From the NCBI GenBank assembly GCA_022844405.1, contig JALHLV010000018.1, forward strand, positions 1 through 64,000: 64,000 bases of DNA, written 5' to 3'. Below, piece by piece: positions 1-64,000 of this stretch. Numbering within the stretch: position 1 is the stretch's first letter; the number at the start of each line of letters is the position of its first letter. This DNA comes from Sphingomonadales bacterium. Lineage in GTDB: Bacteria > Pseudomonadota > Alphaproteobacteria > SMXS01. Below the pieces are notes generated by a model, which saw only the letters and a program-made list of their open reading frames with translations, was not told where the DNA came from and searched no databases. Both the position numbers and the translations under genes were made by a program.

Positions 1-125
1 GATCTCGTCCAGGCATCGGAATAGCCGCAGCCAACGGCGCCAAAGCCCCACGACTGATCCCAAATTCGACAAAGCACCAGCCCAACCCCTCGTTTCGCAG
101 AGGAATCCCTTGTGGGAGAGGGTTA

Positions 126-154
126 GGGTGAGGGGTACTCTTTTGGCCTCACCC
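126..154 (-). terminator. hairpin over the carA stop codon
   Basis: An 8-bp perfect inverted repeat (GGGTGAGG at 126-133, CCTCACCC at 147-154) spans the carA stop codon. It sits where a transcription terminator for carA would be expected, but there is no clear T-run, so termination is an inference. The rest of 1-148 shows no gene that I can recognise. Confidence 0.4.
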
Positions 155-1324
155 ACGCTTGGTCACCATGTCCATGAACTGGGTGAACAGGTAGTGGCTG
201 TCCTGGGGGCCGGGCGATGCCTCGGGGTGGTGCTGCACCGAGAACACCGGCTTGCCCTTGAAGGCGAGGCCGCAGACGGTGCCGTCGAACAGCGAGACGT
301 GGGTGACCTCGACGCTGTCGGGCAGGCTGCCGGCGTCGACGGTGAAGCCGTGGTTCATGGAGGTGATCTCGACCTTGCCGGTGCGCAGGTCCTTCACCGG
401 GTGGTTGGCGCCGCGGTGGCCCTGATGCATCTTCAGCGTCTTGCCGCCGGCGGCCAGCGCCAGCATCTGGTGGCCGAGACAGATGCCGAATACCGGCAGG
501 CCGCTGTCGACAAGGTCGCGGATCACCGGCACCGCGTATGCGCCGGTTGCCGCCGGGTCGCCGGGGCCGTTCGACAGGAACACGCCGTCGGGCCGGTGGG
601 ACATGATCTCCTCGGTCGTGGCGGTGGCGGGCACGACGGTCACCCGCGCGCCTTCCGTGGCCAGCGAGCGGGCGATGTTGTTCTTGAGGCCGTAGTCGAC
701 GGCGACGATGTGGGCGACGGGATTGTCCTGCCGTCCATAGCCGGTATCCAGCAACCAGCGGGTCTGGGTCCAGCCATAGGTCTGGGTACAGCTCACATCC
801 TTGGCCAGATCCATGCCTTCGAGCCCGGGCCAGGCCTTCGCCTGCTCGTACAGCGCGGGGAGGTCGAAATTGCCGTCGGGCGCGTGGCAGATCACGCCGT
901 TGGGCGGGCCGCCGAGGCGGATGCGGCGGGTCAGGCGCCGCGTGTCCACGCCGGTGATGGCGATCAGCTTGTGGCTTTCCAGCCAGTCGTTCAGGTGACT
1001 GACGGCGCGGAAGTTGGACGGCTCGGTAATCCGCTCGCGCAGCACCAGCCCACGCGCGGCGGCGTTCTTGGCCTCGACGTCGTCGAAATTGGCGCCGACA
1101 TTGCCGATATGCGGGAAGGTGAAGGTGATGATCTGCGCGGCGTAGGAGGGATCGGTCAGAATTTCCTGGTAGCCGGTCATGGCGGTGTTGAAACAGACCT
1201 CGCCGACCGCATGTCCCGACGCCCCCGCGCCATAGCCCCAGTAGACGGTGCCATCGTGCAGCACCAGAGCGCCGGTGATCCCGCGATGGGGCGGCGCGTC
1301 CGGCAAGGTGACGTTCTCGGGCAT
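149..1324 (-). CDS. carA: carbamoyl-phosphate synthase small subunit (glutamine amidotransferase)
   Basis: The 391-residue protein hydrolyses glutamine and passes ammonia to CarB to make carbamoyl phosphate for pyrimidines and arginine, in the cytoplasm. Residues about 15-150 form the CPSase small-chain domain (motif NTAMTGYQEILTDPSY). Residues about 205-391 form a class I glutamine amidotransferase domain with the triad Cys282 (GICLGHQ), His366 and Glu368 (HHPEA). The length is normal for CarA. The ATG is preceded by a GGAGA ribosome site. It is divergent from yqeY-dnaG-rpoD, a familiar alphaproteobacterial arrangement. carB is not in the window. Confidence 0.97.
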   Translation of the reverse strand: MPENVTLPDAPPHRGITGALVLHDGTVYWGYGAGASGHAVGEVCFNTAMTGYQEILTDPSYAAQIITFTFPHIGNVGANFDDVEAKNAAARGLVLRERITEPSNFRAVSHLNDWLESHKLIAITGVDTRRLTRRIRLGGPPNGVICHAPDGNFDLPALYEQAKAWPGLEGMDLAKDVSCTQTYGWTQTRWLLDTGYGRQDNPVAHIVAVDYGLKNNIARSLATEGARVTVVPATATTEEIMSHRPDGVFLSNGPGDPAATGAYAVPVIRDLVDSGLPVFGICLGHQMLALAAGGKTLKMHQGHRGANHPVKDLRTGKVEITSMNHGFTVDAGSLPDSVEVTHVSLFDGTVCGLAFKGKPVFSVQHHPEASPGPQDSHYLFTQFMDMVTKRG

Positions 1325-1573
1325 TCAGGTCTCCGGCTGGGCCTGCGCGAGCGGCAACGTGGCGGCAGCGCGCAAATTTGCGGGAACATAAGCGCTGCCA
1401 GCAGGCGGGTCAAGCGAAACGCTGGAGAGAAAATATCAGCATTTTCAATATCTTAGTTTCTCAGGCCTGGTTTGCCATCCGGACTCGCTTGTTATAGAGT
1501 CCGTTCACGGCGTCAACCTGCGGAGGTTTGGGGACGACTCCCCGGCGGCGCCAGCCGGCTAACGAGGTGCGAC

Positions 1574-2029
1574 ATGCTGCGCGAACAGCTCACGGAGGCG
1601 CTCAAGGACGCTATGCGCGGCCAGGAAAAGCGGCGGACCACGACGCTGCGGCTGATCCTGGCGGCCATCAAGGACCGCGATATCGCCGGCCGCGAGAACG
1701 GCAGCCGCGACCTGGTGGGCGACGACGACATCCTGCCATTGCTGCAGAAAATGGTGCGCCAGCGCCGCGAGTCGATCGAGACGTTCGAGAAGGGCGGCCG
1801 CATGGATCTGGCCGACCAGGAGCGCGAGGAGATCGTCATCATCGAGAGCTTCCTGCCCAGGCAGATGGGCGACGCCGAGATCGCTGCCGCCGTCGATGCC
1901 GTCGCCGCCGAGATGGGCGCGGCCGGACTCAAGGACATGGGCCGGGTGATGACCGCGCTACGCGAGCGCTATCCCGGCACCATGGATTTCGGCAAGGCGT
2001 CGGCCGTCGCCAAGGCCAGACTCTCCTAG
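1574..2029 (+). CDS. GatB/YqeY domain protein
   Basis: This 151-residue protein matches the YqeY family throughout (MLREQLTEALKDAMRG at the start, MGRVMTAL near the end). The domain is also found at the C-terminus of GatB, a subunit of the amidotransferase that corrects Glu-tRNA(Gln). The stand-alone protein has no firmly known role. I chose the ATG at 1574 because family alignment begins there; upstream in-frame residues are low in family similarity. It lies 71 bp before dnaG and is probably co-transcribed with dnaG and rpoD. Confidence 0.9.
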   Translation: MLREQLTEALKDAMRGQEKRRTTTLRLILAAIKDRDIAGRENGSRDLVGDDDILPLLQKMVRQRRESIETFEKGGRMDLADQEREEIVIIESFLPRQMGDAEIAAAVDAVAAEMGAAGLKDMGRVMTALRERYPGTMDFGKASAVAKARLS

Positions 2030-2100
2030 GCCCACCTTTCCTGGCATCCTTCCGTCCGATCCGCTTTCCAGCGTTGCGGCGGGCAAGATAAAGTGGCGGC

Positions 2101-3972
2101 ATGCGGTTCACCCCGGAGTTCCTCGACGAGCTGCGCCTCAGGGTCCGGCTGACCGACGTCGTCGGCCGCAAGGTGAAGCTCGTGCGCAAGGGGCGTGAAT
2201 CCGGCGGCCTGTGCCCGTTCCACAACGAGAAGACCCCCTCCTTCACCGTCAACGACGACAAGGGCTTCTATCACTGCTTCGGCTGCGGGGCGCACGGCAC
2301 CGTGATCGACTTCGTGATGCATACAGAGGGGCTCGCTTTCCCCGAGGCCGTCGAGCGGCTGGTCGGCGAGGCCGGCATGACCCTGCCTGCCTTTTCGGAC
2401 GGCGACCGCGCCCAGGACGACCGGCGCAAGGGCCAGCACGAGGTGATGGAGATCGCGACCGCCTGGTATCAGGCGCAGCTTGCCGCGACCATCGGACGCA
2501 ACGCCCGCGACTATATCGACAAGCGCGGCCTGACGGCCGAGACCGTCAGGACCTTCCGGCTGGGCTTCGCGCCGGAGGCCCGGACAGCGTTCAAGGACGC
2601 CATGCTCGCCCGCAAGATCGACGAGCAGACGCTGGTCGACACCGGCATGCTGATCAAGCCGGAGGACGGCGGCGCGACCTATGACCGGTTCCGCGACCGG
2701 GTGATGTTCCCGATCACCGATCCGCAGGGGCGCGTCGTCGGCTTCGGCGGCCGGGCGCTGGGCGACGCGCCAGCCAAGTACCTGAACTCGCCGGAGACGA
2801 GCCTGTTTCACAAGGGACGGCTGCTCTACAACCACGCCGGAGCGCGCGCCGCGGCTCGCGCGGCCGAGCGGGTGGTCGTCGCCGAAGGCTACATGGACGT
2901 GATCGCCATGGCCCAGGCCGGGCTGAAGGAAGGCGTGGCGCCGCTGGGCACGGCCGTCACCGAGGACCAGCTCGCCCTGTTGTGGCGCATGGCCCCGGAA
3001 CCCGTCTTCTGCTTCGACGGCGACGCCGCCGGCCTCAGGGCGGCGGAACGGGCGCTGCTCCGGGCGCTGCCGCTGCTGAAGGCGGGGCAGTCGCTGCGCT
3101 TTGCCACCCTGCCCAAGGGCGAGGACCCGGACACGCTGATCAGGAATCAGGGCGCCGGCGCCCTGCGCGACGTGCTGGAGAGGGCCAGGCCGCTGATCGA
3201 CGTGCTGTGGGAGGTGGAACTGGCGCGCCAGCCGGCCGACACGCCGGAGCGCCGGGCGGGCTTCAAGGCCAGGCTGCGGGAGCGGCTTTCCGAGATCGCC
3301 GATCCGGACGTGCGCGGGTTTTACCGCGCTGAGTTCGACGCCCGCACCCAGGACATGTGGGCGCCGAGGCGCGACGAACGGCAGGGACGGCAGTCGTTCC
3401 GTGGCAAGGGCAGGGGACGGTTCGACGCGCCGGTGCCGGTCAGCCGCGAACTGCTGGCCACGCCGCTGGCGCGCGGCGCGGGGTTCACCAACCACCGGCG
3501 TGAGCAGCTGATTCTGCTGACCGTGCTCAACCATCCGGGCCTGATCGAGGCCCATCACGAAGAGCTGATGGCGGTCGATCTGGACAGCGACGAGCTTGAC
3601 AAGTTGCGTGCCGCGATCATACGAATTGCCGCAAGCTGCCATCAGTCTGATGACAAACTTGAAAGTTCAACCATCCGGAACCACCTGTACGGGGAAGGTT
3701 TCGGCTTGGCCGTGCAACGTTTGGAGGGGGACAAGGGGTTGGTGGGCGATCTGTTCGCTAAGCCCGACGCGACGACCGACTCCGCCGAACAGGGCCTGCG
3801 CTCGCTGCTGCAGGCCAGTCAGTTGCAGCTCTTGCAGCACGAGCTGGAAGCGGCGGAGGTTGACTCGATGTCCGACGATAGCGACGAAGCAGAAAGGGCG
3901 ACTCACCGGGCGCGCGATATTCGCGCGCAGATCGAGGCGCTGGTCGAGAGTTTGTCGGGAATGGACCGCTAG
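2101..3972 (+). CDS. dnaG: DNA primase
   Basis: The 623-residue primase synthesises RNA primers at the replication fork. Residues 38-65 hold the CHC2 zinc finger (CPFH, then CFGC). The TOPRIM catalytic core follows, with the EGYMDV motif near residue 262 and the metal-binding FDGDAAG motif near residue 305. The C-terminal part after about residue 430 is the DnaB-binding region and is more variable. It sits between yqeY and rpoD in the classic macromolecular-synthesis order. Confidence 0.97.
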   Translation: MRFTPEFLDELRLRVRLTDVVGRKVKLVRKGRESGGLCPFHNEKTPSFTVNDDKGFYHCFGCGAHGTVIDFVMHTEGLAFPEAVERLVGEAGMTLPAFSDGDRAQDDRRKGQHEVMEIATAWYQAQLAATIGRNARDYIDKRGLTAETVRTFRLGFAPEARTAFKDAMLARKIDEQTLVDTGMLIKPEDGGATYDRFRDRVMFPITDPQGRVVGFGGRALGDAPAKYLNSPETSLFHKGRLLYNHAGARAAARAAERVVVAEGYMDVIAMAQAGLKEGVAPLGTAVTEDQLALLWRMAPEPVFCFDGDAAGLRAAERALLRALPLLKAGQSLRFATLPKGEDPDTLIRNQGAGALRDVLERARPLIDVLWEVELARQPADTPERRAGFKARLRERLSEIADPDVRGFYRAEFDARTQDMWAPRRDERQGRQSFRGKGRGRFDAPVPVSRELLATPLARGAGFTNHRREQLILLTVLNHPGLIEAHHEELMAVDLDSDELDKLRAAIIRIAASCHQSDDKLESSTIRNHLYGEGFGLAVQRLEGDKGLVGDLFAKPDATTDSAEQGLRSLLQASQLQLLQHELEAAEVDSMSDDSDEAERATHRARDIRAQIEALVESLSGMDR

Positions 3973-4131
3973 GAGCGGCGGCCGCCGGGAGTAACCCCGG
4001 TGGCGAAGAACAACGAGGAAACAGTCAGGCGCCGCAGGCGTTCTGACAGATCAGATCGAGACACGCATTTCAGGCAGGCGCTACCGGACGGATATCCGGG
4101 CCGCGCCGGCCTTACAGGAGCAGAGACGTTC

Positions 4132-6126
<1,995 letters not shown>

Positions 6127-6141
6127 TTTCCCTTACGCGCC

Positions 6142-7605
6142 CTACACCCGCCAGAAATTCGGCGTGAACAGCACGAACACCGTGAACAGCTCCAGTCGCC
6201 CGAGCAGCATGCCGGCGCACATGATCAGCTTGGCGGCGTCGGTGAAGCCGGCATAGTTCCCCACCGGACCGCCGATGGTGCCGAGGCCCGGACCCACGTT
6301 CGACACCGCCGCCGCGCCGCTGGAAAGCGCGGTCATGAAATCGACGCCGGTCAGCGCCAGGCCCACGGCGACCATGAACATGGTGACGAAGAACAGGAAC
6401 ATGAACGCGATCACCGAGGTCAACGTCTCTTCGCTGACCGGGGTATTGTTCAGCTTCAGGCTCATCACGCCATGCGGGTTGACCATGCGGAACAGGATGC
6501 GGCGGATTGCCTGGAACAGCACCTGGTAGCGGAAGATCTTGACCGATCCGGTGGTCGAACCGGTGCAGCCGCCGACGAAATACAGCGCGAAGAACACCAT
6601 GGTCGCGCCGCCGCCCCATTGCAGGTAGTCGGTGGAGACGAAGCCGGTGGTGGTGATCGTCGAGATCACGTTGAAGGTGCCGTAGCGCAGCGCATCGCCC
6701 AGCGAGAAATGGCCCTGGAAGTAGAGCCAGGCGCCCATCACCAGCGAAACCGCGGCGCAGAAGGCAAGAAACCAGCGGATCTGGTCGTCGAACAGGCCCG
6801 GGATTGACTTCAACGTCATCCTCCGGCTGCTGAGCGCCACATAGACAGTAAACGGCAAGGAGCCCGCCAGCATGAAGACGACGGCCACCATTTCCAGGTA
6901 CACGCTGTCGAAGACGGCGATCGAGGCGTCATAGTTGGCGAAGCCGCCGGTCGCCACGGTCGACAGCGCGTGGCAGACGGCGTCCAGCAGGGTCATGCCG
7001 CCCATCAGGTAAGCGAGCGTGCACAGGCTCGCCAGCACCGCGAATACGCCGGTGATCGCCAGCGCGAGCTGGCCGGTGCTGGGGAGAAGCTTCTTGTCCT
7101 TCTCCGAGGACTCGGTGCGGAAAAGCTGCATGCCGCCGACCCTGAGCATGGGCAGGAGCGCGAGCGCCACGACGATGATGCCGACGCCGCCCATGGCGTG
7201 CAGCAGCGCCCGCCACAGCAGGAGCCCCGCCGGCATGTGGTCCAGGCCGGCGATCACGGTGGCGCCCGTGGTCGTCAGGCCGGACATGGTCTCGAACAGC
7301 GCATCGGCCGGGCTTAGCCGCGAGTGGCCGAACATCAGCGGCAGCGACGCGAAGACGCTGACCACGATCCAGGTCAGCACGGTCAGCAGGAAAGTCTGCC
7401 GCAGCGTGAACTCCGCCCGGGAATGCCCGCGATTGCCCAGCCACAGCAACGCGCCGGCGAAGGCCGTGATCACCGAAGCGCCGACGAAGCCGAGATTTTC
7501 GCGGTGGCCGTAGGCCAGGTCGACCGTGACCGGAATCAGCATGGTCGCCGCCAGGATGCAAAGCAGCATGCCGATGACCTGGAGGATGGGGCGAAAATCG
7601 ATCAC
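6142..7605 (-). CDS. TrkH-family potassium uptake transporter, membrane subunit
   Basis: This approximately 487-residue polytopic inner-membrane protein is the ion-translocating subunit of a Trk/Ktr-type K+ uptake system. It shows many hydrophobic segments and the repeated pore-loop selectivity-like stretches of the family (for example FETMSGLTTTGATV and GGCTGSTTGSVK). The GTG start at 7605 is preferred because AAGGAA lies about 9 nt upstream and the translation then begins as family members do (IDFRPILQVIG). A longer ATG frame reaches 7641 but adds a poorly supported basic N-terminus. TrkA, the regulatory NAD-binding partner, is not nearby. Confidence 0.9.
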   Translation of the reverse strand: MIDFRPILQVIGMLLCILAATMLIPVTVDLAYGHRENLGFVGASVITAFAGALLWLGNRGHSRAEFTLRQTFLLTVLTWIVVSVFASLPLMFGHSRLSPADALFETMSGLTTTGATVIAGLDHMPAGLLLWRALLHAMGGVGIIVVALALLPMLRVGGMQLFRTESSEKDKKLLPSTGQLALAITGVFAVLASLCTLAYLMGGMTLLDAVCHALSTVATGGFANYDASIAVFDSVYLEMVAVVFMLAGSLPFTVYVALSSRRMTLKSIPGLFDDQIRWFLAFCAAVSLVMGAWLYFQGHFSLGDALRYGTFNVISTITTTGFVSTDYLQWGGGATMVFFALYFVGGCTGSTTGSVKIFRYQVLFQAIRRILFRMVNPHGVMSLKLNNTPVSEETLTSVIAFMFLFFVTMFMVAVGLALTGVDFMTALSSGAAAVSNVGPGLGTIGGPVGNYAGFTDAAKLIMCAGMLLGRLELFTVFVLFTPNFWRV

Positions 7606-7661
7606 GCCTTGTTCCTTACGCCGCCTTGGTCGCGGCATCAACCCACCACCAGAAACAGAGC

Positions 7662-7681
7662 GGCCCCGCCAGGGCGGGGCC
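7662..7681 (-). terminator. intrinsic terminator of the luciferase-like gene
   Basis: GGCCCCGC (7662-7669) and GCGGGGCC (7674-7681) form an 8-bp G+C stem with a 4-nt loop. On the minus strand the hairpin follows the stop of the luciferase-like gene and is followed by a moderately T-rich stretch, as expected for an intrinsic terminator. Confidence 0.6.
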
Positions 7682-7707
7682 GGTTGATGGTGCGATGCCC
7701 ACGCGCC

Positions 7708-8781
7708 TCACTCGGCGGCGATGTGCTCCTTGCTGCCCGCGATGTCGGCCATCAGATGGATGGCCTCGGTCTGCCGGGCGCCGATGGAGAGGCCGGTGCA
7801 TCCCGAATCCGCCCAGGCCGCCCAGTTCTGGCGGATGCGCTTCTCGGGGCCGATCAGATTCTGCTCGTCCACATACTCGTCGGGCACCGCGGCGGCGGCC
7901 TCTTCCTTGCGGCCGGCCAGGAACAGCTCCTGGATGCGGTTGGCGGCGTCGCCATAGCCGAACTTCTCCATCCGGTCCTTGTGGAAGTTCTTGTCCTTGT
8001 GTCCCATGCCGCCGGCATAGAGCGCGATGGTCGGCTTCATCACCGCAAGGCCCGCCTTGACGTCGTCGGTGATGTGCACGCCGATGCCGGCCTGGATTTC
8101 GAAATTGTGGAAACCCTTGCCGTTGCCGGCCTTGGCGAAGCCTTCCTTGAGCCAGTCGCCGTAGAGCTCCATGCCGCGCGGGGTCCACCCCAGTGGCAGC
8201 CAGCCGTCGGCGAGCTGGGCGGTCAGCTTCACCATGGTCTCGGTGCCCGAGCCGGTCCAGATCGGGATGTTCGGATTGGTGTGCAGGATGGACTTCAGCG
8301 GCTTGCCGATGCCCATGGCGCCGGGGCGGTCGGCGGGCAGCGGCAGCGGCAGTTGCTGGCCGTCATGGCTCACCGGCTCCTCGCGCGCGAACACCTTGCG
8401 CATGATGGTGATGTAATCTTTCATCCAGTGGTACGGCTTGCCCCAGGGCTGGCCGTACCAGCCCTCGACGATCTGCGGGCCCGACATGCCGATGCCGGCG
8501 ATGACACGGTTGCCGCCGGCCAGCGCGTCGATGGTGGCGGCCTGCATCGCCGCCATGGTCGGCGAGCGCCCGGCCATCTGCATGATGGCGGTGCCCAGGC
8601 GGATGCGCTTGGTATGGGCGGCGATAAAGGCCAGCGGCGTCGTCGCGTCCGAGCCATACGCCTCGGCGGTCCACACCGAGTCATAGCCCAGCTCCTCGGC
8701 CAGCTTGATCTTGTCCAGGGGCAGATTCATCTGCGGACCCGAATAGCCGATCATCAGCCCCAGCTTGATCTTCTTCATCAT
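7708..8781 (-). CDS. LLM-class flavin-dependent oxidoreductase (luciferase-like)
   Basis: This 357-residue protein has the bacterial luciferase-like TIM-barrel fold, with an N-terminal strand KIKLGLMIGYSGPQ, an early VWTAEAYGSDA motif and a RIRLGTAIMQMAGRSP motif typical of LLM-class enzymes. Members use reduced FMN or F420 for monooxygenation or hydride transfer; the closest-looking relatives are annotated as F420-dependent-like, but cofactor and substrate cannot be read from sequence. I chose the first of two adjacent ATG codons, which has GGGAGAG just upstream. The in-frame extension to 8982 has no ribosome site and looks non-homologous. Confidence 0.85.
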   Translation of the reverse strand: MMKKIKLGLMIGYSGPQMNLPLDKIKLAEELGYDSVWTAEAYGSDATTPLAFIAAHTKRIRLGTAIMQMAGRSPTMAAMQAATIDALAGGNRVIAGIGMSGPQIVEGWYGQPWGKPYHWMKDYITIMRKVFAREEPVSHDGQQLPLPLPADRPGAMGIGKPLKSILHTNPNIPIWTGSGTETMVKLTAQLADGWLPLGWTPRGMELYGDWLKEGFAKAGNGKGFHNFEIQAGIGVHITDDVKAGLAVMKPTIALYAGGMGHKDKNFHKDRMEKFGYGDAANRIQELFLAGRKEEAAAAVPDEYVDEQNLIGPEKRIRQNWAAWADSGCTGLSIGARQTEAIHLMADIAGSKEHIAAE

Positions 8782-9228
8782 CGCTCTCCCTTGGTTCCGC
8801 TGAGGCAACCACGCCTCGATCCTTCCGATGGGGCACGCTAGCGCCTCGGGAGCGAGCGCGCAACTGGCGTTACCGACGAGTAAAGTCATCGGTGACCGCA
8901 TGTGTGCCGGCAAGTCGAGATTGTTCGGAAATGCACTCATTGCCGGAAGTTTCGCCAGTCGGCCAGGTACTGTTCGGATCACAAGCCACCGATAGAAAAT
9001 ATTTCCATAATGTTTATTCTCCGGGCGATCGGACTCGCTGTCATTGCGGTCCGATACAGTCGATCAATTCAGCAGAACAATACCTGACATGTTCATCCAA
9101 GGTTGTGGGGGGCAATCTTAGCTGTTAATTTGACAGCTGTTTAACGTAGATGCCGGGCAATGAGGTGATCGGGCCTATCCAGATCGCAGGATTTCTCCGG
9201 ACCGAAAACAAGTTCTCAAGGGGGAGCC
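8782..9228. other. 447-bp intergenic region between divergent genes
   Basis: This gap separates the minus-strand luciferase-like gene from the plus-strand TonB receptor and should hold both promoters. It is less G+C-rich than the neighbours. I see no convincing gene in it. The only clear structure is the inverted repeat at 9120-9138. Confidence 0.6.
9120..9138. promoter_or_regulatory. inverted repeat upstream of a TonB receptor gene
   Basis: AGCTGT (9120-9125) and ACAGCT (9133-9138) form a perfect inverted repeat with a 7-nt spacer, about 90 bp before the TonB receptor start. A TTGACA hexamer overlaps it (9130-9135), but I find no good -10 at standard spacing. It could be an operator; this is an inference. 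Confidence 0.3.
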
Positions 9229-11709
9229 ATGAACTGTGAAGCGCGCATGAAAACGCCAGGCGGTAGGCTTGGCAAAGACTCGTCCAAGGTGATGCTCGCC
9301 GGCATTGCCGCCGTATTGCTGGTTGGGGCATGGATCAGCCCAAGCCTTGCCACGGTGGAAACGGTCACCGTCCAGGCCCGTGCGACGGAAGAGGAAATCC
9401 GCGATATTCCCGTCGCGATTACCGCGGTCTCTTCCGAGACCATGGACAAGTACGGCCTGAGGAATATCGAAGACGTTGCCGCGTTCACCCCGTCGCTCGA
9501 GATTCAGCGAATATCGAGCGGCTCGGGCTCCAACATCAGCATCCGCGGCATCTCCTCGAGCGCGGGCACGATCGGCATCGAATCGTCGGTGGCCATCATC
9601 CTCGACGGTGTCTACTTCCCGCAGAACCGGGTGATCAACGAGGGCCTGTTCGATACCAAATCGGTCGCCATCCTGAAAGGCCCCCAGGCTCTGTACTTCG
9701 GCAAGAACGCCACGGCGGGCGTTATCTCCATTCAGTCCGCCGACCCCGGCGACGAACTCGAGATCATCGGCAAGGTCGGTTACGAGATCGAGGCCTCGCA
9801 GTTGAGCGGCGAAGCCGTGCTGTCGACACCGATCAACGACAAGTGGGGCATCAGGCTCGCCGTCGCCGGAACGAAGATGTGGCAGGGCTACATCGAGAAC
9901 ACGGCCGGTGACACCATCTACAACACATTCGATGTCGCGAACGGGTTCGCGGTCACGCCGCAGGCCAACCCGGCGCCCGCCAGCCGGTGGTCGCCGCGGG
10001 AAGAATCGATGTTCGCCCGGATGACCATCAAGGGTGACCCCAGCGACGTGTTTTCGTTTCGCCTGAAGGCGTCCTTCGCCGACGTAAAGCTGAACAACGC
10101 CAATCTGACGGAGCTTTACGACTGCGCCGCGCTGAACGGTGTTCCGCATGTCACCACGGGCGCCGCGCCCAACCAGGTTCCCGTTCCGGTGGCGGGCGTG
10201 GAATGCGACACCGACAGACGCTCGGGCCAGAATCCGATCCCGCCGGCGGTCGCGGCCACCACGCCCGATCTGAACCGTTTCGGCGGCCAGCTCGGCGAAG
10301 AGTACAAGTCATACGTCGTAACCAGCGAGCTGGGGTTCGATTTCGACGTCGTCAACATCCAGGCGATCCTGAACTGGCACCAGCAACGGGTCGGCTGGGT
10401 GATCGACGCCGATGGCGGCGGTCAGACGGCCGTGTTCGCCAGCGAGTTCAGCGTGTTCAACAACTACTCCGCCGAAATCCGGGCCGCCTCCAAGTTCGAT
10501 AGCCCGATCAACGGCGTGCTCGGCTTCTACTACCAGCGGACCGACCGCGATTTCCGGCAGGAGGTCATCTTCGCCGGCGCCGAGAACTCGGCCGCCGATC
10601 CCATGGACCGGTTCATCGCCTATGACAAGGTCTCCGCGACAGATGGCGAAACCGTCTCGTTCTACGGCGAAGCGATCTGGGACATCACGGACCAGCTCCA
10701 GCTCACGGCAGGCGCGCGCTACATCTGGGAGAACAAGGACTCGTTCTTCGTGCAACCCTACGTGAATCCGGCGTTCTCGGGCCTGTTCGTCCAGGGACGC
10801 GTGCTCGCCGACGACAGTTCGCACGAGGATCTGATCCCGGAGGCGACGCTGCGCTGGCAGCCGAACGACGCGCTCACCCTGTTCGTCGCCTACAAGCAGG
10901 GCTTCAAGTCCGGCGGCTTCGACAACGGATCCATCGACAGCACGCTGAACGCGGATCCGATCGCGGATATCACCTATGAGCCCGAACATGTCGAAGGCGT
11001 CGAAGGCGGCGTCAAGGCAATATTGGCGGGCGGCAACGTCAACCTGGAACTCGATGTCTATCACTACAAGTACAGCGACCTGCAGCTGAACTTCTTCAAC
11101 GCCACCACGTTCGCCTATCGGACGATCAATGCCGGTGGCGCGGTGACCTCGGGCGTGGAATTGCAGGGTACGTGGGTTCCCGAGGGTGTCGAGGGCCTGA
11201 CCCTCATGGCCGCAATCGCCTACAACGATGCTCACTACACCCAGTTCACCGCACCGTGCTATGCGGGTCAGTCGCCGGCGCAAGGTTGCCCCGTGCAGCC
11301 GGCCGCCCTGAAGGACCAGGATCTTTCCGGTGTCACCAGAAACCTGGCGCCGAAATGGGCGGGTAACATCGGCTTCGACTACACGGTGCCGGTCGGAAAT
11401 GGGCTGGAGTTGGGGTTCTCGGGCAATGTGAAGTACAAGTCCAAGTATCTGCTCAGCGCCTTCATTCCCGATGCGGTCCAGAAGGGGTACGCCCAGTTCG
11501 ACGCGGGTATCCGCATCGGCGGCGGGGACGGCATGTGGCAACTCGCGCTCATCGGCAAGAACCTCACCAACAAGTACGTGCTGGTGGGATCCACCGACAA
11601 CCCCAGCACCGGCGGCAACACCGGTACCGCGAACGCCTTCCAGGCCGACCGCTACGGCACGCCGCTCAACCCGCGCACGATCGAGTTCGAGCTGACGCTG
11701 CGCTACTAG
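9229..11709 (+). CDS. TonB-dependent outer-membrane receptor
   Basis: The 826-residue protein is an outer-membrane active transporter energised by TonB. A signal peptide ends near residue 41 (ISPSLA), followed by a TonB box-like ETVTVQA. The plug domain follows (DIPVAITAVSSETMD, then VAIILDGVY and ILKGPQALYFGKNATAG). The beta-barrel fills the remainder and ends with an aromatic residue (LTLRY), as outer-membrane proteins do. GGGGGAG precedes the ATG. The substrate is unknown. The sub-type resembles receptors common in sphingomonads and other oligotrophic alphaproteobacteria. Confidence 0.93.
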   Translation: MNCEARMKTPGGRLGKDSSKVMLAGIAAVLLVGAWISPSLATVETVTVQARATEEEIRDIPVAITAVSSETMDKYGLRNIEDVAAFTPSLEIQRISSGSGSNISIRGISSSAGTIGIESSVAIILDGVYFPQNRVINEGLFDTKSVAILKGPQALYFGKNATAGVISIQSADPGDELEIIGKVGYEIEASQLSGEAVLSTPINDKWGIRLAVAGTKMWQGYIENTAGDTIYNTFDVANGFAVTPQANPAPASRWSPREESMFARMTIKGDPSDVFSFRLKASFADVKLNNANLTELYDCAALNGVPHVTTGAAPNQVPVPVAGVECDTDRRSGQNPIPPAVAATTPDLNRFGGQLGEEYKSYVVTSELGFDFDVVNIQAILNWHQQRVGWVIDADGGGQTAVFASEFSVFNNYSAEIRAASKFDSPINGVLGFYYQRTDRDFRQEVIFAGAENSAADPMDRFIAYDKVSATDGETVSFYGEAIWDITDQLQLTAGARYIWENKDSFFVQPYVNPAFSGLFVQGRVLADDSSHEDLIPEATLRWQPNDALTLFVAYKQGFKSGGFDNGSIDSTLNADPIADITYEPEHVEGVEGGVKAILAGGNVNLELDVYHYKYSDLQLNFFNATTFAYRTINAGGAVTSGVELQGTWVPEGVEGLTLMAAIAYNDAHYTQFTAPCYAGQSPAQGCPVQPAALKDQDLSGVTRNLAPKWAGNIGFDYTVPVGNGLELGFSGNVKYKSKYLLSAFIPDAVQKGYAQFDAGIRIGGGDGMWQLALIGKNLTNKYVLVGSTDNPSTGGNTGTANAFQADRYGTPLNPRTIEFELTLRY

Positions 11710-11737
11710 ACGACGCTCGACAGGCGGATCGAAACGG

Positions 11738-11770
11738 GAGGCCGCGCGGACCTGCGGTTCGCGCGGCCTC
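11738..11770 (+). terminator. hairpin after the TonB receptor gene
   Basis: An 11-bp perfect stem (GAGGCCGCGCG at 11738-11748, CGCGCGGCCTC at 11760-11770) with an 11-nt loop follows the stop codon by 28 bp. There is no T-run, so it may act as a pause or RNA-stability element rather than a full terminator. Confidence 0.5.
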
Positions 11771-11869
11771 ATCGACTCCAGCCTCCATGCCGGTGGCCAG
11801 GATTCACCGCTTCAGGGGCTATGGCATTGGCCGCGATAGTGCTATCAGAAGCCCGTCCTCAAGCTTCGG

Positions 11870-11945
11870 GGGCCTGTAGCTCAATGGTTAGAGCCGGCCG
11901 CTCATAACGGTCTGGTTGCAGGTTCGAGTCCTGCCAGGCCCACCA
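11870..11945 (+). tRNA. tRNA-Ile (anticodon CAT, lysidine-type)
   Basis: A 76-nt cloverleaf is visible: acceptor GGGCCTG pairs with CAGGCCC, D-stem GCTC/GAGC, anticodon stem GGCCG/CGGTC with loop CTCATAA (anticodon CAT), T-stem GCAGG/CCTGC, discriminator A and an encoded CCA. The acceptor and the TGGT variable region look like the minor tRNA-Ile whose C34 is modified to lysidine by TilS so that it reads AUA. It does not resemble elongator tRNA-Met. Automatic tools often label this gene tRNA-Met. Confidence 0.92.
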
Positions 11946-12063
11946 CGCTTCGCCCTTACGGGCTTCGCGTGGCGCAGCCAGGCGGAACCGTTAGGCCGAA
12001 GCAGTGCCCGGCGTAGCTGGAGCGCAGCGGAAGCGAAGACGGGTTTCGCGAAGACGCAGCCGT

Positions 12064-13947
12064 CTAGTCGCCGTCCGGCGCTTCCGGCTTGGCTAGGATT
12101 TCCTCCAGCGCACGGCCTGGTTCTTGTCGTACAGTCATGAGCGTGCCCGATGGCAGCCCCTCGATCCCGGTTGCCGCGACCACTTCGTCCGCATGGGGCA
12201 GCAGTCGCGCCAGGGCGTCGCGCCGGTCCAGGCAATCGGCCTCGATGATCACCCGTCGGCAGCGGCCGAACGGCAGGCCGTCGCGCATGATGTCGTCGGG
12301 AGTCAGGTGCACGATGGCAGCGTCGATCGGCCGCTGGCGCAGCAGCATGCGCGCCGCGGTGAAGCCGTCGGGCTGCGGCGGCGCCCAGCGCTCGTCGCCG
12401 ATCCAGATGCCGCGGGCCGACGCATAGCCGATCGCCGCGCCGGCCGGCAGGCGCGGAGGCGACGCCGGCGTTTGCGTGGACAGGTGAAGCCAGACCGGGG
12501 CGCTGTGATCGGGCCCCAATAGCGCCCGCAGAATGTCCGCATAGACCGCCGGCGAGCCGGTCATGCTGAGTTGCGGCATGGCATTCACCTCGCAGATCAG
12601 CGCCCCGGTTTCCAGCCATGACCTGGCCAGGTCGGCCATGATGAGATCGACGCCGACCAGATCCATGCGCAGCGCGGCCGCCGCATGGATGGCGAGCGCG
12701 GCATTGTCGGGATGGATGTCTGCGGGTTTGAAGTAGATCGGCAGGCCGCCGGTGGAGACGTTGGCGCGCCGGCGAAGCGCCACGAATTGATCCGCCGGAA
12801 CGACGGTGTCAGGCGCCATGCCACGCGCCCGCAGCAGCTCGATGGCCTCCTCGTCGAGTGTCAGGAGCCGCCTGCCGAAATCCCGTTCCCGCCGCCGCGC
12901 GCCCTCGTCTCGCAGGTGAATGTCGATCAGTTCGGCGACACTGTGCCGTCCGTCGCCCATGACGCCGCCCGGGCGGCGGCCGAACGCTTGAACCACCGTG
13001 CCGTCCAGCACCACGATCCGGTAGTCGTTGCCCTCGACATGCTTCTCGACCAGGATCGCGTCCGAGAATTCACGGGCCGCGGCGAACGCGGCGCCGACCC
13101 CGGCGTCGTCTGTGAGCCCGGCCACGACGCCGACGCCCTGGTCCCGGTCGGCGGGCTTGACGACGACCGGATAGCCCAGCCGGTGGGCCGCGTCCACGGC
13201 CTGGTCCTGGTTCGCGACGCGGAAATGCGTCGGGGCAGGGAGGCCGGAGTCGCGCAGGATGCTCGCGCAGGTGAACTTGTCGCGCGCGATCATCGCGCCG
13301 ATCGCCGATGTGGTGTCGAGTAGGCTGCTGTACAGCCAGCGGCTGCGCCGTCCCAGTCCGAACGCATGGAGCCCGGGCGCGATGGGCGTTACCGGTATCC
13401 CCGCGCCGTCGGCGGCGCGCAGGAAGCGGAACGTATTGATCCCCGGTTCGACGAACGGGGCGAGGCGGCGCCGCAGCGCCTCGCGCTGCTGGTTCAGTTG
13501 GGCTTCGTCGGCCGCCAGCCCGCCGCGGGCGAGAAAGCTCAGCACGCAGGACCTGACCCAGTTGATCGAGGCGGACGCGGCTTCCTGGGCGACATAGGGC
13601 ATCGCCAGGACGAACCGCTCGGCGTCGCCGGCCGGCGATGCGCGGACGTGCGAGCGCTCGAGGTGGAAACGGGACGCCACGGGTATCTTGTGCCGCCGCT
13701 GTACGGCGCCCGTCCAGTGCAGCACCCGGAAAAGCAGCGCGTAGGCCGTGCCGGCATCCGCGGGAAGAGCCGGAACCGGCTCGCCGACCTGCTCGTCCAT
13801 GGCCTCGTCGAGGACCCGGAAATCAAAGAATTCCGGAAGCCTTGCCGTGGCGCCACCGATGATCGCCGGCTGGGCCAGGCCGAAGACCGGCCCCCGCAAC
13901 GCCGTCCATTCGGGATCGAACAGGCAGGTCGCGTCGGGCCTGGCCAT
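12064..13947 (-). CDS. cyanophycin-synthetase-like ATP-grasp ligase with degenerate Mur-ligase-like tail
   Basis: This 627-residue protein resembles the N-terminal part of cyanophycin synthetase. A non-catalytic N-terminal region (residues 1 to about 215) leads into RSRWLYSSLLDTTSAIG, the conserved entry to the ATP-grasp domain. The ATP-grasp part continues with KFTCASILRDSGLPAP, YPVVVKPADRDQGVGV and the metal-binding CEVNAMPQLS. Residues about 490-600 resemble the middle of a Mur ligase domain (ARGIWIGD, then MRDGLPFGRCR) but lack the GTNGKTT ATP-binding loop. I infer an amide- or peptide-bond-forming ligase with one active site. Its ATG overlaps the TGA of the cupin gene by one base, so translation is coupled. 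Substrates are unknown. Confidence 0.7.
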   Translation of the reverse strand: MARPDATCLFDPEWTALRGPVFGLAQPAIIGGATARLPEFFDFRVLDEAMDEQVGEPVPALPADAGTAYALLFRVLHWTGAVQRRHKIPVASRFHLERSHVRASPAGDAERFVLAMPYVAQEAASASINWVRSCVLSFLARGGLAADEAQLNQQREALRRRLAPFVEPGINTFRFLRAADGAGIPVTPIAPGLHAFGLGRRSRWLYSSLLDTTSAIGAMIARDKFTCASILRDSGLPAPTHFRVANQDQAVDAAHRLGYPVVVKPADRDQGVGVVAGLTDDAGVGAAFAAAREFSDAILVEKHVEGNDYRIVVLDGTVVQAFGRRPGGVMGDGRHSVAELIDIHLRDEGARRRERDFGRRLLTLDEEAIELLRARGMAPDTVVPADQFVALRRRANVSTGGLPIYFKPADIHPDNAALAIHAAAALRMDLVGVDLIMADLARSWLETGALICEVNAMPQLSMTGSPAVYADILRALLGPDHSAPVWLHLSTQTPASPPRLPAGAAIGYASARGIWIGDERWAPPQPDGFTAARMLLRQRPIDAAIVHLTPDDIMRDGLPFGRCRRVIIEADCLDRRDALARLLPHADEVVAATGIEGLPSGTLMTVRQEPGRALEEILAKPEAPDGD

Positions 13948-14591
13948 CACGCGCTGGGGTGTGGATAGGACCCGCGGGGATAGTCGTCCAGGTCGTCCGG
14001 CGCGGGGAACACAAACCCGTCGTCGTCCGGCGCCACATAGCGGGCCATGGCTGAAACCACCGAGAAGCCTTGCCTTGCATTGAACGTATGGGGCGTCCAG
14101 GCGGGCCAGCAGATCATGTCGCCGGGCTCGACGGCGCAGTCGACCACGGCTGGCGTTCCTTTCGCGTCGTCGCGCTTGACGTGGAAGACGGCGCTGCCGC
14201 AAGTCACCAGGGCGATACGGCCCGAATCGTGCTGGTGCGGGGGGCGGTTGAGGTGACGCAGCGCGCCAGTGGCGCACTGTTCCCGCGGCGCCTCGATGTG
14301 GATCGCGCCAGGCTGCCCGGGCACGCCGACCAGCCATTGGCTGCGAAAGCCCAGATGCGGCATGTCATGCGCGTAGTGTGCATCCCGCCGCGCCTGGCGA
14401 GCCGCCAGAAGCCGGAGCCAGGAGGCCGTCCTCGGCGCGCGCAGGATGAAATCGCCGCGGCGCCAGTGGTCATGCACCACCTCCTCGAAGTCGCCTGTAC
14501 TCAACGTACACGACAGGATCGAGCCGAAGAAAGCCGTCGCCCAGCGATCGATCCCGGCGTCGGAGAGCCGATGTGCGGCCAGTTGGGGCAT
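13947..14591 (-). CDS. cupin-domain protein
   Basis: This 214-residue protein has one cupin barrel at residues about 112-185: HQHDSG supplies His119 and His121, and VEPGDMICWPAWTPHTF supplies the second motif with His168. Such a site could hold Fe(II) or another metal, as in small cupin oxygenases or hydroxylases, but no substrate is evident. I chose the ATG at 14591 because the longer ATG at 14648 would leave only 8 bp to the divergent gene. It overlaps the ATP-grasp gene by one base, so the two proteins probably act together, perhaps as ligase and tailoring enzyme. Confidence 0.6.
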   Translation of the reverse strand: MPQLAAHRLSDAGIDRWATAFFGSILSCTLSTGDFEEVVHDHWRRGDFILRAPRTASWLRLLAARQARRDAHYAHDMPHLGFRSQWLVGVPGQPGAIHIEAPREQCATGALRHLNRPPHQHDSGRIALVTCGSAVFHVKRDDAKGTPAVVDCAVEPGDMICWPAWTPHTFNARQGFSVVSAMARYVAPDDDGFVFPAPDDLDDYPRGSYPHPSA

Positions 14592-14656
14592 GTTTTCCGG
14601 TTGGCCTCGGTTGCGAACGGGAATCTTAGGATATATAGCCGGGAACATGCAACGTC

Positions 14657-15529
14657 ATGGCTGAGTGGACCATTCAGGATCTGTTGCCCGCCGGCGCGCC
14701 ACAGCCCCTGGCGCCGGACCGGGGCGGCTACACCTTGACCATGCGCGAATGCAGCGGTTCGGAGGCGGTGCTGGCGCGGCTCGCGGCCGATGCGCCGCAT
14801 GACGGACGCGCGCATGTGGGCTGGGGCAGCTTCCGCAACCTGGACATCGCCGCCGTGAGGCGCTCGTCGTGGCTGCTGCTGCTCGACGTCAACCTGCATC
14901 AGTTCCGGGTCTGGGATGCGGTGCGCGCGGCGCTGCTCGATCCAGCCGCCACCGACGCCGCCGCGTTCGTCGATATCGTCCTGCCGTTGCTGCCGGCCGA
15001 ACCGCGCCTGCGCCAGTTCGCGGCGTCGACCCGCACCTGGCTGACCGGCGACCTGGAGCGGCCGGGAAGCTGGCTGTTCGCCGAACGGCCGGAGCGGTTC
15101 ACCTGGCTGCGCGGCCTGTTCCGCGACGGCCGGGTTGCCGCCGGCTGTCTGGACCTGCGCGGCAGGCCGCGGGGCGACGGCGATCCCTTCGGCGCGATGG
15201 CCGGACGCATGGCGGCCGCGGCGCGACGAGGCGCCGCCGACCTCGATACGCTCTATGTGTCGAACATTCCCTGGATGATGGCCCAGGACCTTGGCTTCTT
15301 CGGCGAGAGCCACCGGGAATTCCTGCCGCCAGGCGCCTTGCGCGCGCTCGATCAGGTGCATTCTAACCTTCGCGCCATCGCGCCGGCCTTCCGGCTGGTG
15401 GTGTCGGCGGCCCATCTCCGGCCCGAGGCCACGCCCGACAATCTGCAATGGCATACCGAGGTGCTGCCGCCTGCCGCGTTCCTCGACGACGCCTACTGGA
15501 ATACACTGGTTCCGGTATCCGCTGGATAG
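14657..15529 (+). CDS. uncharacterised protein, divergent from cupin/ATP-grasp genes
   Basis: I do not recognise this 290-residue soluble protein with certainty. It has no signal peptide and no membrane segment. Features include a hydrophobic strand with acidic turn (SSWLLLLDVNLHQF) near residue 75 and a late motif LYVSNIPWMM near residue 198; the first recalls a Rossmann-type strand as in methyltransferases, but there is no clear SAM loop. Third-position G+C is strong throughout, so it is a real gene. It shares a 65-bp intergenic region with the cupin gene and may be co-regulated with it. The glycosyltransferase gene follows 74 bp later. Confidence 0.65.
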   Translation: MAEWTIQDLLPAGAPQPLAPDRGGYTLTMRECSGSEAVLARLAADAPHDGRAHVGWGSFRNLDIAAVRRSSWLLLLDVNLHQFRVWDAVRAALLDPAATDAAAFVDIVLPLLPAEPRLRQFAASTRTWLTGDLERPGSWLFAERPERFTWLRGLFRDGRVAAGCLDLRGRPRGDGDPFGAMAGRMAAAARRGAADLDTLYVSNIPWMMAQDLGFFGESHREFLPPGALRALDQVHSNLRAIAPAFRLVVSAAHLRPEATPDNLQWHTEVLPPAAFLDDAYWNTLVPVSAG

Positions 15530-15603
15530 GCCATACAGGCTTTCGTTTCGCGCGTTCCTCACGCATAACTATCGTGATGGGCACGACTTCGCCGGAGGGC
15601 GCC

Positions 15604-16737
15604 ATGGATGACCACATCGCGGTCCTCGCGCCGCCGCCCGCCCGCGCGGTGCCCGAACTGACCATCGTCGTCCCCACCTTTAACGAACGCGACAACATCC
15701 GCCCGCTGCTCGACCTGATCGCCAGGGCGCTCGACGGCGACAGCTACGAGGTCGTGTTCGTCGACGACGACAGCCGTGATGGCACGCTGGAGGAGCTCCA
15801 GGCCTTGTCGCGCGCCGATCCCAGGGTCCGCTATATCCACCGCATCGGCCGCCGCGGCCTGTCGTCGGCCGTGGTCGAGGGCATGCTGAGCAGTTCGGCG
15901 ACCTACCTTGCGGTGATCGACGCCGACCTGCAGCACGACGAGACACTGCTGCCGGACATGCTCGCTGTGTTACGCGGCGGCGAGGCCGACGTGGTCGTCG
16001 GCTCGCGCTACGCCGACGGCGGCGGCATTGGCCAATGGGACGGCACCCGCCAGCTCATCAGCCGCGCCGCCACCCGGATCGCCAGGCTGATCATCCGCGC
16101 CGACCTGACCGATCCCATGAGCGGGTTCTTCATGCTGACCCGTGAGGCCTTTGCCGGCTCGGTGCGGAACCTGTCCACCCAGGGCTACAAGATACTGCTC
16201 GACATCTTCGCCTCCCATCCCAGCAGCCTGCGGCTGCGCGAGATTCCCTACGAGTTTCGCATCCGCCAGCACGGCGAGAGCAAGCTCGATGCCCTGGTGA
16301 CCTGGGAATACCTGATGCTGGTCGCCGACAAGCTGTTCGGACGGTTCGTTCCCGTGCGCTTCCTGATGTTCCTGATCGTCGGCGGCCTCGGTGTGTTCGT
16401 CCATTTCGGCGTACTGACGCTGTTGCTGAAGGGCCTGGGGTCGGAGTTCGAGATCGCTCAGACCGGCGCGACCGTCGCGGCCATGACGTTCAACTTCTTC
16501 CTGAACAACCTGCTCACCTACCGCGACCGTCGCCTCAGGGGCTTTTGGCGTGTCTCCGGCGGGCTTGTGAGCTTCTATGCGGTGTGTTCGCTGGGTGCGG
16601 TGGCCAATGTTGGCGTCGCCACCGTCGCGTTCAAGGAGGAGTTCGACTGGCGACTGGCCGCGCTGGCCGGCATCGTCGTCGGCGTGGTCTGGAACTACGC
16701 CGCCACCAGCCTGTTCACCTGGAAGCAGAAGAAATAG
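15604..16737 (+). CDS. polyprenol-phosphate glycosyltransferase (GT2) fused to GtrA membrane domain
   Basis: The 377-residue protein has a GT2 domain (residues about 15-240: LTIVVPTFNERDN, VVFVDDDSRDGT, and the DADLQHDE metal site) like dolichyl- or undecaprenyl-phosphate mannosyl/glucosyl transferases. A GtrA-like domain of about four transmembrane helices follows (FLMFLIVGGLGVFVHFGVL onward). The fusion suggests that a sugar is loaded on a polyprenyl carrier and flipped for cell-surface glycosylation. I chose the ATG at 15604, which has GGAGGG 6-7 nt upstream. It may belong functionally to the preceding cluster. Confidence 0.88.
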   Translation: MDDHIAVLAPPPARAVPELTIVVPTFNERDNIRPLLDLIARALDGDSYEVVFVDDDSRDGTLEELQALSRADPRVRYIHRIGRRGLSSAVVEGMLSSSATYLAVIDADLQHDETLLPDMLAVLRGGEADVVVGSRYADGGGIGQWDGTRQLISRAATRIARLIIRADLTDPMSGFFMLTREAFAGSVRNLSTQGYKILLDIFASHPSSLRLREIPYEFRIRQHGESKLDALVTWEYLMLVADKLFGRFVPVRFLMFLIVGGLGVFVHFGVLTLLLKGLGSEFEIAQTGATVAAMTFNFFLNNLLTYRDRRLRGFWRVSGGLVSFYAVCSLGAVANVGVATVAFKEEFDWRLAALAGIVVGVVWNYAATSLFTWKQKK

Positions 16738-16885
16738 CCGGGGGCTGCTTCTGGTTCGAGCGCGGCACGCTGACGCCGTCGGTGGATCCGCCACGACACC
16801 GCGGCGCGCATCTATCATCTCGACTAACCTGCCCCGGCGGCTAGGATAGGGTTCAGTCGCGCGACGCCGCGCCAGGGGAGAGATC

Positions 16886-17632
16886 ATGTCCATCGACTAT
16901 TTCGACATGACCGGCAAGGTCGTGCTGATCACCGGCGGCAGCCGCGGCCTGGGCCACGCGATGGCGCTGGCCTTCGCCAACCAGGGCGCCGACATCATCG
17001 TCGCCAGCCGCAAGATCGAGGACTGCGAGAAGGCCTGCGGCGAGATCGAGGCGATGGGCCGCCGCGCGTTCGCCCAGGCCTGCAACGTCAGCAGTTGGGA
17101 CGACCTCCAGCGGCTGACCGATGCGGCCTATGGCGCGTTCGGCAAGGTCGACGTGCTGATCAACAATGCCGGCATCTCGCCGGTGGCGCCGTCGTCGCTG
17201 GAGACCACCGAGGCGCTGATCGACAAGATCATGGCGGTCAACTTCAAGGGTCCCTTCCGGCTGATGTCGCTGGTCGGCACGCGGATGGTCGAGGCGGGCG
17301 GCGGCTCGATCATCAATATCAGCAGCATCGGCGCCATCCGGCCCACGCCGCATATCGCGCCCTATGCCGGCGCCAAGGCGGGCCTCAACGCCATCACCAA
17401 GGCATTCGCCCAGGAATACGGCCCCAAGGTGCGGGTCAACTGCATCATGGCCGGGCCGTTCTGGACCGATATCTCGAAGTCCTGGCGCGAGGAGGCGGAC
17501 AAGAACGCCACCAATCCGGCGGGACGCATCGGCCGGCCGCATGAAATCGTCACCGCGGCGCTCTATTTCGGCAGCGACGCGTCCTCGTTCACCACCGGAT
17601 CGGTGATCGCCGTGGATGGCGGCACCACCTGA
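16886..17632 (+). CDS. SDR family NAD(P)-dependent oxidoreductase
   Basis: This 248-residue classical short-chain dehydrogenase has the TGGSRGLGH cofactor loop near residue 14, the NNAG motif, and the catalytic Ser and YxxxK (YAGAK) pair. It ends in the SDR-typical ITxGS-like segment (TTGSVIAVDGGTT). The substrate cannot be assigned. A GGGGAGAG ribosome site precedes the ATG. Confidence 0.9.
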   Translation: MSIDYFDMTGKVVLITGGSRGLGHAMALAFANQGADIIVASRKIEDCEKACGEIEAMGRRAFAQACNVSSWDDLQRLTDAAYGAFGKVDVLINNAGISPVAPSSLETTEALIDKIMAVNFKGPFRLMSLVGTRMVEAGGGSIINISSIGAIRPTPHIAPYAGAKAGLNAITKAFAQEYGPKVRVNCIMAGPFWTDISKSWREEADKNATNPAGRIGRPHEIVTAALYFGSDASSFTTGSVIAVDGGTT

Positions 17633-17767
17633 TCCGCACGGCGGTGGCGCGCCGCCACCCCTTCGGAGCTTTCGACGCTGCGCACGTAACCAAACAGTCA
17701 TATCCGCAGGAAAACTCCTTGCACCTGTGGTACGATTCGGCGGTTGCTTGAGACTCGGGGGAGGAAC

Positions 17768-18193
17768 ATGAAGACACGTCTCTTGCTCGCGCTCGCGGGC
17801 TTGCTGCTCGGTGCCGTGTCGGCCCATGCGGCGTCGATCGATTGGTCGGACAAGAGCGAGCCCGACGCCGTAGAGGCTTCCAGAAAAGCCTGGGCCGACT
17901 CGATCCAGGAGGCGCAGACGGAAGCCGGCACCTCCACCGACATCGCCGCCTTCAAGGTCGACCTGAACGGCGACGGCAAACCCGAGATCGTCGGCCAGGT
18001 AAAGAACAGCTACATCTGCGGCAACGCCGGCCCGTGCTTCTTCGCGATGACCGGCGCCGGCGAGGTCCTGTTCAGCGTCCCTGGTACCGAGAACGCCGAA
18101 ATCCTCGACAGCAGAACCGGGGGCTGGCTCGACATCATGATCAACGAGGACAAGAAGTACCGCTACGGCGGCGGCACCTACCGCAACCAGTAA
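17768..18193 (+). CDS. small exported protein with one EF-hand-like calcium loop
   Basis: The 141-residue protein has a clear signal peptide cleaved after about residue 21 (VSAHA). The mature part contains DLNGDGKPEI, a DxNxDG calcium-binding loop of the type found in EF-hand and VCBS/FG-GAP-like repeats. Two cysteines flank a short loop (YICGNAGPCF) and may form a disulphide. No enzyme family is recognisable. I chose the ATG at 17768, downstream of GGGGGAGG. Confidence 0.7.
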   Translation: MKTRLLLALAGLLLGAVSAHAASIDWSDKSEPDAVEASRKAWADSIQEAQTEAGTSTDIAAFKVDLNGDGKPEIVGQVKNSYICGNAGPCFFAMTGAGEVLFSVPGTENAEILDSRTGGWLDIMINEDKKYRYGGGTYRNQ

Positions 18194-18674
18194 GCGCTAC
18201 CGGTTGCTGTACTGGAGCAGCCCTTCATCGGTTTGCGCGCCGGGCGCTCGCTCGACGTCTCGATGCCATCCAGCCTCAGCCGGCTGCCGCTCATGGCCGT
18301 TCCTGCCCTTTCCGGTTTCGTTATCGGCAAACCCCGTCGCCCCGCTCGCCAATTCAGCATGATGATAATACCGATAGAGCCGTCGATCGACGGAGGGATC
18401 GCTTCACGGCGGGGCACAGGCTAGGATCGCTTGAGGGGAACGGCCCATGAACTTCGTCATCGCATCGAACAGCGAGTCACGGGCGCCTGGCAAACGGCTG
18501 GAGCACCCGCAGGCCGTGCCGCGGAGCGTCTATCCGTCGAACGGCGAAGACCGTTGGATCGACATGAACGAAATCGATCCCAAACTCGCCTGTCGCGGGT
18601 CGTTCTCTAGGCCATGGGAGAGCAGGGACAGTTTGGTCCGGCGTCGGCCGGGGCCGTTTGGACGACCCCGGCCG
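18194..18674. other. gene-poor stretch
   Basis: I see no convincing gene here. It contains a perfect 14-bp palindrome (CCGTCGATCGACGG, 18380-18393), and its right end leads into the hairpin and decayed ligase sequence that follow. The stretch looks like degraded coding DNA rather than a regulatory region. Confidence 0.4.
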
Positions 18675-18682
18675 ACGCTGGA
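18637..18682. repeat. strong stem-loop
   Basis: A 13-bp perfect stem (18641-18653 with 18666-18678) extends outward by four further pairs, one of them G-T, to about 17 bp around a 12-nt loop. It lies at the edge of the acyl-CoA ligase remnant. It has no T-run for a terminator, so it may be a REP-like or mobile-element-derived repeat. Confidence 0.5.
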
Positions 18683-18872
18683 ACTGGATATACGCGACGA
18701 AACCGGAAGTTCCGTACCACAGGGGGAGTTGGGCGAAATCTGGGTCCGGGGCGAACAGGTTTCTGGCACGTATGTCGGCAGGATAACGCGGCGTCGGCAA
18801 GGTTGGTTCCCTCCAAATGACCCCGGAGGAGCGGATTGTGACGCTAATCCATACGTTCAGGGACGCCGCCGG
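18675..18872 (+). pseudogene. remnant of an AMP-forming acyl-CoA ligase
   Basis: In one frame the translation reads LELDIRDETGSSVPQGELGE, then IWVRGEQVSG and GWFPPND, which match the conserved region before the C-terminal lid of AMP-dependent acyl-CoA synthetases (GEIWVRG, GWF-x-T-x-D). The sequence then decays, the tail of the enzyme is lost, and no N-terminal domain lies upstream. It is a fragment of roughly 60 residues of a protein normally over 500. The next gene, an enoyl-CoA hydratase, belongs to the same pathway type. Confidence 0.6.
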
Positions 18873-18913
18873 CGCGAGGCCCGGTGCCTCGCGGCCGTGA
18901 CTCAGGACATGCC

Positions 18914-19978
18914 ATGACCACCACCGCCGATCGACGCGAGGATGCGAAGGACCAGGCCCTGGTCTGCCTCGCCGCCGACCCCGCCGCGCCGGAAATCTTC
19001 TCGCCGGTGGGCGGGCGGCCGGTGACCGTTCTCAATCTGGACGACCTGACGATCGGCTCGTTGCGTGTGGCGGGTACGCCATCGCCACGGTCCGGCGTGA
19101 TGATCGGCGTCGACCGGCGTGGCGCGGTGCCCGATGGCGTCGCCGGCCTGTTCGACGTGCTGCTGACCACGGGCCATGCGCCCGGCAAGGAATGGGTCTG
19201 CGTCGGGCCTGGCGAGATGGACGCCGAGATCGACGGGCTGAATCGCCGCGCGACTGCCACGCCGTTCGCCGCCTCGGTGTTTGCACAGGTGCTGCGCATG
19301 GGCGCCAGCCTGTCCTTCGATGAAGGCCTGATCCTCGAATCCTTCGCCTACTCCACCCTGCTGGCGGGCGGCGAGTTCCGCGCCTGGCGTGCCGCCAATC
19401 CGGCCCGTCACCGGGGCGACGAGCCGGAGCGGCTCGTCGCGGTCGAGCGCGAGCGCGCCCTGCTGCGCATCAGCCTCAACCGGCCCGCCGCCCACAACGG
19501 CCTGAATGCCCGCATGCGCGACCAGCTTGCCGAGGCGCTGCGGGTCGCGATGGCCGACCCGATGATCAGCCGCATTCTGCTCAGGGGCGAGGGGCCGTCG
19601 TTCTGCAGCGGGGGCGACCTCGACGAGTTCGGCGGCGCCACCGACCAGGCGCTGGCCCACGCGGTGCGTATCGCCCGGTCGGTTGCCTCGCTGGTCCACC
19701 GCTGCACCGACCGCGTCTCGGTGCGCCTGCACGGCGCGTGCCTGGGCGCGGGTATCGAGATTCCTGCCGCCGCCGGCAGCGTCACCGCCCACCGGGACGC
19801 GCGGCTGGGCCTGCCGGAAGTGGGCATGGGCCTGATCCCCGGCGCCGGCGGCACCGTCACCGTCCGCCGTCGCATCGGCCGTCACCGCACCTGCTATCTG
19901 GGCCTGTCCGGCCGCCGCCTGACCGCCGAAGAGGCGCTGGCCTGGGGCCTCGTCGACGGCCTGGAGGACGACGCGTGA
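18914..19978 (+). CDS. enoyl-CoA hydratase/isomerase family protein with N-terminal extension
   Basis: The 354-residue protein carries a crotonase domain at its C-terminus (residues about 170-354). The oxyanion-hole motif SFCSGGDL, a GAGIEI segment with one candidate catalytic Glu, and LPEVGMGLIPGAGGT with the second are present, so hydratase chemistry is possible. The first 160 residues resemble a second, degenerate crotonase-like unit without its active-site loops. The ATG at 18914 is preferred over an upstream ATG that overlaps the ligase remnant. A GTG inside its stop codon region begins the next small frame. Confidence 0.8.
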   Translation: MTTTADRREDAKDQALVCLAADPAAPEIFSPVGGRPVTVLNLDDLTIGSLRVAGTPSPRSGVMIGVDRRGAVPDGVAGLFDVLLTTGHAPGKEWVCVGPGEMDAEIDGLNRRATATPFAASVFAQVLRMGASLSFDEGLILESFAYSTLLAGGEFRAWRAANPARHRGDEPERLVAVERERALLRISLNRPAAHNGLNARMRDQLAEALRVAMADPMISRILLRGEGPSFCSGGDLDEFGGATDQALAHAVRIARSVASLVHRCTDRVSVRLHGACLGAGIEIPAAAGSVTAHRDARLGLPEVGMGLIPGAGGTVTVRRRIGRHRTCYLGLSGRRLTAEEALAWGLVDGLEDDA

Positions 19979-20192
19979 ACCGGCCGGTGTCTGCTGACTT
20001 CGAGCGGCGCGGGGCCGCCATGATGCTGCTCGACTTGGTAGCCGACATCTACAACGCCCGCAACGAGCACCTCGACGACGCGCCAGCGCCACGGACGCCG
20101 AGATCATCGAGGCCATCGCCTGCGCCTTCCCGGTCGGCGGCCTCGCGGGCCTCATCACCGGCGTCTCGGCGCTGGTAGAGACGGGGCAATAG
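19975..20192 (+). pseudogene. small gene with a single-base frameshift
   Basis: A GTGA overlap with the hydratase stop starts a frame encoding NRPVSADFERRGAAMMLLDL and more. After about residue 35 the G+C-rich third-position pattern jumps to another frame that continues with SATDAEIIEAIACAF and ends at a TAG (20190-20192). Adding one base near 20085 would join the two into one protein of about 72 residues. I infer a recent frameshift, or a sequencing error. No family is recognised. Confidence 0.45.
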
Positions 20193-20262
20193 GCGCTGTG
20201 TGAAATGCCGATCTCCTTTGTCGAGCGGGTGAGGTATATCTAGGCATTCAGGCTGATAGTTT

Positions 20263-20293
20263 TTGGCATTTATACCAATGAATTAGGTATATT
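20263..20293 (+). promoter_or_regulatory. putative promoter and inverted repeat of the AbiE-like operon
   Basis: TTGGCA (20263-20268) and TATATT (20288-20293) resemble a sigma-70 promoter with a long 19-bp spacer. The perfect inverted repeat TATACC (20271-20276) / GGTATA (20286-20291) lies between and over them, which suits binding by the antitoxin for autoregulation. Both assignments are inferred. Confidence 0.35.
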
Positions 20294-20309
20294 TTTTCAA
20301 ATTGAAATT

Positions 20310-20346
20310 TGTCGGGTTTTTGCATATATTGAATGTCGGGTTTTTG
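20310..20346. repeat. 13-bp direct repeats before the AbiE-like operon
   Basis: TGTCGGGTTTTTG occurs twice, at 20310-20322 and 20334-20346, with a 24-bp period. The second copy ends just before the ribosome site of the antitoxin gene. Direct or inverted repeats in this position are used for negative autoregulation by AbiEi-type antitoxins, so this is a candidate operator. Confidence 0.45.
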
Positions 20347-20359
20347 AGGGGTATTGGTC

Positions 20360-20773
20360 GTGTCTAGGCGTAAGACGCTGTACAGCAAAGTTGTTGGACG
20401 CATTGCACGCAAGCGCAGCGATGTGTTTCTGACGCGCGAATTCGCCGACTTGGGCGGCGAAGATCAAGTTTTGCGAGTGTTGCGCACCTTGGTGCGTGAC
20501 GGCCGTCTTGTGCGTCTTGGTTATGGCGTGTACGGCCGAGCGGTCATATCCTCTCTATCCAGAAAGCCCATGCTCTATAGCGCAAACGGTTTTGCTGGGG
20601 CAGCGCGCGAGGCCCTCACAAAGCTGGGGGTCGAATGGGAGCCGACGGCGTCCGAGACAGCCTATAATGAGGGACGTTCAACACAGCTCCCGGTTAATCC
20701 AGTCGTGCGCGTAAAAGGCCGTTTCTCGCGCCGGCTCCGTTATGGAGATACGGAGCTGGTGATTGAGAAATAG
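20360..20773 (+). CDS. DUF6088/AbiEi-like antitoxin
   Basis: This 137-residue protein has an N-terminal winged-helix-like region (VFLTREFADLGGEDQVLRVL, then GRLVRLGYGVYGR), as in AbiEi and DUF6088 antitoxins that bind their own promoter. GTG at 20360 is preferred: GAGGGG lies about 9 nt upstream, whereas the in-frame TTG at 20354 is too close. It overlaps the toxin gene by 11 bp. Its A+T content is higher than that of flanking genes, a sign of transfer. Confidence 0.75.
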   Translation: MSRRKTLYSKVVGRIARKRSDVFLTREFADLGGEDQVLRVLRTLVRDGRLVRLGYGVYGRAVISSLSRKPMLYSANGFAGAAREALTKLGVEWEPTASETAYNEGRSTQLPVNPVVRVKGRFSRRLRYGDTELVIEK

Positions 20774-21701
20774 CCCAACGCTGCAGCAGCTTCTTGAAGC
20801 GCAAGACTTTTTCCGTTTGCCTAGCCCGGCGCTCGTTGAAAAGGACTGGTATGTCGTACAGGCACTGGCCGCGATCATGGCAGCCGACATGGGGCAATTT
20901 AGCCTTGTATTCGGCGGCGGTACGGCGCTTGGGCGGGCTCATCGCCTGATCCGCCGCATGTCAGAAGATATTGATCTGAAAATTGTGGGCGACCGCGAGC
21001 CCAGGCGTCCTGAACTGCGCCAAATTCGCCGCCAGGCCACGGCCTCTCTGCTGGATGCGGGCTTCAGCTTTGATCCCGAGAATCCAGCACATCGCAGGTC
21101 GGGAAATGGCACGCGCTATACGCTCTACAACATACCTTACGATCCGATCAATCGCGGCCATGGCGTTCTGCGCCCGGAAATCAAAATCGAAATGGCGGTC
21201 TGGCCGCTCCGACAACCCGCCGTCTTGCTACCGGTCTCCTCCTTCATCGCTGAAGCCTATAAACAGCCCCCGGAACTCAAGGCCGTCCCTTGTGTGACCA
21301 TCGCGCAGACCGCCGCCGAAAAGTTTGTGGCGCTAACGCGCCGCATCGCGGCCGAAACAGGACTTCCCGAAGACGAAAGAGATCACACGCTTATGCGGCA
21401 TATATACGACCTCCATGCTGTCCGCGAACATTGTGACCTCGCTCAGGTCGCCGCGATGGCACGCGGTATCATGGACCATGACGCGGAGGAATTTGGCAAT
21501 CAGTCGCCGGCCTATCGTGACGACTGCCTGGGCGAGACCAGACGTGCCCTGGACGCTTTACATGCGGATATCAGCTATGCGGCGCAATATACAAGGTTCG
21601 CGCGCGATATGGTGTTTGGAGAGGTGGCTGATTATGGAACGGTCATCAATACGCTCCAGCGTTTCGCAAGCACGATGGGACTTGGTTCAGCTTTAGGTTG
21701 A
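20763..21701 (+). CDS. AbiEii/AbiGii-family nucleotidyltransferase toxin
   Basis: This 312-residue protein carries the family motif EKDWYVVQAL (residues 26-35) and the nucleotidyltransferase signature GGGTALGRAH (51-60) followed by MSEDIDLK (66-73), whose acidic residues bind metal. AbiEii toxins act as GTP- or nucleotide-dependent transferases that arrest growth, and some give phage resistance. The TTG start at 20763 lies within the end of the antitoxin gene, so translation is coupled. Codon use is less G+C-rich than the core genome. Confidence 0.85.
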   Translation: MRNSPTLQQLLEAQDFFRLPSPALVEKDWYVVQALAAIMAADMGQFSLVFGGGTALGRAHRLIRRMSEDIDLKIVGDREPRRPELRQIRRQATASLLDAGFSFDPENPAHRRSGNGTRYTLYNIPYDPINRGHGVLRPEIKIEMAVWPLRQPAVLLPVSSFIAEAYKQPPELKAVPCVTIAQTAAEKFVALTRRIAAETGLPEDERDHTLMRHIYDLHAVREHCDLAQVAAMARGIMDHDAEEFGNQSPAYRDDCLGETRRALDALHADISYAAQYTRFARDMVFGEVADYGTVINTLQRFASTMGLGSALG

Positions 21702-21778
21702 CCCTTCCATGGTCGTCTGGATCCTCTACACTGTGATATACAAGCGCTGCATGTGTGCCGCGAACGGGGAGAAAGTGA

Positions 21779-23074
21779 ATGAACGCCATTGCCAGGGTGA
21801 CGAAGGACGTCTGGACGCCGGCGGCCAAGGCGCCCGAGCCAGATCTCGGCAACGCGCTCATTCCGGCGAGCCGCTACACCTCGAAGGAGTTCATGCGGCT
21901 CGAATGGCAGCGGATGTGGACCAAGGTGTGGCTGGTGGGCTGCCGCGAGGAGGAAATTCCCGAGACCGGCGACTACATCACCACCGACATCGGTCCGGAA
22001 TCGCTGCTGATCGTGCGCGGCGAGGACGGTAAGGCGCGGACCTTCTACAACGTCTGCAACCACCGCGGCAACCAGGTGAAGTTCGACAAGACCGGCAACT
22101 CCCGCACCCTCCAATGCGCCTACCACTTCTGGGAATACGACCTGACCGGCCGGCTGATCAACGTGCCCGACGAACAGGATTTCTCCCAGGGCTGCCCGCG
22201 CGACCAGCTCAGCCTGAAGACGATCCATACGGACATTTGGGGCGGCTTCGTCTGGTTCAACCTGAACCCGGACGCCGAGCCGCTACGCGATTTCCTCGGC
22301 ATCATCCCGGATCATCTGGACGCCTACCACTTCGACAAGATGGCCATGACCCAGAACATGACCGTCGAATGGGACTGCAACTGGAAGGCGTCGGTGGATG
22401 CGTTCAACGAGGTCTACCACGTCCAGTGCATCCATCCGGAGTTGCTCTACAACAACGACGACGTGAACATCCAGATCGACCTCTACGACCGGCACAGCCG
22501 CTACCTGATCCCCTATCAGGCGTGCAGCCCGCGCCTCGGCTACGAGCCGCACGAGGTGCCCGAGATCGTCGCCGACTACATGCACTCCATCGGCATGGAC
22601 CCGGCGCCGTGGCACGGCCGGGTGCCGGAGATCCGGCGGGCGATCAGCAAGTTCAAGCGCGAGAACCAGGACGCGCTCGGCATGGACTATTCGGACCTCA
22701 ACGACGACCAGGTATCCGATGACTACCACTATTACATCTTCCCCAACATCACCCTGAACATCTTCGCGGAATGGACCCTGTTCTTCCGCCAGCGGCCGCA
22801 TGAGAGCGACCCCAACAAGATGTATTACGACGTGCAGTTCTACAACTACATGCCCAAGGGCAAGCCGCGCCCGCCGCTGCCCGACCATGACCAGTTCAAG
22901 CACGGCGAGAAGTCGCTGGGACTGGTGCTCGACCAGGATTCGGTGAACCTGCCGCACGTCCAGAAGGGCACCAATTCGTCGGCGTTCGAAGGCCTGTGGA
23001 TCAGCCACCAGGAACGCCGCATCCGCCACATGCACAAGACGCTGATGGACTATATCGGGGAGAACGGGAAATGA
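21779..23074 (+). CDS. Rieske aromatic-ring-hydroxylating oxygenase, large subunit
   Basis: The 431-residue protein has a Rieske [2Fe-2S] domain near residues 40-150 with ligands C-x-H (CNHRGNQ) and C-x2-H (LQCAYH). The C-terminal catalytic domain holds the mononuclear iron site (NEVYHVQCIHPE). Such enzymes hydroxylate or demethylate aromatic or other ring substrates using electrons from a reductase. No ferredoxin, reductase or small subunit gene is adjacent. GGGGAGAAAG precedes the ATG. The stop overlaps the next gene as ATGA. Confidence 0.92.
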   Translation: MNAIARVTKDVWTPAAKAPEPDLGNALIPASRYTSKEFMRLEWQRMWTKVWLVGCREEEIPETGDYITTDIGPESLLIVRGEDGKARTFYNVCNHRGNQVKFDKTGNSRTLQCAYHFWEYDLTGRLINVPDEQDFSQGCPRDQLSLKTIHTDIWGGFVWFNLNPDAEPLRDFLGIIPDHLDAYHFDKMAMTQNMTVEWDCNWKASVDAFNEVYHVQCIHPELLYNNDDVNIQIDLYDRHSRYLIPYQACSPRLGYEPHEVPEIVADYMHSIGMDPAPWHGRVPEIRRAISKFKRENQDALGMDYSDLNDDQVSDDYHYYIFPNITLNIFAEWTLFFRQRPHESDPNKMYYDVQFYNYMPKGKPRPPLPDHDQFKHGEKSLGLVLDQDSVNLPHVQKGTNSSAFEGLWISHQERRIRHMHKTLMDYIGENGK

Positions 23075-23556
23075 GCGACGTCATCGGAATTCATCACGTG
23101 GCCATCGCGGTGCCGGACATCGAACTGGCGAAGCGCTTCTATGTGGACATCCTCGGCTTCGAGGACACCAAGATCGGCGGCTGGGAGGCCGGCAACGAGT
23201 GGATCGACAACATCGTCGGCCTGAAGAACTCGGCCGGCAGGTCGTTCATGTGCCGGGCGCCGAACTGCTATATCGAGGTGTTCCAGTACACCAGCCCGCC
23301 GCCGGGTCCACAGGACCCGAAACGGCCGGTGAACGAGTACGGCTACACCCATTTCGGCATGCAGGTGAAGGATATCGGCAAGGTCTACGAGCGGCTGCTC
23401 GAGGCCGGACTGACCTTCCACGTGGCGCCGGACCGCATGGTGACCAACGAGAAGGGCGAGCGCGTCGGCTTCTCGGCCACCTATGGCCGCGACTTCTTCG
23501 GCAACGTCTTCGAGATCATGGAGATCCGCGAAGGCGCCGACATCAGGCCGCTGTAG
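23071..23556 (+). CDS. VOC-family protein coupled to the Rieske oxygenase
   Basis: The 161-residue protein is a two-module vicinal-oxygen-chelate fold with likely metal ligands in HHVAIAVPD, YTHFGMQVKD and FEIMEI. VOC enzymes include extradiol dioxygenases, glyoxalases and epimerases. The ATGA overlap with the oxygenase suggests that it acts on the product of that enzyme, but the substrate is unknown. Confidence 0.85.
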   Translation: MSDVIGIHHVAIAVPDIELAKRFYVDILGFEDTKIGGWEAGNEWIDNIVGLKNSAGRSFMCRAPNCYIEVFQYTSPPPGPQDPKRPVNEYGYTHFGMQVKDIGKVYERLLEAGLTFHVAPDRMVTNEKGERVGFSATYGRDFFGNVFEIMEIREGADIRPL

Positions 23557-23611
23557 GAACTGCTCATCTCCACCGGTCGTTGGGGATTGACCAACGATCA
23601 TGGAGGAGGCG

Positions 23612-23686
23612 ATGAAGTGGGGACTGCTGTGGCTGCTGGGCGTGCCGATCCCGGTGCTGATCCTGCTCTATTTCCTGTTCGGCTAG
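23612..23686 (+). CDS. 24-residue hydrophobic membrane peptide
   Basis: The peptide MKWGLLWLLGVPIPVLILLY and its four-residue tail form one transmembrane helix with a central GVPIP kink. GGAGGAG lies 4-5 nt before the ATG, an excellent ribosome site, and the small size escapes normal gene calls. Similar GVPIP single-helix peptides occur in other alphaproteobacteria, to my recollection. The function is unknown; membrane stress or complex-assembly roles are possible. Confidence 0.55.
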   Translation: MKWGLLWLLGVPIPVLILLYFLFG

Positions 23687-23690
23687 AGCG

Positions 23691-23775
23691 CTTTCAGCCA
23701 AGGCGGAATCGCCTTGGCGTCCGAAAGCCGCGGCGACGACTGCAAGAGTGGTTCAGCATTAGCTGAAACCACTCT
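23691..23775. repeat. double hairpin after the small peptide and GyrI-like genes
   Basis: Two adjacent stem-loops occur. GCCAAGGCG (23697-23705) pairs with CGCCTTGGC (23710-23718), enclosed by CTTTC/GAAAG. The second is AGAGTGG...CCACTCT (23745-23775) around CAGC-ATTA-GCTG. They lie between converging transcripts and overlap the stop of the GyrI-like gene, so a bidirectional terminator is likely. Near-identical elements are common in alphaproteobacterial genomes. Confidence 0.6.
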
Positions 23776-24388
23776 AGGCCATCGGCTGGACCGGCTGGCG
23801 CAGCACCATCCTGCGCCGCTCGGGTGCGGCCCGGCTCCAGTCGTCCAGGTAGATCTCGTGATAGGCGCCAGCCGGCGCCAACCTGTTCTGTGGCAGGAAC
23901 CGGGTGTAGAGCCGCTCGAGCAGCGCGGGTATGTCCTGCGCCGGACCGACATGCATGATCTGGGCGCACCTGCCTTCCTCGAAGGATTCCATGCGCAGCG
24001 TATCCGGCAGATCGCCAAGCTGTTCGCGGGCGCGGGCCACCGCGTCTGAAAACATCGCCTCATCGGTAAAGCTGGGCACCGTGATCATGGCCCGCCACAG
24101 CCACCTGTCCTTGTTGCCGGTGGCGAGATCGCGCATGTCGTCCGCCCGGTAGAGCATCTCGACCGGTGCGTCCACGAACGACTTGCCCATTCGGGAACGG
24201 GCCTCGCGCCGTATGGGCTGGATGGCGGTGAACAGGCACTTGATCGCATGGGCGCCGGCGCCCGTTTCCGGGGGGCCTTGCCCATCGATGGTGGCAAACG
24301 GCAGTTCGGGCACGTCGACCAGGACGAAGTCCTGCGTGCCGGGCATATAGAGTTCCTTGAGCTTGGCGCGGTCCTTGGTCAGGTCCAT
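23774..24388 (-). CDS. GyrI-like small-molecule-binding protein
   Basis: This 204-residue protein resembles the GyrI-like/SOUL-type ligand-binding domain proteins, with the early FVLVDVPELPFATIDGQGPP and the late HEIYLDDWSRAAPERR typical of the family. Such domains bind small hydrophobic compounds, often as an effector or detoxification unit. It lies 6 bp downstream of the padR gene on the same strand, so one transcript is expected and the pair probably senses and handles the same compound. Confidence 0.85.
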   Translation of the reverse strand: MDLTKDRAKLKELYMPGTQDFVLVDVPELPFATIDGQGPPETGAGAHAIKCLFTAIQPIRREARSRMGKSFVDAPVEMLYRADDMRDLATGNKDRWLWRAMITVPSFTDEAMFSDAVARAREQLGDLPDTLRMESFEEGRCAQIMHVGPAQDIPALLERLYTRFLPQNRLAPAGAYHEIYLDDWSRAAPERRRMVLRQPVQPMA

Positions 24389-24394
24389 GTCGGT

Positions 24395-24940
24395 TCACTC
24401 CATCCACGGTTTGGTTTTCATATAGGCGAGGGTCTCGGCGATCCAGGCTTGCTCCGCCGCCAGCTGGCCGGCCGAGAAGTCGAAAAGCGCTTCAATGAAA
24501 TCGGGCAGCGGCTGGCGCCCCAGTCGCACGCGTTCCAGCCGCTCCATTTCGCGGGATATCGCCTCGCCCCGCGCTTCGAGGGCGCCGAGCGCCGCCTCGC
24601 GCGGCAGCGCCGGCCAATGGACCATCCCGAGCAACGCCGATGAGTAGGTGGGGCGGAAACCGCCCAGCGCCTCCAGGGTGTGCGCGACCAGCACCGCGTG
24701 GCCGGCAGGCGTGATCGAATAGGATTTCCTGGCCTTGCTTCCGGCGGGCGTCTGCGCCGTCGCGAAGCCGGCTTTCTCCAGCTTTCCCAGCACGAAATAG
24801 ATCGATGAGAAGCCGATCTGTGTCCATTCGCGCATGCCGCGTTGCTCGATGACCTGCTCCAGCTCGTAGCCATGGCGCGGCATCTCGGCGACGAGACCCA
24901 GGACCAGCAACTCGGCATCTGTCAGCGCGGTCGACTTCAT
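24395..24940 (-). CDS. PadR-family transcriptional regulator
   Basis: The 181-residue protein has the PadR N-terminal winged helix (ELLVLGLVAEMPRHGYELEQ, SSIYFVLGKLEKAGF) and a C-terminal dimerisation domain. PadR proteins repress genes for aromatic or toxic compounds and release DNA on ligand binding. A palindrome directly touches its start codon (24941-24958). The promoter of the divergent SnoaL-like gene lies beyond, so both directions may be controlled. Confidence 0.9.
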   Translation of the reverse strand: MKSTALTDAELLVLGLVAEMPRHGYELEQVIEQRGMREWTQIGFSSIYFVLGKLEKAGFATAQTPAGSKARKSYSITPAGHAVLVAHTLEALGGFRPTYSSALLGMVHWPALPREAALGALEARGEAISREMERLERVRLGRQPLPDFIEALFDFSAGQLAAEQAWIAETLAYMKTKPWME

Positions 24941-24958
24941 ATTCTAATACTAGAATAG
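24941..24958. promoter_or_regulatory. candidate PadR operator
   Basis: TATTCTAATACTAGAATA is a perfect inverted repeat (7-bp arms, 4-nt centre) adjacent to the padR ATG. It leaves no room for a normal ribosome site. On the minus strand it includes TATTCT, a possible -10 about 13 nt before the ATG, so the padR mRNA may be nearly leaderless. Autoregulation by PadR is inferred. Confidence 0.55.
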
Positions 24959-25073
24959 TCCGGCGCGTGGCGTCAATACGCAAGATGATGCCGGGTTGAG
25001 GTTAGGGCTGGCGGTGCCTGCCGTTCCGCCGCTACATTCCCTGCACCCATGACTTAACCGAGGGAGACGGATC

Positions 25074-25622
25074 ATGAGCGACGACCTTGTTGCCGAGCTG
25101 AGGGCGCTGCGCGCCGAAGTCGAGCGGCTGAAATCCAGGGACGAGATCCTGCAGCAGATCACCCGCTACGGACGCGGCCAGGAATGGCTCGATCCGACCC
25201 TGATGGACGAGGTGTTCTACGACGACGCCCATGTGGATTTCGGCTTTTTCGTCGGCGTCTGGAAGGACTACAAGCCGGTGCTGATGGACATCGAGGCCAG
25301 CGGCGAGACCACCTTCCACCTGTGCGCGGCGCCGGCCATCGAGTTCGACGGGCCGAACAAAGCCTATGCCGAGGTCTACGGCATTGCCGGCGGCCGCGGC
25401 TATGACGGCAAGACCAACGTGTTCGGCGGCCGTTACTTCGACGTCTGGGAGCGCCGCGCCACGCATTGGAAGATCGCCAGCCGCATCTTCAAGCTGGACT
25501 GGCACATCGACCACCAGTTCCCGCCCGGCGAGTCGGTCATGCACCCCGAACTGGAGCCCGCCAGGCCCCGTTCGCCGGAGAACAAACTGTTCCGCCGCAT
25601 GGGCCAGGCCGTCACGCGCTAG
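25074..25622 (+). CDS. SnoaL/NTF2-like fold protein
   Basis: The 182-residue protein has the layout of the SnoaL-like (NTF2-fold) family: an N-terminal helix after which QQITRYGRGQEWLDP introduces the cone-shaped barrel, and later residues HWKIASRIFKLDW. Members include dehydratases, isomerases and aromatic oxygenase small subunits. It is divergent from padR across 133 bp that include the candidate operator, so it may be a PadR target. GGGAG precedes the ATG. Confidence 0.75.
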   Translation: MSDDLVAELRALRAEVERLKSRDEILQQITRYGRGQEWLDPTLMDEVFYDDAHVDFGFFVGVWKDYKPVLMDIEASGETTFHLCAAPAIEFDGPNKAYAEVYGIAGGRGYDGKTNVFGGRYFDVWERRATHWKIASRIFKLDWHIDHQFPPGESVMHPELEPARPRSPENKLFRRMGQAVTR

Positions 25623-25640
25623 GACCGGCCGCCCGTCAGA

Positions 25641-25661
25641 CCCTCTCCCAGCGGGAGAGGG
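25641..25661. repeat. hairpin after the SnoaL-like gene
   Basis: CCCTCTCCC (25641-25649) and GGGAGAGGG (25653-25661) form a 9-bp stem with a 3-nt loop. It resembles the short REP-like unit seen in paired form at 37.7 and 57.1 kb. It could terminate the SnoaL-like transcript. Confidence 0.5.
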
Positions 25662-25763
25662 AACTGCTTCGCCCGATGTGGTGCCATGAAACCAAACCCG
25701 CGAGCCGGACGTTACCGAGTGTGACCAAACCAAACAGGCCAACCATGGCCCATGGAGCGAAAC

Positions 25764-25919
25764 ATGCTCGGTACCATTCTGCTCATCATATTGGTTCTCC
25801 TGCTCATCGGCGCGTTGCCGGCATGGCCGCACAGCCGCAACTGGGGCTACGCGCCCACGGGCGGCATCGGCCTCGTGCTGGTGATCATCGTCGTGCTGCT
25901 GCTGCTGGGGCGGATCTAG
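25764..25919 (+). CDS. DUF3309 small membrane protein
   Basis: The 51-residue protein reads MLGTILLIILVLLLIGALPA, then a WPHSRNWGY loop, then a second hydrophobic helix and a terminal GRI. This is the DUF3309 family, in which two helices flank the WPHSxxWGY turn. Function is unknown; members are often induced by stress. It ends 5 bp before the MipA-type gene, so the two are probably co-transcribed. A GGAG lies before the ATG. Confidence 0.85.
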   Translation: MLGTILLIILVLLLIGALPAWPHSRNWGYAPTGGIGLVLVIIVVLLLLGRI

Positions 25920-25924
25920 AGCCT

Positions 25925-26770
25925 GTGACCGGACCGCTTCGCGTAGCCGGCGCCGCCGTGCTTGTGACCACACTGTTCTTCGCGCCGGCTTCGCGGGCGG
26001 AAAACACGGTCTTGGGGTTGGACTTCGGACAGTCCGACCTGCTCGAGGACGTGGGCGAATTCTGGACCGAGGTCAGCGACGACTTCCGGTTCAAGCTCGG
26101 CGTCGGCATGGCCGTCGCGCCGCGCTTCGAGGGCTCGAACGACTACAAGGCGCGGGTGATGCCCAAGTTCTCGCTGCGCTACAAGAACCTGCTGTCGCTC
26201 CACAACACGCGCCTGCGGGTGTTCATCGTCCACAACGAGAAGTTCGTCACCGGCGCGCAGGCCCGCTACCGCTTCGGCCGCGACGAGGACAGTGCGCCCG
26301 ACCTCATGGGCCTCGGCAATGTGAGCGATTCCTTCGAACTCGGCGGCTTCGCCGAATGGCGTCCCGGCTGGGCGATCGTCGGCGCCGAGGTGGGCCGCGA
26401 CGTGGCCGGCGGTCATGACGGACTGATCGCGGCGATCTATGCCGGCTCGCAGCTTCCGCTCGGCGGCGGCTTCAGCCTCCAGGGCGGTGCCCAGGTCACC
26501 TGGGCCAGCGGCAACTTCATGGAGCGCAATTTCGGAGTCACCGAGGCCCAGGGCATCGCCAGCGGCCTGCCCGAATTCGATGCCGGCTCGGGCATCAAGG
26601 ACGTCGCCGCGCGGGTCGGTGTGCGCTTCAACAGGTGGAAGCACTGGGATTTCGCGTCCTATGTCGCTTATTCCAGGCTGATGAGCGACGCCTCGGGCAG
26701 CCCGCTGGTCGAGCTGCGCGGCAGCCCCAACCAGTTCATGTGGTCCATCTCCGGCCAATACCGGTTCTAA
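25925..26770 (+). CDS. MipA/OmpV-family outer-membrane protein
   Basis: The 281-residue protein has a signal peptide (cleavage after about residue 25, PASRA) and a beta-barrel pattern with a terminal phenylalanine (SGQYRF), typical of MipA/OmpV. MipA in E. coli scaffolds MltA and PBP1B in peptidoglycan synthesis; OmpV-like proteins may be porins. The GTG start at 25925 gives a proper signal peptide; the long upstream open frame does not. Its 3' end overlaps the converging DUF445 gene by 4 bp. Confidence 0.82.
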   Translation: MTGPLRVAGAAVLVTTLFFAPASRAENTVLGLDFGQSDLLEDVGEFWTEVSDDFRFKLGVGMAVAPRFEGSNDYKARVMPKFSLRYKNLLSLHNTRLRVFIVHNEKFVTGAQARYRFGRDEDSAPDLMGLGNVSDSFELGGFAEWRPGWAIVGAEVGRDVAGGHDGLIAAIYAGSQLPLGGGFSLQGGAQVTWASGNFMERNFGVTEAQGIASGLPEFDAGSGIKDVAARVGVRFNRWKHWDFASYVAYSRLMSDASGSPLVELRGSPNQFMWSISGQYRF

Positions 26771-28035
26771 CGCGCCGCGATCACCGCGATCAGGTACAGC
26801 GTGCATCCCACCAATCCGCCGACGATGGTGCCGTTCACCCTGATGAACTGCAGGTCGCGGCCGATTGCCAGCTCCGCGCGATCGGTCAGAGTCTTCGCGT
26901 CCCAGCTGCGCACCACCTCGGTGATGAACGCGCCGATCTCGCGCCGCCACGGTACGATGCCGGTGCGCACCGCCTCGTCGAGCCAGGCGTTCAGCCGCTC
27001 GCGCATGTCCGGCGCCTCGTTCAGCGTCCGGCCGATGGAACGGATGCCGTCGGCGATCGTGGCGCGCAGCGATGCCGAATGGGCACCCGAGCCGTCCTCG
27101 AGCTGGGCGCGCAGGTGCTGCCACAGGTTCGCCAGATAGTCCTGCGTCGCCGGGCTGTCGAGGATGCGCCGGGCGAAATCGCGGACCTGCTGCTGGGTGG
27201 CGGGCCGGGTGCGCAGGTTCCCGATCAGGTCGTCGACGGCCGCGTCGAACTGCGCGCGCACGGCGTGATCGGGGTTCGACATGTCGCCGAGGAAGTCGGT
27301 GATGCCGCCGACGATGGCGGTCGCCACCTTGCGGTCGACGCTGCGGGGAATCCACCATTTGCTCTGGGCATCGACCTGGTCGTAGATCGTGTCCGCGTGC
27401 TGCTCCAGATAGCGCCGGGCGACGATCAGTGCCTGGTCCAGCAGCGCATGGTGCTGATCACTGTCGCGCAGCAGCGCCAGCACGTTGCCCAGCACCACCG
27501 GCAGGTTGACGTTTTCGAGCTGGCGGCTCAGCGCCCGGTGGAAGAACGCCCGAACGTCGGCGTCGCTCACCGTCGCCATCATCCGCGGTACGGCCGCCAC
27601 CACGCGGTCCGCGATGGTGCGGGCGACGCCCGGATCGCCCATCCAGCGGCCGACCCTTCCGGCGACATCCACCGTCCGCAGCTTGGCGGCGACGGTTTCC
27701 GGCTCCAGGAAATGCCGGGCGACGAAGTTGCCCAGGTTCTCGCCGATCCTGTCCTTGTTGTTGGGCAGGATGGCGGTGTGCGGTATGGGGATGCCCAGCG
27801 GATGGCGGAACAGGGCGGTCACCGCGAACCAGTCGGCCAGGCCGCCGACCACCGCCGCCTCGGCGCCGTTGTGGGCAAGGCCGACCCAGAAACCGTCGAT
27901 CGGCCAGAACAGCGTCGCGCCATACACCGCCGCCATGGCGAGCAGCAGCAGGCCGGCGCCCATGCGGTAGCGGCCGAGCGCCCGGCGCTGTGCCTCTTCC
28001 CATCCGAAGCTTGTTTCGCTATTTAGGGCGGTCAC
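26767..28035 (-). CDS. DUF445 (YjiN-like) membrane protein
   Basis: The 422-residue protein has two N-terminal hydrophobic segments (MGAGLLLLAMAAVYGATLFW and the AAVVGGLADWFAVTALFRHP segment that marks DUF445), a long central helical region of charged repeats, and a C-terminal membrane helix (LVGCTLYLIAVIAA). The role of the family is unknown. It converges with the MipA-like gene, sharing 4 bp at the stop codons. Confidence 0.87.
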   Translation of the reverse strand: MTALNSETSFGWEEAQRRALGRYRMGAGLLLLAMAAVYGATLFWPIDGFWVGLAHNGAEAAVVGGLADWFAVTALFRHPLGIPIPHTAILPNNKDRIGENLGNFVARHFLEPETVAAKLRTVDVAGRVGRWMGDPGVARTIADRVVAAVPRMMATVSDADVRAFFHRALSRQLENVNLPVVLGNVLALLRDSDQHHALLDQALIVARRYLEQHADTIYDQVDAQSKWWIPRSVDRKVATAIVGGITDFLGDMSNPDHAVRAQFDAAVDDLIGNLRTRPATQQQVRDFARRILDSPATQDYLANLWQHLRAQLEDGSGAHSASLRATIADGIRSIGRTLNEAPDMRERLNAWLDEAVRTGIVPWRREIGAFITEVVRSWDAKTLTDRAELAIGRDLQFIRVNGTIVGGLVGCTLYLIAVIAAR

Positions 28036-28176
28036 TGGCCGGCTCCTGAAGTTTTCAGCATTGCTACACTAGCGTAACGCCGCGTCTCCGCGTCAGGCCC
28101 CATCCCGCCTTTGGGCGCGAAACGGGATTTCGCCGTGGTGGCGTGATAAGGTCAGCCAGTCCTGTAGGAGTTGCCC

Positions 28177-28386
28177 GTGCAAGAAGTCGTCGTTCCGTGC
28201 CCTTCCTGTGGGAAGACCGCCTATCAGGCGCCGGAACGCCCCCCCACGCTGGCCGAGATGGTCGGCAGCCTGTGCCCGCATTGTGGCCACGCTCTGACCA
28301 AGCCCGAGCTGCAGAAGCACTTTCAGGAGCTGATCCTCAAGGAAGCGGCGGCGCTCCTGTCGCGCATGCCGCAGCGGAAGTTCTGA
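28177..28386 (+). CDS. small zinc-ribbon protein
   Basis: The 69-residue protein has two CxxC knuckles (CPSCGK at residues 8-13 and LCPHCGHAL) that would bind one zinc ion, followed by a helical tail. It could bind RNA, DNA or a protein partner. GTG at 28177 is preferred since AGGAG lies 6 nt upstream; the TTG at 28171 would abut it. No named family is recognised. Confidence 0.6.
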   Translation: MQEVVVPCPSCGKTAYQAPERPPTLAEMVGSLCPHCGHALTKPELQKHFQELILKEAAALLSRMPQRKF

Positions 28387-28468
28387 TCCGGCGATTGCGC
28401 CGGCATGGCTGGCCGGACACTGGCGGCGCGCCGGCGTTAGATCGCGCCTCGATACCGGAGGACAAGAC

Positions 28469-29203
28469 ATGCTGCTCAGGGACCGCAAAATCCTCGTCAC
28501 TTTCGCCACCCATTGGGCGGGGCCGGAAATCTGCGACGGCCTGATCGAGGAGGGCGCTTCGGTCGTCTGCCATGATCCCGCCTTCGCCGACAAGGCGCGG
28601 GCCGAGGCGTTCGTGGCCGGCCGGGGCAATCTCACCGCTGTCGCCCATGAACAGCCGGCCGACATCGTGTCGGCCGCGCTCTCGGCGCTCGGGCATCTCG
28701 ACGTGCTGGTCAACAACGACGCCTTCCCGGCGATCCGCGCGCCGGTCGAGACCGCCGATCCGCGGGACTTTCGCGACGGCATCGAGGCGCTGATGGTGTT
28801 CCCTTTCATGATGGCGGGCGCCGTGGTGCCGCACATGAAGGCGCGCAAGGCCGGCAAGATCCTGTTCCTCACCTCGGCCTCGGCGCTCAACGGGCTGGCC
28901 AACTATTCCATGTACGCGGCGGCGAGGGCGGGCGCCAACGGCCTCGCCAAATCGCTGGCGCGCGAACTGGGCAAGGACAACATCCAGGTCAACGCCATCG
29001 CCTCCAACTACATCGAGAACCCGGACTATTTCCCGCCGGAGCTGCTGGCCAACAAGGAAGCCTACGCGAAGATGGTGAAGAACATCCCGCTGGGCCGCCT
29101 CGGCAAGCCCCGGGAGGCGGCGCATCTGGTGGCGTTCTACGCCTCCGACCGCAGCGACTTCATCACCGGCAACATCATGCCTTTCTCTGGTGGATGGGCG
29201 TAG
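28469..29203 (+). CDS. halohydrin dehalogenase-like SDR protein
   Basis: This 244-residue protein has the SDR fold but not the NAD(P) glycine loop: residues 11-18 read TFATHWAG, matching the halide-binding T-x4-F-x-G signature except for Trp in place of Phe. The catalytic set is Ser136-x12-Tyr149-x3-Arg153, the S-Y-R triad of halohydrin dehalogenases in place of S-Y-K. Stretches such as VCHDPAF and LDVLVNNDAF align with HheC from memory. It would convert vicinal halohydrins to epoxides and open epoxides with nucleophiles. The next gene (NAMPT) follows 18 bp later. Activity is inferred. Confidence 0.75.
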   Translation: MLLRDRKILVTFATHWAGPEICDGLIEEGASVVCHDPAFADKARAEAFVAGRGNLTAVAHEQPADIVSAALSALGHLDVLVNNDAFPAIRAPVETADPRDFRDGIEALMVFPFMMAGAVVPHMKARKAGKILFLTSASALNGLANYSMYAAARAGANGLAKSLARELGKDNIQVNAIASNYIENPDYFPPELLANKEAYAKMVKNIPLGRLGKPREAAHLVAFYASDRSDFITGNIMPFSGGWA

Positions 29204-29221
29204 GACGGGAAGGCTGTCGGC

Positions 29222-30613
29222 ATGGTCAACCCGATCCTCAACACCGACAGCTACAAGACCAGCCATTTCCTCCAATATCCGCCCGGCACGACGCGGCTGT
29301 TCGCCTATCTCGAAAGCCGGGGCGGCGCCTATGACCGGACGCTGTTCTTCGGGCTGCAGGCGATCCTGAAGCAGGAATTCGCCACGCCCGTCACCCGTGA
29401 CCACATCGAGGAAGCGGCCGAACTGCTGGACGCGCACGGCCTGCGCTTCAATGGCGCCGGCTGGCAACTGCTGCTCGAGCGGCACGGCGGGCGCCTGCCG
29501 GTCGAAATCCGTGCGATCCCCGAGGGAACGGTGGCGCCCACGCGCAACGCGATGATGACGGTGGTGAACACGGACCCGGACTTCCCGTGGCTGGCGTCCT
29601 ATGTGGAAACCGCGCTGCTGCGCATCTGGTATCCGGTCACCGTGGCGACGATCAGCTGGCATGTCCGCCAGACCATCCGAGCCGCGCTCGTCAGGACCGC
29701 CGACGATCCCGAGGCCGAGCTGCCGTTCAAGCTGCACGATTTCGGCGCACGCGGCGTCTCCAGCGAGCAGAGCGCCATGCTGGGCGGTATGGCCCATCTG
29801 GTCAGCTTTAGGGGAACCGACACGTTGTCCGCCATCCTGGGCGCGCAGCGGTTCTACGGCGAGCCAATGGCCGGCTTCAGCATCCCGGCTGCCGAGCACA
29901 GCACGATCACGAGCTGGGGCCGTGACGGCGAAGTGGATGCCTATGCCAATATGCTCGCGCGGTTCGGCAGGCCCGGCGGCATCTTCGCCGTCGTCTCGGA
30001 CAGCTACGATCTCTATGCGGCGATCGATCACATCTGGGGCGAACGGCTTCGCCAAAAGGTCATCGAAAGCGGCGCGACGCTGGTGATCAGGCCCGATAGC
30101 GGCGATCCGGTCACCGTCGTGGCGAAGACCATGGCGCTGCTCGAAACCCGCTTCGGCTCGGACACGAACGCCAGGGGCTACCGCGTGCTGCGGCATGTGC
30201 GGGTGATCCAGGGCGACGGCGTCAATCCCGACAGCATCGCGGCGATCCTCGAGCGCACCGTCGCCGACGGCTTCTGCGCGTCGAACATTGCCTTCGGCAT
30301 GGGCGGCGCGCTGCTGCAGAAGCTCGACCGCGACACCCAGGCGTTCGCATACAAGGCCAGCGCCGCCGAGATCGATGGCGAATGGCGGCCGGTCTACAAG
30401 GATCCGGTGACCGATAGCGGCAAGCGCTCCAAGCGCGGCTTGCTGGGACTGGTTCGGGACGGCGACGGCTGGCGCACCGTCCCGGTTGACGGCCGGGATT
30501 TTCAGCCGCTGGACGGTGGTGACAACCTGCTCCGGCCGGTCTGGCGGGACGGCGATCTGCTGGTGGACGACAGCTTCGCCGCGATCAGGATGCGGGCTGA
30601 CGAAAGGGCCTGA
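29222..30613 (+). CDS. nadV: nicotinamide phosphoribosyltransferase (NAMPT/NadV type)
   Basis: The 463-residue protein condenses nicotinamide with PRPP to NMN in NAD+ salvage. Family motifs are LNTDSYKTSHFLQYPPG at the N-terminus, KLHDFGARGVSS, the SDSYD stretch and the PRPP/phosphate-site RPDSGDP. These identify NAMPT rather than the nicotinate enzyme PncB. Length is normal. NadV-type NAMPT is patchy in bacteria and often seen in phages and accessory regions. No NadM or NrdR neighbour is visible. Confidence 0.88.
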   Translation: MVNPILNTDSYKTSHFLQYPPGTTRLFAYLESRGGAYDRTLFFGLQAILKQEFATPVTRDHIEEAAELLDAHGLRFNGAGWQLLLERHGGRLPVEIRAIPEGTVAPTRNAMMTVVNTDPDFPWLASYVETALLRIWYPVTVATISWHVRQTIRAALVRTADDPEAELPFKLHDFGARGVSSEQSAMLGGMAHLVSFRGTDTLSAILGAQRFYGEPMAGFSIPAAEHSTITSWGRDGEVDAYANMLARFGRPGGIFAVVSDSYDLYAAIDHIWGERLRQKVIESGATLVIRPDSGDPVTVVAKTMALLETRFGSDTNARGYRVLRHVRVIQGDGVNPDSIAAILERTVADGFCASNIAFGMGGALLQKLDRDTQAFAYKASAAEIDGEWRPVYKDPVTDSGKRSKRGLLGLVRDGDGWRTVPVDGRDFQPLDGGDNLLRPVWRDGDLLVDDSFAAIRMRADERA

Positions 30614-30616
30614 GGC

Positions 30617-30965
30617 TCAGTCGGCACCTGTCGCCAGCCGCCAGTGGGCGCAGTCCTGCCGAGCTGCTCGCGGGCGTCGGCCACGTAACGGGCGCGGTCC
30701 TCGGCGGTCGACGTGTCCTTCCAGCGGCCGTTGGTGCCCTTGTTGACGAAGACCGACGCGCCGCCGTCCCAGAACACGCTGCCCAGCGGTGCCGACCTGG
30801 CGGCGTGGGCCTTCATGTAGTCGAAGCCGCAATGTTCGATGATGGCGGGGAACCGGCTCTCGTCGACCGGAATGTCGAGGACGCCGGCGATGCGGCGGAT
30901 TTCGCCCGGCAGGTCGCGCTTCAGCGCGTCGAAAATGCACCAGCAGCACGTTGGGCAGGTGGCCT
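30617..30965 (-). pseudogene. C-terminal sulfotransferase remnant with two frameshifts
   Basis: The remnant shows HLPNVLLVHF, then in a second frame LKRDLPGEIRRIAGVLDIPV, VFWDGGASVFVNKGTNGRWK, and finally in the first frame CAHWRLATGAD before the stop. These match the C-terminal third of bacterial aryl/general sulfotransferases. One extra T in a TTTT run near 30935 and another shift near 30660 break the frame. The N-terminal two-thirds, including the PAPS-binding P-loop, is gone. It abuts the VOC gene stop. Confidence 0.7.
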
Positions 30966-30967
30966 CT

Positions 30968-31432
30968 TCAGGCTGCGTCGGAGGACGGCAGGAAGGCCTT
31001 CTCGAAGTTCTCGATGGTGGCGAACCCGAGATACTCGGCCTGAAACGCTGGGGGCAGGATCTCCAGCAGGTAGAGATTGTCGATCCACAGCTCGACGACA
31101 TGGAACGGGCCGCGGTTGCAGGTCTCGGTCCGCCAGCCCTCGCGGCGGCCGATGGCGATCACCTCGTCCTCGGAGATGTCGACGCCGACGGCGAGGTGGG
31201 ATTCGGACGGCGCGGCGGCGTGCTGGACCTCGACGTGGGCGCCGCCCTCGCCCGGCACCAGCACCTGGCCGGCCGGATAGAACTCGATGGCCGTCCCCTT
31301 GTCGTCGCCCTTGATGGCGATGTGCGAGTTCGGGAAGATCGGGAAGGGCAGCGCGCGCCCCTGCCATAGTTCGGCCATCACGCTGGCGGCCCGTTCGGGG
31401 TCGCACGACGGAAACGATGCGTGGTGCAGCAT
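30968..31432 (-). CDS. VOC-family protein
   Basis: The 154-residue protein has a glyoxalase-like fold start (LHHASFPSCDPERAASVM), a central ESHLAVGVDISEDEVIAIG stretch and a terminal VVELWIDNLYLLEILPP. Its metal-binding residues are not clear. ATG at 31432 with GGGG upstream is chosen because the long upstream frame looks non-coding. Function unknown. Confidence 0.7.
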   Translation of the reverse strand: MLHHASFPSCDPERAASVMAELWQGRALPFPIFPNSHIAIKGDDKGTAIEFYPAGQVLVPGEGGAHVEVQHAAAPSESHLAVGVDISEDEVIAIGRREGWRTETCNRGPFHVVELWIDNLYLLEILPPAFQAEYLGFATIENFEKAFLPSSDAA

Positions 31433-31553
31433 GATTGAACCCCCCAGCGCAAAAGCCTTGTACACTGCCGGCCGATCATACCTCAGATGACTGGCGCCGA
31501 CGATACTTAGGAGCGGAATACCGCTGCCGCCACAGACAGTGCTATGCGTTGCG

Positions 31554-31925
31554 TCACTCCGCCGGTGCAGGGCCGCACATCTGCAGCCGGTTGCCGAACG
31601 GATCGTAAAAGCTGGCAAAGGTCACATAGCCGGAGACGACCACCGGATCGTCGCACCGCACACCGCGCGCCCGCAGCGCGACCACGGCCTCGTGGCAGTC
31701 CTCCACGTCGAGCACCAGCGTCGTGCCGGTCGACGGCCGCCAGCCGGGCTCCGACAGCGTCACGGAAAGATTGCCGCCGCCGCCGGTCGCGAACTCGATC
31801 CAGCCTGCGTCCGGCAGGTCGAAGAGCGGCTCGCCCAGCTCCAGCACGTCCCCGTAGAACAACCGTGCCGCGTCCAGGTCCGGTACCGAAAGGGAGACGA
31901 CGTTGATGCCGCGGAACAGTCCCAT
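31554..31925 (-). CDS. VOC-family protein following GST
   Basis: The 123-residue protein is one vicinal-oxygen-chelate unit (VSLSVPDLDAARLFYGDVLE, then DVEDCHEAVVALRARG, and YDPFGNRLQM). It may be a bleomycin-resistance/glyoxalase-type binder. Its ATG directly follows the TAG of the GST gene with no gap, so the two are translated as a unit, suggesting joint detoxification of electrophiles. Confidence 0.82.
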   Translation of the reverse strand: MGLFRGINVVSLSVPDLDAARLFYGDVLELGEPLFDLPDAGWIEFATGGGGNLSVTLSEPGWRPSTGTTLVLDVEDCHEAVVALRARGVRCDDPVVVSGYVTFASFYDPFGNRLQMCGPAPAE

Positions 31926-32555
31926 CTAGGCCTGCGCGCTCGGCCGGCCGCTGACCGCGGCGTACCAGCGCTGCAGGTTGGGCTGGTCCTCGCCGATCCG
32001 CGCCTTGATGGTGCGCGAGAAGTCGACGGCCACCATGGCGGTGATGTCGGCGATGCTGTAGCGGTCGCCGGCCACGTATTCGGTCTCGCCGAGGCGCTGC
32101 TCCAGCAGCGCAAGGAAGTTGGCGAAGCGCGCCTTGCCGCGCTCGGCCAGCTCGGGGATCTGAGCGAAGTCGGCCGGGCCGGTGACGCTGCGGTCCTTGA
32201 AGAACGGACTGCTGTTGCGAAAACCCTCGGCGACGGCGGCGAAGCCGTGCTGTTCGACGCGGCGGTCCCACATCATCACCTGGGCGCGCTCCAGGGGGTT
32301 GCGGCCGCACAGCGGCGGGTCCGGATAGACCTCCTCCAGATAGCGGCAGATCGCCGTGCTTTCGGCAATGATGGTGCCGTCGTCGAGCACCAGCGCCGGC
32401 ACTTCCGCCATGGGATTGATCTTGCGGTAGTCCTCGTTCAGCTGCGCCCTGCTCGCCAGGTCGACCTCGACCCTGGGGATGTCGAGGCCCTTCTCGGCCA
32501 CGAACATCCGGACGCGGCGCGCATTGGGCGCCATCTTGAAGTCATAGAGCTGCAT
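31926..32555 (-). CDS. glutathione S-transferase
   Basis: The 209-residue protein has a thioredoxin-fold N-terminal domain (MQLYDFKMAPNARRVRMFVA, with the glutathione-contacting ESTAI motif) and an all-helical C-terminal domain (KARFANFLALLEQRLGETE). It conjugates glutathione to electrophiles. It lies 62 bp downstream of the phytase stop and next to a coupled VOC gene. Confidence 0.9.
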   Translation of the reverse strand: MQLYDFKMAPNARRVRMFVAEKGLDIPRVEVDLASRAQLNEDYRKINPMAEVPALVLDDGTIIAESTAICRYLEEVYPDPPLCGRNPLERAQVMMWDRRVEQHGFAAVAEGFRNSSPFFKDRSVTGPADFAQIPELAERGKARFANFLALLEQRLGETEYVAGDRYSIADITAMVAVDFSRTIKARIGEDQPNLQRWYAAVSGRPSAQA

Positions 32556-32617
32556 CGGTCCCTCCGGTTCGTCCCCGGCACGTTATGCCGAGGCGGCGGG
32601 AGCGTGCAAGCTTTCGC

Positions 32618-33718
32618 CTATGGCAGCGCCAGCGCCTTGGCGATCTCGTCCCACGACACCAGCTTGAAGTTCTGGTTGGCGGGCGGGTCCGTGTTGTCGC
32701 CGTCCTGGACGACGAACAGGCCCTTGGGGAAATCGGCGCCCAACGGCGTGTCGACCGCCTCGATGCCGTCGGTTTCCGAGGCGCCGTCGCCGGCGCCCGG
32801 GGCGACGATGAACGAACCCTTGTAGGCATGGGTCCCGCCCAGCTCGAACACCGCATAGCTGCTGTTGCCCTGGCTGGAAACCAGCAGGTAGCTGGCGCCG
32901 GTCGTGTTCCGATAGATGGCCAGGCCTTCCACGTCGGCCGCGAGCCTGGGATTGTCGGCCACCTTGATGACGGCGGTCGCGGTCGCGGGCTGATCCGGTT
33001 CGGCGGGGAAAGACCAGACGCCGACGCCTTCCTCGCCGATATAGACGGTGCCCGCCACCTCGTCGGCGACGCAGCCTTCCGACTGGGTGGCGAGCGGCAG
33101 GTCGCGCAGCTTCGTGGCGGTGACCTTGCCGTCCGTGCTGTCGATGCGCCATTGCGCGGCGTTCTTTGCCTTGTCGGTCATGAACGCGTACAGCGTGCCC
33201 GAGGCGCTCTTGTAGAAGCAGAAGCCGTAGGGATCGACGAAGCCGCTCGGCTGGGGGTCGGCGAGCACCGAGATCTGGCGGGTCGCCGGGTCCAGCCGGA
33301 ACAGCGCGATGGCCTTCCTGTCGCGGTCGCTGGCGCCGATGACGACGGTGTCGACGCCGCCGAGCGTCACGGTGCGCAGGTCCACGTTGTTCAGCCGGCC
33401 TTCGGGCAGGAACTGGATCGTCTTGCCGTCGAGGCCGTAGCTGTAGAGGCCCGACTTCTTCGCCGTGCCGACGATGACGCTGCGGGTCGGATCGGCCGGA
33501 TCGACCCAGATGGCCGCGTCGTCCGCCGCGTCGCCCTGGGTATCGACCGCGTCGGTCTCGCGCACGGCCGTCACCTTGGGCGCGTCGAGCTGCACCGCAG
33601 CGGGTTCCGCGGCTTCGGCCGCGGGAGGCGTCGCCGGCGGGCTGGCTGGCGCGGGGTCGTCGCAGGCGGCCAGGGCGAGCAGCGCGAACGCCGTGGCGGA
33701 TTTGAATATTGGCTGCAT
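32618..33718 (-). CDS. beta-propeller phytase lipoprotein
   Basis: The 366-residue protein begins with a lipoprotein signal peptide (lipobox LAAC at about residue 19) followed by a Pro/Ala-rich linker. The rest is a 3-phytase beta-propeller with DAAIWVDPADPTRS, the SEGCVAD stretch and VEGLAIYRNT. These calcium-dependent enzymes remove phosphate from phytate (inositol hexakisphosphate). The ATG overlaps the stop of the TonB receptor gene as ATGA, so receptor and enzyme are co-translated, pointing to uptake of phytate or its products. Confidence 0.9.
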   Translation of the reverse strand: MQPIFKSATAFALLALAACDDPAPASPPATPPAAEAAEPAAVQLDAPKVTAVRETDAVDTQGDAADDAAIWVDPADPTRSVIVGTAKKSGLYSYGLDGKTIQFLPEGRLNNVDLRTVTLGGVDTVVIGASDRDRKAIALFRLDPATRQISVLADPQPSGFVDPYGFCFYKSASGTLYAFMTDKAKNAAQWRIDSTDGKVTATKLRDLPLATQSEGCVADEVAGTVYIGEEGVGVWSFPAEPDQPATATAVIKVADNPRLAADVEGLAIYRNTTGASYLLVSSQGNSSYAVFELGGTHAYKGSFIVAPGAGDGASETDGIEAVDTPLGADFPKGLFVVQDGDNTDPPANQNFKLVSWDEIAKALALP

Positions 33719-36540
33719 CAGAAGGTTGCCTTCGCGCCGAATTTGCCGGTCCAGGAGTAGCGTTCGTACTGCAGCAGGCGGTCGGCGCCCGGGCCGCGCT
33801 GGAACGCCACATAGGGCGCGTCGTTCAGATTGATGAATTCCGCGAACACCTGGAAGTTCTTGGTCACCTTGTACTTGACACTGACGTCGATCTGGAAGTG
33901 GTCGCGCACATACCGGTCTTCCTCGGCGTCGCCGCCCAGCTCGTCCAGGTAGACGTCGCGGTAGCTGCCGGCCACGCGGATGCTGAACGGCCCCTTCTCA
34001 TAGCCGATCATGGCGTTGAAGGTGTTCTTCGCCGACGACGGCAGCGGGATGATGCGGCCGTCGATCTCGCCCTTGGCGTCGGTATAGGTATAGTTGAAGC
34101 CCAGCAGCAGGCCGTCGAACGGCGCCGGCAGGAACGTGAGCGACTGCTGGTAGCTGAACTCCACGCCCTTCACCTTGGCGGTCTCGCCGTTGACCGGGAT
34201 GATCGCCTCGGTGGCGAACACGCCGTTGAAGGTAATGTCTTCGAACTCCTGGCGGACGATGAAATTCTTGACCCGCTTGTAGAACAGGCCGCCCTGGATC
34301 ACCGCGTTGTCGCCGAAGTACCACTCGGCGCTCAGGTCGAAGTTCCAGGCCCGGTAGGGATCCAGGTCCGGATTGCCGAATTCGCCCTCGCGGTCGCCGT
34401 CCTCATTGGTTTCCACCAGGAAACGGGGCGCGATGTCGCCGATGTTGGGACGCACCACGCTGCGCGACGCGGCGGCGCGGAACACCAGCCCCTTGTCCGC
34501 CTCATAGCGGATGTTCAGGCTGGGCAGCCAGTCGGTGTAGTGCCGCTTGAAGCTGGTCGGCGTCACGAACAGGCTGTCCTCGTCCACCACCTCGCCCTGG
34601 TACTCGCCGCCTTCCTCGACCAGTTCGACGATGTTGCCGAGGACCGTGTTCCTCGTGTGCTCCATGCGCACGCCGCCGATCATGCGCAGCGAGCCGTTGT
34701 CGTAGCGGCCGAGGACATAGCCCGCATAGATGTCCTCCGACACGTCGTAGTCGCCGACGACGGATTCGAACTCGCTGTCGATGTCGCTGCGCTCGAAGCT
34801 GTCGAAATTGGCGTTGAAGAAGTCCCTGACCTTGCGGCCGTCGGCCTGCGGCTCGACGTTCGCCAGGCCGTAGGATTGGGCGCCGAGCACGTCCTCCAGG
34901 GTGTAGTCGCCGTCGAAGCCGTCGAACACCTGGGCCTCCAGGTCGTAAGTCTTCTGACGAAAGCGCACCTTGCCGCCCGCTTGCACCTCGAACGAGCCCT
35001 GCGACAGCGAGAATTCGCGCTTGATGTCGATCTTGCCCGCCCACTCCTCGTCTTCCGACACGCCGAGCACCGTGCCCTCGACGGAATCGAACTCGTATTC
35101 CGACGCATCCAGGAACGTCTCTTCGCCGGCGGTGACCATATAGCGCGGCAACGTCAGTTCCGAATAGTCGAAGGTGACGCCGAAGTCGCCCGGATCCTCG
35201 AAGCCCAGTTCGAACGCGGTCGGATCCAGCGAGTCGGCTTCCTTCTCGCGGGCGACCGAATAGGAACCCTGGTAGTTGAACGTCCATGGCCCGGCGAAGG
35301 TCTCGCCGCCCCACGCCAGCGAGGTGATCGTCTGGGCTTCGAAGCGGTCCTTGACGTCGCGTGTGATGGTGATCTCGCCGTCGTCCGACAGGAACGTGGC
35401 GCCGCCGTCGTCGCCCTCGCTCGGCTCCTCGTCGAACTCGAAGATCAGCCGCTTGCGGAACTCCTGGTCCTCGAACCGGCTGTGCACGCCGCGCACGAAG
35501 ATGCTGGTGTCGTCCGACAGCTTGTAATCCAGCGACAGCGAGCCGGCGATGCGGGTGCGTTTAACGTCGTAGTCGCGGTACTCGACCGTGTCGGCGAACG
35601 CGACGCCGTCGTCGGTCTCGCCCCAGCCGTCCATCTCGACGTTGTCGGTGGCGAAGTTGCGCTTGTAGTAGGAGAAACCGCCGGAGATGCCGAGCCGGTC
35701 GGCGACCGTGGTGGCGAAGTCGATGGCGCCCTTGGGCGACACGTTGCCGTTGAGGTGGTTGTACGAGCCCTCGGCGGTCACCGACACGAACGGCTTTTTC
35801 AGATCGAATGCGCTGGTGGTCTTGATCTCGATGGAGGCGCCGATGGTGTCGCCGTCCATGTCCGGCGTCAGGGTCTTCTTGATCTCGATCGATTCCACCA
35901 GCTCCGCCGGCAGCACGTCGAGGGCGACCGAGCGCACGTCCGCCTCGGGCGCGGGAACCCGCGCGCCGTTGATGGACGAGGCGTTGAGGTTGGGATCGAG
36001 GCCGCGCACCGAGATGAAGCGGCCTTCGCCCTGGTCGTTCAGGACGTTGATGCCGGGCGCGCGCCGCGCCGCCTCGGCCACGTTCTGGTCGGGAAACTGG
36101 CCGATGGCGTCGCGGGTCAGCACGTTCTCGACGGTGTCCGACGCGCGCTGGCGCGAAATGGCGCTGGCGAGATTGGCCTGCTGGCCGGTGACCAGCACGC
36201 TTTCCAGCCCGGCCGCGGCGGCCGGCGCGAGAACGATTTCGGTGAACGTGGCCGGCTCGGTCACCTCGACCGCCGTCTCGACCGTCGCGGCGCCGGCATA
36301 GGCGGCCCGCAGCGTATAGCGGCCCGGCGCCAGGTCGGCGAAGCGGAACGAGCCGTCCGACCCGGACTCCACCACGCGGTTCAACTCGAGGATACGCACC
36401 TGGGCGCCGCCCAACGCGCGCACGCCGGTGCTGTCGCTGACCCTGCCGCTCAGGGTTCCCGCCATCGCCGGCATGGCGAGCGCGCAGGTGGTGAGAGCGG
36501 TCGCGGCAAGCAACAGACCGCGTCTAGACGTGGCTTTCAT
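33718..36540 (-). CDS. TonB-dependent receptor with N-terminal carboxypeptidase-regulatory-like domain
   Basis: The 940-residue protein has a signal peptide (AMPAMA), a CarboxypepD_reg-like domain (residues about 30-105: TLSGRVSDSTGVRALGGAQV), a TonB plug (residues about 120-235) and a long barrel ending in F. It belongs to the Caulobacter-type TonB receptor family that imports large or charged compounds. The ATG at 36540 has GGAGGGAA upstream. It is the first gene of a receptor-phytase unit, so the imported substrate is probably phytate or an inositol phosphate (inference). Confidence 0.93.
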   Translation of the reverse strand: MKATSRRGLLLAATALTTCALAMPAMAGTLSGRVSDSTGVRALGGAQVRILELNRVVESGSDGSFRFADLAPGRYTLRAAYAGAATVETAVEVTEPATFTEIVLAPAAAAGLESVLVTGQQANLASAISRQRASDTVENVLTRDAIGQFPDQNVAEAARRAPGINVLNDQGEGRFISVRGLDPNLNASSINGARVPAPEADVRSVALDVLPAELVESIEIKKTLTPDMDGDTIGASIEIKTTSAFDLKKPFVSVTAEGSYNHLNGNVSPKGAIDFATTVADRLGISGGFSYYKRNFATDNVEMDGWGETDDGVAFADTVEYRDYDVKRTRIAGSLSLDYKLSDDTSIFVRGVHSRFEDQEFRKRLIFEFDEEPSEGDDGGATFLSDDGEITITRDVKDRFEAQTITSLAWGGETFAGPWTFNYQGSYSVAREKEADSLDPTAFELGFEDPGDFGVTFDYSELTLPRYMVTAGEETFLDASEYEFDSVEGTVLGVSEDEEWAGKIDIKREFSLSQGSFEVQAGGKVRFRQKTYDLEAQVFDGFDGDYTLEDVLGAQSYGLANVEPQADGRKVRDFFNANFDSFERSDIDSEFESVVGDYDVSEDIYAGYVLGRYDNGSLRMIGGVRMEHTRNTVLGNIVELVEEGGEYQGEVVDEDSLFVTPTSFKRHYTDWLPSLNIRYEADKGLVFRAAASRSVVRPNIGDIAPRFLVETNEDGDREGEFGNPDLDPYRAWNFDLSAEWYFGDNAVIQGGLFYKRVKNFIVRQEFEDITFNGVFATEAIIPVNGETAKVKGVEFSYQQSLTFLPAPFDGLLLGFNYTYTDAKGEIDGRIIPLPSSAKNTFNAMIGYEKGPFSIRVAGSYRDVYLDELGGDAEEDRYVRDHFQIDVSVKYKVTKNFQVFAEFINLNDAPYVAFQRGPGADRLLQYERYSWTGKFGAKATF

Positions 36541-36588
36541 GAGGTTCCCTCCGGCGGCGGTGAGCCGCTCTTGGGATTGGCATACCCA

Positions 36589-36655
36589 TGAAATGTTACG
36601 GGATAGCTTAGAACGTATGAATTTAAGATTTCCATAAGTTGTCCAAAACATTTCA
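36589..36655. promoter_or_regulatory. distant inverted repeat in a divergent promoter region
   Basis: TGAAATGTT (36589-36597) and AACATTTCA (36647-36655) form a perfect 9-bp inverted repeat 49 bp apart in the A+T-rich gap between the TonB receptor-phytase unit and a divergent SDR gene. It may bind a regulator of either unit; I do not see a Pho box. Confidence 0.35.
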
Positions 36656-36805
36656 GACCGGGAAAATCGGCCGGCCCGGAAAAACCTGCATGGCGGGCAT
36701 TCGCGAACGCCTTGATGGACGCGCGAGACCCGGGCGCACTTTGTGACTTCCACCCCAGAAACCGTGTGGTAACAATGGCCGCGGATTCATGGGCGGAGGA
36801 AAAGA

Positions 36806-37717
36806 ATGACCATCAGGTTCGACGGCAAGGTCGCGATCGTCACCGGTGCGGGCGGCGGCCTGGGCCGGGCTCACTCTCTGGAACTGGCGCGGCGCGGCGC
36901 GAAGGTCGTGGTCAACGATCTGGGCGGCGCCATCGACGGCAGCGGCGGCTCGAGCGCGGCGGCCGAGGCCGTGGTCGCCGAGATCAAGGCTGCCGGCGGC
37001 GAGGCCGTGTCCGACGGCTGCAGCGTCACCGACGAGGGCGGCGTCGCCAACATGGTCCGGAAGGCGATGGACGCCTGGGGCAGGATCGACATCCTGATCA
37101 ACAATGCCGGCATCCTGCGCGACAAGACCTTCTCCAAGATGGAGATCAGCGATTTCCGCGCCGTGCTCGAGGTGCATCTGATGGGCTCGGTGATCTGCTC
37201 GCGCGCGGTCTGGCCGATCATGCGCCAGCAGCAATATGGCCGCATCGTCGTCACCACCTCGGTGACCGGCCTGCACGGCAATTTCGGCCAGACCAACTAC
37301 GGCGCGGCGAAGGCCGGCCTCTACGGCTTCATGAACGTGGCCAAGCTGGAAGGCGAGCGCGACAACATCCGCGTCAACACCATCTCGCCTTTCGCGCTGA
37401 CCCGCATGACCGAAAGCATGATCACCGGTGACCGCGCGGCCCTGTACGCGCCCGAGCTGGTGTCGCCCGCCGTCATGTACCTGGTGAGCGAGGACGCGCC
37501 CACCGGCATGATCCTCAGCGCCGGCGCGGGCACCGTCTCGCGCGCCGCCATGGTCGAGACCCAGGGCGTCAATTTCGGCATGAACATCACCGCCGAGGAC
37601 GTGGCCGCCCATATCGGCGAGATCGGCGACCTGTCGACCGCCAAACCCATGCGCGACGCCGGCGAGCAGGGCAAGAAGAACGCCGCGACGCTCGCGACCG
37701 CGCCGCTGAAAGGCTGA
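36806..37717 (+). CDS. SDR-type (3R)-hydroxyacyl-CoA dehydrogenase-like protein
   Basis: The 303-residue protein has the TGAGGGLGRAHSLELARRGA cofactor loop of the multifunctional-enzyme-2 branch (17-beta-HSD4/FabG-like). The motif VNDLGG follows the second strand; Asp there favours NAD. NNAGILRD and the catalytic Tyr-Lys pair (NYGAAKAGLYGFM) are present. The C-terminal extension (AHIGEIGDLS) is usual for this branch. It probably acts in side-chain or fatty acyl-CoA beta-oxidation. Confidence 0.9.
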   Translation: MTIRFDGKVAIVTGAGGGLGRAHSLELARRGAKVVVNDLGGAIDGSGGSSAAAEAVVAEIKAAGGEAVSDGCSVTDEGGVANMVRKAMDAWGRIDILINNAGILRDKTFSKMEISDFRAVLEVHLMGSVICSRAVWPIMRQQQYGRIVVTTSVTGLHGNFGQTNYGAAKAGLYGFMNVAKLEGERDNIRVNTISPFALTRMTESMITGDRAALYAPELVSPAVMYLVSEDAPTGMILSAGAGTVSRAAMVETQGVNFGMNITAEDVAAHIGEIGDLSTAKPMRDAGEQGKKNAATLATAPLKG

Positions 37718-37722
37718 AAGGC

Positions 37723-37840
37723 CCCCTCATCCGCCGCTTCGCGGCACCTTCTCCCCGGCGGGGAGAAGGGTTTATCAGGCAGCCAGCCCTTCCTTCTCCC
37801 CGCCGGGGAGAAGGTGGCCGCGCAGCGGCCGGATGAGGGG
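37723..37840. repeat. inverted pair of REP-like elements
   Basis: The left unit (37723-37769) starts CCCCTCATCCG and holds TTCTCCCCGGCGGGGAGAA. The right unit (37792-37840) is its inverted copy and ends in CCGGATGAGGGG. Together they fold into a cruciform-like structure of two hairpins. A related pair lies at 57037-57163. Confidence 0.75.
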
Positions 37841-37938
37841 ACGCCGCGCAAGCGGCACGCCAGCCGCCCCAAGAAAGCGCCGCGCCGGACCATCCGGCAC
37901 GGCGTACTGTTTCTAGCCCGCGCAACATCCCCACAAAT

Positions 37939-38094
37939 TTGTCATCCCCGCCAAGCGAAGCGCGCGCGGGGACCCATGTCGATACCGGGGCAATCTCTTC
38001 GGGAATTAGGTCACGGAAACAAGGGTCCCCGATCACAAGTGTCGCAACCACGAAGCTCACGCTTCGTGGGCTCCACTAGCGTCGGGGATGACAA
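37939..38094. repeat. 156-bp MITE-like inverted-repeat element
   Basis: TTGTCATCCCCG (37939-37950) and CGGGGATGACAA (38083-38094) are exact 12-bp terminal inverted repeats. Nested inside are GGGGACCC/GGGTCCCC and the hairpin CCACGAAGC (38048-38056) / GCTTCGTGG (38061-38069). It has no coding capacity. GTCATCCCCG-type repeats are dispersed in many alphaproteobacterial genomes. I see no clear target-site duplication. Confidence 0.55.
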
Positions 38095-38106
38095 TGTTGG
38101 TGTGCT

Positions 38107-38664
38107 TCAGCCCGCGTCCTCGATGACCACGGCGGCGGCGCGCTTGGCCTGCCGGGCGGCGATCGGCGCACCGAACTCGTGGGCGACGGCGATGGCGCCT
38201 TCGTGCAGCAGCAGCAGTTGCTGGGCCAGGTTGCGCGGGTCCCTCAGCCGGGCCGACGTGGCGTTCTCCAGCATGTAGTCGAACACCGCGCGCTTCTGGG
38301 CGGCGGCGGCCATGTGCACCGGATTGTTGACCGGGCCGTACTCGCAGGCCGCCTTCATGAACACGCAGCCGTTGAAGCCTTCCGTTTCGAACCATTCCTC
38401 CAGCGCGTCGAAGATGGCGAGCAGCCGCTCGCCCGGCTCCTCGGCCTGGTCGGCCCGCGCGCGCAGCCAGGCGATGTAGCGGGCGCCTTCCACTTCGAGG
38501 GCAGCGACGATCAGCTCGTCCTTCGACTTGAAGTGGTTGTACAGCGTCATCTTGGCGACGCCGGCCTGCGCCAGGATGGTGTCGATGCCGGTGGCATGAA
38601 AGCCGTCGCGCTGGAACAGGGCGGCGGCGGTATCGACGAGATGGTCGCGCTTGGGACTCGGCAC
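38107..38664 (-). CDS. TetR-family regulator
   Basis: The 185-residue protein has an N-terminal TetR DNA-binding domain (LVDTAAALFQRDGFHATGID, then MTLYNHFKSKDELI) and a ligand-binding C-terminal half. It probably represses a neighbouring or distant operon in response to a small ligand. A likely operator region lies just upstream at 38680-38720, which is A+T-rich. Confidence 0.92.
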   Translation of the reverse strand: MPSPKRDHLVDTAAALFQRDGFHATGIDTILAQAGVAKMTLYNHFKSKDELIVAALEVEGARYIAWLRARADQAEEPGERLLAIFDALEEWFETEGFNGCVFMKAACEYGPVNNPVHMAAAAQKRAVFDYMLENATSARLRDPRNLAQQLLLLHEGAIAVAHEFGAPIAARQAKRAAAVVIEDAG

Positions 38665-38749
38665 AGGACTTCCTGATAAACAGGTCTGTTTACATATATG
38701 TAGCTATAGAAAGGCGATAAGGCAACCATATTTGGGGGTAAATAAGCCT

Positions 38750-39115
38750 TTAGAGCCGGTATGGGAAGCGTACATCCCTTTCCTCCGAAGGAAAATCGCG
38801 CGTGTTTCTGGTGACGAGAAGGGCGTGGTGATATTTCGCCGTAGCCCAGATCACCGCGTCGGGAAGCTTCATCCGGTGGCGTCGGCGCAGTTCCGCCGCA
38901 AGTTCCGCAACCTCGAACCCCAACAAAATGATCTCGAACCGGTCCAGAAAGCGCCGGGCACGCGCGGTTTCCTGAACATCGGATACACCCACCAAAACTT
39001 CAGTCCACGTCACGATGCTGATCAAACGATTTTCGATGCCAGCAATCTCTTGTCTCGCGTCCGGAATGCCCTTCAGGTAATCAACGAGAATATTCGTATC
39101 GAATACCGCCTTCAT
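38750..39115 (-). CDS. PIN-domain toxin (VapC-type ribonuclease)
   Basis: The 121-residue protein has the PIN acidic residues in MKAVFDTNILVDYLKG, SIVTWTEVLVGV and LPDAVIWATA, which coordinate Mg2+ for RNA cleavage. VapC toxins usually cut tRNA or rRNA. ATG at 39115 overlaps the antitoxin stop as ATGA. Its expression is controlled by the antitoxin. Confidence 0.9.
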   Translation of the reverse strand: MKAVFDTNILVDYLKGIPDARQEIAGIENRLISIVTWTEVLVGVSDVQETARARRFLDRFEIILLGFEVAELAAELRRRHRMKLPDAVIWATAKYHHALLVTRNTRDFPSEERDVRFPYRL

Positions 39116-39333
39116 TCCGGCCATTCCGACCGAAGCCGGTTCTGGTATTCGAGCCCGTCGATATCGCGATCACGCCACATCCCGAACGCGTCGTCCTCGT
39201 CGCTTGGGCGGTGCTTGGAAAGATAGGCGTCCACGGCACGGCGAATGGCCTCCGCGCGCGAGATGCCTTCCTTGGCGCACAGCTTGGCCAGTTCCGACAG
39301 ATTGTATTCTGGAAGGTCGATAATGGTACGCAT
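39112..39333 (-). CDS. antitoxin of a VapBC-type pair
   Basis: The 73-residue protein starts with a ribbon-helix-helix-like segment (MRTIIDLPEYNLSELAKLCA and SRAEAIRRAVDAYL) and ends with an acidic/aromatic tail (GLEYQNRLRSEWPE) that would bind the toxin. ATG at 39333 has AGGTGG upstream; GTG at 39342 is less well placed. Together with the PIN gene it forms a type II toxin-antitoxin unit. Confidence 0.85.
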   Translation of the reverse strand: MRTIIDLPEYNLSELAKLCAKEGISRAEAIRRAVDAYLSKHRPSDEDDAFGMWRDRDIDGLEYQNRLRSEWPE

Positions 39334-39344
39334 GGATTCCACCT

Positions 39345-39367
39345 GTCATCATATGACGTCATCATAT
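39345..39367. promoter_or_regulatory. VapBC operator candidate
   Basis: GTCATCATAT occurs twice (39345-39354 and 39358-39367) just upstream of the antitoxin start, and GTCAT/ATGAC arms make the first copy partly palindromic. Position and A+T richness suit an autoregulatory operator. Confidence 0.45.
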
Positions 39368-39482
39368 ATAGGCCGGGCGCGATAAACAGCCAAGCGGTTT
39401 GCCGGGACCCCCGCCGACACACTCGACGAAACGGCCCCGGTGCCGCTATAAACCGGCCCACCCAATCAACAGGAGTCACTCC

Positions 39483-41165
<1,683 letters not shown>

Positions 41166-41324
41166 TTCTCAGGAAACCTGCCGGAAAACTCGCGGCACGC
41201 GGGAAGCTTCCCCATGCCGAAAGTCGCAGGAATGTTGACGAAATCGGCAATATCCCCATTGTGCGAACGGCCCGGTTGATGTTTTGCTGTAACCGAAACG
41301 AAAAATGTCGCTTGGGGAAATTTC

Positions 41325-42068
41325 ATGGTGCAGATCGATTTCGTTGCCCTGCTGGCACGTCGCTTTTTCTCGCCGCGGGCGGCCCGGATCGCAGCGGTCC
41401 CTCTCGTCCTCGTGCTGCTGAGTGCCTGCGCGACCCAGAATAAGGGGTCGATTAACCAGTTGTCGGACGCGGGCGGAGACGGCATCTCCATTCTGGTCAT
41501 GCCGCTCGACGTGGAGCTCAGCCTATTGACGGCAGGCGGTGTCACTCAGCCGAACGCAGAGTGGACCGCCAACGCCAAGAAGCACATGACCGCGGCGATC
41601 CAGCAGCTGCAGCAGGAGCGGAACATCAACATGGTGATGTTCGATCCGGGCAACGAGGCGCATGACAGCGTGGAACTCGAACTGCAGCGGCTCCACTCAG
41701 CCGTGGGCTCCATGATACTGGTGCACGACTTCCTGGGCGCCAAGCTGCCCAGCAAGAAAGGCACCTGGGACTGGACCTTGGGGCCATCGGTGAGAGCTTT
41801 CGCCGACCAGTATAGGGCCGACTATGCGATGTTCATCTTCGTGCGCGACTCCTATACCAGCGCGGGCCGGGTCATGCTGCAAATCGCCGCTGCCATGGTC
41901 GGCGTCGGCGTGCAGGGAGGTCAGCAGGTAGGCTTCGCGTCCCTAGTCGATCTGCGTACCGGCAACGTCGCGTGGTTCAACGTGCTGGCCCGGGGATCCG
42001 GTGACCTGCGTACCGAGGAGCCGGCCTTCAAGACCACCAAGCTGCTCCTCGACGACCTGCCAAAATGA
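41325..42068 (+). CDS. uncharacterised lipoprotein, first gene of lipoprotein-M48 operon
   Basis: The 247-residue protein has a long signal segment with a lipobox (LLSAC, Cys near residue 36), so it should be an outer- or inner-membrane lipoprotein. The body has no recognised domain; it has a hydrophobic stretch with VGVGVQGGQQVGFASLVDLR near its end. Its stop overlaps the start of an M48 protease gene as ATGA. The coupling suggests that the two work in one complex. Confidence 0.7.
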   Translation: MVQIDFVALLARRFFSPRAARIAAVPLVLVLLSACATQNKGSINQLSDAGGDGISILVMPLDVELSLLTAGGVTQPNAEWTANAKKHMTAAIQQLQQERNINMVMFDPGNEAHDSVELELQRLHSAVGSMILVHDFLGAKLPSKKGTWDWTLGPSVRAFADQYRADYAMFIFVRDSYTSAGRVMLQIAAAMVGVGVQGGQQVGFASLVDLRTGNVAWFNVLARGSGDLRTEEPAFKTTKLLLDDLPK

Positions 42069-43246
42069 AACGCCGCGACTTCCTCGCGCGGTGCGCCTGC
42101 GGTTCTTGCGCGGCCTTGATTGGCGGCGCGCCTGCCTATGCGCTCGATCTGCTGGAGCCGTCGATCCCGCCGGGCTACAAGCCCACCGACCCCAGGCTGG
42201 AAGGTGGCCTGTGGATGGTCATGGAGGAATTCGAGAAAGACCTCAAGGTTTCGCCCCAGTTGGTGCGCGACGAGGAAATGGTCGGTTATCTGCGTGACAT
42301 GGTCTGCCGGCTTGCCGGGGATTATTGCCCAGACGTGCGCGTCTATCTGCTTCGGTCACCCTACTTCAATGCGTTCATGACCCCGAACGGTGTCATGGTG
42401 ATCAATACCGGGCTGCTGATCCGAGTACAGAACGAGGCGCAACTTGCCTTCGTGCTCGGCCATGAAATCGGCCACTACCTGCGCCGCCACACCTTGCAGA
42501 ACTTCAAGCGGACCCGCGACACCGCCTCGGTCCTCTCGTTCCTGGCGATTGGGTTCGCTGCTGCTGGCCAGTATGGCGCCTCAAGCGCCGCGCAATATGT
42601 GGGTCTAGCCTCGCTCTACGGCTTCAGCCGCAAGATGGAAGAGGAAGCCGACGCCTACGGCGCCCAGTTGGTGGCGCAGGCCGGCTATCCGCCAGATCAG
42701 GGAGCGATCATGTGGGGCAACCTCATCCAGGAGGAAGAGGCATCGAAGTACCGCAAGTACAAGGATCCGTTTTTCGCCTCCCATCCCAATCCCGAGAACC
42801 GCGCCAAGAACATCACCGAGCGGGCGGCCGCGCTTGAACAGATCATCGTCAGGCCGGGGCCTGTTGACAGGTTCGACGAGATCATGGCGACGCGCCGTCG
42901 TTTCATCATCGAGGACGACCTCAATCTGCGCCAGTACGGCCAGAGCGAGGTCGTGCTGAATCGTCTGATGCAGGCGGGCCAGCGCATGGGGGAACTGGAA
43001 TTCTTCTACGGCGAGTTGTGCCGGATGCGGCAAGGGCCGGGCGACCTCGAAAACGCCATGACCCGTTACACGAAGGCACTGGAACATGCCGACGCGCCGG
43101 TGGAAACACATCGGTCCATGGGGCTCATGCTGCTCAAGGGCAAGCACAAGGCCGAGGCGGTCGAGGCGTTTCGCAAATATCTCGAACTGGCCCCCGGCGC
43201 GTCCGACAGGGCTATGATCCAAATGTATATGGGGGGAACGACATGA
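42065..43246 (+). CDS. Tat-exported M48 metallopeptidase with C-terminal TPR-like region
   Basis: The 393-residue protein starts with MKRRDFLARC, a twin-arginine signal, and the exported domain carries the zinc site HEIGH (His133, Glu134, His137) and the distal Glu in MEEEADAYG near residue 196. This is the M48 (BepA/Oma-like) peptidase family that controls outer-membrane protein quality. The C-terminal part (GPGDLENAMTRYTKALEHAD and KAEAVEAFRKYLELAPG) looks like TPR repeats. It overlaps both neighbours by ATGA, so a fixed ratio of three proteins is likely. Confidence 0.88.
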   Translation: MKRRDFLARCACGSCAALIGGAPAYALDLLEPSIPPGYKPTDPRLEGGLWMVMEEFEKDLKVSPQLVRDEEMVGYLRDMVCRLAGDYCPDVRVYLLRSPYFNAFMTPNGVMVINTGLLIRVQNEAQLAFVLGHEIGHYLRRHTLQNFKRTRDTASVLSFLAIGFAAAGQYGASSAAQYVGLASLYGFSRKMEEEADAYGAQLVAQAGYPPDQGAIMWGNLIQEEEASKYRKYKDPFFASHPNPENRAKNITERAAALEQIIVRPGPVDRFDEIMATRRRFIIEDDLNLRQYGQSEVVLNRLMQAGQRMGELEFFYGELCRMRQGPGDLENAMTRYTKALEHADAPVETHRSMGLMLLKGKHKAEAVEAFRKYLELAPGASDRAMIQMYMGGTT

Positions 43247-43806
43247 CGATTAAACGCTGGCTGTGCGTGACGCTTGTCCTGCTGTTGCCGGGCTGCGCGG
43301 CATACTCGCTGGTGCCGCCCGGCACCCATTCGCTCAAGGGTATCTCGGTGACCGCCGAGACTGCCTGGAACAAGGCGCCGGCGGCAAGCGGCAGGACGAT
43401 CTGGACGGCGAACGGTCTCTCGCTCGATAGCGTCACCTTCTTCGACGGCATCCAGAATGAAAAGCCCCTCTACAACTTGCCGAAGAAGACGGAACTTCCG
43501 GTATTCCGGAGCGACATGCTGCCCAACGAGATCGCCGAAATCTTCGAATCCACGATCTCCAAGATGGTGAACTCGACGGTGCACAGCACGGCCAACCTGA
43601 GGCCGGCGGATTTCGGGGGCGTGACCGGATTCCAGTTCGATTATAGCTATGTCGGCGGGGACAATGTTCCCCGCAACGGTATCGCGGCGGGCGCCGTGAG
43701 GGACGGCAGGCTCTATATGATCGCTTATGAGGGCACGGCCATCTACTACTACGATCTGCACAAGGTTGAAGCGGAACGGATGATCGCCGGCGCGCGCCTG
43801 AATTAG
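43243..43806 (+). CDS. uncharacterised lipoprotein, third gene of lipoprotein-M48 operon
   Basis: The 187-residue protein has a signal peptide and lipobox (LLLPGC, Cys near residue 17). Later there is DFGGVTGFQFDYSYVGGDNV and a stretch GAVRDGRLYMIAYEGTAIYY, suggesting a beta-rich exported fold, but no family is recognised. Its ATG overlaps the M48 stop. It may be a partner of the protease. Confidence 0.7.
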   Translation: MTIKRWLCVTLVLLLPGCAAYSLVPPGTHSLKGISVTAETAWNKAPAASGRTIWTANGLSLDSVTFFDGIQNEKPLYNLPKKTELPVFRSDMLPNEIAEIFESTISKMVNSTVHSTANLRPADFGGVTGFQFDYSYVGGDNVPRNGIAAGAVRDGRLYMIAYEGTAIYYYDLHKVEAERMIAGARLN

Positions 43807-43837
43807 GCGGCGAAGGTCGAGCAGCAGGGAATGGGCC

Positions 43838-44272
43838 ATGACGGTTCGTCACAAGCTCATTCTTGAGGTCTACCTGATCCTCAAGCGCGGCGACGAGGTC
43901 CTGCTGCTGCGCCGCTTCCAGACCGGCTACGAAGACGGCAACTACGGCCTGGTCGCCGGCCATCTGGAGGCGGACGAGAGCGCCGTGGCCGGGATCATCC
44001 GCGAGGCCCGCGAGGAAGCGGGCATCGAGGTGCGCGAGGACGACCTGCGCCTCGCTCATGTCGTGCATCGCAACGTCGGCGATGGCCGGATGGGCCTGTT
44101 CTTCCGCTGCGACCGCTGGAGCGGCGGGCTCGTGAACGCCGAGCCGCACAAATGCGACGACCTGTCGTGGTTCCCCTGGGACCGGTTGCCGGAGAATGTC
44201 CTCCCCTACATTAGGCAGGCCCTGACGCTGGCGCGGGATGGCGTCGCCTATTCGGACGAAGGCTGGGGTTGA
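43838..44272 (+). CDS. NUDIX hydrolase
   Basis: The 144-residue protein contains the NUDIX box GHLEADESAVAGIIREAREE followed by AGI, matching G-x5-E-x7-RE-x2-EE-x-G. It would hydrolyse nucleoside diphosphate-linked compounds using Mg2+. It follows the lipoprotein operon by 31 bp and may be read through from it. Substrate unknown. Confidence 0.9.
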   Translation: MTVRHKLILEVYLILKRGDEVLLLRRFQTGYEDGNYGLVAGHLEADESAVAGIIREAREEAGIEVREDDLRLAHVVHRNVGDGRMGLFFRCDRWSGGLVNAEPHKCDDLSWFPWDRLPENVLPYIRQALTLARDGVAYSDEGWG

Positions 44273-44312
44273 ACCGCCCGCGCCCGCCCGGGCGTAACCG
44301 CCGTCCTACGGA

Positions 44313-45194
44313 TCAGGGCTTTGTCGGCGATGCGCGCGCAGGCGACGTAGGTGCCGCCGGCTCGCTGTTCTCCGGCGCGGGCGCGGCGGGCGAATCCAGG
44401 TCCTCGTATTCCTCGAAGCCCGGCGCGCTGTTCTCGCCTTCGTCGGGCGCCGCGCCGTTGAGCACTTCCGAGCGCCGGTTCTGGCGATAGGCGCTGCGCA
44501 GCGTGGCGTAGTAGTCAAGGGATTCGCGGCGAAGCTGGTCGACCATGTCCAGGTTGCGCGCGCGGGCGTCCAGGGCGGTGATGGCGATGCGCCCCATCGA
44601 CAGGCCGCTGACATTGGCCTGGTTGATGCCGATGGAGACCGGGTCGGCGAAGGTATCGGCCACCGTGCCGACGCCGTCGCGCAGTGTGGACGAGCCCAGG
44701 ATCGGCAGCACCAGGTAGGGGCCTTCGCCGATGCCCCAGGCGCCGAACGTCTGGCCGAAATCCTCGTTGTGACGCGGCATGTCCAGGTCGGTCGCCACGT
44801 CGAATATGCCGCCGATGCCGATGGTGGTGTTGGTCACGAACCGTCCGAAGGTGACGCCGGCCCTGTCCACCTCGCCCTGCAGCACGTCGTTCACCAGGGT
44901 CAGCGGCTCGCCCACGTTGCGCAGGAACACGGTGATCCGTTCCTCGACGAAGTTCGGCAGGATGAAGTGGTAGACCTCGGCCAGCGGCCGGATCAGCGCC
45001 TTGTCCAGAACCTCGTTGAAGCTGAAGATCGCCCGGTTGGTGGGCTCCAGCGGATCGTTCAGCCGCTCGTACTCGGCGCGGGCCACCGGGTCGGTAGGGA
45101 CGGTTGCGCACCCTGCGAGCAACATGCCGGCCACAGCCGCGAAAGAGACGATCCTGAGGGTGCGGCTGAGGGTCTTGAGGCGTGGACTTGGCAC
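44313..45194 (-). CDS. mlaA: MlaA-family outer-membrane lipoprotein (VacJ)
   Basis: The 293-residue lipoprotein has a signal peptide with lipobox (LLAGC) and the MlaA body: DPLEPTNRAIFSFNEVLDKA, then GRFVTNTTIGIGGIFDVATD and QTFGAWGIGEGPYLVLPILG. MlaA removes mislocalised phospholipids from the outer leaflet and passes them to MlaC. The C-terminal tail is Pro/Ala-rich and longer than usual. The other mla genes are not in the window. Confidence 0.93.
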   Translation of the reverse strand: MPSPRLKTLSRTLRIVSFAAVAGMLLAGCATVPTDPVARAEYERLNDPLEPTNRAIFSFNEVLDKALIRPLAEVYHFILPNFVEERITVFLRNVGEPLTLVNDVLQGEVDRAGVTFGRFVTNTTIGIGGIFDVATDLDMPRHNEDFGQTFGAWGIGEGPYLVLPILGSSTLRDGVGTVADTFADPVSIGINQANVSGLSMGRIAITALDARARNLDMVDQLRRESLDYYATLRSAYRQNRRSEVLNGAAPDEGENSAPGFEEYEDLDSPAAPAPENSEPAAPTSPARASPTKP

Positions 45195-45321
45195 GGCGCC
45201 CTGTTCTCCGGGGAAGGTGACTGGCTACGGCATATTGGCCAAACGCGACCATAGCCCAACATGTTCCGGGGATGCTACAGCTTCGCATATTGGCGGGGCG
45301 GCCATGCAGATGGCTGTTGAT

Positions 45322-45343
45322 TATATAAGGATATCTTTATATA
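45322..45343. promoter_or_regulatory. SahR operator candidate upstream of sahR-metF-metH
   Basis: A 22-bp palindrome centred on GATATC (left arm TATATAAG, right arm TTTATATA, one mismatched pair) lies 39 bp before the sahR ATG. Its position fits autoregulation by an ArsR-type dimer. SahR regulators control methionine-cycle genes through such palindromes. Confidence 0.65.
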
Positions 45344-45381
45344 TGCATACAAAGTTCACCGAGGGAAGGCGCCCGACACCC

Positions 45382-46350
45382 ATGGAAGACCTGCTGGCGG
45401 CATTGAAGGCGGCGGCCGAGCCGACCAGGCTGCGGCTGCTGGCGTTGCTCGAATACAACGAGCTGACGGTGTCCGAACTGACCCAGATCCTGGGGCAGTC
45501 GCAGCCGCGCGTCTCCCGCCACCTGAAGCTGATGGCCGAGGCCGGTCTCGTCGAGCGGTTCTCGGAAGGCACCTGGGCGTTCTACCGGGTCGCCGACAAC
45601 GCGCTGGGCCGGGCGCTGACCCGGTCGATCGTCGACCTGATCGTCGAGGAGGATCCGGTGCTGGCGCGGGACCTGGAGCGGCTGGAGCAGGTCAAGGCCG
45701 CGCGCGCCGAATCAGCCGCCGCCTATTTCACCCGCAACGCCGCCATCTGGGACACCATCCGCTCGCTCTACATGCCCGAAGCCGAGGTCGAGAAGGCGGT
45801 GATGGAGCTGCTGGGCGGCGAACCCGTCGCCAAGCTGCTCGACATCGGCACCGGCACCGGCCGCATGCTGTCGATCTTCGCCGGCCAGATCGAGCGCGGC
45901 CTGGGCGTCGACATGAACCGCGAGATGCTGGCCGTCGCCCGCGCCAACCTGGCGCAGGCGCAGATCCAGAACTGCCAGGTGCGCCAGGGCGACATGTACA
46001 ATCTGGGCCTCGCCACCGCCGATTTCGACGTGGCCGTGTTCCACCAGGTGCTCCACTTCGCCGAGGATCCGGCGGCGGCGGTGCAGGAGGCGGCGCGCGT
46101 GCTGCGGCCCGACGGCAGGCTGCTGATCGTCGACTTCGCGCCGCATCAGCTCGAGTACCTGCGCACCGAGCACGCCCACCGCCGCCTCGGCTTCAGCGAC
46201 GACGAGGTCGCCTTGATGTGCCGCGCGGCCGGCTTCGGCGACGTCTCGATCCGCCACCTGGTCGGCGGCGAACTCACCGTCACCATCTGGCTCGCCGGCA
46301 AGCCCGGGCACCGCGCCGTGCCGCTGCATATCGTCAGGGAAAGCTCATGA
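45382..46350 (+). CDS. sahR: SahR-type ArsR regulator fused to a SAM-methyltransferase-like domain
   Basis: The 322-residue protein has an ArsR winged helix (residues about 1-90: PTRLRLLALLEYNELTVSEL, then SQPRVSRHLKLM) and a class I methyltransferase fold (LLDIGTGTGRMLSIFA with a glycine-rich SAM loop; VIHQVLHF-like VFHQVLHF). This is the architecture of SahR, which senses S-adenosylhomocysteine and controls methionine-cycle genes. The next genes are metF and metH, which supports the call. ATG at 45382 is preferred by homology. The domain probably binds SAH rather than methylating. Confidence 0.8.
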   Translation: MEDLLAALKAAAEPTRLRLLALLEYNELTVSELTQILGQSQPRVSRHLKLMAEAGLVERFSEGTWAFYRVADNALGRALTRSIVDLIVEEDPVLARDLERLEQVKAARAESAAAYFTRNAAIWDTIRSLYMPEAEVEKAVMELLGGEPVAKLLDIGTGTGRMLSIFAGQIERGLGVDMNREMLAVARANLAQAQIQNCQVRQGDMYNLGLATADFDVAVFHQVLHFAEDPAAAVQEAARVLRPDGRLLIVDFAPHQLEYLRTEHAHRRLGFSDDEVALMCRAAGFGDVSIRHLVGGELTVTIWLAGKPGHRAVPLHIVRESS

Positions 46351-46366
46351 GCTCGAAGGAAAACCC

Positions 46367-47287
46367 ATGAGTTCCTTGGCCGCGACCATCGACCAGGCGA
46401 CCGCGTTCTCGCTGCTGGACTGGGATCCGGGTCCGCTCAGCGTGTCGTTTGAATTCTTCCCGCCCAGCAGCGAGAAGATGGAGGAGACGCTGTGGACCGC
46501 CATCAAGCGGCTGGAGCCGCTGGCGCCGGACTTCGTCTCGGTCACCTACGGCGCGGGCGGCTCGACCCGCGAGCGCACCCACAACACGGTGGCGCGCATC
46601 CTGAAGGAAACCAGCCTGACTCCGGCGGCGCACCTGACCTGCGTCGGCGCCACGCGCGGCGAGATCGACGACATCGCCCGCCGCTACTGGGACGGAGGCG
46701 TGCGCCATATCGTCGCCCTGCGCGGCGATCCGGCAGATGGCGCGTCGCACTACGTCCCGCATGAGGGCGGCTACGCTTATGCCGCCGACCTGGTTTCCGG
46801 GCTGAAGCGGATCGGCGATTTCGATATCTCGGTGGCCGGCTATCCGGACGTGCATCCGGCCGCGCCCAGCGCCCAGTTCGATCTGGACTACCTGAAGAAC
46901 AAGGTCGATGCCGGCGCCAGCCGGGTGATCACCCAGTATTTCTTCGATCCAGCCACCTTCCTGCGCTTCCGCGACAAGGCGCGGGCGGCCGGCGTCAAGG
47001 CGCCCATCGTGCCGGGCATCATGCCGGTCACCAACTTCGCCCAGGTCAAGCGGTTCAGCGCCGGCTGCGGCGCGGTGGTGCCGGACTGGCTGGGCCGCCA
47101 TTTCGACGGGCTCGACGACGACCCGGCGACCACCCGCATGGTGGCCGGCGCCATCGTCGCCGAACAGTGCCGCCAGCTCATCGCCGCCGGCGTCCACGAA
47201 TTCCATTTCTATACGCTCAACCGCGCGGAGCTGACGGCGGGCATCTGCCATCTGCTCGGCCGGCGCGCGACGGAGGCCGCACGATGA
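46367..47287 (+). CDS. metF: 5,10-methylenetetrahydrofolate reductase
   Basis: The 306-residue TIM-barrel flavoprotein reduces methylene-THF to methyl-THF for methionine synthesis. Motifs include FEFFPP (residues near 27), [31 protein letters not shown] and [17 protein letters not shown] lies before the ATG. Its stop overlaps the metH1 start as ATGA, so the substrate-producing and substrate-using enzymes are co-translated. Under SahR control by context. Confidence 0.95.
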
Positions 47288-48344
47288 ACCGCGAGCAACG
47301 CCTGAAGGCGCTGGAGCAGGCCGCGCGCGAGCGCATCCTGATCATCGACGGCGCGTTCGGCACCATGATCCAGGGCTACAGCCTGGACGAGGCCGCCTAT
47401 CGCGGCGAGCGGTTCAAGGACTGGCACAAGGACGTCAAAGGCAACAACGACCTGATCAACATCACCCAGCCGCACATCGTCGAGGCGATCCACGACGCCT
47501 ATCTGGAGGCGGGCGCCGACATCGTCGAGACCAACACGTTCAGCTCCACCACCATTGCTCAGGCCGACTACGGCATGGAGGCCATCGCCGCCGAGCTGAA
47601 CCTGGAAGGCGCCCGCGTCGCCCGCCGCGCCGCCGATGCGTGGACGGCGAAGACCCCGGACAAGCCGCGTTTCGTCGCCGGCGCCATCGGCCCGACCAAC
47701 CGCACCGCCAGCCTGTCGCCCGACGTCAACCGTCCCGGCTTCCGCAACGTCAGCTTCGACGAGCTGCGCGAGGCCTACAGGCAAGAGACGCGGGCGCTGA
47801 TCGAGGGCGGCGTCGACATCATCCTGGTCGAGACCATCTTCGACACGCTCAATGCCAAGGCGGCGCTGTTCGCCGTCGACGAGGTGTTCGAGGAGCTGGG
47901 CGTCAGGCTGCCGGTGATGATTTCCGGCACCATCACCGATGCCTCGGGCCGCACGCTCTCGGGACAGACCACGGAAGCGTTCTGGTATTCGCTGCGGCAT
48001 ACGAAGCCGTTTAGCATCGGCCTCAACTGCGCGCTCGGCCCGGCCCAGATGCGGCAGTATATCGCCGACCTGTCGCGGGTCGCCGACACGCGGGTCAGCG
48101 CCTATCCCAACGCCGGCCTGCCCAACGAGATGGGCGAGTATGACGAGACGCCGGAGATGATGCGCGACCATCTGCGCGAATGGGCGCAGTCGGGCCTGCT
48201 GAACATCGTCGGCGGCTGCTGCGGCACCACGCCGCCGCATATCCGCGCCATCGCCCAGGCGGTAGCGGATGTGACGCCGCGGCCGATCCCGGTGCTGGAC
48301 CACCGGTTGCGCCTGTCGGGCCTCGAGCCGTTCAACGCCGCCGT

Positions 48345-48348
<4 letters not shown>
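47284..48348 (+). CDS. metH: methionine synthase, homocysteine-binding domain (split MetH, part 1)
   Basis: The 354-residue protein is the N-terminal homocysteine S-methyltransferase domain of MetH as a separate gene: [19 protein letters not shown] at the start, the zinc ligand Cys in IGLNCALGP near residue 249, and [10 protein letters not shown] with two further Cys ligands. It activates homocysteine for methyl transfer. The stop overlaps the next gene as ATGA, so the two halves are translated together and must assemble into a working enzyme. Confidence 0.92.
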
Positions 48349-50981
<2,633 letters not shown>

Positions 50982-50990
50982 TCGTGCGAC

Positions 50991-51443
50991 TCAATGGGCT
51001 TCCGCTTGCGCCATCGCGAGCAGGATGTTCGGGACGGGCCGGAACGGGTTCACTACGGTCAAACCGTTCCAGGTGAACCCGTCCTGCATGTCTTCAGACA
51101 GAAGCATGCGACATCCTGCATTGGCCGCCACCGAGAGAATGACGGCATCCCAGACCTGCACATGGTGATCCACGGCAAGGCTGAACGCAGCGGCAAGAAC
51201 CGCCGGTGACGTCTCCGCGGTTTCATAGCTTTCCATCCACCAAGTCACCGCCAGCCTGGCCTCATCGGCGGGACGCCGGTCCTTGCGAAGGAGCACGGTG
51301 AACAATTCGCCGAGAACCTGCGCCGGCAGCACGATGTTATGGGCCGGAATACTTTTGATGACGTCGATCGCGCGGCGGCGGTGGTCCGCGCCATCGACAC
51401 CCTCCGCATAGGCGAGGATGCTCGTATCGACGGCGACCTTCAC
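50991..51443 (-). CDS. PIN-domain toxin
   Basis: The 150-residue protein has PIN-type acidic residues (MKVAVDTSILAYAEG, QVWDAVILSVAANAG, LLSEDM), expected to cleave RNA with Mg2+. Its start overlaps the antitoxin stop as ATGA. Adjacent Phd-like antitoxin makes a type II toxin-antitoxin pair. The gene converges with metH2 (9 bp). Confidence 0.86.
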   Translation of the reverse strand: MKVAVDTSILAYAEGVDGADHRRRAIDVIKSIPAHNIVLPAQVLGELFTVLLRKDRRPADEARLAVTWWMESYETAETSPAVLAAAFSLAVDHHVQVWDAVILSVAANAGCRMLLSEDMQDGFTWNGLTVVNPFRPVPNILLAMAQAEAH

Positions 51444-51700
51444 TGATCCTCGTGAAAGCCGCCGCGCTCATAAAGCTCGTCCCGCGTCCACTTGCCGATA
51501 TTGCTGACCGGCTGCGCCTCCAAGCGTGCGAACAGAGTCTCGCGGGCAAGCCTGCGCGCCTCGTCGGACGCCTGCTTGGGCACTATCCGCGCCACCGGTC
51601 TGCCGTGCGAGGTGACAATGTAGCTGTCGCCCTCGCGCACATCGCGCAGGACCTGCGAGAAGTTGCGGTTGGCATCGGCCGCCGAGATGGTCTTTTCCAT
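51440..51700 (-). CDS. Phd/YefM-family antitoxin
   Basis: The 86-residue protein matches the Phd/YefM N-terminal DNA-binding fold (SAADANRNFSQVLRDVREGD, YIVTSHGRPVARIVP), with a flexible C-terminal tail to bind toxin. ATG at 51700 is preferred; upstream frame lacks homology. The PIN gene overlaps it. Confidence 0.88.
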   Translation of the reverse strand: MEKTISAADANRNFSQVLRDVREGDSYIVTSHGRPVARIVPKQASDEARRLARETLFARLEAQPVSNIGKWTRDELYERGGFHEDQ

Positions 51701-52020
51701 GGTTGCCCAGATAGTAGTGATATTGCCTACATTCACTCTAGGCCAACGGGCTTTTGTTGTGAAGCGTCCTGGTTCGGACCATGCGCTTGTCCCGGTGCGG
51801 CTCCACTCAACCACCGCCCCCGCATGAGTAAACCACTATTCGCCCCGTCTGTACGCGGCCGTACGGCAGTTGAGAACGGGTGTCGAATATTTCTTGTTTT
51901 TGCAAGGATTGCCGGTTACCAAATTATCGGCGGCAGGAATCCGTCCGAGTAGTAGGCTACATGCACTCGTGACTTTCCGGATGCCGATGGGAGCTGATGA
52001 GAGTTTGCTGAGGACTGTCG
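51701..52020. other. 320-bp gap between divergent antitoxin and cold-shock genes
   Basis: The gap must hold the promoters of both neighbours and a long 5' leader of the cold-shock gene. I see no gene and no conserved riboswitch. The left part is A+T-rich near the antitoxin start. The leader may fold as a temperature-responsive RNA, as in other csp genes, which is inference. Confidence 0.4.
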
Positions 52021-52227
52021 ATGGCTACTGGTATCGTGAAGTGGTTCAACAAGACCAAGGGTTACGGCTTTATCGCACCGGATTCGGGCGGCAAGGACGT
52101 GTTCGTTCATATCACGGCGGTCGAGAAGTCGGGGCTTGGCGACCTGCAGGAAGGCCAGAAGGTCGCCTTTGAGCTTGTCCCGGGCCGCGACGGCCGCACC
52201 GCCGCCGACCAGCTGCAGTCGGTCTAG
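52021..52227 (+). CDS. cold-shock protein (CspA family)
   Basis: The 68-residue OB-fold RNA chaperone has RNP1 (KGYGFI) and RNP2 (VFVHI) motifs. It melts RNA structure at low temperature. GAGG is present upstream of the ATG. Its stop codon overlaps by 4 bp the converging oxoprolinase-type gene. Confidence 0.95.
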
Positions 52228-55200
52228 GCGGTAGCGCCGTAGCCGCCGCCTCCGGGCGTCTCGACGACGAGCACGTCGCCGGGCTCGACACTCGTTTCGG
52301 CGCAGGCCGGCAGCGCCTCGCGGGCGCCGGACACCCGCTCCACGCGGTTGACGCCGGGTCTGCCCGCGTCGCCACCCTCCAGTCCGAACGGCGCGTGCGC
52401 CCGGTTGTTCGACAGGATGCCCGCCGTCATCGCCTCGTTGAACCGCAGCCGCCGGATCACGCCGTCGCCGCCGCGCCATTCTCCCCGGCCGCCTGAGCCG
52501 TCGCGGACGGCGAAGGACTCCACCGTCACCGGAAAGCGGAACTCCAGCACCTCGGGGTCGGTCAGTCGCGAATTGGTCATGTGGGTCTGCACCGCGCTGG
52601 CGCCGTCGAAGCCCGGCCCCGCGCCCATGCCGCCCGCCAGCGTCTCGTAATACTGATAGCGGTCATTGCCGAAGGTCAGGTTGTTCATGGTGCCCTGGGC
52701 CGCCGCCGCCGCGCCCAGCGCGCCGAACAGGGCGTTGACCACGCATTGCGAGGTCTCGACGTTGCCCGCCACCACCGCCGCCGGATGGCACGGGTTGAGC
52801 AGGCAGCCGTCCGGCACGATCAGCGTCAGCGGCTTCAGGCAGCCCTCGTTGAGCGGGATGTCGCCCGCCACCAGGCAGCGGAATGCGTACAGCGTGGCCG
52901 CGCGGGTGATGGCGAGCGGCGCGTTGAAGTTGTTCGGCTGCTGCGGGCTGGTGCCGGTGAAGTCGACGGTGGCCGACCGCGCCTTACGGTCGACGGTGAT
53001 CGCCACGGCGATGGTGGCGCCGCAATCCATCTCCACCGTGAACGCGCCATCGGACAGCCTGTCGATGGCCCGGCGGATCGATTCCTCGGCATTGTCCTGG
53101 ACGTGGCCCATATAGGCCCGCACCACATCGAGGCCGAACTGCTCCACCATCGCCACCAGCTCGCGCGCGCCTTTCTCGTTGGCGGCGATCTGGGCCTTGA
53201 GGTCGGCCATGTTCTGGTCGGGATTGCGCGCCGGGAACGGCCCCTGCGCCAGCAGCGCTCGGACCTCCGCCTCCAGCAGCCGGCCGCGTGACACCAGCTT
53301 CACATTGTCGAGCAGCACGCCTTCCTGGTCGATGCTGGTCGAATCCGGCGGCACCGAGCCGGGCGTGATGCCGCCCACATCCGCGTGGTGACCCCGTGTC
53401 GCCGTGAAGAACAGCGGCCTGTCGGCGATGAAGACGGGCGTGATCACGGTGATGTCGGGCAGGTGGGTGCCGCCATTATAGGGCGCGTTGGTGACGAAGA
53501 CGTCGCCGGGACGCATGGCCGGATTGCCGCGGATGATGGTGCGGACGCTGTCGCCCATGGAGCCCAGATGCACCGGAATGTGCGGCGCGTTGGCGATCAG
53601 GCCGCCCGTTCCGTCGAACAGCGCGCAGGAGAAGTCGAGCCGCTCCTTCATGTTCACCGAATGGGCGGTGTTCTCGATCACCACGCCCATCTGCTCGGCG
53701 ATCGACATGAACAGATTGTTGAAGATTTCCAGTTGCACCGGGTCGGCGCGCGTGCCGGCCGCTGGCCGCCGGCCGGAAGCGGTGACGCGCTCCAGGATCA
53801 GGTCGCCGCGCTCGGTCGCCTGCGCGCGCCAGCCGTCCTCGACCACGTTGGTGCCGTGCGGCTCGGCGATGATGGCCGGGCCGTTGATGATGTTGCCGGG
53901 CCGCAGCGACGCCCGGTCGACCAGCAGCGCCGTTTGCCAGCTGCCGTCGAAGAACACCTCGATCTCCTCGTCCTCGGCGGGACGACCCTGCGCGATCGCC
54001 GATGGCTGTGCCATGTCGGGCTGCGGCATGTGGCCGACCGCTTCGAGTGTCACGGATTCGACGATCAATGCCTTGCCGCCATCGTTGAAGCCGAACCGGC
54101 GGCGATGCGCGTCCTTGAACGCGGTCTGCACTTCCGCCAGGGCGCCGTAGGGGACTTCGAGCGCCGTGTCGGTGCCGGCGTAGCGCAGATGCACCCGGCG
54201 CAGGACATCGGTGCGCGCCGCCAGCGGCTCCACCTGCGGGAGCGCGAGCGCCGCAAGCCGCCGGAACACCGGCTCCAGCCCGGCCAGCGTCTCGGCCGAC
54301 AGCGGCCGCTCCACGGTCTCCTGGCGCAGTTCGCGCGCCTCGGCCAGGCCCATGCCCAGCGCCGACAGCACGCCCGCCAGCGGATGGATCATCACCCTCG
54401 TCATGCCCAGCGCATCGGCGACCAGGCAGGCATGCTGGCCGCCCGCGCCGCCGAAGCAGACGAGGGTATAACGGGAAACGTCGTGGCCCCGTTCCAATGA
54501 TATCCGCTTGATCGCCCGGGCCATGGTCTCCACGGCGACTTGCACGAAGCCCTCGGCCACCTGCTCCGGCGACCGGTCGCCGACCCGCGCGGCGAGCGCC
54601 CGGAACTCGCGCCGCACGGTCGCCGTGTCGAGCGGCTGGTCGCCGTCCAGGCCGAACACCCTGGGGAACCGCTCGGGACGGATCTTGCCCAGCAGAACGT
54701 TGCAGTCGGTCACGGTCAGCGGGCCGCCGCGGCCATAGCTCGCCGGTCCCGGATTGGCGCCCGCCGATGCCGGACCCGCGCGGAACCGCTCGCCGTCGAA
54801 ATCGAGGATCGAGCCGCCGCCGGCCGCCACCGTATGGATGTGCATCATCGGCGCGCGGATGCGGGTGCCGGCGACGACGCTGTCGGTGACCCGCTCGTAC
54901 TCGCCGTCGAAATGACAGACATCGGTCGAGGTGCCGCCCATGTCGAAGCCGATGATCCGGCGAAACCCGGCCAGCGCCGCGGTGCGCGCCGCGCCGACGA
55001 CGCCGCCGGCCGGGCCGGACAGGATGGCGTCCTTGCCCTGGAACCGGCTGGCCTCGGTCAGGCCGCCGCTCGACTGCATGAACAACAAGGTCGTCCCGCC
55101 CAGCTCGCCGGCGACCTTGTTCACATAGCGGCGCAGCACCGGCGACAGATAGGCGTCGGCCACCGTGGTGTCGCCGCGGCCGACGATCTTCATCAGCGGG

Positions 55201-55790
55201 CTGGTCAGGTGGCTGGCGGACACCTGCCAAAAGCCCAGCTCGTGGCACAGGCTCGCCAGCGCCTGTTCGTGGGCCGGAAACCGCCAGGCGTGCATCAGGC
55301 AGATGGCGGCGCTGCCGATGTCGGCGGCGCGGGCGGCGGTCAGCGCCGCGCGAGCCGCGTCGAGGTCGAGGGGTGTCGTCATTGCGCCGTCGGCGCTCAC
55401 CCGCTCGTCGATCTCGATCACCCGGTCATGGAGCGGCTCGGGCAGCCGCACGTCCAGGTCGAACAGCCGTGGCCGGTTCTGGTAGCCGATGCGCAGCACG
55501 TCGCGGAAGCCGCGCGTGGTGACGAACACGGTCCGCGCGCCGCGCCGTTCCAGCAGCGCGTTGGTGGCGACCGTCGTGCCCATCTTGATGGCGGCGATGG
55601 CTCCGGCGGGGATGGACTCCTCCGCCGTCAGCCCCAGCAGGTGGCGGATGCCGTGGACGGCGGCATCGTCATACCGCTCAGGCGCCTCCGACAGCAGCTT
55701 GTGCGTGACCAGAACGCCGTCCGGCCGCCGCGCCACGATGTCGGTGAACGTCCCGCCCCGGTCGATCCAGAATTGCCAGCCATCCTGCAT
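52224..55790 (-). CDS. 5-oxoprolinase / hydantoinase A-B fusion protein
   Basis: The 1188-residue protein has a hydantoinase A domain at residues 1 to about 680 ([19 protein letters not shown], then [17 protein letters not shown], which bind ATP phosphate) and a hydantoinase B domain at about 690-1188 ([20 protein letters not shown] and [20 protein letters not shown]). The A+B fusion is typical of ATP-dependent 5-oxoprolinase, which opens 5-oxoproline to glutamate, though hydantoin or related lactam substrates are possible. Start ATG at 55790. Confidence 0.88.
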
Positions 55791-55887
55791 GGACCGGTTA
55801 TAACAGCGGTCATTCACCGGCGCGAGTTGGGCGGCATGACATCTGGCGGACCGGTGTCATGTACGCCTGTCAGCCTGAAACGCGAAA

Positions 55888-55910
55888 CGGGCGGGGACTG
55901 GCCCCGCCCG
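55888..55910 (-). terminator. intrinsic terminator of the DUF1236 gene
   Basis: CGGGCGGGG (55888-55896) and CCCCGCCCG (55902-55910) form a 9-bp stem with a 5-nt loop. On the minus strand it follows the DUF1236 stop and is followed by TTTCGCGTTTC, a moderately T-rich tract. Confidence 0.65.
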
Positions 55911-55934
55911 CTCGAATTGGCTACAGGTCCGGAC

Positions 55935-56258
55935 TTACCAGACGTGCACGACCCGGCGGCTCGAACGCTCCACCACGACCGGCTGGTCGTTGATGATGGT
56001 GTAGCTGTAGCGGTCCGGTTCGCTGACCTTCATGGTCGACGGCAGCGAGTAGACGGTCACGTTGCTGGGAAGCTCCACGCCGACCTCCGCGTTGAAATTC
56101 GGCACGCTGACCGGCTCATACTTCTGCGTGGTCGAGTATTCCTTGATCACGGAGCCGTCGGCGGCCGTCCAGGTGGTGGTCGTGGTCGTTTCCGCGAAAG
56201 CCGAGGCGCTGACCAGCAGGGCCGACGCGGTCGCCATCGAAAGCAGCACTTTTCTCAT
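55935..56258 (-). CDS. exported DUF1236-like protein
   Basis: The 107-residue protein has a signal peptide ending near residue 22 (SASAFA), followed by a Thr-rich run and the DUF1236 pattern (VELPSNVTVYSLPSTMKV, then YTIINDQPVVVERSSRRVV). The function is unknown; homologues are small periplasmic proteins of alphaproteobacteria. GGAGAC lies before the ATG. A strong hairpin follows its stop. Confidence 0.75.
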   Translation of the reverse strand: MRKVLLSMATASALLVSASAFAETTTTTTWTAADGSVIKEYSTTQKYEPVSVPNFNAEVGVELPSNVTVYSLPSTMKVSEPDRYSYTIINDQPVVVERSSRRVVHVW

Positions 56259-56449
56259 TGAAGTCTCCTGTGTTTGCCGAGCCTGGTGAGAAATCTCCCG
56301 TATCGGCGGAGCGGCAGCACCGTTCGGAAGCTCGTCAGACAACGTCCTATCGCCGCGGGAGTTCCGCCGGCATGTTTCCAGCCGCTTGACAAGACGCCCG
56401 TCGCACAACGAGCCTGACGCCGGGGCGAGCGATTACAGGGAGCGCGAAC

Positions 56450-56971
56450 GTGCCTATTTCCGCGGTTTTCCATCATGTCGGCATCACCGTCAGCAATCTC
56501 GAGCGGTCGGTGAAGTGGTATCGGGAGGTGTTCGGGCTGGAGCCGGCCTTCGCGCTCGAGGTGGGCGGCGAGGGCGCCGGACGGACGTTGAGGCTGCCGC
56601 AGCACATCCACCGTACCGTGGTGATGCCGATCGGCGATTTCGCCATCGAGTTGCTGGAATTCGAGCCCACCCGCAACGGCCCGAACCAGATGCGCCAGGA
56701 CGATGTGGGCTATGTCTATATCTGCTTCGCCGTCGACGATATCGAGGAGGTCTATCAACGGCTTACGGCGCTGGGCCACGATTTCCACACCGAGCCGCTC
56801 TATGCCGGCGAGGAAGGCCAGATCGCCGGCTCGAAGTTCTGCGTCATGCGCGATCCCGACGGCAAGACCATCGAGTTCGTCCAGTGCGGCCCGGGCATGC
56901 GGATTGCCGGCCTGCACGCCGCCGCCGCCCGCAAGGACGTGGACTTGAAGAAGCCGCAGGTGTTCGGCTGA
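56450..56971 (+). CDS. VOC-family protein
   Basis: The 173-residue protein carries two VOC half-modules (AVFHHVGITVSNLERSVKWY; VYICFAVDDIEEVYQRL) and a terminal RDPDGKTIEFVQCGPG with the last metal-ligand Glu. The first ligand is His in FHHVG. It is a likely dioxygenase, lyase or epimerase of unknown substrate. GTG start with GGGAGCG upstream. Confidence 0.85.
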   Translation: MPISAVFHHVGITVSNLERSVKWYREVFGLEPAFALEVGGEGAGRTLRLPQHIHRTVVMPIGDFAIELLEFEPTRNGPNQMRQDDVGYVYICFAVDDIEEVYQRLTALGHDFHTEPLYAGEEGQIAGSKFCVMRDPDGKTIEFVQCGPGMRIAGLHAAAARKDVDLKKPQVFG

Positions 56972-57036
56972 GGCGGCAGCCGGGAAACCCGATCCGCGGA
57001 CTGAGCAGCTGACCCGCTTCGGAACCGCTTCGCGGT

Positions 57037-57163
57037 CCCCCTCACCTGGCCGCTTCGCGGCCATCCTCTCCCCGTTGGGGCGAAGGGAATCCGCCTGTGC
57101 GGCGGCAGGATCGGCGCCCTTCTCCCCGCCGGGGAGAAGGTGGCGCGCAGCGCCGGATGAGGG
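57037..57163. repeat. second inverted pair of REP-like elements
   Basis: The left unit (57037-57087) begins CCCCTCACCTGG and has TTCGCGG and CTCTCCCCGTTGGGG. The right unit (57117-57163) holds TTCTCCCCGCCGGGGAGAA and ends GGATGAGGG. The sequence is close to the pair at 37.7 kb, so these are copies of one dispersed repeat. It lies between converging genes. Confidence 0.7.
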
Positions 57164-57217
57164 TGGCCGCGTCAGCGGCACGACGGTTCCGCCGACCCAA
57201 ACTTAGCGGCTCCTGTA

Positions 57218-57673
57218 CTACCGCCGCAGCCCCATATTCGTGTCGTGCTGCGAGCGCAGCACTCGGATGCGCTCGCCGTAGACGCTGCGGACGCAGTCGG
57301 CGTCGGTGCACTTGTTGCGGTCGATGATGAAGCGGCGCTGCGCCAGTTCGGCCGACTGGGCGGTCAGGCCTTGATCCCGGTCCAGGCTGTCCATGTAGTC
57401 GTCGAAGGCGCGCACCATCTGCTGGTCGAGCTTGGCCAGCTCGAACGACTTGCAGATCAGCTTCTCGGCCTCCTCGAACGCGTCGCGGCATTCGAACGAC
57501 GCCGGCTTCGGCTTGGGTTTCGGCTTGGGCTTCGGCGGTGGCGGTGGCGGGGCCGGCTGTTCCGCCGCTGGCGCGGGTCCGGGCTCCGGGCCGTCCACCG
57601 GGTCGGCGGCTGCCGTGACGGCAAGCCCGGCGACGATGCAGAATGCGAGCAGCGAGCTCGTCATGCGCTTCAT
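57218..57673 (-). CDS. exported LprI-like (DUF1311) protein with Pro/Lys linker
   Basis: The 151-residue protein has a signal peptide (residues about 1-22), a Pro/Glu-rich segment, a run of Lys-Pro repeats, and a C-terminal domain of the lysozyme-inhibitor LprI type (SFECRDAFEEAEKLICKSFE, then RNKCTDADCVRSVYGERI) with conserved cysteines. The (KP)n linker suggests wall- or surface-association. ATG at 57673 has GGGGG upstream. Confidence 0.8.
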   Translation of the reverse strand: MKRMTSSLLAFCIVAGLAVTAAADPVDGPEPGPAPAAEQPAPPPPPPKPKPKPKPKPASFECRDAFEEAEKLICKSFELAKLDQQMVRAFDDYMDSLDRDQGLTAQSAELAQRRFIIDRNKCTDADCVRSVYGERIRVLRSQHDTNMGLRR

Positions 57674-57855
57674 GACATCCCCCATCAACGCGGCACGGGC
57701 CGCCCCAAGATCGCCGGTAGCTTATCAATCATCGCCGGGGGTGGTAAGCCCGGAGATGGCCGGGGCCTGACCCGTGTCGGGTCACGGCCGACCGGTCTGG
57801 CAAAGTGCCGCCGGAAAGGGCAAAGTTCCACCCACGCGCGGGGAGGCGCGAACCG

Positions 57856-58893
57856 ATGAAAGCATGGCGGATCTATGCCTGGGGCGACATGCGCCTCGAC
57901 GACGTGCCCGAGCCGGTGGTCCGGCCGGGCTGGGTCAAGGCGCGCATCCGCATGGTGCAGCCCAGCATCACCGAGACGCTGCTGCTGGGCGGCGTCATGA
58001 CCTATGGCTTCGGCAAGATCGAGAAAGCCATGGCGGCGGGACCGGCGCAGGTGTTCGGTCACGAGTTCTCGGCCGAAATCGTCGAGGTCGGCGACGGCGT
58101 GACGACGCTGAAGCCCGGCATGCGGGTCGCCGCGCGCGGCTCCCACCCCGACGGCATCGTCGGCTTCGACTATCCCGGCGCGCTGGCCGAATATGGCGTG
58201 TTCCCCGAAAGTCTGCTGGCGGTGCTGCCCGATCACGTCAGCGACAGCGAGGGCGCGGCGATCCAGCCGCTGACCGACGCCGCCGCCGCCGTCCACGCCG
58301 CCGACATCAGGCTGGGCGATGTTGTCGTGGTGATCGGCCAGGGCTCCATGGGCCTCGCCTGCCTGCAGGTCGCCGCGACGGCGGGTGCGGGCCTGGTCAT
58401 CGCGGTCGCGCGCCGCGACAATGTGCTGGAGATTTCCCGCCAGGTCGGCGCCGACGTGACCATCAACGCCACGAGCGACGACCCGGTCGCCGTGGTCCGC
58501 GCGCTGACCGGCGGCCGGGGCGCAGACGTGGTGTTCGAGACCGCGGGTGGCCCGCCGGAGCAGGGTCTCGCCGGCAATGCGACCTTGATCCAGGCCGCCG
58601 AGATGCTGCGCGAGAACGGCAAGGTGGTGGGCATCGCCTTCGACGGCGAGGCGGCGGTGCTGCCTTATGCCGTGTTCCGCCAGCGCAGCATCCGTTACCT
58701 GTTCCCGTCGGCGCTCGACCGGCGCCTGTTCGAGGCGACGGTGAACCTGGTCGCCTCCGGCCGGGTCGATCTGAAGCCCATGATCACGAAGATCCTTGAT
58801 GGCATCGACAAGGTGCCCGAGGCCTTCGACCTGACCGCCAACAAGGCCAGGCACGGCCTGATCAACCCGGCCCAGGTCATCATTTCCAAATGA
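57856..58893 (+). CDS. zinc-type alcohol dehydrogenase-like (MDR) protein
   Basis: The 345-residue medium-chain dehydrogenase has a GroES-like N-terminal domain with GHEFSAEIVEVGDGV and a Rossmann domain (VVVIGQGSMGLACLQVAATA). The usual catalytic Cys near residue 40 is absent (ITETLLLGG) although GHE remains, so zinc binding is doubtful. The structural four-Cys zinc lobe is also absent. It is followed 10 bp later by a SnoaL-like gene. Substrate unknown. Confidence 0.85.
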   Translation: MKAWRIYAWGDMRLDDVPEPVVRPGWVKARIRMVQPSITETLLLGGVMTYGFGKIEKAMAAGPAQVFGHEFSAEIVEVGDGVTTLKPGMRVAARGSHPDGIVGFDYPGALAEYGVFPESLLAVLPDHVSDSEGAAIQPLTDAAAAVHAADIRLGDVVVVIGQGSMGLACLQVAATAGAGLVIAVARRDNVLEISRQVGADVTINATSDDPVAVVRALTGGRGADVVFETAGGPPEQGLAGNATLIQAAEMLRENGKVVGIAFDGEAAVLPYAVFRQRSIRYLFPSALDRRLFEATVNLVASGRVDLKPMITKILDGIDKVPEAFDLTANKARHGLINPAQVIISK

Positions 58894-58903
58894 AGGAGAG
58901 CAC

Positions 58904-59287
58904 ATGTCGATGAAGGATCGGGCCTGGGAACTGCTGCAGTCGACCTATTACGACGGTATCGACGCGGGCGACATGGCGAAGGCGGCCTCGGCGCTGCACG
59001 AGGACGTGGAATGGTCGCACGCACAGGTCTGGCCCCATCACGGCTTCATCCATGGCGAGCCGTCGACCAATCATGGTCGCGCCGAGGTGCAGGCGTTCCT
59101 CGAGGCACGGGTCCGGCAGCTCGCCGAGGCGCGCATCCGCCACAAGGTGCGCGATCTGGTCATCGACGGGAACAAGGGCGCCATCCTCGGCTATGTGCGC
59201 GGCGAGGATGGCACGGAGAGGCCGTTCATGGTCTGGTTCGAGATCAGGGACGACAGGCTCTCGCGCTACCTGCTGCGGCCGTTATAG
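58904..59287 (+). CDS. SnoaL/NTF2-like protein
   Basis: The 127-residue protein has the SnoaL-like fold pattern (LLQSTYYDGIDAGDMAKAAS, then EDVEWSHAQVWPHHG). It lies 10 bp after the MDR gene, so the two form an operon. Role unknown; a small cone-shaped barrel could bind a hydrophobic metabolite. It ends 7 bp before the converging TetR gene. Confidence 0.8.
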   Translation: MSMKDRAWELLQSTYYDGIDAGDMAKAASALHEDVEWSHAQVWPHHGFIHGEPSTNHGRAEVQAFLEARVRQLAEARIRHKVRDLVIDGNKGAILGYVRGEDGTERPFMVWFEIRDDRLSRYLLRPL

Positions 59288-59294
59288 GCCGGCG

Positions 59295-59885
59295 TCAGAC
59301 GCGAACCGTCAGCGGCGCCATGGCCTGCAGCAGAACCCCGCGCTGCCGCTCGGCCGGCCAGTCGGCGGGATCGAAGCCTGCCTGGACGGCGAGGCCGTTG
59401 ACCAGGGTCAGCAACTCGCGGGCGATCAGGTCGAAGTCGGCGTCCTTGGCCAGCTTGCCGTTGGCCGCCATGGCCCGCAGCACCTCCTCGATCCGCCGCC
59501 GGGTGCCGAGCACCCGGCCGCGCTGCTCGGCCGCGAATTCCGGATCGCCGATCGCCATGCCCCAGAACGACAGCCAGACCTGCCAGTCACGGTGGCGGGC
59601 GTCGTCGAGCGGCAGCAGCGCCTCGATGGTGCCGATCAGATCGTCGGGCGCCCGCTCGAGCACGGCATCGACGCGGGCCTGCGCCGCCTGTGCGGCGGCC
59701 TGGTAGGTGAACAGCAGCAACTGCCGCTTGTCGGCGAAATAGTGGCTGACGATGGCCGTGCTATAGCCCGCCGCCTTGGCCAGCTCGCGGACGGTGACGC
59801 GCTCGACGCCGACCTGCGCGATCAGGCGGGCGGCGACTTCGGCGACTTCCCGCCGGCGGGCATCGTGATCGACTTGACGGGGCAT
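59295..59885 (-). CDS. TetR-family regulator
   Basis: The 196-residue protein has a TetR N-terminal domain (AARLIAQVGVERVTVRELAK, then YSTAIVSHYFADKRQLLLFT), and a C-terminal ligand domain of the BetI-like sort. ATG at 59885 is chosen since the upstream in-frame extension runs into a transposase remnant. Its target is not evident; the preceding MDR-SnoaL unit is possible. Confidence 0.9.
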   Translation of the reverse strand: MPRQVDHDARRREVAEVAARLIAQVGVERVTVRELAKAAGYSTAIVSHYFADKRQLLLFTYQAAAQAAQARVDAVLERAPDDLIGTIEALLPLDDARHRDWQVWLSFWGMAIGDPEFAAEQRGRVLGTRRRIEEVLRAMAANGKLAKDADFDLIARELLTLVNGLAVQAGFDPADWPAERQRGVLLQAMAPLTVRV

Positions 59886-60023
59886 TGGCTTCCAGCGGAC
59901 CCAGGAAAGCATGTTCTTGTCGTTGCCGGCACGGGCCGGAGTGGCCGAAGATACCAGCCAGTAACGCGTATAGCACGGCGACTCTGCAACAGGAAGTGAT
60001 GACCCCTGGAAGGTTGCTCGCGC

Positions 60024-60110
60024 AGCGAGCCGTGTGATGGCGCGGATGCTTGACCCCTCACAGAGAAGGCGGAGGATGCGGGCGCGATCATTGGCGCCCA
60101 GCGTGCTCAT
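60024..60110 (-). pseudogene. N-terminal remnant of an IS1-like transposase
   Basis: In the minus frame the residues STLGANDRARILRLLCEGSS and IRAITRLA match the helix-turn-helix start of alphaproteobacterial IS1-like transposases (EGSSMRAITRV type). The match stops after about 29 residues, and no catalytic domain or complete inverted repeats are seen. It lies just upstream of the Fic gene, marking past mobile-element activity. Confidence 0.5.
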
Positions 60111-60124
60111 GCATGAACTCGAGA

Positions 60125-60156
60125 TTGACACGCGCAAAAGTCAATTATATTTTGCG
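60125..60156 (+). promoter_or_regulatory. promoter and inverted repeat of the fic gene
   Basis: TTGACA (60125-60130) with TATTTT (60148-60153) at 17 bp spacing forms a good sigma-70 promoter, giving a start near 60160. CGCAAAA (60133-60139) and TTTTGCG (60150-60156) form an inverted repeat across the spacer and -10, a probable operator. The region is A+T-rich. Confidence 0.5.
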
Positions 60157-60186
60157 TTATCAGCAATTATAAATTGACTATCGAGC

Positions 60187-61377
60187 GTGATCTACAAAAC
60201 ACCCACGTTGCAGCCTGAGGATGTGGCCGTAATCTCGCTCATCCATGACCAGAGGGAGCGTCTGCGGGTCTACACCCAAAACAGCCCGAAGCGTTGGTCC
60301 GGGGTCCTGCGGCGCAACTCGTTTGCTCGTGCCATCCAGGGGTCCAATACGATTGAGGGCTATACCGCTAACCTCGACACGGCGATGGCCGCAGCGGAAG
60401 ATGAGGAGCCAATCGAAGAGAAAGATGAGACGTGGATGGCTTTGGCCGGTTATCGATCGGCAATGACATACATTATGCAGGCAGCTCAAGATCAATATTT
60501 CGAGTTCAGCAAGCAGTTTCTAAAGAGTCTGCATTTTATGATGACCGGCCATGATATGACCAAGTACCCGGGTCAATGGCGCCCGGGTGCGGTCTATATT
60601 GTAAATAATCAGACAGGTGAAACCGTATACGAGCCGCCACCGGTTGAAGCTATAAATAATCTCGTCAACGAGTTGGTAATTTCACTCGATGAGAATAAAG
60701 AGGCACCTGTCTTGGTGCGTGCCGCCATGGCCCACTTGAATTTGACCATGATTCATCCCTTCAAGGATGGAAATGGGCGATTGGCGAGGGCGCTACAAAC
60801 CCTGGTTCTGGCACGAGATGGTATGTTGTCACCTGTTTTTTCCAGCATCGAGGAATGGCTGGGGCGCAATACTCAAGAGTATTATCAAGTATTGGCTGAA
60901 ACCGGACAGGGGGTTTGGAGCCCGGAGAGGGATGCGTTGCCTTGGGTGAGATTTTGCTTGAAAGCGCATTACCAACAAGCGGCCACCTTGATCCGCCGGC
61001 ACGAGGAATATGGCGCGCTTTATGAAGGCATATCCAAAATCATCGTCCGAGAGAAACTGCCAGAACGCGCATGGCTGCCACTCTTTGATGCCGCGCTGGG
61101 ACTTCGGGTTATCAATTCTCGCTATCGTAAGGATGCGGAGATTTCCGAATATGTGGCTTCTCGCGATCTCCGGAGGCTGTGTGAATTGAATCTTCTGGAG
61201 CCCAGGGGCGAAAGGCGCGGTCGCGTGTATTCGGCGGCCAATGAGCTGCAAAAGCTCCGCGGCTCGATCAGGATCAAAAAGGTCGTTGAGAACCCCTACA
61301 AGCTCACTGAGCGCAGGCCGAAACCTCCTCAAATTCCCTTGGGCGGAGAGGACGAGCCCCTTTTGCCGGGCTTTTGA
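60187..61377 (+). CDS. Fic-family AMPylating protein
   Basis: The 396-residue protein has the Fic motif HPFKDGNGRLAR (His190 catalytic) in an all-helical core, an N-terminal inhibitory helix with SNTIEG (residues 53-58), the (S/T)xxxE(G/N) motif of class II Fic, and a C-terminal winged-helix domain. It should transfer AMP to a protein hydroxyl and be autoinhibited by Glu58... region. A+T content is higher than the flanks, and an IS1-like remnant precedes it, so horizontal transfer is likely. GTG start. Confidence 0.9.
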   Translation: MIYKTPTLQPEDVAVISLIHDQRERLRVYTQNSPKRWSGVLRRNSFARAIQGSNTIEGYTANLDTAMAAAEDEEPIEEKDETWMALAGYRSAMTYIMQAAQDQYFEFSKQFLKSLHFMMTGHDMTKYPGQWRPGAVYIVNNQTGETVYEPPPVEAINNLVNELVISLDENKEAPVLVRAAMAHLNLTMIHPFKDGNGRLARALQTLVLARDGMLSPVFSSIEEWLGRNTQEYYQVLAETGQGVWSPERDALPWVRFCLKAHYQQAATLIRRHEEYGALYEGISKIIVREKLPERAWLPLFDAALGLRVINSRYRKDAEISEYVASRDLRRLCELNLLEPRGERRGRVYSAANELQKLRGSIRIKKVVENPYKLTERRPKPPQIPLGGEDEPLLPGF

Positions 61378-61496
61378 TTGCTTGGCTTGGCCCGCTCAAC
61401 GATCTTTTGACGCTCGGCTTCGTCGACGGTAACAAGATCTACCACCAGCGTCGCAAGCTGGTTCGGATCGCTCGGGCGTTTGGGTGTCTGTGCCAC
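61329..61496 (-). pseudogene. possible remnant of a small conserved protein
   Basis: On the minus strand a frame starting GTG at 61496 reads AQTPKRPSDPNQLATLVVDL and VTVDEAERQKIVERAKP. The RPxDPNQLAxxxVD pattern recalls a small conserved bacterial protein of about 80-110 residues, but the C-terminal Gly/Arg-rich half is missing. It overlaps the fic 3' end. The rest of the 61378-61674 gap shows no gene. Confidence 0.3.
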
Positions 61497-61674
61497 GCAG
61501 CCAATGTGGCATTCGCCCCGATGGCTTTCCACCTTCGTCGATCCGGGGCTGATTTCAAACTAACCCACTACCCCCTGGACCGTCGGCGTTGTCGGCGACG
61601 CATGGCATCACTCTCGATTATCGGTTATATCGCGACGGAGAGACCCCGGCCGGAACTGGAAGGAAAGCCTGACC

Positions 61675-62064
61675 TTGAAGTCCCTGATCTTCGCTCTGCC
61701 GCTGGCACTGGGCATTGCCGCGACCGCGCATGCGACCGAGCCCGCCAGCTTTTCCAAGGACGTTGTGCCCGTGCTCAAGACCCGCTGCGTCATGTGCCAC
61801 CTGACCGGCAAGGAGCCGGGCAACATGAAGCTGGCGCCCAAGGTGGCCTACGCCACGCTGGTCGGCGTCAAGGCGATGGAAACCGGCCTCGCCCGGGTCG
61901 AGCCCGGCAAGCCCGACCAGAGCTATCTGGTGCGCAAGCTGGAAGGCACTCATGTGGCGGCGGGCGGCACCGGCGACCGTATGCCCGTGGGCGGCGCCCC
62001 GCTGCCACCGGAACAGATGGCGGCGATTCGGGCCTGGATCGAGCAGGGCGCCCAGAACAACTGA
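61675..62064 (+). CDS. exported c-type cytochrome-like protein
   Basis: The 129-residue protein has a signal peptide (cleaved after about residue 21, AHA) and one CxxCH haem site (RCVMCH) in the context LKTRCVMCHLTGK, as in the planctomycete-type cytochrome c domain. A distal Met (RMPVGG) is present. It likely passes electrons from the dehydrogenase genes that follow. TTG start with AAGGAAAG upstream. Confidence 0.8.
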   Translation: MKSLIFALPLALGIAATAHATEPASFSKDVVPVLKTRCVMCHLTGKEPGNMKLAPKVAYATLVGVKAMETGLARVEPGKPDQSYLVRKLEGTHVAAGGTGDRMPVGGAPLPPEQMAAIRAWIEQGAQNN

Positions 62065-62249
62065 TCCGCGCCGCGGGAGAGGGAGAAAGGTGCAGGCTCA
62101 ATTCCGCGCAACCGCCATGCACCGGATTTGGTCGTCCGTTCGGCGCAATTCCGTTGCTCCGGCGCGCCGGCCGGATAACAATCCACTCAACTCAGACCGC
62201 GGCCGCGCCGGAACCGGTGTCTGGCCGCATTGACCTTTTCGGGGATATC

Positions 62250-62711
62250 ATGATCGAGCTCAACATCAACGGCACGGCGCGCGGCGTCGATGCCGATCCC
62301 GCCACCCCGCTGCTCTGGGCGCTGCGCGACACGTTGAAGATGACCGGCACCAAGTTCGGCTGCGGCATCGCCCAGTGCGGCGCCTGCACCGTCCTGGTCG
62401 ACGGCATGGCGGTGCGCTCGTGCCAGCAACCGATCGAGGGGCTCGTCGGCAGCGAGATCACCACCATCGAGGGCGCGAAGGGGCCGGTGGCCGAAGCGCT
62501 GCACGCCGCCTGGGTCGAGCATCAGGTGCCGCAATGCGGCTATTGCCAGTCGGGTCAGCTGATGTCCGCGGTGGCGCTGCTGAGCGACACGCCGAAGCCG
62601 ACCGACGCCGACATCGACGCCGCCATGCAGGGGAACATCTGCCGCTGCGCCACCTATGTCCGCATCCGCGCCGCGATCCATACGGCCGCCGGCAAGCTGG
62701 GAGCCGCCTGA
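62250..62711 (+). CDS. [2Fe-2S] subunit of an isoquinoline-oxidoreductase-type dehydrogenase
   Basis: The 153-residue protein carries two [2Fe-2S] clusters: the plant-type site CGIAQCGAC...C and the second site CGYCQSGQ...CRC. It is the electron-transfer subunit of a molybdenum hydroxylase (IorA-like), passing electrons to the cytochrome. ATG 62250. Its TGA overlaps the next start by one base. Confidence 0.92.
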   Translation: MIELNINGTARGVDADPATPLLWALRDTLKMTGTKFGCGIAQCGACTVLVDGMAVRSCQQPIEGLVGSEITTIEGAKGPVAEALHAAWVEHQVPQCGYCQSGQLMSAVALLSDTPKPTDADIDAAMQGNICRCATYVRIRAAIHTAAGKLGAA

Positions 62712-64000
62712 TGAACGCGCCGATCCTCTCGACGACCCGCCGTGGCATGCTGGCGCTGTGCGTCGGCGCGGGCACCGGCCTGGTGCTGGGCTTCCGCGTT
62801 CTGGAGGCGGCGGGCAAGGACGCCGCGCCGTCCGCCGCCAACGCCGAATTCAACCCGTTCGTCCGGATCGACGGCGCGGGCAAGGTGACCGTCATCGTCA
62901 AGCATCTCGACAAGGGCCAGGGCGTGGCGACCGGCCTCGCGACCCTCGTCGCCGAGGAGCTGAACGCCCGGCCCGACCAGATCGTGGTGGAATTCGCGCC
63001 GTCGGACAGTCGCTACAAGAACCTGCTGTTCGGCATGCAGGGGACCGGCGGCTCCACGTCGATGGCCAATTCCTTCGACCAGTACCGCGAGGCGGGCGCG
63101 GCGGCACGGCAGATGCTGACCGAGGCGGCGGCCGCCGCCTGGAAGGTGCCGGCCGCCGAGGTGAAGATCGAGGCGGGCGAGCTGCGCCATGCCTCCGGCA
63201 AGCGCGCCGGGCTGGGCGAGTTCGCCGAAGCCGCCAGCAAGCTGCCGGTTCCGTCGACGATCACGCTCAAGAAGCCCGAGGACTGGATCTATATCGGCAA
63301 GTCCTTTCCCCGCGTCGATGTGAAGACCAAGTCGGAAGGGTCGGTGAACCTGTTCGCCATGGACCTGCACATGGACGGCATGCTGGTCGCCGTCACCGCC
63401 CGGCCGCCCAAGTGGGGCGCGACACTGCGCGGCTTCGACGCGGCGGCCGCCAAGGCTTCGCCCGGAGTCGCGGGCGTGATCGAGATACCGCAGGGCGTGG
63501 CCGTGCTCGCCGCCAGCACCTGGCAGGCGATCAAGGGGCGCGAGCTGCTCAAGCTGGACTGGGACGAGACCGGCGCCGAGACGCGCTCGAGCGACGCCAT
63601 GTTCGCCGAGTACCGGGCGCTGGCGGAAAAGCCCGGCATCAGCGTGCGCAACACCGGCAATGGCGCGAAAGGCATCGAGGGCGCCGCCAAGATCGTCGAG
63701 GCGACCTACGAGTTCCCCTACCTGGCGCATGCGCCCATGGAGCCGATCAACATCACCATTCTGTATGACGGCGCGTCGGCCCAGTTCTGGACCGGCTCCC
63801 AGTTCCAGACCGTGGATCACGGCGTGGCGGCCCAGGCGCTCGGCCTGCCGCCGGAGAAAATTACCATCCACACCATGTGGGCGGGCGGCTCGTTCGGCCG
63901 CCGGGCGATCTACGACGCCCACTACTTCGCCGAGGCCGCCGCCATCGCCAAGGCCTGGGGCAAGCCGCAGCCGATCAAGCTGGTCTATACCCGCGAGGAC
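62711..64000 (+). CDS. molybdopterin-binding subunit of an IorB-type dehydrogenase (partial)
   Basis: This gene starts at ATG 62711 and runs off the window end, with 430 codons visible. The start carries a twin-arginine signal (STTRRGMLALCVGAG), which agrees with export of the folded enzyme. The visible body shows FNPFVRIDGAGKVTVIVKH and GMQGTGGSTSMANSFDQYR, typical of the IorB type that binds molybdopterin-cytosine-dinucleotide. Substrate could be an N-heterocycle or aldehyde. No in-window stop exists. Confidence 0.9.
   Translation, partial: MNAPILSTTRRGMLALCVGAGTGLVLGFRVLEAAGKDAAPSAANAEFNPFVRIDGAGKVTVIVKHLDKGQGVATGLATLVAEELNARPDQIVVEFAPSDSRYKNLLFGMQGTGGSTSMANSFDQYREAGAAARQMLTEAAAAAWKVPAAEVKIEAGELRHASGKRAGLGEFAEAASKLPVPSTITLKKPEDWIYIGKSFPRVDVKTKSEGSVNLFAMDLHMDGMLVAVTARPPKWGATLRGFDAAAAKASPGVAGVIEIPQGVAVLAASTWQAIKGRELLKLDWDETGAETRSSDAMFAEYRALAEKPGISVRNTGNGAKGIEGAAKIVEATYEFPYLAHAPMEPINITILYDGASAQFWTGSQFQTVDHGVAAQALGLPPEKITIHTMWAGGSFGRRAIYDAHYFAEAAAIAKAWGKPQPIKLVYTRED

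Follow-up and report, generated by a model that had tools for sequence, protein, structure and literature searches.

A candidate single-site amide ligase derived from cyanophycin synthetase and its cupin partner in a Sphingomonadales bacterium

Introduction

Homologues of cyanophycin synthetase are usually annotated as storage-polymer enzymes. The locus described here, part of a 64,000-nucleotide stretch of Sphingomonadales DNA (the window), encodes such a homologue with a degenerate Mur-like half, and its gene overlaps that of a cupin. This raises the question of what the ligase makes, and whether the cupin and the genes divergent from it take part. The original prediction was a ligase forming a peptide or amide that is tailored by the cupin and possibly attached to or exported with a glycan.

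Results

Gene arrangement

The genes for the ligase (627 aa; 12064..13947, minus strand) and the cupin (214 aa; 13947..14591, minus strand) overlap by one base in TGATG (GCGTGATGGCC), as originally stated, and through this motif the cupin appears to be translationally coupled to the ligase. The cupin start (MPQL...) was placed at 14591 by alignment with its homologue; the longest reading frame would begin at 14648. This start fits the 65 bp that had been given as the distance to the divergent gene at 14657. The divergent intergenic region (14592..14656, no strand) is conserved between the window and L041, the orthologous ligase operon of the sister species G001. The divergent gene (14657..15529, plus strand) encodes a protein of 290 aa, and is followed by the gene for a GT2 glycosyltransferase with a GtrA domain (15577..16737, plus strand; PF00535, 5.7e-34; PF04138, 8.7e-20), for which the previously given spacing of 74 bp is obtained with the second ATG at 15604, the other ATG being at 15577. 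A defence system was ruled out, as none of the four genes was matched in PADLOC, and a promoter and terminator scan yielded nothing above chance level.

The ligase retains one ATP-grasp site and a Mur remnant

The ligase consists of an N domain (residues 1 to about 190), a catalytic G domain (about 192–470; 12538..13374, minus strand) and a vestigial Mur remnant (about 482–592). With regard to its family, the N-terminal part matches cyanophycin synthetase as predicted (NF010623/TIGR02068, E 8.7e-85), with 285.5 bits under the curated NCBIfam cut-off of 877. The protein passes the Pfam RimK cut-off, and scores 150.6 bits against a cut-off of 569 for N-acetylglutaminylglutamine (NAGGN) synthetase (TIGR03103). 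The ligase was to be called new only if it belonged to no known family with a known product, and at the curated NCBIfam cut-offs it reaches none; the open-access literature searched likewise assigns no function to CphA-like ligases of its type. Its RimK score, its Lys/Lys/Glu and Asp/Glu residues and the Foldseek results place it in the ATP-grasp carboxylate-amine ligase superfamily. The AF2 model, built with 27 relatives as input, reached a pLDDT of 89.8 and a pTM of 0.87, and the top structural matches found with it by Foldseek were CphA1 (best, 7wae, E 1.9e-43) and CphA2 (7ta5, TMt 0.74), which cover nearly the whole chain.

The idea of a cupin-ligase system had been made to depend on the C-terminal half aligning to a Mur fold. 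Residues 502–564 (12256..12444, minus strand) do align to the M core of CphA, with an i-E of 2.8e-9 in hmmsearch as compared with an E of 2.3 for the best of 200 shuffles. The HMM was built from P-loop-bearing CphA M domains, and its alignment to the remnant begins right behind the expected P-loop position. The Mur homology is thus real and the P-loop missing, as had been noticed; GxxGKT was absent from the window ligase and from every genus member checked, and L060 has one. Since the remnant keeps the core in part and lacks the P-loop and all parts downstream, the protein does not class as a Mur ligase, which is defined by the P-loop together with central and C-terminal Mur domains. The loss as such is not the novelty it was taken for, as cyanobacterial CphA2 is already without the P-loop and lid of the M domain (PMC9427784).

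The NG86 dN/dS values, which are rough with dS near 1, were 0.35 for the ligase, 0.27 for the cupin and about 0.41 (0.341/0.822) for residues 471–627. As judged by these ratios, the ligase, its Mur remnant and the cupin appear to be under purifying selection, the remnant in the same manner as the rest of the ligase. A pseudogene was ruled out by this selection together with the full catalytic set. The HxxEH protease motif of the N domain, which is found in most, though not all, CphA1, was absent from the window ligase and all family members checked.

Active-site residues

The active site was read from an alignment of 22 members of the window clade with CphA1 and CphA2, using the residue roles described for CphA1 (PMC9427784). 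The ligase keeps K224, K264, E301, R310, D434 and E453, and all 22 members keep both ATP lysines, the Mg-binding Asp and Glu, the acyl-phosphate residue R309 and the Asp-binding N394 (the last two in CphA1 numbering). N394 and R323 contact the Asp side chain in CphA1 (PMC9427784), and the R323 position holds R or K throughout the clade. In contrast, three CphA1 residues are replaced in 22/22 members, namely H267 (by Q or G), G456 (mostly by Q or T) and R458 (mostly by G or S), and Q270, Q459 and S461 stand at these positions in the window ligase. In CphA1 the three hold the alpha-carboxylate of the incoming Asp, a task described for R458 in particular, and line the acyl-phosphate (PMC9427784). 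CphA2 has F or Y for R458 and K for H267, and keeps G456. The conserved ATP, Mg and acyl-phosphate residues and the three replacements together indicate that the chemistry is retained and acceptor recognition altered. Moreover, since N394 and R323 are kept while R458, H267 and G456 are replaced, the partner amine seems to be handled otherwise than in CphA1; it is probably a different carboxylate-bearing amine.

Descent of the ligase clade

In a G-domain tree, CphA2 nests within cyanobacterial CphA1 (UFBoot 100), and the window ligase falls in a separate clade (split support 89) that holds most genus paralogues together with sequences from Halomonas lysinitropha (L039), from two records with the labels Thiobacillus and Burkholderiales (L038 and L040), and from G189 and G251. 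A tree forcing CphA2 and the window clade together was rejected (AU p=0.02, with 5000 replicates where the tool advises 10000), and CphA2 by descent was ruled out on both grounds. The nesting of CphA2 inside CphA1 and the rejected joint grouping imply that the single-site architecture arose more than once. The ligase thus appears from the tree to descend from cyanophycin synthetase and to have lost its Mur site separately from CphA2.

The cupin and its in-frame remnant

The cupin carries HxH and PxxxxH motifs, within PPHQHD and PAWTPHTF segments that are conserved in its homologue. These motifs assign it to the cupin superfamily by its metal-binding pattern (HxH plus His) and suggest a three-His cupin, with a probable metal site at H138, H140 and H187 (233-aa numbering). 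Both Pfam scores lie below cut-off (Cupin_2, 21.0 of 27.2 bits; ARD, 24.8 of 27).

Among 21 relatives, the cupin occurs in G000, the genome of the window, and G001 only; it is missing from five of the seven genus genomes, and in a class-wide sample of 385 genomes (G001 being outside the sample) it was found in G000 only. The cupin/ligase pair had no plasmid match, and with the cupin limited to these two genomes a widespread operon was ruled out. The original prediction held that the system would fail if the pair occurred only here, and the sister species speaks for the pair in two ways. L041 has no cupin, but its leader is 77% identical to that of the window through the cupin ATG plus eight codons, and at the cupin position there is a 23-codon in-frame reading frame, which overlaps the ligase start in TGATG just as the cupin gene does in the window. 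In our reading, an ancestral operon held both genes and lost the inside of the cupin gene in frame; the opposite direction, an insertion into such a short frame in G000, is less likely. Furthermore, G001 has a single cupin homologue (58% identical), some 2 kb away from another ligase, and its position there favours a functional link between the cupin and the ligase family. As judged by these arrangements, the pairing of the cupin with the ligase appears to be real.

The divergent genes

The gene at 14657, which had been described as divergent and unknown, is divergent from the operon in both the window and L041, but its product is not without a family, as it scores 33.6 bits for DUF7790 (PF25046; cut-off 23). 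The protein is 77% identical to its L041 counterpart, and it may resemble LIC_10091-type proteins. It had no PDB match and no plasmid match, and the structure prediction, made from two sequences only, had a pLDDT of 38.8. A tRNA-Gly called within the gene (15047–15142) was taken as a false call. Of the 21 relatives, G000 and G001 alone have DUF7790, and these are the ones in which the window-type ligase is whole; in G004 a window-type ligase stands at a contig edge, and four other genomes lack both ligase and DUF7790. The intergenic gap is 65% identical between the window and L041, and identity rises to 77% when the comparison is widened to 132 bp so as to take in the starts of both genes, with a conserved block CTATATAxCCTAxGATTCxCGTTCGCAAC. 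DUF7790 is probably part of the cupin-ligase module and co-regulated with it from the shared 65 bp region. However, it should be underlined that G000 and G001 are closely related species, so that shared gene order alone is weak evidence.

As to the suggested attachment to or export with a glycan, the GT2-GtrA gene stands in the same order in L041, but the ordinary SDR gene beyond it is equally conserved. Nothing was found that links the GT2-GtrA gene specifically to the ligase, and it is no more than a possible member of the ligase system.

Paralogues and their neighbours

Ligases of the wider family number eight in the window genome and between two and six in each of the other genus members; relatives outside the genus occur in Halomonas and Burkholderiales. 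The loci compared for their neighbours were selected for carrying a ligase, and the neighbour counts for the window genome come from individual stretches. One methyltransferase family has only two matches in the whole genome, both of them directly upstream of a ligase gene, and this pairing is also present in Halomonas (H. lysinitropha). Other copies adjoin sulfotransferase-like proteins, a formyltransferase-like protein, a P450, a GT2 and a gene without a Pfam match that reads from its sequence as a putative phosphatase. The copy at C9:63-65 kb has nearby an isochorismate/salicylate-synthase-like gene, a BagE/FevW-like AMP ligase, an amidase and a pair of methyltransferases, and this neighbourhood has the apparent make-up of a small-molecule cluster. 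Other neighbours seem unremarkable (permease, guaB, rsmB, chromate transporter, histidine kinase), and one ligase copy in G001 is broken (L044).

No cyanophycinase was detected in the seven genus genomes, and no gene of the window genome exceeded the CphA1 cut-off. These absences make cyanophycin unlikely as the product, and cyanophycin storage was ruled out by them.

Discussion

We put at roughly 55% the probability that the single-site ligase yields a small metabolite (an amide or a short peptide) which the cupin modifies, with related copies using interchangeable modifiers. The G domain would phosphorylate the carboxylate of one substrate and join the activated carboxylate to the amine of a second, and the cupin, encoded on the same message, would act on the substrate or the product and is probably, by inference, an oxygenase that depends on a metal. 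Related copies are found next to other tailoring enzymes, which makes the ligase look like a common engine for amide formation whose modifiers could be exchanged between copies. As far as sequence can tell, it is probably a real and working single-site amide ligase of a clade distinct from CphA2, and its product is most likely not a polymer but a small amide. Of the original prediction, amide or peptide formation by an enzyme with a degenerate Mur half, functionally tied to a cupin, is supported, and the glycan part is not. What counts against the small-metabolite reading is that the neighbours differ among paralogues and that some of them (permease, guaB, histidine kinase, chromate transporter) seem to have no connection with it; the narrow occurrence of the cupin, in two of seven genus genomes and no further genome of the 385 sampled in the class, and its scores below the Pfam cut-offs also speak against it. 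More tentatively, and with less than even odds, the family may represent a new route to small natural products, in which CphA-derived ligases that became single-site independently of CphA2 have multiplied with varied tailoring partners in a role like that of NRPS modules.

The ligase could instead be a CphA2-like polymerase, its single G site linking preformed branched dipeptides (beta-Asp-Arg or another) into a storage or surface polymer. CphA2 has a similar architecture, with no M-site P-loop and a shortened M domain (PMC9427784), matches the model in Foldseek (7ta5, TMt 0.74), and likewise lacks R458 (F or Y) and H267 (K), and the ligase has kept its N domain. We nevertheless regard such a polymerase as unlikely, since the ligase is not of CphA2 descent (tree; AU p=0.02), the genus has no detected cyanophycinase and the window genome no CphA1 to supply beta-Asp-Arg, and G456, which CphA2 keeps, has given way to other residues in all 22 clade members. 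Moreover, one storage polymer would fit poorly with as many as eight divergent copies whose neighbours differ. Many of these copies have no glycosyltransferase nearby, which together with the position of the GT2-GtrA gene on the opposite strand behind DUF7790, and the equal conservation of the adjacent SDR gene, renders it rather improbable that the ligase decorates glycans or lipids by linking an amino acid to a surface carbohydrate made with the GT2-GtrA enzyme, even though that gene is also adjacent in L041, other copies lie beside a GT2 or a GT1 plus the phosphatase-like gene, and one relative has a GT25 and a nucleotidyltransferase beside its ligase.

A role of the cupin as passenger, loosely linked to a ligase and DUF7790 that act without it, would agree with its absence from 5/7 genus genomes and its deletion from the orthologous operon in G001. 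This seems doubtful in view of the one-base overlap, the deletion that left reading frame and TGATG coupling intact, and the location of the only G001 cupin homologue about 2 kb from another ligase. Finally, the lost second active site and the broken copy L044 could mark the ligase as a decaying, inactive CphA relic; its invariant catalytic residues, dN/dS of about 0.35, confident fold and retention in several genera make this very improbable.

If the amide-ligase reading is true, genes now called cyanophycin synthetase include makers of discrete metabolites, and the Mur-site loss known from CphA2 occurred more than once. The interesting part is the multiplied ligase family with its changing partners: a genus without detectable cyanophycinase has two to eight ligases per genome, without a second active site and several of them beside varied tailoring enzymes. 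Because the same three active-site positions are changed in every member, the family is a clear test set for the transition from a polymerase to a single-bond ligase.

Among known systems, CphA2 (7ta5, 8fxh) is similar in layout, with about 630 aa, an N domain, one active ATP-grasp site and a Mur core without P-loop. The ligase belongs to the CphA2 type if this is defined by a single G site and a Mur core without P-loop and lid, the lid being judged from length and the model, and the two share the replacement of R458 and H267. CphA2 differs in its nesting within cyanobacterial CphA1 and in keeping G456, and it works in cyanobacteria with CphA1 and cyanophycinase, neither of which was found here (in the window genome and the seven genus genomes, respectively). 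With CphA1 (7lg5, 7lgm, 7wae) the ligase has in common its ancestry, the N-G-M order, the ATP and Mg residues, N394 and R323; it differs by lacking the M active site, the HxxEH motif, H267, G456 and R458, and by its 285 of 877 bits. NAGGN synthetase shares a related ATP-grasp domain (150.6 bits, below the cut-off of 569), but unlike the ligase it has no Mur remnant, and its partner amidotransferase was not seen here. Operons of an oxygenase-type cupin with ATP-grasp peptide ligases have been predicted by the Aravind group to be small biosynthetic operons (PMC2922099). Apart from a Rieske protein, present there and absent here, these resemble the present locus in operon layout, in that the cupin gene is accompanied by a single ATP-grasp peptide ligase or by two of them.

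Genomic surroundings of the ligase genes

The GC content of window positions 12000-15500, which hold the ligase, cupin and DUF7790 genes, is about 0.69-0.70, and that of the flanks up to 18 kb is 0.59-0.66. Downstream of the ligase lies a tRNA-Met(CAT) gene (11870-11945), which also adjoins the orthologous ligases in L041, from the sister species G001, and in locus L042; in L041 an insertion of several kb separates the two genes. This tRNA-Met site is a possible integration hot spot.

Two further ligase copies of the source genome are oriented towards one another across about 25-30 kb (G000:C9:34880-65298), an arrangement conserved in four genus members (G000:C9, G003:C22, G001:C17 and G006:C100). 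Genes nearby encode P450, GT2 and phosphatase-like proteins, a TonB receptor and chorismate enzymes. On G001:C17, one ligase copy (L044:10025-11575) is interrupted by an in-frame stop or frameshift, reflecting either a pseudogene or an assembly error. In genome G189, a single operon (L103:4295-11128, contig C1) encodes three tandem family ligases together with a TPP enzyme and a protein of 395 aa that has no Pfam match; this set could represent a multi-step ligase assembly.

Elsewhere in the window, a gene for an AbiEii-type nucleotidyltransferase toxin overlaps a DUF6088-like gene (20354-21701), which is probably its antitoxin in a type IV toxin-antitoxin pair. Two PIN-domain toxin-antitoxin pairs (38750-39333 and 50991-51700) have ribbon-helix-helix and Phd/YefM antitoxins. 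A partial AMP-binding enzyme (18447-18917) is apparently a gene remnant, and the gene for a Fic/DOC-family protein at 60187-61377 has a weak coding signal.

Follow-up and report, generated by a model that had tools for sequence, protein, structure and literature searches.

The open reading frame at positions 28469-29203 of the window (the whole stretch of 64,000 nucleotides analyzed here) raises the question of whether its 244-residue product is a halohydrin dehalogenase (HHDH), and what a tryptophan at the center of its first sequence motif would mean for such an enzyme. The frame is complete, running on the forward strand from an ATG at 28469 to a stop at 29203, and it was also selected by a purpose-written gene caller based on codon usage (score 123). 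The first-pass annotation had read the segment TFATHWAG and the arrangement S136-x12-Y149-x3-R153 from this frame, and both were confirmed in the translation and in an alignment of 44 sequences. The features that bear on the question are the following:

28469..29203, forward strand: HHDH-lineage protein of 244 aa, assigned from structure matches, tree, and model
28499..28522, forward strand: motif 1, TFATHWAG (T11-x4-W16-x-G18), with the Trp codon TGG at 28514-28516
28874..28927, forward strand: motif 2, the putative catalytic triad S136-x12-Y149-x3-R153, with the codons of S136 at 28874-28876, Y149 at 28913-28915, and R153 at 28925-28927
28883..28885, forward strand: Ala139, aligned with Pro135 of HheC in the alignment with reference rows
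29003..29029, forward strand: loop S179-N180-Y181-I182-E-N-P-D-Y187, with Ser aligned to Pro175 of HheC

The published HHDH signature combines T-X4-F/Y-X-G with S-X12-Y-X3-R (PMC4989007). The second part is present in full (S136, Y149, and R153), as are the Thr and the Gly of the first (T11 and G18), while its central Phe/Tyr is replaced by W16 in every one of the six genus members found to carry the gene. The aromatic class at the motif center is retained despite this departure. Since the literal published motif is missed at one position, the protein is, by its motifs, a variant of the HHDH lineage and not a canonical member. The oddity that the annotation had seen by comparison with T-x4-F-x-G stands, with the small correction that Trp replaces a residue which may be Tyr as well as Phe in the published motif. 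Across the 44 aligned sequences, S136, Y149, R153, and G18 do not vary and T11 hardly does, and the protein keeps all other family-invariant residues along with the full triad. Neither classical SDR motif was found: TFATHWAG does not match T-G-X3-A/G-X-G, the glycine places of the absent NAD(P) motif being occupied by F12 and W16 of this protein, and Y-X3-K is replaced by Y149-x3-R153. The SDRs of the same genome retain the glycines in the alignment. The gene encodes the only HHDH-level sequence of the 3.8 Mb genome; the next matches lie at E ~1e-22, compared with E 1e-30 or better for the HHDH homologues of other genomes.

A search of solved structures returned PDB 6A41 as the best match (E 2e-73, 49% identity, residues 1-244 aligned to 1-244), after which came the HheC entries, variants included, and HheA, HheA2, HheD2, and HheD8, with FabG-type reductases only behind these. 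The top 12 solved matches are all HHDHs, and the motif pattern has thus not arisen by chance. General SDR models, namely Pfam adh_short_C2 and an NCBIfam FabG-type model, also match, and none of the NCBIfam models listed for the protein passed its own cut-off. A maximum-likelihood tree of 71 rows was calculated with IQ-TREE under LG+C20+F+G4, with HheA, HheA2, HheB, HheC, HheD2, HheD8, HheG, and 6A41 from the PDB searches as reference rows; SDRs encoded in the genome under study served as outgroup. The SDRs split from all HHDH-type rows with a support of 100/97. Our protein falls in the neighborhood of HheC and 6A41, where the nearby forks have a support of 91-94, so that its exact relation to HheC is unsettled; HheG sits on a very long branch and its placement is unsure. 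An AlphaFold2 monomer model built with 44 homologues as input has a mean pLDDT of 96.6 and superimposes on 6A41 with Z 38.0 and an rmsd of 1.1 Å over 244 residues, HheC coming next (Z ~34). As SDRs reach Z 33 against the model and the SDR fold is common to both families, the fold alone does not separate them, and the decision falls to the tree and the motifs. These place the protein in the HHDH lineage, with an S-Y-R triad and without the glycine-rich NAD(P) motif, in line with the candidate assignment of the annotation.

Among the known relatives, 6A41 (entitled 'Dehalogenation enzyme' and near-identical in sequence to L100, an alphaproteobacterial homologue) shares with our protein the triad and the SNY-ENPDYFPP loop in addition to the identity and rmsd given above, but differs in its Phe-containing motif 1, TNVEKFAG, and in having Pro where our protein has Ala139. 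HheC of Agrobacterium radiobacter AD1 (1PWX, 3ZN2) is 39% identical and has the triad as well; it differs in the Phe of motif 1 (F12, the equivalent of W16), in its length of 254 aa (10 residues longer), and in Pro135 and Pro175. HheA/HheA2 (4Z9F, 1ZMO), HheB (4ZD6), HheD2 (7B73), HheD8 (8XXB), and HheG (5O30) have the lineage, the triad, and an aromatic residue in motif 1 in common with it, but this residue is Phe or Tyr and they occupy separate branches of the tree.

Tryptophan is present in all six genus genomes found to carry the gene (L001 and L089-L093, 80-91% identical to the 244-residue protein), the genus motif being T[FS]A[TS]HWAG; a sequencing error or the oddity of a single genome is thereby ruled out. 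The Trp clade has a support of 100/100, and its sister group consists of Phe-type proteins from the family's two remaining genera. These sister sequences, L094 (TNVTHFAG) and L095 (TNVTHFVG), are 60-61% identical to our protein and both have Phe, which is therefore the likely ancestral state. The codon is TTC in L094 versus TGG in the Trp clade, two bases apart. Phe occupies the position in 29 of 29 HheC/6A41-like reference rows, and Phe or Tyr in the remaining HHDH-type rows except for three triad-less tandem partners without an aromatic residue. A further set of about 25 homologues, drawn from another alphaproteobacterial order and a phylum-wide sample, also had Phe or Tyr and in no case Trp, and the HHDHs of known structure likewise have Phe or Tyr. 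No report of a natural Trp at this position was found in the open-access literature, to which the search was confined, subscription papers lying outside it. On this distribution, the exchange of Phe for Trp noted in the annotation is indeed a lineage-specific change in the nucleophile pocket, made at genus level, of single origin, and subsequently retained. Judged from pairwise dN/dS values of 0.10-0.34 among the six species, the protein is under purifying selection within the genus, and its frame is intact.

Compared with the 29 HheC/6A41-like rows, W16, E20, A45, F111, and A139 occur in the Trp clade only, and its S138 and Y224 are rare in other rows. A139 sits three residues past the catalytic Ser, at a place where 28 of these 29 rows have Pro and one has Val. 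Position 179, which is Ser or Ala in the Trp clade, varies elsewhere too (P, F, A, S) and is weaker evidence than A139. Ala139, in turn, is shared by HheB/HheD-type enzymes whose motif 1 has Phe or Tyr, and for both reasons a compensating role of these two residues is only suggestive.

The residue at the center of motif 1 has been studied in detail in HheC and HheG. The side chain of F12 in HheC contacts the bound halide, a contact unseen in HheB, which has Tyr, and QM/MD calculations on HheC assign F12, P175, T131, and L178 a role in anion binding (PMC11976700). The loop that corresponds to 29003..29029 holds the anion-binding backbone in HheC and includes P175 and L178 (PMC11976700). The F12Y variant was up to 5-fold more active, and its melting temperature was 10 K higher; according to the QM/MD study, Phe-type enzymes have a water near P175 where the hydroxyl of F12Y sits, and the main chain of T131, beside the catalytic Ser, is the bonding partner of this Tyr (PMC11976700). 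Saturation mutagenesis of F12 yielded active variants with G, A, C, S, Q, H, and Y, and every exchange except those to M and R was obtained, so that F12W was made but is absent from the active list (PMC11976700). From this absence we read that HheC F12W is inactive. In HheG, Y18F alone kept significant activity (PMC11976700). This screen is the only experimental lead found on the effect of Trp, and the absence of F12W fits a large effect in the form of activity loss in the HheC backbone, not a demonstrated change of nucleophile. The Trp clade must either tolerate Trp by means of other changes or do something else.

We consider it probable that the protein works as an HHDH-lineage enzyme without a cofactor, with HheC and 6A41 as its nearest characterized branch, in which the wall of the anion pocket changed once from Phe to Trp. 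The triad chemistry is established for HheC, and from the conservation of its residues we infer the same chemistry here: with Arg153 activating it and Ser136 assisting, Tyr149 would take the proton from a vicinal haloalcohol, and the resulting alkoxide would displace the halide to form an epoxide. In the reverse direction an epoxide would be opened with halide or another small anion. Motif 1 would line the pocket that holds this anion, with an aromatic wall that changed from Phe to Trp once in the genus and has been kept so. The likeliest effect of Trp would be a smaller and more rigid anion pocket; its indole N-H may replace an ordered water or the hydrogen bond that the hydroxyl makes in Tyr-type enzymes, whether with the anion or with the main chain beside the catalytic Ser, and Ala139 together with Ser/Ala179 may give it room. 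A changed nucleophile preference is plausible, and it is a tentative possibility that the reshaped anion pocket gives this natural HHDH clade a preference for nucleophiles or leaving groups, or else a natural substrate, unseen in subtypes A-G. Given that HheC F12W is not among the actives, Trp may also abolish the dehalogenation of the usual substrates.

The gene lies in a neighborhood conserved in the genus, which comprises a Rieske ring-hydroxylating oxygenase, a SnoaL-like protein, a 422-aa protein, a 71-aa CxxC protein, and the HHDH; in most members, genes for a GST and an SDR follow the HHDH at a distance of a few kb. Its nearest neighbors in the window are the following:

26767-28035, reverse strand: 422-aa protein, a genus-conserved neighbor
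28171..28386, forward strand: 71-aa CxxC-CxxC protein, directly upstream of the HHDH
29222..30613, forward strand: nicotinamide phosphoribosyltransferase-like gene, 19 bases downstream of the HHDH

The 71-aa gene, whose product has no Pfam match, adjoins the HHDH in all five other genus members compared. The nicotinamide phosphoribosyltransferase-like gene adjoins it in this species only and was not found in most of the family; an operon with this gene is thereby ruled out as a functional clue. A relative with 54% identity occurs elsewhere in one other genus member, which, with the adjacency in a single species, suggests a recent insertion. Across 14 loci from other genera, no neighbor common to HHDH genes, such as an epoxide hydrolase, recurred; the only clusters seen repeatedly were made up of the SDR/HHDH family itself, of antisense reading frames, and, in three loci, of one distant gene family. 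No conserved neighbor pointing to a haloalcohol pathway was found around the gene or across genera. The genome has four EHN-type epoxide hydrolases, so that an epoxide product could be handled by one of them; one of the four genes shares the contig with the HHDH gene, at a distance of about 41 kb, and no operon links them to the HHDH.

A rather unlikely explanation, though the best placed of the alternatives, is that the Trp clade left haloalcohol chemistry, the indole filling the pocket and halide being bound poorly, so that the same triad would serve another reaction, for example the opening or isomerizing of a natural epoxide or the loss of a different leaving group. The results for HheC F12W and HheG Y18F (PMC11976700) point in this direction, as do the fixation of Trp in a constrained sequence, the further clade-only changes E20, A45, F111, and A139, and the lack of a dehalogenation operon around the gene. 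However, the triad and the other family-invariant residues are all retained, the sister genera have ordinary Phe-type enzymes, and the predicted fold is unchanged. A decaying or non-catalytic copy is very improbable: one strongly conserved pocket residue is gone, and triad-less HHDH homologues do exist in other families (the partners in L127, L121, and L122, as well as L131, L132, and L134), but dN/dS values, frame, and invariant triad speak against decay, and the gene is the only HHDH-level copy of its genome. That the protein is an ordinary NAD(P)-dependent SDR minus its Lys, the case in which the annotation would have failed, can hardly be entertained despite the matches to general SDR models, and is ruled out by the tree and by the motifs, with an Arg instead of the Lys, no glycine-rich motif, and every SDR ranking below the solved HHDHs by sequence.

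The preferred reading, an HHDH-lineage enzyme with a Trp-walled anion pocket, describes a small, testable natural variant of a known enzyme and not a new kind of enzyme. Motif-based mining with the published Phe/Tyr signature would miss the clade, and one genus has accepted a residue that is missing from the active variants of the HheC screen. The clade thus offers a direct test, set by nature, of the second-shell changes by which an anion pocket can accommodate a bulkier aromatic residue, changes that matter for engineering HHDHs with other nucleophiles. Homologues are kept in eight of the ten family genomes, and the natural role of most HHDHs is open (PMC4989007).

The description of HHDHs as rare in the first-pass annotation proved too strong. 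Homologues at E<=1e-30 occur in 48 of 385 sampled alphaproteobacterial genomes, about one in eight, and in 26 of 40 genomes of one other order at a stricter cut-off. The homologues from the 48 genomes include at least one ordinary SDR-type sequence (L140). An HHDH homologue is a common alphaproteobacterial gene. The plasmid records contained one distant match, annotated as haloalcohol dehalogenase.

Several homologues are unusual in themselves. Tandem copies were found in three small alphaproteobacterial genomes of one genus, at L127:2360-3837 (-), L121:2280-3755 (-), and L122:2147-3637 (+). One copy of each pair has the S-Y-R triad and a Tyr-type motif 1; the partner copy, conserved at 62-66% identity, has Gln for the Arg and a motif 1 without an aromatic residue, and may assemble with the active copy into a heteromer. 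The HheA-like sequences L131:1990-2745 (+), L132:2089-2826 (-), and L134:1917-2693 (-) have Pro, Ala, or another residue in place of the catalytic Tyr, keep the Tyr of motif 1, and are possibly non-dehalogenase relatives. The motif 1 Thr, almost invariable in the HheC/HheG study (PMC11976700), is Ser or Ile in L104, L107, and L122. Lastly, two public MAG records entitled Candidatus Kuenenia and Rhizobium (L009 and L010) contain the locus of the genus with 90-91% identity and conserved neighbors, and their titles look wrong.
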